IMG/VR virus record: IMGVR_UViG_3300030090_001891
Coordinates: 1-20,712 of that record
Reading direction: 5' to 3' (one strand)
DNA from: a virus
DNA length: 20,712 nucleotides
Part shown: positions 1 through 20,712 of the stretch, in pieces
Layout of the letters: every line of letters starts with the position of its first letter
Position numbering within the stretch: the first letter of the stretch is position 1
Made by a program: the position numbers and the translations under genes
Notes under the pieces: generated by a model
Told to the model about the DNA's origin: nothing
Databases searched by the model: none
The model's input: the letters and a program-made list of their open reading frames with translations, nothing else

Positions 1-360
1 CTGTCGTTCTTTTTTTCGCTGCTCTCGCCTTAATCGTTTTTCCTTGGCTTTTTTACGGGCTTTTTTTTCCGCTTCCTCCGCTGCAATAATCCGTGCGCTT
101 GTGCCAAATCCATGTATTTCATCAAGGCGATTTAGTTCGTTTTGCCGTTGTATCTGTAAATTTTTTTGCCGAATAGCTTTTTCTGCAATGCGTTTGAACT
201 CAGCTTGTTCTTTTGAAATTTTATCCTGTGGTGGTCTGCTTGACTTTTTGCCTGTCGGCAGCAGTCCACGCAATAAAGACATTACCTTCTTGCTATCGCC
301 AAGAATTTCTAAAGATTTTTTGAAACCAGCTACCAGAGCTGCAATGCTCAAAGGCTCCAT
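1..360 (-). CDS. Basic coiled-coil protein, 3' end outside window
   Basis: An open frame of 120 codons from ATG 360 runs without a stop off the left edge. GGTGAAGC directly before the ATG and the 9-nt gap after the previous stop support it as a real gene. The first 35 residues (MEPLSIAALVAGFKKSLEIL, then LLRGLLP) form an amphipathic, partly hydrophobic segment. The rest is strongly basic and helical: Lys/Gln/Glu-rich from 48 to 80, a short GFGTSARII break at 84-92, then a Lys/Arg/Glu repeat that continues to the edge. An 8-A run on the coding strand (rc of 61-68) is a possible slippage site. I do not recognise the family; an internal virion or fibre-linked protein would fit the position. Confidence 0.75.
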   Translation of the reverse strand, partial: MEPLSIAALVAGFKKSLEILGDSKKVMSLLRGLLPTGKKSSRPPQDKISKEQAEFKRIAEKAIRQKNLQIQRQNELNRLDEIHGFGTSARIIAAEEAEKKARKKAKEKRLRREQRKKERQ

Positions 361-369
361 GCTTCACCT

Positions 370-810
370 TCAACTAGGCTTCGTAGGAAAAACAATTTCA
401 CTTGGTTTTGTTTTAGATGCTGGTAAATCACGCAATGCCTGACGATACGTCTTCATGTCATCAGACATTGTTACATCACTCAATGCATAAAAGTCTGTTT
501 CAGATAGTCTAATATCTCTTGAGGCACGTATTTCTGCCCAATATTCCTCATCCGTCAAATCAACTGCCGTGTGTGTGACTGTTACTGTCTCTTTATCTTT
601 GTCCCCAACAACTGTTGTATTGCCACGCTTCTTACCTGCCGTTACTTCTTCTGTTACCTCACTAGCTTTAACAAGTACATAATCGCCCAAATCTACAGGG
701 CGTTTGTCACCAGGAAATATTGTATCTGTGCTATCAGGCAGTTGAAGTCGGCTAATACTTTCACCTAGCCATGTAGCTGACCCGTCTGATTTTTTAAGTA
801 AGTAATCCAT
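370..810 (-). CDS. Tail-fibre assembly chaperone-type protein (Phage_tail_APC-like)
   Basis: A 146-residue protein. The C-terminal block RDIRLSETDFYALSDVTMSD followed by MKTYRQALRDLPA (about 97-130) matches the pattern R-[DN]-x-x-L-x-x-[ST]-D-[WF]-x-x-L...Y-R-Q-x-L-R-D-[IL]-P. That pattern defines small proteins encoded beside phage fibres and thought to assist fibre assembly or fold as part of it. The N-terminal part is beta-like and contains LPDSTDTIFPGDKRP and DLGDYVLVKASEV. AAGGA lies 7 nt before ATG 810, and its stop is 9 nt before the next gene. Adjacency to the fibre genes supports the role; whether it acts as chaperone or stays in the virion is open. Confidence 0.82.
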   Translation of the reverse strand: MDYLLKKSDGSATWLGESISRLQLPDSTDTIFPGDKRPVDLGDYVLVKASEVTEEVTAGKKRGNTTVVGDKDKETVTVTHTAVDLTDEEYWAEIRASRDIRLSETDFYALSDVTMSDDMKTYRQALRDLPASKTKPSEIVFPTKPS

Positions 811-828
811 AATTTATTCCTTGCTAAT

Positions 829-1548
829 CTATGGGCCAAAGACAGTAAATGCGGCAGTTCTAAAAATTTGCCCATCGTAGACAATACTAAAACTTTGACC
901 CGCACTAGCAGTTGCAAAGGTTGCGTCCCCACAACCTGTTTGTGTCCCTGCCCCAGACTCACTTCCCGCATCGGGGCCAAGTCCAACATCAACTCTTTCA
1001 GTCGTGTTCGTAAATGTTAAGGTTTCACGTTCTTCACCATCCGCACCAATGCTTATTGCTATCACAGCTTGCCCAGCTGCAATATCAAACGAGGCAGAAC
1101 TAGTAAGACTGCCAGACCCATTGGCGTGCTGTGTGACTGAACTACTTTTAAAGTTAAGATTTGTTCCTTCCCAAACGAATATCCCACCTCGTTTGGTAGA
1201 CCGCTGATAATTGACAACGATGTCTTTTGAAGTTCCTGATGCGATTGCAAATCGAAAGATTGCAATCTGCTGATGGTCTGTGCCTTTTTGTTCAAAAACA
1301 TTTGTGCCAGAAACGCCCCCACAAGTCATGCTCGATATTCCGTCCGTTCCTGACGAGCCACCAGTTGTAACTGAAGCAACAAGAATAATACGATCAGCAC
1401 TTTCGTTACTTCCAACACTAACGCCACTATAAGAAAATTGGGTGGTATTTTCTAATGTACTTCCGGCAGAACCACTAGCCGTAAACCCTACGAAATTTAA
1501 GGTTGCAACTGGATCAACTTTTAGTGGCGTATAAATAGGCATTAACAT
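829..1548 (-). CDS. Beta-rich tail-fibre-associated protein
   Basis: A 239-residue protein translated from an ATG that overlaps the tail-fibre TAA. It is rich in Thr, Ser, Gly and Val, with alternating hydrophobic residues, and is predicted to be almost entirely beta. Recognisable stretches are ATLNFVGFTASGSAG (start of the first strand), DRIILVASVTTGGSSG, TDHQQIAIFRFAIASGTSKD, AGQAVIAISIGADGEE and QSFSIVYDGQIFRTAAFTVF. Similar sandwich-like proteins follow tail fibres in other phages and may form the distal fibre tip or an adhesin. It has no lectin or hydrolase signature that I can identify. A second in-frame ATG two codons later (1542) is an alternative start. Confidence 0.75.
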   Translation of the reverse strand: MLMPIYTPLKVDPVATLNFVGFTASGSAGSTLENTTQFSYSGVSVGSNESADRIILVASVTTGGSSGTDGISSMTCGGVSGTNVFEQKGTDHQQIAIFRFAIASGTSKDIVVNYQRSTKRGGIFVWEGTNLNFKSSSVTQHANGSGSLTSSASFDIAAGQAVIAISIGADGEERETLTFTNTTERVDVGLGPDAGSESGAGTQTGCGDATFATASAGQSFSIVYDGQIFRTAAFTVFGP

Positions 1549-3404
1549 TATTGCAAAGCCACCACATTCAGATTTTGGAAACTACCAATTACAGTTGAGA
1601 ACAGTAAGAAATCGTCACCATTCGTTGTTGTCAGCGAATCGCCCGTTACCGTGTCATAGCCACTCACAGTTATTGTGCCAGCCGAGCTTGAGTTAGTAAG
1701 CTGAACAACAATCGTACTTGGGTTTGTCTGGGGATTGAGGGTGAAGGCACCGTTGCCGGTGAGGGATTGAAAATTCCCATTTGCCTCGTCCAACGTAACA
1801 GAACCGCTGGCAACTGTGCCTAGTGCCTTAGTTGTCGCAGAAAATCCTGTGTCTGCTGGAATGACGCCACCGCCTAGTTTTGGCCCAGTTACTTGCGCTG
1901 CTCCTATATGGGCTGTGTCTATACTGCCATCAGTATAATGCTCAGAGTTAATTGCATCATCGGCAATCAAAGCTGATGTGATAGCGTCATCTGCAATAAG
2001 AGCTGTTGTTATTGCATCATCAGCAATTTTTGCTGAAGTAACCGCATCATCAGCAATATTAGCAGTTGCTATCGTTCCATAGCTGACATCTGTTCCGTCA
2101 GATTTCAGAACTGTGTTAGCACTACCAACCGCTAGTTTCGCAGTTTGATTTGACGCATTTCGGACAATGATATCGCCCCTGGCTGTCATGGGGTCAACCA
2201 GATCGCCAACATTTTGAGGTGATACTTTTGTCCAGGTAATGTCTGAGCTGTCCAGCGTACCACCTTTGTTACTTGTACAAAGATACATGGTATCGGCATT
2301 GGTCGTGCCCTCAGCAATTGCAATCAATGCACCAACATGCTCAATGTAAGTGTCATACAGATCATCTCTGGCTGGACTGCTGCCAACCACATAAATGCCA
2401 TTCTGTGATGCTGTGCTCTGGTCTTTAACAAGCACCAGATCATCGTTTGCTAAAGTAACGCCATCGAGGGTATCACCATTATTTAATGCTGTGGCGATTG
2501 TAATGTTGGCAGTTGTTGCTGCCCTGACCACACCTCGCTTGCCCATGCCAAGTAAAAGATTATCAACATATTGTTTGTTGGCTGCATGGTTGGTTGAGCT
2601 TGGGTCACCACTCAATGTCAGCGCACCAGTCATTGTACCGCCAGCCAGAGGCACAGCACCCAGCGTTGTCAGTTGAGCAGCAGCGTTTGCATCGTCAAGC
2701 AACGCACGGCCTGCTGCGGTCAAATCAGCAACGGCAGCCGATCCGCTGCCAGTAAAGTATGGCACTTTATTAGCTGCACTGGTCAGACCAGCTAAGGCAG
2801 CAAGCTCGGCATCATAAGCCTGTACATGTGTTCCGATTGTCAATCCAAGCGAGGCTCTGGCAGTCGCTCCACTTTCCACCGTAAAATTACTTCCGTCACC
2901 AACAATGACATTACCATCAGTAACAGCAAGGCCAGCAACATCCTGTAACTGCTGATCGAGGCGTGCATTTGGGAGCGTGCCACTGGTAATCTTACTGGCA
3001 TCCACATGACCGTTGGCATCGAGTTTACTGACAGAGATTGCCAATGTCTCAGATGATAAACTTCCGCTGTCCCAGCTTACTGTAACAGTTGTATTAGTCG
3101 AAAATGCAGAAGCCGTAATTACACCGTAAATCGTGCCTGTAGATGAGCCGACTGCCCTAATCCGTCTGCCAACAGTATAAACGCTAGTGACGTTTGTGCT
3201 TGCAATGGTAAAAGTTGTTGCTGAGGCATAGGTGGTCGTATGTCCGTAATTGAACCATCCACCCTCTTCTAAATCAACTCGCAAATCTGCAAGTACCTGA
3301 CGCATAGAGTTATTTAAAGTTGAGGGCAGTTGCCCTTCTGCAAAGTTTACATCGCCTGGAGCGGTATTGTTTCCAGCCGTAGTTGACCAGTCTTTAACTG
3401 CCAT
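1548..3404 (-). CDS. Tail fibre protein
   Basis: A host-binding fibre of 618 residues. The N-terminal 50 ([20 protein letters not shown], then [16 protein letters not shown]) is the virion-attachment segment common to many podovirus fibres. A small beta domain follows (about 55-126). Next come fibre-shaft repeats ([17 protein letters not shown], then [14 protein letters not shown]), [20 protein letters not shown] (about 258-277) and [19 protein letters not shown] with [17 protein letters not shown] (293-340). Four decapeptide repeats lie at 450-489, followed by a beta-rich tip that may bind the receptor. No tailspike hydrolase motif is apparent. AGGA precedes ATG 3404 by 8 nt, and the TAA overlaps the next ATG (TAATG). 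Confidence 0.9.
1938..2057 (-). repeat. Four 30-bp tandem repeats coding IADDAxTxAx in the tail fibre
   Basis: Four consecutive 10-codon units (2028-2057, 1998-2027, 1968-1997, 1938-1967) encode [30 protein letters not shown] and [10 protein letters not shown]. The DNA copies have diverged at synonymous positions, so the peptide rather than the DNA appears conserved. Further degenerate units follow ([15 protein letters not shown]). Such I-A-D-D-A repeats are usual in trimeric phage fibre shafts. Copy number could change by recombination between units and alter shaft length. Confidence 0.85.
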
Positions 3405-3416
3405 TGATTTGTCCTA

Positions 3417-5414
3417 TTATTCTACTAGTGGTCGAGGTGATTGTTGTGCAAGCACGTTTCTTATTAGTGGTGGAACACGCCTTGCTGTACGCCTCATGGT
3501 TGGGTTGCCCCTGCTCATCAATCTCAGAGCTTCTTCTTGATTTGCAGGGTCTAGCAACAAGCGTCTTAATTCTGCTGCTACCTCCTCAGATGGTGGACTG
3601 CCGTCAACCAATTCATTTAAAATTCTTGCTATACCCTCAGTAGGATTAGCAAGCATCCCAACTGCTTCACTTACATTATTTGCAGCCTGCTGGTCTGCAA
3701 GCATTGGTGCTGTCCTTGAGCCTTGTGTTGCTCTAGTGCTAGTCATAGCCATCAATTCTTCGTCACGCATTGCTTGTTCAAACAGTGCAAATTGTTCGTC
3801 TGAATCAAAGGCAGTTCGCAGACGGTTGCGTCTAGCTGGACTGTTGAAGATTTTGTTTAGGGCATCTGCCTTGTCGCCTGTTTCTAAAATCTGGTAACGC
3901 AAGGCATCCGCAACACCTACTTTGAAGGCTTCTTTTTGATGGTTGCCGAAATTTGCAAGCATACGTTTGTTAAAAGTTGCTGGACGCAATATAAACTTTC
4001 TACCTTCCTCAGCAGCTTCCTCGGCTGCTGCATGACCAGCGTAAATTGAACGGGCTTGTTTATATACAGAAACACCATCGGCATCAGCGGTTGCACGGTC
4101 AAGATAGTCACGCAGTCTATTACGCAACCCCTTTGCCACATTTGCCTTGGTTGAAGCCCCAGCTTTGTATAATTCGTTTACACGGTCATCTAGGCTTTGT
4201 TTAATATAATCCATTGTCTCTAAGGTGGGTTTTGCAAATACCATACCGCCATCCCTAACCTCAACAGCATCACTCAGATCAACACCGTCATATTCTGCAA
4301 TGTCTTGTGCGCCCGACCAGGCTTCTTGTATTTTTTTATTATTGAGAAAACTTTTAAGTTCGTCAGTCATTTCCAACTTTTGTGCGTAGGCATCACCATA
4401 ATTTTGATTTGCATCAAGTCGTTTTTGTTCTGACGTTATTTCTAAATATTCATCTAAACTCATAGTCGGCAAAAATTTGTCAACCTGTTCTAAAAGACGG
4501 GGTGCTTGTTCTGCTTGGCGTTCCATAAGAAATCTATTTGCAGCTTTGCCACCTTGTGTGGTTGCTGCAAACCGTGCCAAATCACGCATTGCTATTGAAT
4601 ACTGGTCAGCCGTGTCTGGTATACGGGCTTGAGCTGGCATTTTACTTAAAGCTCTACGAATAGCTGGCACTGTGAGTTCGTCATCGTCAAGAGCTGTTCG
4701 CATCATACGTCCAGCCTGTCTAGTCGTTTGACTATCAAGACCAGGCGTAGCACCAACAACCCTGCCAACCCCTCTCCCAACTGCACGAACAGCATCACCT
4801 ATAATTGGAAGACTAACACCTGTTACTGCACCTGTGCCTGCACCTGTGGCTGCACCAATCCCACGGCTTTGTAGTCCACCTAATACATCAATTTTACCTT
4901 CTTCATCCAACCCACCTTCACTTCTCAAGAAACCACTTGTTGCACCAGTTTTTGCACCTGATATTCCACCTTCAAGTATCCGTGGAAGTAAACCAACACC
5001 ACGCCTTGCTAAAGCACGGCCTGTGCCTACTAAGCCTGTAGGAATACCGCCAGCCACTTGCAAAGCTAATGACTTATATGGGCGTGCTCTTTGGTAAAGT
5101 TCATTCTCTGCCCTTACCATGTCAATTTCTTTGCTTACGGTATTGCCTGGCAACAAACCTCGAATAAAACCCTCAAGCTCATCTCCACCGCCCATCAATG
5201 TGCCTTGCCCTATGGCTTGGCGTGCTGTGTTAGCTTCTGTATCGATAAAGGCTTCACGAAATTGAGGGTCTATAAAGATTTGTTCGGCAGTAGTTTTATC
5301 TACATTATATATTGGGTCAGCCAAATAAGCTAAAACGTCCTGTGCTTTACCGCCCATCCGTTTTAATTCTTTTAAATTGGCGATATGTCCATCAATGATT
5401 TCCTGACTAGCCAC
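3417..5414 (-). CDS. Large putative ejection protein with Gly-rich membrane-active region
   Basis: A 665-residue protein beginning at GTG 5414. Residues about 65-92 hold the recurrent phage block ARQAIGQGTLMGGGDELEGF followed by LLPGNT. From about 115 to 222 it is Gly/Ala/Val-rich with repeated amphipathic segments (LALQVAGGIPTGLVGTGRAL, GIGAATGAGTGAVTGV, VGRGVGRVVGATPG), suited to membrane insertion. The remainder is helical and charged, with a VSVYKQARSIYAGHAAAEEA block near 460-480 and FKVGVADALRYQI. From memory, this architecture occurs in large internal proteins of podoviruses, in the role of P22 gp16/gp20 or T7 gp15/gp16. No lysozyme or transglycosylase motif is visible. The stop is 12 nt before the tail-fibre gene. 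Confidence 0.78.
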   Translation of the reverse strand: MASQEIIDGHIANLKELKRMGGKAQDVLAYLADPIYNVDKTTAEQIFIDPQFREAFIDTEANTARQAIGQGTLMGGGDELEGFIRGLLPGNTVSKEIDMVRAENELYQRARPYKSLALQVAGGIPTGLVGTGRALARRGVGLLPRILEGGISGAKTGATSGFLRSEGGLDEEGKIDVLGGLQSRGIGAATGAGTGAVTGVSLPIIGDAVRAVGRGVGRVVGATPGLDSQTTRQAGRMMRTALDDDELTVPAIRRALSKMPAQARIPDTADQYSIAMRDLARFAATTQGGKAANRFLMERQAEQAPRLLEQVDKFLPTMSLDEYLEITSEQKRLDANQNYGDAYAQKLEMTDELKSFLNNKKIQEAWSGAQDIAEYDGVDLSDAVEVRDGGMVFAKPTLETMDYIKQSLDDRVNELYKAGASTKANVAKGLRNRLRDYLDRATADADGVSVYKQARSIYAGHAAAEEAAEEGRKFILRPATFNKRMLANFGNHQKEAFKVGVADALRYQILETGDKADALNKIFNSPARRNRLRTAFDSDEQFALFEQAMRDEELMAMTSTRATQGSRTAPMLADQQAANNVSEAVGMLANPTEGIARILNELVDGSPPSEEVAAELRRLLLDPANQEEALRLMSRGNPTMRRTARRVPPLIRNVLAQQSPRPLVE

Positions 5415-6675
5415 TCTTTTTACCTCCTGGTACCGGTAAATTTTTGTGTAATGGGGTTATAGATTTATTAATGTTTGGCACAGGCAGCTTCTTGTCTTGC
5501 ACTTGGCTGGAGCCTGATTGTGCAGTTTGTTGAGTCCTGAATATTGCTGGCCCACCACGCCAAATTTGTTTATTCCAATCCAGACCTAAATCTAATGCAC
5601 CAGCCTTATATGATTCTACTGTTGGCCTATAAGCATTGTAGGTATCTTGCTCAATACTTTGTGCCAATCGAAGTAAATTTTTACGCAAATCTTCGCCTAT
5701 TACATCACCCTCTTTGGCATTGTCTACAAACAATCTCATGCGTGAAATTAAATCTTGTGCTCCAGTTTGAACAGCCAGCTCACCAGCAGTAACAACACCT
5801 TCATCAATCATTTTAATAAAAGACGTTACAAGTGCAATATCACCACTACCAGTGCCTTGTAAAAAACCAGTCTTTACAATCCGCATTTTACGATTTACTT
5901 CATTAAGTTTATCAACTAAGGGCTTTAATTCAGTCCTAATCTGTTTTTCTGTTTCAAGTTTGCCTTTAGGTGTTAGCTGTCCACCTATAAAGGTATTTTG
6001 TGGATTGTTTAGTTGATTGACTATTTGGCTCAAAGCAGCACTTGGGTCTTTTGCTGTCATAATCGTTATTTTTTGAGCCGGATTTAAATTTGATAATGGG
6101 TTATTATTTACAGTTGTCGGCACAACTGGGGGTCTTACTGCTGGTGGCACAACTGTGGGTCTTACTGCTGATCCTAAAGGCGGTGTTGCAGTAGAAGCAA
6201 CCTGATTGCTTGCCATTGGATTTGTTGTATTAAAACCTAGTGCACTAGACAATCTCTTTAGCCTGTTCTGTTCCCGATCAAAGGCTGCTTTCTCCATCAT
6301 TGCTTTTTGCTGTGCTTGCTTAAACTGCAAATTCTGCAAGTTTTGAGCACGAGCACGATCAAGCGCACCTTGCTGTGCTTGCTGGAAACCTTGGAAAGCC
6401 AATGCAAGTCCACGATCCCGATTACCTGGATCGAGCGAGGGAGCACCAGCCATCAACAGCCCAGGAGCCATCGCACCAATGCCCCGCAAAAAAGCATTTG
6501 CTCTCGTTTGTGCCGGATTTGCACCAAGCAAACCAGACGGCATTGGACTCGCACTCGGTGCAGGCAAAAGCATAGGTGCAGTTGGATTTATGGGTGCTGT
6601 GCCTGTTGCTGTGTTAGAGGCTACCTGCATATAAGGGCCAACACCACCAGGTCGCATATTTACTATTTGAACCAT
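5407..6675 (-). CDS. Putative ejection protein, Pro/Gln-rich N-terminus
   Basis: A 422-residue protein. The first 60 residues are Pro/Ala-rich and probably disordered. A Gln/Arg-rich helical region (about 85-145) and a Pro/Val linker (about 165-195) follow. Then comes a helical domain (about 200-365) with GSGDIALVTSFIKMIDEGVV, GELAVQTGAQDLISRMR and NAYRPTVESYKAGALDLGLD. This last domain resembles one I recall from internal proteins of many marine phages, with no enzyme assigned. The C-terminus is Lys-rich. AGGAT lies 6 nt before ATG 6675. The final 8 nt overlap the next gene, and the last codons hold that gene's ribosome site. It is likely packaged in the head and ejected with the DNA. Confidence 0.77.
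   Translation of the reverse strand: MVQIVNMRPGGVGPYMQVASNTATGTAPINPTAPMLLPAPSASPMPSGLLGANPAQTRANAFLRGIGAMAPGLLMAGAPSLDPGNRDRGLALAFQGFQQAQQGALDRARAQNLQNLQFKQAQQKAMMEKAAFDREQNRLKRLSSALGFNTTNPMASNQVASTATPPLGSAVRPTVVPPAVRPPVVPTTVNNNPLSNLNPAQKITIMTAKDPSAALSQIVNQLNNPQNTFIGGQLTPKGKLETEKQIRTELKPLVDKLNEVNRKMRIVKTGFLQGTGSGDIALVTSFIKMIDEGVVTAGELAVQTGAQDLISRMRLFVDNAKEGDVIGEDLRKNLLRLAQSIEQDTYNAYRPTVESYKAGALDLGLDWNKQIWRGGPAIFRTQQTAQSGSSQVQDKKLPVPNINKSITPLHKNLPVPGGKKSG
5422..5428 (-). promoter_or_regulatory. Full-consensus Shine-Dalgarno (AGGAGGT) fixing a GTG start
   Basis: AGGAGGT lies inside the last codons of the 422-residue gene, 7 nt before GTG 5414. It is the closest match to the anti-Shine-Dalgarno consensus seen in this window. 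It decides that the 665-residue ejection protein begins at this GTG, 8 nt inside the upstream gene, rather than at a later ATG. Confidence 0.85.
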
Positions 6676-6678
6676 TAT

Positions 6679-7557
6679 TTATCCTATTGATGTAAATAAG
6701 TTTCTAAGACCAGCGACAGCAGAAGTGCCTGGAGCACTGCTACCAAACAAAGAACTTGCTATACCAGCACCAGCCGTTCCATAGCCCAGATAACGGGCAA
6801 CATCATCTCCCTGATAAACAGGCTGGTCTGCTGTACGGGTTGAATAACTGCCACCTTGTATGATGGGCATAAATTCAGCCAGTCGCATCCGTTCTTCTTC
6901 CTGAGCAAATCGTTGACGGTCAACATCTTCCTGTAGCTGCCTTGCTGCCATGTCTTCAACCTGTGCACCAACGCCAGCGAGTCGTGCTGCATCACTGTAA
7001 TCCAACTCTGCCATCGCTGGTGCAGCAGTTGATGCAGCGATCTGACGGCCTCGCTCATCCCCGTAATTGCTGTATGCCAGCCTGCTGCCAACATCGCCAA
7101 GAGCCTGTGCAAAATCCTCAGCAGCTCTTGCCTGCAAGTTTGCCTGCGCTCCAGACCCATATCGACCAGCTCTGCTAAAGGCTGCATTAATTGCTGGTAT
7201 TGTGTCTTGCGTAAACGCCTCACGCATAGGCCTTGTCGCTGCATCCATCGCACTTTGCAGATACGGATTGCTGTCTGGGGTAAGGTATTTTCCAGCCATC
7301 GTGTCAGCGGTCAAGTTCTGTGCAGCCGTGACTAATGGACTGCCTGCCATCGCACGGTTTTGTATCATATCCATTGCAGAAACCGTCTGATCGGCAAACG
7401 GCACCACCGTACTTCCTTCGTAGAAAGACCTTGGCGTTTCAAACAACTGCTGTGCAGTTTCATACCCACGCTCAATGTATGGACGCTGCAATTCGGTTGG
7501 TTCTATGTTTGATACTGTTCTTTGTATAGTTGTCGGAGGACTGCTGGAGCTGCCCAT
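6679..7557 (-). CDS. Putative internal virion / DNA ejection protein
   Basis: A 292-residue, Ala/Arg/Gln-rich, mainly helical protein. It contains blocks that recur in phage internal proteins: YIERGYETAQQLFETPRSFY (about 27-46), the GSTVVPFADQT segment, NPYLQSAMDAATRPM and INAAFSRAGRYGSGAQANL. LGDVGSRLAYSNYGDERGRQ then leads to a Gly/Ala-rich tail with GTAGAGIASSLFG. From memory, the pattern P-F-x-x-x-T...N-P-Y-L...F-S-x-A-G-R-Y-G-S-G is widespread in head-associated or ejected proteins of podo- and siphoviruses; the mechanism is not established. AAGGTGAT precedes ATG 7557, one base after the previous stop. It probably corresponds in position to P22 gp7/gp20, without claimed homology. Confidence 0.78.
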   Translation of the reverse strand: MGSSSSPPTTIQRTVSNIEPTELQRPYIERGYETAQQLFETPRSFYEGSTVVPFADQTVSAMDMIQNRAMAGSPLVTAAQNLTADTMAGKYLTPDSNPYLQSAMDAATRPMREAFTQDTIPAINAAFSRAGRYGSGAQANLQARAAEDFAQALGDVGSRLAYSNYGDERGRQIAASTAAPAMAELDYSDAARLAGVGAQVEDMAARQLQEDVDRQRFAQEEERMRLAEFMPIIQGGSYSTRTADQPVYQGDDVARYLGYGTAGAGIASSLFGSSAPGTSAVAGLRNLFTSIG

Positions 7558-7558
7558 T

Positions 7559-8002
7559 TTATATCACCTTTTCCAAATAAATTTTTGTTTTCTTATAATC
7601 GCCTAATACTTTTTCCCAGCCTGGTCGACCTTCCAGACTGACTTTCTGGCAACCTTGCTCTCTTGCCCAGTCCTCAATATTGCCTATGAGGGGTGTGTAC
7701 TTTTTGTGTTCAATCCCAGCACACAGCCAGATCAGACAGGTTGAAGTCTGCGGATGGTCATTAATGACCGTGACGGCAATACCCTCGACAACATTGTCAT
7801 CAGTTGCCAGCCACAACTGCGCTGAACCTCTACGCAGATCCCTAAGCACATCCGTTACTGTGTGAGTGTTGTCATACCCCACAGCCTTGTTAATTAAACG
7901 GATTGTCTCAAAATCCAGACAACTGATTTCAGATGTGCTGACCAGCCATAACTCAGTTTTACTGTTTGTTTTGCTGCCTGTTTCTTCTACAAGTGTCAGC
8001 AT
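7559..8002 (-). CDS. GNAT-fold protein in virion cassette (T7 gp13-like)
   Basis: A 147-residue protein with the layout of the GNAT acyltransferase fold. An N-terminal helix region (ETIRLINKAVG) leads to a strand pair (AQLWLATDDNVVEGIAVTVIND), a third strand (TCLIWLCAGI) and a helix (IGNIEDWAREQGCQKVSLEG). It ends in RPGWEKVLGDYKKTKIYLEKV. A C-x-x-[VI]-x-[LI]-x-[GR]-R-x-G-W ending is typical of phage GNAT-like proteins in podovirus structural operons, among which T7 internal virion protein gp13 is usually counted. The acetyl-CoA loop (R/Q-x-x-G-x-G/A) is not evident, so it may be structural rather than enzymatic. ATG 8002 shares a base with the previous TGA; the TTG one codon upstream is less likely. 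Confidence 0.78.
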   Translation of the reverse strand: MLTLVEETGSKTNSKTELWLVSTSEISCLDFETIRLINKAVGYDNTHTVTDVLRDLRRGSAQLWLATDDNVVEGIAVTVINDHPQTSTCLIWLCAGIEHKKYTPLIGNIEDWAREQGCQKVSLEGRPGWEKVLGDYKKTKIYLEKVI

Positions 8003-8772
8003 CAAACCATACCAAACCCGTCATCTTCACCGAAACCAAATCCAGTATAATCTGAAACATCCGCACCAATATCACTTACAGCATCATCGCCATCTGACAT
8101 TGCATCAGCAATGGCCTGGAATGGGTCGGTGAAAGATGTGTCAACAGTCTCAAATGCACCAATGTTCTCCAAGGATTCAAAATCAGGGAAATAACCAGGT
8201 GTTGCTACACCAAAAACACTGTCGGGCATACCAGCAGCAGCAGCATCTAAACGGTCGCCAATTTTACCGCCAAGTGCTCCCAGACCTATCATGCCTAACG
8301 GCCCTAATGGGATGCCTAGCAAACCGCCAACAAAGTCTCCTGCAATGCCCCTATTTCCTCGGCCTGTTGCCAACCCGCCAAGTACACTGCCAACAGGCCC
8401 GCCATAAGTGCCAAATAAACCAGAACCTATCGTGCTACCTATGCTTGGCCCTAAATTCATGCTACCAAACTGACTGGCAGGGGCATCCATCTCACCATAT
8501 CGGCTAGTGTCCAGATTGACATCACTCATGTCATCTACAGGAACATCCATGTCCGGCCCGCCACTAAGCATTTGCCTTGTGCTGGCTGGCAGACGAAAAT
8601 AATCAGGCTGCTGGACAACCGGCATAACAGGGTCAACGGCTGGGATAGCAGCTGCGGTTGTTCGTTTAAACTGCGGGAAAACAAACTTGTTTCCGTCAAA
8701 ATATCCCTGCGGTTTTCCAGACATATTCAGCGGAAAGACCCGACCAGTCATGTCTTTGTAAGTTGTCGCCAT
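8002..8772 (-). CDS. Putative ejection protein with glycine-zipper segment
   Basis: A 256-residue protein of no family I can name with certainty. The N-terminus is beta-like (YKDMTGRVFPLNMSGKPQGY). A Pro/Asp-rich linker follows. Residues about 107-172 form a Gly/Ala/Leu-rich stretch (LGPSIGSTIGSGLFGTYGG ... GGLLGIPLGPLGMIGLGALGG) of the glycine-zipper kind that can insert into membranes. The C-terminal quarter is very acidic. It sits at the head of the internal-protein block, where P22 and T7 encode proteins ejected ahead of the DNA, so a channel-forming ejection protein is the best guess. AGGATAAAA precedes ATG 8772. Its TGA overlaps the ATG of the GNAT-like gene (TGATG). Confidence 0.75.
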   Translation of the reverse strand: MATTYKDMTGRVFPLNMSGKPQGYFDGNKFVFPQFKRTTAAAIPAVDPVMPVVQQPDYFRLPASTRQMLSGGPDMDVPVDDMSDVNLDTSRYGEMDAPASQFGSMNLGPSIGSTIGSGLFGTYGGPVGSVLGGLATGRGNRGIAGDFVGGLLGIPLGPLGMIGLGALGGKIGDRLDAAAAGMPDSVFGVATPGYFPDFESLENIGAFETVDTSFTDPFQAIADAMSDGDDAVSDIGADVSDYTGFGFGEDDGFGMV

Positions 8773-8774
8773 TT

Positions 8775-9116
8775 TTATCCTACCAATACCACTTTAAATA
8801 TACGATCCGTTTGCGAGTTGTTTGCGTGCGTAATCACAACAGAGCCATTAACCCTGTTTGACTGACCTACATAGATTGTACCTGCACCGATCTCGGCACT
8901 TGCATTTGCTGTCGTTGGCATAAAAAGCAGAACTGTATTTACGCCAAGCCTTGTGTCCGTCACCGTGGTTGAGGCTGCACTTGCAGCAAGCGTCACATCG
9001 AGCACATTATTTCCACGACCAAGCAAAAGATTGTTGACGCTCTGACTTATCTGCCTACGATGAAAAGCCTCGTCTGGGCTATCAAGAGGCGGTGCTGGAA
9101 ACTCGGAAACAGTCAC
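8775..9116 (-). CDS. Conserved virion-associated beta protein, function unknown
   Basis: A 113-residue protein. The N-terminal part (PPLDSPDEAFHRRQISQSVNNLLLGRGNNV) is a short helix. The rest is beta-rich, with the recurrent pattern TTVTDTRLGVNTVLLFMPTT, then AGTIYV and VVITHANNSQTDRIF. From memory this family is common beside tail and internal-virion genes of podoviruses, where N-N-[VL]-x-x-[VT]-x-L...T-V-T-D and T-H-A-N-N are conserved; its role is unresolved. The start is GTG 9116, overlapping the nozzle TGA as GTGA. The stop TAA lies 2 nt before the next ATG, and its end provides that gene's AGGA ribosome site. It might be a small trimeric tail or head-completion component; it is not a tail-needle coiled coil. 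Confidence 0.85.
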   Translation of the reverse strand: MTVSEFPAPPLDSPDEAFHRRQISQSVNNLLLGRGNNVLDVTLAASAASTTVTDTRLGVNTVLLFMPTTANASAEIGAGTIYVGQSNRVNGSVVITHANNSQTDRIFKVVLVG

Positions 9117-10927
9117 GCTGCACCATCATTTACAACCTCAGCATCAACGCCCTGGGCATGAGTCCAGTTACCGCCTGCTGCTACATTGACAACAGCTCTG
9201 GCATATCTGGTTGATACTGTAAAATGCGACTGACCATCAGCGTCAACTGCATTTAATGTGGTTGCAGTTACTGTGTCTGTTGGCGCAACCCGATGTTTTA
9301 ATCCAACTGTTATTGTACCGCCATCAACGTATGGCCGTATGGCATTAATATAAATTCGGTTCGTTCCACCAAGTTCCTGTGTTTCCAGAGTAGCTGCAAG
9401 GGCAGCACCTGTAAAACGGCACAACTTGTAATCCGAGTTAAAACCATTGAGGCTGGTCAAACCGCCAATCCAGCTTTCATCATCAAAACTGACACCCAGA
9501 TTATCTACATTGCCAAAATCGTCCAGTTGCTCAAGTGTCCGGCTGACTGACAAATTTCTAAACATATATTCCTGATTGACCTCAGCCGTAGCCCATCGGT
9601 CAACTGCCCAGTTGTAGATAATAACTTTGTTAGGCTGTCCGCTGCTGTTACCGCTGCCTGGATACGCCCAGTAAACCAAACGTGAAACTGGGTCGGCAGC
9701 ACCATAAACACGATCAATGTAATTCTGATCCAAATCATTCAGAAAAAAGCGGTCAACTTTCTGATCGCCTATGGCTGTGCTGTTTTTACCATTAAAAGCC
9801 CAGAAGCCACTTTCGCCTAAATAGAAAACAAACGGGCCAACACCAACAACACTATTTCTAGCCATCGGCCCACGATCACGCTCCAGCTCACTTATCTGGA
9901 AAATAGTTGGCGGGCCTACATAGCTCAGGCCGAATATGGAATTGCGGGAAAACACAACACCATCAAGGCCACCAATAGCACCTGTGATTGCCATGACCTC
10001 TCCACCCGTGGGCAAGTCCTGACGATCACTTTGCACGGCAGCTGCTGCCGCCGAGCCAGGTGTCAGCCAGCTTGTAGGATCATTGATACCAGACCAATGA
10101 ACACGATTAGGTGTTACACCATCGCTGTCGCTTATGTTGCCCAGCCAGACAAAATCCTTAACAACCCCTATTGCCTTGGCCTTGATGTCGTAGCTCACGC
10201 CAGTAACAAAATTGGTCTTGGCAAAGCCTGCACTGCCAGCATCCGTCAGGGTGACAGTTGTCTGTCCTTTTATGCCAGGTGTGACCTGTGTGACCGTGAC
10301 TACTGCATCCGTGCGTGTAGCGGTAAACTTTGCATTAGCGTCTATCTGCACCTTAAGATTTTCAGCAGTCGTATCGTTATTAGTCTCAGCAACAAACGTA
10401 CCGCTGCCCGCAGAGCTGCCTGCTGTAAAATCGTGACTGGTCTGATCTGTAGCAACCAAGGTCACTTTGTCACCATTAGCAAGATTAGAGAAATTGCTGA
10501 TTGTAATCGTGCAAGTTGCCTGCACGCCCAGCAAATCACTAAAAGCACTATCCGTCCCCATCACAAATGACTGCGGTGGGTCAGTGTGACCATTTACCGA
10601 GATCACCCGATTTCCGAAATTTATAAAATTAACATGGTCATTTGTCGCAACCGTGTAGCTGGCCGACTGCCTTGAGACATTTGAAAAACTTGTTGTACCC
10701 AGCTTGAACAGATCCTGATGGTCAGCAGCAAAAGTGTGTACCGTGCCGTCAGACTGCTGAAAACTTGCAGCACCTCTTGGCCTATTGGACAAGGCTGAGG
10801 ACACTTCGGACTGTGACGCAAAAGGTGCGTATGTAGTTGCTGTTCTTGGCAAAACATTTTTGGCAACAGTGCTGCCTGGATTACCCAGATCAGCCTGATC
10901 CGGCAAGAACGGCCCGAAGTTAAACAT
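9113..10927 (-). CDS. Tail nozzle protein (P22 gp10-like) with inserted beta domain
   Basis: A probable tail nozzle/DNA-stabilisation protein: the hexameric tube below the adaptor. It has 604 residues. The N-terminus (NVLPRTATTYAPFASQSEVSS, about 24-44) and the propeller core fit gp10-like nozzles. Core blocks are KAIGVVKDFVWLGN (251-264), NRVHWSGINDPTSW (274-287), LPTGGEVMAITGAIGG (305-320) and VVFSRNSIFGLSYVGPP (324-340), then ELERDRGPMA and GFWAFNG. Residues about 136-246 look like an extra Thr/Asp/Gly-rich beta sandwich inserted between two core strands; this would explain why it is longer than P22 gp10 (472). It starts on the adaptor stop (TAATG) and ends in a GTGA overlap with the next gene. 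Confidence 0.87.
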   Translation of the reverse strand: MFNFGPFLPDQADLGNPGSTVAKNVLPRTATTYAPFASQSEVSSALSNRPRGAASFQQSDGTVHTFAADHQDLFKLGTTSFSNVSRQSASYTVATNDHVNFINFGNRVISVNGHTDPPQSFVMGTDSAFSDLLGVQATCTITISNFSNLANGDKVTLVATDQTSHDFTAGSSAGSGTFVAETNNDTTAENLKVQIDANAKFTATRTDAVVTVTQVTPGIKGQTTVTLTDAGSAGFAKTNFVTGVSYDIKAKAIGVVKDFVWLGNISDSDGVTPNRVHWSGINDPTSWLTPGSAAAAAVQSDRQDLPTGGEVMAITGAIGGLDGVVFSRNSIFGLSYVGPPTIFQISELERDRGPMARNSVVGVGPFVFYLGESGFWAFNGKNSTAIGDQKVDRFFLNDLDQNYIDRVYGAADPVSRLVYWAYPGSGNSSGQPNKVIIYNWAVDRWATAEVNQEYMFRNLSVSRTLEQLDDFGNVDNLGVSFDDESWIGGLTSLNGFNSDYKLCRFTGAALAATLETQELGGTNRIYINAIRPYVDGGTITVGLKHRVAPTDTVTATTLNAVDADGQSHFTVSTRYARAVVNVAAGGNWTHAQGVDAEVVNDGAA

Positions 10928-11556
10928 TAGAATCCTCTGGATATATTGAAACGTCTTGTACCAACCAGACCGCTATCAACAGACAGTCGTGCCTGACCAC
11001 GACTGCGTGCATCAAGCGTATTTAGCTCGGCAATTACACCATCAAGCAAGTTCAGATTTGACTGCACAGCCTGTGTATCCTTTGCCCTCATGTAGAAGGC
11101 TGCAAGCGCAGCATAGATGTAGGCATCAGGTGAGCTGGTCAGCAGGGCATTGGTGTTATCCGTTGCCAGGTCAAACTTTTTAATAAACCTGTGTGTAAAA
11201 GCATAATCTTGGTCAGCTTCACGCTCAAACTGTATCACAGAGCCTATGGCAAAGTAGTAAGGCCGACCCTGCCCCGTGCTTGCTGTTTCCTGTAAACTGA
11301 ACAGCGATTGCTGTGTAGGCTGGTAGTTATCGCTTGTAAAAAACAAATCAATATGCTCAACAAAACCAGTTGGCAACGCCTGTGTACTGCTACCGCTGGA
11401 GAGAGTAAAAGCTGTGCTTGTCTCTTGCTGTAAAAGACGCAGCTTGCGGTTAAGGCGTGCCTCACCTCTGGTAATGTAGTCGGTCCAGTCAATGTCAGAT
11501 CGTGATGTTTCCGTATCAAGGGCAGTCTTCAGCTCCGCAAGCGTAGTAATGCTCAT
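10927..11556 (-). CDS. Head-tail adaptor protein (P22 gp4 / SU10 adaptor-like)
   Basis: A probable adaptor ring bound under the portal, closing the head and receiving the nozzle. It has 209 residues and is mainly helical. The N-terminal pattern TLAELKTALDTETSRSDIDW followed by YITRGEARLNRKLRL is typical of podovirus adaptors, in which the x-x-x-E-A-R-[IL]-N-R-x-L-R block is the hallmark. A beta segment (LPTGFVEHIDLFF...QPTQQSLF) follows, then long helices (DAYIYAALAAFYMRAKDTQAVQ). The order coat-(small protein)-adaptor-nozzle matches P22 genes 5-4-10. Its start overlaps the preceding stop (ATGA), and its TAA overlaps the nozzle ATG (TAATG), so the three are coupled. Confidence 0.85.
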   Translation of the reverse strand: MSITTLAELKTALDTETSRSDIDWTDYITRGEARLNRKLRLLQQETSTAFTLSSGSSTQALPTGFVEHIDLFFTSDNYQPTQQSLFSLQETASTGQGRPYYFAIGSVIQFEREADQDYAFTHRFIKKFDLATDNTNALLTSSPDAYIYAALAAFYMRAKDTQAVQSNLNLLDGVIAELNTLDARSRGQARLSVDSGLVGTRRFNISRGF

Positions 11557-11786
11557 TGTTCATAAGCCTCATTTACGTCTGGTGTAGTTGGATCATCGGC
11601 AACAAATTTGCCGTCTTTGCGAGCACGCTTTCTGGTCGCTGGTTTTGCAGCAGCTTTCTTAGCAGCAGGCTTTGACTTGCCCATTGCACCTTTTGGACTG
11701 TCCGCATAACCCGACTTAGGCACATCCTCAGCATCAAACAGATGAGGCTCACCCGTGCCGTTTTTATACATAAATACTTTTGGCAT
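11553..11786 (-). CDS. Small Lys/Ala-rich head-associated protein
   Basis: A 77-residue protein directly after the coat gene. The N-terminal 30 residues (MPKVFMYKNGTGEPHLFDAE...VPKSGYADSP) look like a small folded piece found, as I recall, in other phage head modules. Residues about 34-58 are an Ala/Lys/Arg-rich H1-like tail (GKSKPAAKKAAAKPATRKRARKDG), and the end is acidic. AGGGGA lies about 6 nt before the ATG. Its TGA overlaps the adaptor ATG (ATGA, 11553-11556), so the two are translationally coupled. A head-completion, decoration or DNA-binding role is possible from position and charge; no catalytic motif is seen. Function unknown. Confidence 0.8.
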   Translation of the reverse strand: MPKVFMYKNGTGEPHLFDAEDVPKSGYADSPKGAMGKSKPAAKKAAAKPATRKRARKDGKFVADDPTTPDVNEAYEQ

Positions 11787-11807
11787 TTTATTCCCCTAAT
11801 AAGCTAA

Positions 11808-11829
11808 GGGGCTGCCTTACAGCAGCCCC
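11808..11829 (-). terminator. Strong hairpin after the coat gene (attenuator or partial terminator)
   Basis: A perfect 8-bp GC-rich stem (GGGGCTGC / GCAGCCCC) with a 6-nt loop lies between the coat stop codon (11837) and the next ATG (11786). Downstream in the transcript comes UUAGCUUAUU, a weak U-rich stretch rather than an uninterrupted U-run. It therefore looks like a leaky terminator, or an mRNA-stabilising structure that keeps coat expression high relative to the downstream tail genes. It is the only clear terminator-like element seen in the window. Stem and loop are seen directly; function is inferred. Confidence 0.6.
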
Positions 11830-11836
11830 AATCGCC

Positions 11837-13057
11837 TTAGTTCATGTGGATACGGCAAGCCAATTCTGGTCGTATTGTCTTAAAGCCATAAAGCACATCG
11901 AGTCGTGTAATAAACGTATCCGCTGAGATTGAGTAATCACGTACAATTCTCATGCTGATACCGTCCATCACCTCACGGGCAGCGAAGTCAACACCCGTTG
12001 GCAACACAAGATCAGCCGTTGCAAAAGCAAAGGCATCTTTGTGATAGGCCAAGCTGGTTCCATAAGTCCCAGATGCACCGATGTCAGTGCTGTCATCGCT
12101 CTCGTTTTTATGGATCGCTGCATTGTTGGCAGGCATTGCAGTAATGTTTTGCAATGCACCGCTTGATCGCAATGCAGGCGATATTGGCAGGCTGGTTGCA
12201 TTAGCTGACACATCAGATGTGATGGTAAACTTAGCAAGGTTACCTGTATCCACTTTTGTCTCTGGGTGAACAGAGTTCACAGCAGCAAAGTAAATGATGT
12301 CACCTTTTTTGAAGGTTCCAGCACCCGTATCCACGGTAATGGATGTGGAGCCTTCAGCTATGGTGCCAGAGTCGTTGACAAGATAATCGCCAGTGCCGTC
12401 ATCGGATCCAGATGTGTGACTTGGAAGCATGGTGTTTTCCATGATTTCCTGAAAGCCAAACGTATTGGATGCAACACGGCCCTCACGATAGTTATTGCTT
12501 AACTCAGTCTGTGAGTTAAACAGACCCTTCATCACTTCAACCAAGTCCATGTTGTCCTGAGTATTGAGGTTTAGGCAACGCTGATCGTAAGGAGCAAGGT
12601 TGTCTGTCAACACTTTGGAAGCAGTAAGAATATCACTTGTTGTGATGGTTGCACCAATGTCAGCCACCTGGTTGTGAGTATCCTTATACATGGAAAAAGC
12701 ATCTGCCTCGATGTTTGCTGCCAGCACAGCCATAGCTGGTTGCAAAATACGATCAGAAAAGTCATCCAGATCAAGTGTTAAATCGTCACTGGTAAAGGTC
12801 GTGTCAACGCCTTTCTGCGAAGCTACCTGCAAGGTGACGCTGCGCTCTGCAACATCCTGTGAAGATAGTGTCGCACCACTTCGGACTGTGTATTGGTTTG
12901 GCAAACGGATGGAAAGACTGTCGCCAATCTTTGCACCAGTTTGTGCAAACCGGTCATCATAACTGCGGTTGATCGTCCCTACGAAATTCAACTTCTGATG
13001 AAGAATACGCAAGGCCTCTCTAGTCACCGCTGTAGGTGTTAAGAGTGTATTAGCCAT
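11837..13057 (-). CDS. Major capsid protein (P22 coat family)
   Basis: The coat protein that builds the icosahedral head with an HK97-type fold. It has 406 residues, against 430 in P22. The N-terminus (NTLLTPTAVTREALRILHQK) and the block GDSLSIRLPNQYTVRSGATLS (about 45-65) are characteristic of the P22 coat family, as is VTLQVASQKGVDTTFTSDDL (74-93). Residues about 226-300 (IAEGSTSITVDTGAG...KKGDIIYF...LPISPAL) form a beta-rich insertion corresponding to the P22 I-domain or a decoration-like barrel. AAGGA lies 9 nt before ATG 13057, and a strong hairpin follows the stop codon. It is expected to be the most abundant protein from this operon. Confidence 0.95.
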   Translation of the reverse strand: MANTLLTPTAVTREALRILHQKLNFVGTINRSYDDRFAQTGAKIGDSLSIRLPNQYTVRSGATLSSQDVAERSVTLQVASQKGVDTTFTSDDLTLDLDDFSDRILQPAMAVLAANIEADAFSMYKDTHNQVADIGATITTSDILTASKVLTDNLAPYDQRCLNLNTQDNMDLVEVMKGLFNSQTELSNNYREGRVASNTFGFQEIMENTMLPSHTSGSDDGTGDYLVNDSGTIAEGSTSITVDTGAGTFKKGDIIYFAAVNSVHPETKVDTGNLAKFTITSDVSANATSLPISPALRSSGALQNITAMPANNAAIHKNESDDSTDIGASGTYGTSLAYHKDAFAFATADLVLPTGVDFAAREVMDGISMRIVRDYSISADTFITRLDVLYGFKTIRPELACRIHMN

Positions 13058-13080
13058 TGTAAAAGTTCCTTATAAAAAAG

Positions 13081-13986
13081 TTATGCGCTTCTGCGCTTTT
13101 CGACTTGTTTGTTACGCATTTTTGTCCACTCTTCTATGCTCATTTTATCGGGGTCTTTCGTTGCTGATGCTCTTTTGCCTTTGACCTTCACCGCTGATTT
13201 TGGCGGTTCAGCCTTTGGCATGGCTGCCTTCTGTTTGGCAACCAGCTCATCATACCTTCTGGCCTTGTCGATAAGTTTCACATGAACAGGGTCAGTAATG
13301 CTTGCCACAGCTTGCTCTTTCAGCCCTTGGCTAATGCCGTAGGCAGCAATAGTCTGAGCCAACTCTGGCGTCCAGTTATCGATCTCTTTTTTCAGAACCT
13401 TTTGACCTTCCTCAACAATCCTTGCGTGCTCGGCACGTTGATTGGCGAGAGCTTTGGCTTGATTTTCATTGAGTCGATTTATTGTGTTTTGACGCTGACT
13501 TTCCAGCTCTCTCTTTTGCCGATCAAGAGCTGACGCTTGCCCAACGTCCTGTTGGTAAAGCTCATCCCAGTTCAAAGCATTGTACTGCTCGATTTGCTGG
13601 TCAATGGCTTTTACCGCAGCAACATCCTCAATAGTCTGCTGCTGCAATTCCGCTTGCTGTTGCAAAGCAGCAGCTTGCGCTTCCACGCTTTTACGCTGCT
13701 CTGCCAGGCTTTGTGTTTTTTGTGTGTAGTCGCTTTGCCGAAGCAGGGCATCTTTGAGCTGTGGCGGTACTTCATATTCCTGACCGTCATATTCTACAGA
13801 AACAAATTGGGAGCCTTCATCTGGCTCCCCTGCTTCTTCTTCACTTGCGACTGTTTGCTCTGCATCGTCTGACGCTTCCTCTACCGCTTGCGTTTCCTCT
13901 ACCTCAATATTTTCGGCTTCGGGTGCTGGGCTTTCGGTTTCTAAAGCAAGTTCCGGCTCCGCTGGATTGTTTGCTTCGTCTGACAT
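13081..13986 (-). CDS. Capsid scaffolding protein
   Basis: The internal scaffold for procapsid assembly, expelled before maturation. It has 301 residues, almost the same as P22 gp8 (303). It shows the usual layout. A strongly acidic, Glu/Ala/Pro-rich N-terminus (1-60) is followed by a short folded block with YEVPPQLKDALLRQSDYTQK (71-90). A long Gln/Glu-rich coiled coil (about 90-205) leads into a strongly basic C-terminus (about 252-301), which in P22 is the coat-binding helix-turn-helix. It sits between portal and coat, as expected. AGGAG lies 6 nt before ATG 13986. It has no protease-like motif, so it appears to be a pure scaffold. Identification rests on composition, position and the internal block rather than on catalytic residues. 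Confidence 0.9.
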   Translation of the reverse strand: MSDEANNPAEPELALETESPAPEAENIEVEETQAVEEASDDAEQTVASEEEAGEPDEGSQFVSVEYDGQEYEVPPQLKDALLRQSDYTQKTQSLAEQRKSVEAQAAALQQQAELQQQTIEDVAAVKAIDQQIEQYNALNWDELYQQDVGQASALDRQKRELESQRQNTINRLNENQAKALANQRAEHARIVEEGQKVLKKEIDNWTPELAQTIAAYGISQGLKEQAVASITDPVHVKLIDKARRYDELVAKQKAAMPKAEPPKSAVKVKGKRASATKDPDKMSIEEWTKMRNKQVEKRRSA

Positions 13987-13995
13987 TTAATTCTC

Positions 13996-15939
13996 CTATA
14001 TAATTGAGTTGGGTTGAAATTCCTCCATGAGAGGTGCAGTTGATCCTTCTTTCTGTGCCTTGCTGATGGCTTCCATGCGATCCGTCTCAGCACGGTATTT
14101 GTCTGTCACTACTTTCTGGGCATCCAGAGCAATCTTGTTGGCATCAATCTGGTTTTTCTGGACACGCACATTCTGGTCAGCCTGCAGCTGCTGGATGACT
14201 GCAACAGCTTCTTGAAGCTGTGCCTTCATCTGCTCTTTCTCAGGGTCAATGCCTTTGAGCGCAGATGGCAGCAATTTCTGCAACCTCTCTCCCATTTCTT
14301 CAGCACCAGGCCAGTCAAGGTTTTTGGCAATCAGATCACCTATAATCGGTGCAGCCTGCGGGAACTGCTGCACCAACAGCATCATCTGGTCGGCAGCTTC
14401 CTGACGCTGCGTGGTAAAGCTCGGCCCCAGTTTGACCGACACATCATATTTACCCGTGGTCAGGTCATATATGCGTGGCTCAGGCTCACCCTCAATCTGG
14501 GTCATCTGATTAATCATTGCCGTCTGTGGTGCATCGTCCTCACCCATAATACGCAGCACCCTTGCCTCGGTGTAAACGCTTGGCACAAGATCAACAATAA
14601 TCCGGCCGGCATGGCGTATGGCTCGGCTGAGGTTATCAATAAAGTGATATGTGCCAATGTCGTTTTCTTTCTGCCTTGCAGCTATGCCCTTGCCACTAAT
14701 TTCTTTTTCCATGTTGCCAAGGCTAGTCATGCCAATGACTGATTTCATGTCATCAGATGAGTTAAGGGCTTCTTGAATCGCACCAGCTGGCACGCCAGCA
14801 AAGGGTTGGCGAATAGGTGCCTGACCGCCATCATATTCTAAAAATGCGTGATTGGTTGAATTAGCGGTGCTCCACTTAGCCTGATCCGTGTTGAACGCTC
14901 CAACTGGCCCGATCCAAGGTGCTTTCGGAGCCAGTGCCACCAGTTCGGCAGCAGCCGTTCTCCAGAAATTATACATTTGCTGTGAGTCTTTTGCGAAGTG
15001 TATGAGACTGTGAAAGTGCCGGTTTTCACCAACAACAACTTCCTCGCCATAGACAGGCACAATAGGAATATAACGCCCTGACCAGTCTATCTCGCTGAGT
15101 ATCTCACTACCCGTAACAACACACTGTTTAACCTTCATGGTCTTTGTCGTGCGTGACTGCACAGGCAGAATACCAGACATTTCCATCAAATCACGCTGGG
15201 TCTCAAACACTTCAGCATCGAGTATCTGCCCGTCCGTCATCAGGATGATTTCACGGTCTACTTCTTCACGGCTCCAGTATTCAGCCACCCGTACCGTGTC
15301 AGATGTGTACCAGAGGTTGTCCCGCTGCTCAAAGCTCTGGCTTTCAAAGTTGATTTTTTCAGCATCAGGATAGCTGGCTTCAAACTCATCATGGGTCAGA
15401 AGCTCGGTGACAAAACACATGTTCCAGTCCGAGCTGTCCACAGCCGTAGAGCGTGGATCACGATAGACTGAAAACGGATTCATAATGCGCTCAATCTTGA
15501 TGTCACGCTCAAATGTGTCATCCCGTGCAAAATCTATGTCTACACGGAAATAACCAAATCCCATACTCACCGCATCATCAATGGCTTTGCTGTACGCAGC
15601 ATCAGCCGAGCTGCTGACTTCGATCTGCCTGAGCAAACCGTTTAATATCTTTGCTGTTTCAACGTCTGCATTACTGTCTACTGGGTGACATTTGATGCTG
15701 GGCTTGTTCATTCGGGCATCATTGACAATCTGGCGTATAAAGGTCGGCATACGATTGACTGTCAGGCACGGCCTGCGGTCACGTTCACGCTGTCGCTTTA
15801 CTTCTTCGGGCCATTGCACGCCCTGCCTGCCAAACTCAAGATCGTCCATCGCCTGTATGCGATTTTCGGCCTCAGCTTCCTCGCACACCTTGAAGGCTTC
15901 ACGAATGTCTGCAAGTTTATCGTCTGAATAAGATGCCAT
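13996..15939 (-). CDS. Portal protein (P22 gp1-like)
   Basis: The dodecameric ring at the capsid vertex through which DNA is packaged and ejected. It has 647 residues against about 725 in P22. The N-terminal region has the typical features FGRQGVQWPEEVKRQRERD, RPCLTVNRMPTFIRQIVND and the Y/F-R-V stretch of the core. Then comes an FSVYRDPRSTAVDSSDWNMC block, which in this family reads N-P-x-x-V-x-x-D-P. The C-terminal part (about 550-635) is Gln/Lys-rich helical, like the portal barrel. The start ATG shares its A with the TAA of the preceding polyvalent gene. The stop TAG is 9 nt before the scaffold start, and the order portal-scaffold-coat supports the call. Confidence 0.93.
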   Translation of the reverse strand: MASYSDDKLADIREAFKVCEEAEAENRIQAMDDLEFGRQGVQWPEEVKRQRERDRRPCLTVNRMPTFIRQIVNDARMNKPSIKCHPVDSNADVETAKILNGLLRQIEVSSSADAAYSKAIDDAVSMGFGYFRVDIDFARDDTFERDIKIERIMNPFSVYRDPRSTAVDSSDWNMCFVTELLTHDEFEASYPDAEKINFESQSFEQRDNLWYTSDTVRVAEYWSREEVDREIILMTDGQILDAEVFETQRDLMEMSGILPVQSRTTKTMKVKQCVVTGSEILSEIDWSGRYIPIVPVYGEEVVVGENRHFHSLIHFAKDSQQMYNFWRTAAAELVALAPKAPWIGPVGAFNTDQAKWSTANSTNHAFLEYDGGQAPIRQPFAGVPAGAIQEALNSSDDMKSVIGMTSLGNMEKEISGKGIAARQKENDIGTYHFIDNLSRAIRHAGRIIVDLVPSVYTEARVLRIMGEDDAPQTAMINQMTQIEGEPEPRIYDLTTGKYDVSVKLGPSFTTQRQEAADQMMLLVQQFPQAAPIIGDLIAKNLDWPGAEEMGERLQKLLPSALKGIDPEKEQMKAQLQEAVAVIQQLQADQNVRVQKNQIDANKIALDAQKVVTDKYRAETDRMEAISKAQKEGSTAPLMEEFQPNSII

Positions 15940-18182
15940 TAAATAAATCCATCTGGTGTTGTCGCAGTGTAAAGTGTGCCACCAAGCAGGCCACGCACAG
16001 GAAAGCCTTTTGGCATTTGTTCATCGTCATTTTGTGATAATAATCCAGCAGCAATTTTGCCTTCTGCTCCTGTCTGGCCAAGCATTACACCTTTGCTGAT
16101 GCCAGCCTTCATCTCTGGTGTGATCTTCATTGACCAGACTGTTTCAGCAAGGGCCGCCTCTGCCTCGGCTTCTGTCTTCCAGCTTCGTGAAGTATCCATC
16201 ATGCCGTTTTTATCATAGTGATAATATCTAAGGTCTAAGGCTGATTGTCCTACATCACCATCCTGAGTTGTTTTAAGGGTGCTTTTTTGCGCTTTTGCAC
16301 CATACTTCTTGCCAAACTTGTTAGCGGATTTGACCAGCATCTTGTCGTAAAATTCTTCCATGCCTTCACCACCAACTTGAAGATCAACACCTGAGTAATC
16401 ACGACCATCTGGATATTTGCCAGTTGCAGCGTCTTTAGTTGCTTTATCGGCTAAATCTTTTCCAATTAAATCGGGCAATTTATCTTCTGTTACGACTTCC
16501 TCAAGTCCGACAGCAGAGCCGTTTTTCTCGCCTGTAACGTAATACTGTCCTGCCTTATCGCCATCTCTCAGTTTTTCAACTCGAATTGTGTCAACTTGCT
16601 TACTCAAATCATATCGCTCTGCCTGTACCTTGCCAGGTGTCCACGCTATGCGGTCATGCCCACTATCAACAGCTTCTTTAATCATGCGCTGTAATGTCAG
16701 CCCAGCCCATTTATCTGTGCGTTTGTATGGTGCTTCTGGGACGCCAGAGCCAAGACGCATCGCCTCATCTTTCAGAACGGACAACTCGTCTTGGGCGGCT
16801 AGGTATTTGTCATACAACAAACTTTCTTGTGCAGTATGGCCCGGTAAATCATCAATAGTATTAATCTTGGTGACATCGTAGTCAGGCATTGCAGCGTCTC
16901 TTTCAGCGTTAATGCTTAATATTTCTTGCTCTTTAGCACGTATCTTTGCCGCAACATCTGACCCGTCCTGTCGATACCCAACATCACGCCCCATCTGATG
17001 CCAGTCGCTTTGTATCTCTTCAATAAACAGCGTCTTGTCACCATCAATGTTGCGTGTGTTGTATCGTGCATGGGCTAGGACATTGGGTTCGTTAAAGTGG
17101 GAGCCGCGAAAAGTAAGCTCAGTGCCTTCTGATTTTGGTCTTGATGGAATAGCGTTATATTTTCGAGCAATATCACGCACGGCTTTCATGTCAGATGGGG
17201 AAAAGCCTGTAAGCTCTATAACTTCGTTTCCATCCTCACGGGTTACACGGCCATAATCAAGGTTCTCCATACCTCTTGCAGACATCTCTCCTAAAATGTC
17301 ATCGGCTTGATTTGCTGATACAACTATTTCTGCATTGATTTTTATTGGATTTTTAACAGGCAACGTCAGCAGCATCTCTCTGTAATTTTCACCGCCTGGT
17401 AGCTGTTTATCTTCGAATTTTGTTCTCCCTACAATATTCTCAGCTTCATTAGCCCGAATACGAGACAACATCTGCTCTGCTCTTTCTTCACGCAATGATG
17501 GTGGCATATTTGCATAATCACCCTCGCCAGCAACCATCATTTCATATCTTCTTTTGTTATAGTCAGGTGTCTGTGCGCCCTCTACCAACTTCACATCCTG
17601 TATATCAAGCGGATTAGCCCTTGCCTGATTAAGCAAGCCTGTCTTGGTTACATCGCCACCTTGTGCCAGCAAGCCAGGGATACCAGAATACTCAAGCTCA
17701 TCAGCACCAACAGGCTGTTTGCTTAACCATCCGCTAAACTGCTCTGCGCTCATTTTTTCCTGTGGCATATTTTCCAGCGTAGGTATTAAACGTGACGCAT
17801 ACGCACTGCCAACCTTGGGGACTGCACCTGTCGCTGCACCCAGAAAACCAAGCCCTGCCTTACCACCCAGACCCGTACCACCTGGCATCATCAATGACAT
17901 CATCTGCAAAGAGTCAGGCACTTTATTTCCCTGTGCATCAAAACCAGAGATTATTGCCTCCATATCCGCAGCCAATGGACCAAAAGATCGCTCCATATAA
18001 GTCGTGTCTGGATCAAGCGTGTAGGTAAACGCATCCAGTATGCCCCTGCCAAAGTCTGCAAATGGTGTGCTCTCAGGCACAGGGTACGCAGACGGAAAGC
18101 CCGTATTGTTTCTGCGTTGCTGTACTGGCAGCAGCCCCATCGGGCTTTGATAAGTACCAGTCCTATTATCAAGTAATCCCAT
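15939..18182 (-). CDS. Polyvalent-type (PLxRFG-protein-like) phage protein
   Basis: A 747-residue protein between terminase and portal. It carries ordered blocks that I know from giant phage and mobile-element polyvalent proteins. They are MSAEQFSGWL (144-153), HFNEPNVLAHAR (362-373), LFIEEIQSDWHQMG (385-398), APYKRTDKWAGLTLQRMI (484-501), DRIAWTPGKVQAERYDLSKQ (510-529), GGEGMEEFYDKML (604-616) and the C-terminal SMKITPEMKAGISKG (684-698). In those giant proteins this region is one module among many and has no established activity. Here it is nearly the whole protein, preceded by a Gly/Met-rich N-terminus (about 85-125). Conserved E388/E389, D393, W394 and H395 could be catalytic; that is inference. 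Such proteins are thought to be packaged and injected. It starts 9 nt after terL and its TAA overlaps the portal ATG (TAATG), so it is expressed with head genes. Confidence 0.8.
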   Translation of the reverse strand: MGLLDNRTGTYQSPMGLLPVQQRRNNTGFPSAYPVPESTPFADFGRGILDAFTYTLDPDTTYMERSFGPLAADMEAIISGFDAQGNKVPDSLQMMSLMMPGGTGLGGKAGLGFLGAATGAVPKVGSAYASRLIPTLENMPQEKMSAEQFSGWLSKQPVGADELEYSGIPGLLAQGGDVTKTGLLNQARANPLDIQDVKLVEGAQTPDYNKRRYEMMVAGEGDYANMPPSLREERAEQMLSRIRANEAENIVGRTKFEDKQLPGGENYREMLLTLPVKNPIKINAEIVVSANQADDILGEMSARGMENLDYGRVTREDGNEVIELTGFSPSDMKAVRDIARKYNAIPSRPKSEGTELTFRGSHFNEPNVLAHARYNTRNIDGDKTLFIEEIQSDWHQMGRDVGYRQDGSDVAAKIRAKEQEILSINAERDAAMPDYDVTKINTIDDLPGHTAQESLLYDKYLAAQDELSVLKDEAMRLGSGVPEAPYKRTDKWAGLTLQRMIKEAVDSGHDRIAWTPGKVQAERYDLSKQVDTIRVEKLRDGDKAGQYYVTGEKNGSAVGLEEVVTEDKLPDLIGKDLADKATKDAATGKYPDGRDYSGVDLQVGGEGMEEFYDKMLVKSANKFGKKYGAKAQKSTLKTTQDGDVGQSALDLRYYHYDKNGMMDTSRSWKTEAEAEAALAETVWSMKITPEMKAGISKGVMLGQTGAEGKIAAGLLSQNDDEQMPKGFPVRGLLGGTLYTATTPDGFI

Positions 18183-18191
18183 TTAAACCCA

Positions 18192-19511
18192 TTATCCCAT
18201 CCAGCTGCCAGCAGACGAATTAGGTCTGGCATAGTTGACCTCTGCCTGTGGTACAGACTGCCGGATTGATGTTGCCAATGTCCTCATGGCAGCCTCGGCA
18301 TGACTGCTCCAGTCATGGGCAGGCCGTGATCTGAATATCTGGTTTTTCGGATCATAAACACGATGATAGAAACGCATACTTTCAAGCAGTCTTGAACATC
18401 GGTCACGGTCAATAAAACATCTGGGGAGGGTCATCTTGACCGCATTGATCCCTTCCTCCAGAGGCAGCTTGGGGGCAGCTTTGAAATTAATGCCTAGACC
18501 CAGAGCCGTTTCCTGCCTGGTCTTTCCCGTTCCCATTTCCCTGACATTGATATCATGCGGTGCATGATGGGCAGAGTAAGACCAGCCATGCTGCTGTGCC
18601 TTCTGATCCAGCAGGTCTGCATAGTAAGGCAGACCCTCACCGCTCATCTCTACATAATCAATAATATTAATCGACCTGTTGCCATGCGCTGTCTGTGCAA
18701 AAACAATAGCCGTACTGTCGTTAATCCCTAAATCCCAGAAGCTCTGAACCTTCAAAGCCGGATCAAACGGTATACGGCCAATCTGGTCGTTTTCCTCCAT
18801 GCTTTGCAGTTCCTTGGCATAGACCGCACCTGGTACATTGCTCTCAAAACTGCATTCCATCTCAGCTTCGTAAATGCCCTGCGGCATCATACTCTTGGCT
18901 GCCTGCAATTCACTATCCGGCAAAATGCCCGTTTCCGATGCCTTATACACAGCACAATGCCAGGCATCATCCTCCTTCGCCCTGACATACAAATCATAAA
19001 GCGCATTATGACCCATTGGCGTGCCGACAAAAATACAGCCCGTTTTCTCGCCATTCAGCCCATTTCTGTCAGCAAGGGCGGGCCGGACAATCTCAGGAAA
19101 AATAGTGTCGTGCATCAAACCAGCTTCATCAATAACAAAGAAGTCACTCATAATGCCACGAATGTTCTGACCGCCATTCTCACCACTAAGCAGCGTAATA
19201 CGGGCCCCATTAGGATAGTCTGCACGTAGCTCGGATTCATTAAACTTAACATTAGGTATCTTGGCAGAAAACTGCTTCAGATAGTCCCACAGGGTACTTT
19301 TAGCCTGCCGATAGGTCGGACACAGCATATGAAAGCGGGGGTTGGGCTTATTGCTGGTCAAAGCCATACGCAGCAGATGGTTAATAGCGCAGACCGATTT
19401 GCCGAAACGTCTGTGAGTTATGGCTACGCTAAACCTATGCTCAGACCACGCACGGTGCAGCTCACGCTGGAGAGCACGGGGGGCATACGGAATTTCGATA
19501 GTTTGTGGCAA
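18192..19511 (-). CDS. terL: Terminase large subunit (ATPase and nuclease)
   Basis: The DNA-packaging motor and headful/cos nuclease. With the TTG start at 19511 it has 439 residues. An AGGA (19518-19521) lies 6 nt upstream, and the protein then begins right at the conserved PYAPRALQRELHRAW block. A GTG at 19601 would add 30 residues that look unlike the family. Using numbering from that GTG, visible motifs are: adenine-binding QRELHRAW near 45-52, Walker A HRRFGKS (63-69), Walker B FFVIDEA (154-160) and motif III GTPMG (193-197). RNase H-like nuclease acidic residues are FWDLGINDS (Asp290), IIDYVEMSGEG (about 313-323) and HDWSSHAEAAMR (Asp430). Length and motifs fit complete terminases of environmental podoviruses. 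It ends 9 nt before the next gene. Confidence 0.96.
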   Translation of the reverse strand: MPQTIEIPYAPRALQRELHRAWSEHRFSVAITHRRFGKSVCAINHLLRMALTSNKPNPRFHMLCPTYRQAKSTLWDYLKQFSAKIPNVKFNESELRADYPNGARITLLSGENGGQNIRGIMSDFFVIDEAGLMHDTIFPEIVRPALADRNGLNGEKTGCIFVGTPMGHNALYDLYVRAKEDDAWHCAVYKASETGILPDSELQAAKSMMPQGIYEAEMECSFESNVPGAVYAKELQSMEENDQIGRIPFDPALKVQSFWDLGINDSTAIVFAQTAHGNRSINIIDYVEMSGEGLPYYADLLDQKAQQHGWSYSAHHAPHDINVREMGTGKTRQETALGLGINFKAAPKLPLEEGINAVKMTLPRCFIDRDRCSRLLESMRFYHRVYDPKNQIFRSRPAHDWSSHAEAAMRTLATSIRQSVPQAEVNYARPNSSAGSWMG

Positions 19512-19580
19512 AATTAATCCTATCTGTCGCTCAGATTGCGCTGAGTGCTCTGTAACCCGCAGAAACAAGCCATTGACCGT

Positions 19581-19595
19581 CAGGTAAAATACCTG
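19581..19595. promoter_or_regulatory. Perfect palindrome CAGGTA-AAA-TACCTG upstream of terL
   Basis: A perfect inverted repeat with 6-bp arms and a 3-bp centre lies between the upstream GTG candidate start of the large terminase (19601) and its better TTG start (19511). If TTG is the true start, this is an untranslated leader element. It could be a dimeric repressor operator, part of a terminase recognition or cleavage site, or a small RNA hairpin. It lacks a following U-run, so it does not look like a terminator. A second, weaker inverted repeat (CTCAG-N6-CTGAG, 19530-19545) lies between it and the TTG start. The structure is directly visible; its role is unknown. Confidence 0.45.
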
Positions 19596-19694
19596 ATGCA
19601 CCTATTTCCAACTGTCTCAGATTTGCACTATTTTATGCTCTCGTGCGTATCTGTGCGCTGGCAATAGACCGATTTCGCTAAAACCCATGCTCTC

Positions 19695-19759
19695 AGCCTC
19701 TCTCTCACAGCCTCAACACAAGCCTCACAGCCTCACATAGCCCAAAGCATCAAAGCCTC
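19695..19759. repeat. GAGGCT direct-repeat cluster in terS-terL gap
   Basis: Five copies of AGCCTC (GAGGCT on the coding strand) begin at 19695, 19709, 19721, 19729 and 19754. Within them the 10-mer CACAGCCTCA occurs twice exactly, at 19706-19715 and 19726-19735, spaced 20 bp, about two helical turns. One further AGCCTC is inside terS at 19926. The cluster lies in the only sizeable non-coding gap of the window, just after the small terminase gene. Evenly phased short direct repeats next to terminase genes can be binding sites for the small terminase (pac or cos function) or a regulator. That role is inferred. Confidence 0.5.
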
Positions 19760-19773
19760 TCTATGACCTTCTA

Positions 19774-20250
19774 TCAGCTTGCAGTATCAACCAGCTTAAT
19801 TACCTTCGCATCAACGCTCTCAGTTTCACCCTCATCGAGCTTTCTAGCTGTCACATCATCAGAGCCGTTTGACCAGCTCAGCACGATCTGATTGTTGCCA
19901 GTCTGATCCTCAGCTTTGTTTCTCAAGCCTCTCTGCTGCATCTTTGCAAACGTCCACTTCAGCGTATCAATATGCACTCGTCTGCGCTGTACTTCAGCAT
20001 TAGCTAATTGCTTCTCGACATTGCCTAAATCCTGTCTGGCAATATCAAACATTTCATCAGCAAGTATCTCAGCCTGTATGGCTCTTGCCTGCTGGTACAT
20101 TTCGTAAAACTCTTCATTGCGTTGAACCGCCTCAAGAAAAGTTCTACGTGCAGGCATATCCTTGGCAAGACAGACCTTGCTTAAACTTAAGCCGTCAGCC
20201 AGCTTGTCGCAGACCTTCTGCACGATCTCTTTGTTCAGCTTGCCTGCCAT
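19774..20250 (-). CDS. terS: Terminase small subunit
   Basis: A probable small terminase: in phages with this module, the ring-forming subunit recognises the packaging site and hands DNA to the large subunit. It has 158 residues. The N-terminal half carries a helix-turn-helix-like segment (DGLSLSKVCLAKDMPARRTF, about residues 19-38). Next is the family hallmark of an FYxMYQQAR helix followed by QAEILADEMFDIA (about 48-72), as in Sf6-type small terminases. A long helix (about 75-110) probably mediates oligomerisation, and the acidic, poorly conserved tail probably contacts TerL. The position immediately before a clear TerL gene supports the call. The ATG is 2 nt after the previous stop; the ribosome site is weak (AGAAAAGA), suggesting coupling. 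Confidence 0.88.
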   Translation of the reverse strand: MAGKLNKEIVQKVCDKLADGLSLSKVCLAKDMPARRTFLEAVQRNEEFYEMYQQARAIQAEILADEMFDIARQDLGNVEKQLANAEVQRRRVHIDTLKWTFAKMQQRGLRNKAEDQTGNNQIVLSWSNGSDDVTARKLDEGETESVDAKVIKLVDTAS

Positions 20251-20252
20251 GA

Positions 20253-20441
20253 TTATCTTTTCTTTGCTGTCTTTGCTGCTGCACGGAACGCTGCTGCTGT
20301 TGGTGCACCTTTGCTTCCAACCTTGCGAGTCCGCTTGGTCTTACCAGCACCTAATCGCTTCAATGCAATGTTGCGGTATAATCCAGGCTTCTGTGCTTTT
20401 AGCCTTGCAATTTTCTGCTTCTTAGTTGCCTGCTTTGCCAT
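20253..20441 (-). CDS. 62-residue basic protein (KPGLYxNI...GSKGAPT family)
   Basis: A 62-residue Lys/Arg/Ala-rich protein starting at ATG 20441. The segments QKPGLYRNIALKR and VGSKGAPTAAAFRAAAKTAKK match, from memory, a widespread family of tiny phage proteins with a K-P-G-L-[YW]-x-N-I-x-x-K-[RQ] block followed by G-[ST]-K-G-A-P-T. The biochemical role of the family is not known to me. It is the third in a row of tiny basic genes and lies 2 nt upstream of the small terminase gene, forming one transcription unit with it. The very basic, Ala-rich tail resembles histone H1-type tails and could bind DNA; that is inference. There is no signal peptide or membrane segment. Confidence 0.8.
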   Translation of the reverse strand: MAKQATKKQKIARLKAQKPGLYRNIALKRLGAGKTKRTRKVGSKGAPTAAAFRAAAKTAKKR

Positions 20442-20444
20442 GTG

Positions 20445-20567
20445 TTACCTCTGCTTCTTTCTGACAATCCTGCTTAAAGCCTTTGCCTGACCAGCGTGTG
20501 CTTTGCTTGCCTTCTTCAGCTTCCTGACAACCTTCTTAATTGTCTTAGCATTTCGTTTAGTTACCAT
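20445..20567 (-). CDS. 40-residue very basic protein (KASKAHAGQAKAL motif)
   Basis: A 40-codon gene starting at ATG 20567 and ending in TAA. The product is extremely basic: about a third of its residues are Lys or Arg, with no acidic residue. It reads as one or two amphipathic helices, with the core KKASKAHAGQAKALSRI. Similar K-A-S-K-x-H-A-x-Q-A-K segments recur, as I recall, in small phage proteins of unknown role. The stop is 3 nt before the ATG of the next basic gene, whose ribosome site (AGAGGT) overlaps this gene's last codons, so translation is probably coupled. An AAGG lies about 10 nt upstream of this start. A nucleic-acid-binding or DNA-condensing role is possible from composition alone. 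Confidence 0.7.
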   Translation of the reverse strand: MVTKRNAKTIKKVVRKLKKASKAHAGQAKALSRIVRKKQR

Positions 20568-20579
20568 TGTCTGCCAGCC

Positions 20580-20711
20580 TTACTTTCTCGACACTTTACC
20601 GCTGCATCGCCAACGCTTCCGGCTCAGTCTCAATGGCGAGTTCGGGTTGCGTGCAGCTTTTGGATGCTTTTTCATCTGTCCGGCAGATCGGGCACAGTAG
20701 GCGTTGCCTTT
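20580..20711 (-). CDS. Small basic CARSAGQM-motif protein, 5' end outside window
   Basis: This is the C-terminal 43 residues of a gene that enters from the right edge; the start is not in the window. The visible part is Lys/Arg-rich, contains YCARSAGQMKKHPKAA and an NPNSPLRLSRKRWRC block, and then ends in a short basic tail. From memory, a C-A-R-S...M-K-K...N-S...R-W-x-C ending recurs in tiny conserved phage proteins of unknown function. The two spaced cysteines could be structural, but that is not shown. The stop lies 12 nt before the next small basic gene, so the two are probably co-transcribed. The frame is chosen because it alone gives this motif; another open frame on the same strand shows nothing recognisable. 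Function unknown. Confidence 0.7.
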   Translation of the reverse strand, partial: KGNAYCARSAGQMKKHPKAARNPNSPLRLSRKRWRCSGKVSRK

Positions 20712-20712
20712 T

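Follow-up and report, generated by a model that had tools for sequence, protein, structure and literature searches.

The stretch of DNA analysed here (the window; 20,712 nucleotides of the virus record IMGVR_UViG_3300030090_001891 in IMG/VR) raises the question of what is encoded by a 747-residue gene between the genes for the terminase large subunit (TerL) and the portal, and what its product does during infection. Taken as a whole, the best reading is a virion-carried effector of GNAT fold with recombining cassettes, which we consider moderately likely. The GNAT fold and the reassortment of cassettes are additions beyond an earlier first-pass annotation that was made from the sequence only.

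Position and family of the 747-residue protein

The open reading frame is intact, begins with ATG and encodes 747 aa on the minus strand (Table 1). It is the middle one of three genes on the same strand, with 9 bases between the stop of TerL and its start, and its own stop and the portal start have one base in common (TAATG). The first-pass annotation had placed a gene of this length between TerL and the portal, overlapping the portal start, and the reading frame, both neighbours and the overlap were confirmed. It had also held that this place is normally empty in the P22-type gene order. Here it has to be corrected, because relatives of the gene recur there and the vicinity of TerL and portal is often occupied in such phages.

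Table 1. Parts of the 747-residue gene and its neighbours in the window.
Feature	Position	Strand	Description
TerL	18192..19601	-	terminase large subunit; Terminase_6N, phrog_2
Whole gene	15939..18182	-	747 aa; stand-alone module of polyvalent proteins, predicted GNAT fold, with cassette slots
N-terminal linker	17796..18182	-	aa 1-129; model confidence mostly low
Block B0	17583..17795	-	aa 130-200; SRLIPTLENMPQ..DIQDV; predicted small helical domain ending in strand 1
Slot S1 cassette	17409..17582	-	aa 201-258; interval between predicted strands 1 and 2
Block B1	17355..17408	-	aa 259-276; PGGENYREMLLTLP
Slot S2 cassette	17112..17354	-	aa 277-357; ferredoxin/PII-like mini-domain in the model (aa 280-354)
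Block B2	16974..17111	-	aa 358-403; SHFNEPNVLAHAR...FIEEIQSDWHQMGRDVGY; predicted strands 3 and 4
Slot S3 cassette	16746..16973	-	aa 404-479; helical hairpin in the model
Block B3	16578..16745	-	aa 480-535; VPEAPYKRTDKWAGLTLQRMI..RIAWTPGKVQAERYDLSKQ; predicted helix 3 to helix 4
Slot S4	16383..16577	-	aa 536-600; part core (IGK motif)
Block B4	16266..16382	-	aa 601-639; LQVGGEGMEEFYDKMLVKSANKFGKKYGAK
Slot S5 cassette	16146..16265	-	aa 640-679
Block B5	16092..16145	-	aa 680-697; VWSMKITPEMKAGI
Stop/start overlap	15937..15941	-	TAATG; stop of the 747-aa gene and portal start, one base in common
Portal	13996..15939	-	P22-type portal protein; P22_portal, E 2.6e-189

Relatives of the gene numbered at least 556 in IMG/VR and at least 111 in contigs of bacterial and archaeal genomes. 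The motif blocks picked out in the first-pass annotation were all found, with conservation far above chance in 117 aligned relatives, in which E269, H362, R373, E389, Q391, S392, P485, G517, R523, G574 and Y612 were invariant. The conserved E-E..QSDW cluster that it had stressed was likewise borne out (E389 retained in 259 of 259 relatives, E388 in 251). No curated family matched the window protein in Pfam (E up to 1), NCBIfam or PADLOC, the Pfam LPD and PolyVal domains proposed earlier as a check included; ten stand-alone relatives gave no Pfam matches, and no solved structure was matched by the family in a PDB sequence search. The only library match was phrog_7348, a 2564-aa profile of a giant phage protein (E 6e-13). 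Its label of "endolysin" was rejected for the present gene, because it must stem from the other domains of the giant.

The same module is found inside giant proteins together with ART-PolyVal, GP88, LPD22, LPD23, LPD38, N6_Mtase and SNF2 (methylase-helicase) domains. The earlier assignment to a polyvalent-protein module is supported by this homologous region in multidomain giants with disparate effector domains. The window protein itself is not polyvalent, as its 747 aa contain no second recognised effector domain. It is neither a rare form nor, as had been suggested, close to the bare module: of 205 complete ORFs with the module, 114 have at most 950 aa, and the window protein carries cassettes in five slots. 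Truly bare forms are the relative L137 (S3 of 2 aa) and genes of Achromobacter plasmids. As far as the available passages of Iyer et al. (2017, PMC5512222) go, the likeness to polyvalent proteins lies in the module inside them, in solo forms and in virion-gene neighbours, and the difference is that no Pfam model tried, of the LPD series or otherwise, matches our module. Both GNAT families described in those passages are RimI-like, whereas the present module has no GNAT profile match; nothing in them describes its fold or the exchange of its cassettes. No description of the module or of its cassette exchange was found in the literature searched.

Predicted fold of the module core

The model of the full window protein mainly matched PII and ferredoxin folds, and for this reason the compact member L137 was modelled in its place (pLDDT 92.4, pTM 0.87). 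PII/ferredoxin was rejected as the core fold, since those matches were traced to the S2 cassette. In a structural search (VIA) with the L137 model, the best 50 matches were all of GNAT fold (Z 8.2-10.8). The best of them, the GNAT-like domain of ICL2, reached Z 10.8 over 133 aa, and others included AtaT, TacT, KacT, NatD, GCN5, Elp3 and LasI. Foldseek returned mostly the same matches, at E-values of only about 6e-3. Structure prediction, which the first-pass annotation had recommended, thus gave GNAT by fold comparison, and a GNAT fold of the module core is well supported by the model.

The catalytic Glu of Gcn5 is on strand 4, and the invariant E-E/QSDW cluster falls on the matching strand in the L137 model. 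The acetyl-CoA loop of GNAT proteins, R/QxxGxG/A, follows strand 4. Only 49 of 259 relatives have this canonical motif, against 229 for RxxG alone, and the window protein departs from it with R399-x-x-G402-Y. Because the motif is mostly missing and S3 interrupts the loop, CoA binding may have been lost or altered. The module shares its predicted fold and the strand-4 Glu with the GNAT superfamily (Gcn5, NatD, the AtaT/TacT toxins, the ICL2 C-terminal domain). It differs in a large insertion between late strands, in the loop, which most relatives lack in its canonical form and which a cassette slot interrupts, and at the sequence level, where no profile of any GNAT family matched. The H..R..E residues might also be read as those of an ADP-ribosyltransferase; none was among the fold matches listed, an absence that is not decisive.

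Cassettes reassort independently and change slots

The six motif blocks show about 90-97% DNA identity between relatives, and each intervening segment is retained or exchanged independently of those in the other slots. Between the window gene and its nearest relative, L001, the blocks are 90-98% identical in DNA and agree at 53 of 57 fourfold sites, whereas identities in S1-S5 are 0.15-0.50, the level of random pairs. The S1 of the window is unrelated to that of L001 and has 69-70% aa identity to S1 of the distant L012 and L249. Another member of the window's clade, L345, combines the slot-1 segment of L001 (contiguous through S1; 909 nt, 90%), the slot-2 segment of L002 (contiguous through S2; 459 nt, 94%) and the tail of the window gene (202 nt, 91%). 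L133 and L143 are 87-88% identical across 16 kb with a single break, exactly at S3, which is the most frequently replaced slot. The breaks between L050 and L078 are within the module (S3/S5), and L031 and L071 have kept S3 and S5, with S1, S2 and S4 replaced. S4 is often replaced in relatives or has an extra cassette added.

Slot identities were bimodal in 356 close pairs, most of them metagenome assemblies, and no close phage pairs were found among isolate genomes. Replacement islands per aligned kb were 3.25 in the module versus 0.34 in the flanks. Eight four-gamete quartets were counted, and one S3 cassette (86-90% DNA identity) recurred in backgrounds with 60% block identity. Cassettes also matched across slots, with 95 such matches versus 0-1 in shuffles (for example, S1 of L260 and S3 of L278, 66%); an apparent pair of L133 S2 and L143 S1 was a slot-boundary error and was discounted. 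In the retrieved loci, blastp (1e-4) detected cassettes nowhere but in the module. Among themselves, the Achromobacter plasmid genes are closely similar; S1 and S3 hold no large cassettes in them, and replaced segments were not seen.

Segments of varying length between conserved motifs could be unconstrained loops that drift fast by mutation and indels, with no exchange of cassettes. This is hardly credible and already contradicted, as pairs with more than 90% fourfold-site identity in blocks have some segments at random identity and others still 95-100% identical, identical segments recur in differing combinations, and homology crosses slots. Frameshifting as the origin of the variable segments was rejected, since there was no DNA-level similarity in any register and lengths differ. 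Joining of variant fragments during metagenome assembly is also very improbable. Most members are metagenome contigs and conserved blocks are typical sites of such joins, but the block differences of 3-10% are too large for them, the members of four-gamete quartets come from different metagenomes, and the 16-kb flanks of L133 and L143 are steadily 12% divergent on either side of the lone replaced segment.

Conserved blocks that flank exchangeable segments are known from the Type I restriction specificity gene hsdS (DOMO; Furuta et al. 2011, PMC3077401), in which segments likewise recombine and move between gene positions. HsdS has two slots, whereas the present gene has five, with shorter cassettes, a predicted GNAT-fold core and a location in phages. 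Repeats flank the moving segments in DOMO; no such repeat relation is evident among the flanking blocks here. Alternation of conserved and highly variable regions also characterises segmentally variable genes (Zheng, Roberts and Kasif 2004, PMC387263), the variable regions of which were suggested to serve binding. That class is defined by variability, whereas the finding here is that each slot has discrete alleles and that these reassort.

Packaging and possible role in infection

Stand-alone relatives usually adjoin TerS, TerL and portal genes or genes for tail-tube and internal virion proteins. In the cultured Pelagibacter phage HTVC028P, the family member is gp34, adjoining a putative internal virion protein, and in T7-like phages members are located in the tail and internal-protein cluster. 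By gene position alone, gp34 resembles the internal virion (ejection) proteins of T7. From this context we infer that the 747-residue protein is packaged in the virion and injected with the DNA. The position between TerL and portal, the one-base overlap and the many relatives next to TerS, TerL or portal would also suit an ordinary head-maturation or portal-accessory protein, made with the head and acting on it. We consider this quite improbable, as the family also occurs in the T7-like tail cluster, on plasmids with no virion genes nearby and inside giant effector proteins, and its place shifts even between close relatives (before TerS in L001, after the adaptor in L002). No head-maturation or portal-accessory family matched the window protein, phrog_7348 being its sole match.

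The GNAT-like domain of mycobacterial ICL2 has been proposed as a ligand-binding or structural scaffold. The core of our module might similarly be a scaffold and no transferase, with the exchangeable cassettes presented for binding on a protein that is injected or part of the virion, a possibility that we rate as rather unlikely. This ICL2 domain heads the structural matches, and the canonical CoA motif is mostly missing from a loop that has become a cassette slot. However, the invariant polar residues (E269, H362, R373, E389, Q391, S392, R523 and Y612) resemble an active site, and an intein lies within one such motif, that of B1, in L057.

In the preferred reading of a virion-carried effector, the GNAT-fold protein would most likely be built into the virion and enter the cell together with the DNA, and would acyl-modify a host target early in infection or bind it through an acyl-CoA-type pocket. 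The near-invariant motif blocks would form the fold core, and the five gaps between them accommodate interchangeable cassettes, about 5-160 residues long. In co-infecting phages or prophages, homologous recombination at conserved blocks of 50-160 bp would swap cassettes singly, sometimes into a different slot, so that the same core may gain new surface segments. The probable role of the cassettes is to determine which partner or target is recognised, or else to shield the protein from host defence. Catalysis by the 747-residue protein, its target and the selective reason for its diversity are matters on which we can only infer. More tentatively, it is possible that an injected enzyme core of GNAT fold, whose several slots draw on a common pool of small cassettes able to change slots, continually generates new target or evasion specificities in a phage population. 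Such a combinatorial effector would be a viral counterpart of domain shuffling in restriction specificity.

The module is widespread and previously had neither a curated domain model nor a fold among the libraries tried. With a predicted fold and candidate catalytic residues at hand, a component of phage polyvalent proteins that is common but has been dark becomes open to experimental test, and sets of natural proteins with a difference in just one cassette are suited to a search for host partners. Slot-wise cassette exchange would mark where arms-race selection acts, and wholesale swapping of segments on an acetyltransferase-shaped core suggests an injected protein under high-speed re-targeting.

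Segment exchange between conserved blocks

Compared with its nearest relatives, the genes at loci L001 and L002, the module gene of the window keeps six blocks at about 80–98% DNA identity, and the segments between the blocks are unrelated in both sequence and length. In the blocks, 53 of 57 fourfold degenerate sites are identical between the window and L001. The two genes are therefore recent relatives, and neutral drift cannot account for the erased segments. In another relative, L345, the sequence runs contiguously with that of L001 across the first intervening slot (S1), with that of L002 across S2 and, in the tail, with that of the window gene; its S3, S4 and S5 are its own. Read from these alignments, L345 settles segment exchange within the window's own clade. 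TerL and TerS of the window are unrelated to those of L001, and the portals are 52% identical. In protein sequence, S1 of the window gene is 69–70% identical to its counterparts in L012 and L249, which are distant relatives.

Across the family, L133 and L143, two copies within one MAG, align at 87–88% over 16 kb with a single break, which is exactly slot S3 (between QSDWHQ..GY and VPDAP). Between L050 and L078 only slots S3 and S5 differ; the slots that differ between L031 and L071 are S1, S2 and S4, with S3 and S5 retained. Slot identities were bimodal among 356 close pairs, and replacement islands per aligned kb amounted to 3.25 in the module versus 0.34 in the flanks (133 pairs whose aligned flanks covered 1.5 kb or more). 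Clustering of slots into alleles gave eight four-gamete quartets. One S3 cassette is common, at 86–90% DNA identity, to genes whose blocks are just 60% identical, and cassettes matched across slots in 95 pairs (one of them a boundary error), where shuffled controls gave 0 or 1. With slot boundaries approximate by a few residues, S4 partly core and members mostly metagenomic, these sequence comparisons show that the core is conserved and that its cassettes are exchanged independently of one another. Closest in kind are restriction specificity genes whose recognition domains move (PMC3077401) and, as a general class, segmentally variable genes (PMC387263).

Plasmid-borne members from Achromobacter isolates lack large S1 or S3 cassettes and diverge evenly. 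On the megaplasmids (L338–L341), the module is a compact stand-alone protein with short S1 and S3, neighbours ParA/ParB and replication genes, and has a C-terminal HEAFH motif resembling a zincin metallopeptidase.

Predicted fold and candidate active site

Because block lengths are near constant and slots vary widely among relatives (S2, 3–164 aa; S3, 2–125; S5, 0–58), the fold can do without the cassettes. For the window protein, most of the core was modelled with confidence, but its structural matches came mainly from the S2 insert, predicted to form a PII/ferredoxin-like mini-domain (over 70 aa, Z about 9.6 to GlnB/GlnK). A naturally compact relative, L137, was also modelled (pLDDT 92.4, pTM 0.87). 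In its second-look structural alignment the best 50 matches were without exception GNAT-fold proteins, drawn from many unrelated families (Z 8.2 to 10.8), and Foldseek placed mostly the same proteins on top with weak E-values (near 6e-3).

Eleven residues are invariant in an alignment of 117 relatives (E269, H362, R373, E389, Q391, S392, P485, G517, R523, G574 and Y612). The E-E-x-x-S-D-W-H cluster, proposed by the first-pass annotation as a possible active site, is indeed conserved, with E389 kept in 259 of 259 relatives and E388 in 251. The general base of Gcn5 sits on strand 4, and from the order of elements the EEIQSDW strand would occupy this place. The canonical R/QxxGxG/A loop occurs in only 49 of the 259. 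Therefore, support for the predicted GNAT fold of the core is good, and acetyl transfer is no more than plausible.

Family, gene positions and proposed function

In raw DNA, profile searches recovered at least 556 relatives from IMG/VR and at least 111 from genome contigs of bacteria and archaea. Of 205 complete ORFs, 114 were at most 950 aa and 60 exceeded 1500 aa. The suspected kinship to giant polyvalent proteins held: the same module lies inside true polyvalent proteins with ART-PolyVal, GP88, LPD22, LPD23, LPD38, N6-methylase and SNF2-helicase domains. The expected Pfam match did not appear, as the window protein matched nothing among Pfam, NCBIfam, PADLOC and PDB sequences; its sole PHROGs match was the central part of a 2564-residue giant. 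A survey of polyvalent proteins describes 40 uncharacterised LPD domains and two GNAT families that are RimI-like (PMC5512222); compared through the Pfam version used, no LPD or GNAT model matched the module.

The linear record of 20,712 bases also encodes a P22-like coat, a scaffold, an SU10-type adaptor and ejection-protein-like genes. The module gene was found intact where the first reading had placed it, its stop codon overlapping the portal start by one base (TAATG). Stand-alone module genes mostly neighbour TerS, TerL or portal in varying order: TerL-module-portal (the window and L053), portal-module (L037, L043) or module-TerS-TerL (L001, L031). In T7-like phages the gene follows tail-tube and internal-protein genes, and the module carrier of a cultured Pelagibacter phage, HTVC028P, is gp34, which adjoins a putative internal virion protein. 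Thus, the location between TerL and portal is real but not singular, being one of a few recurring positions, each of which would suit a virion protein. HTVC028P also has a 'putative acetyltransferase' located similarly to the window's 148-aa ORF. Relatives of the window's phrog_5880 protein lie immediately upstream of giant module genes (L032, L035, L038), a hint that this protein and the module may be functionally linked.

Coordinates of the module gene, its surroundings and features of related loci
Feature	Location	Strand	Remark
Module gene	window 15939-18182	minus	747 residues
S2 cassette	window 17112-17354		
TerL	window 18192-19601		upstream of module gene
P22-type portal	window 13996-15939		downstream of module gene
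148-aa ORF	window 7559-8005		adjoins ejection-protein-like genes; resembles a small GNAT by eye, no match in Pfam search
phrog_5880 protein	window 3417-5414		665 aa
Tandem modules	L049:3-13616		two copies in one ORF of >4500 aa
LPD23 protein	L342:1-12260		Pseudomonas aeruginosa plasmid; roughly 5000 aa, module inside
Module with intein	L057:5964-9203		intein (Hint and LAGLIDADG match) splits module between PGG and NYRE, within its most conserved motif
Megaplasmid module	L339:5917-7656		Achromobacter; 575-580 aa, as in L338, L340 and L341

Cassette exchange may proceed by homologous recombination at near-identical blocks between co-resident phages. The module protein would act as an early, virion-delivered effector, whose cassettes may determine partner recognition or help escape host defence.
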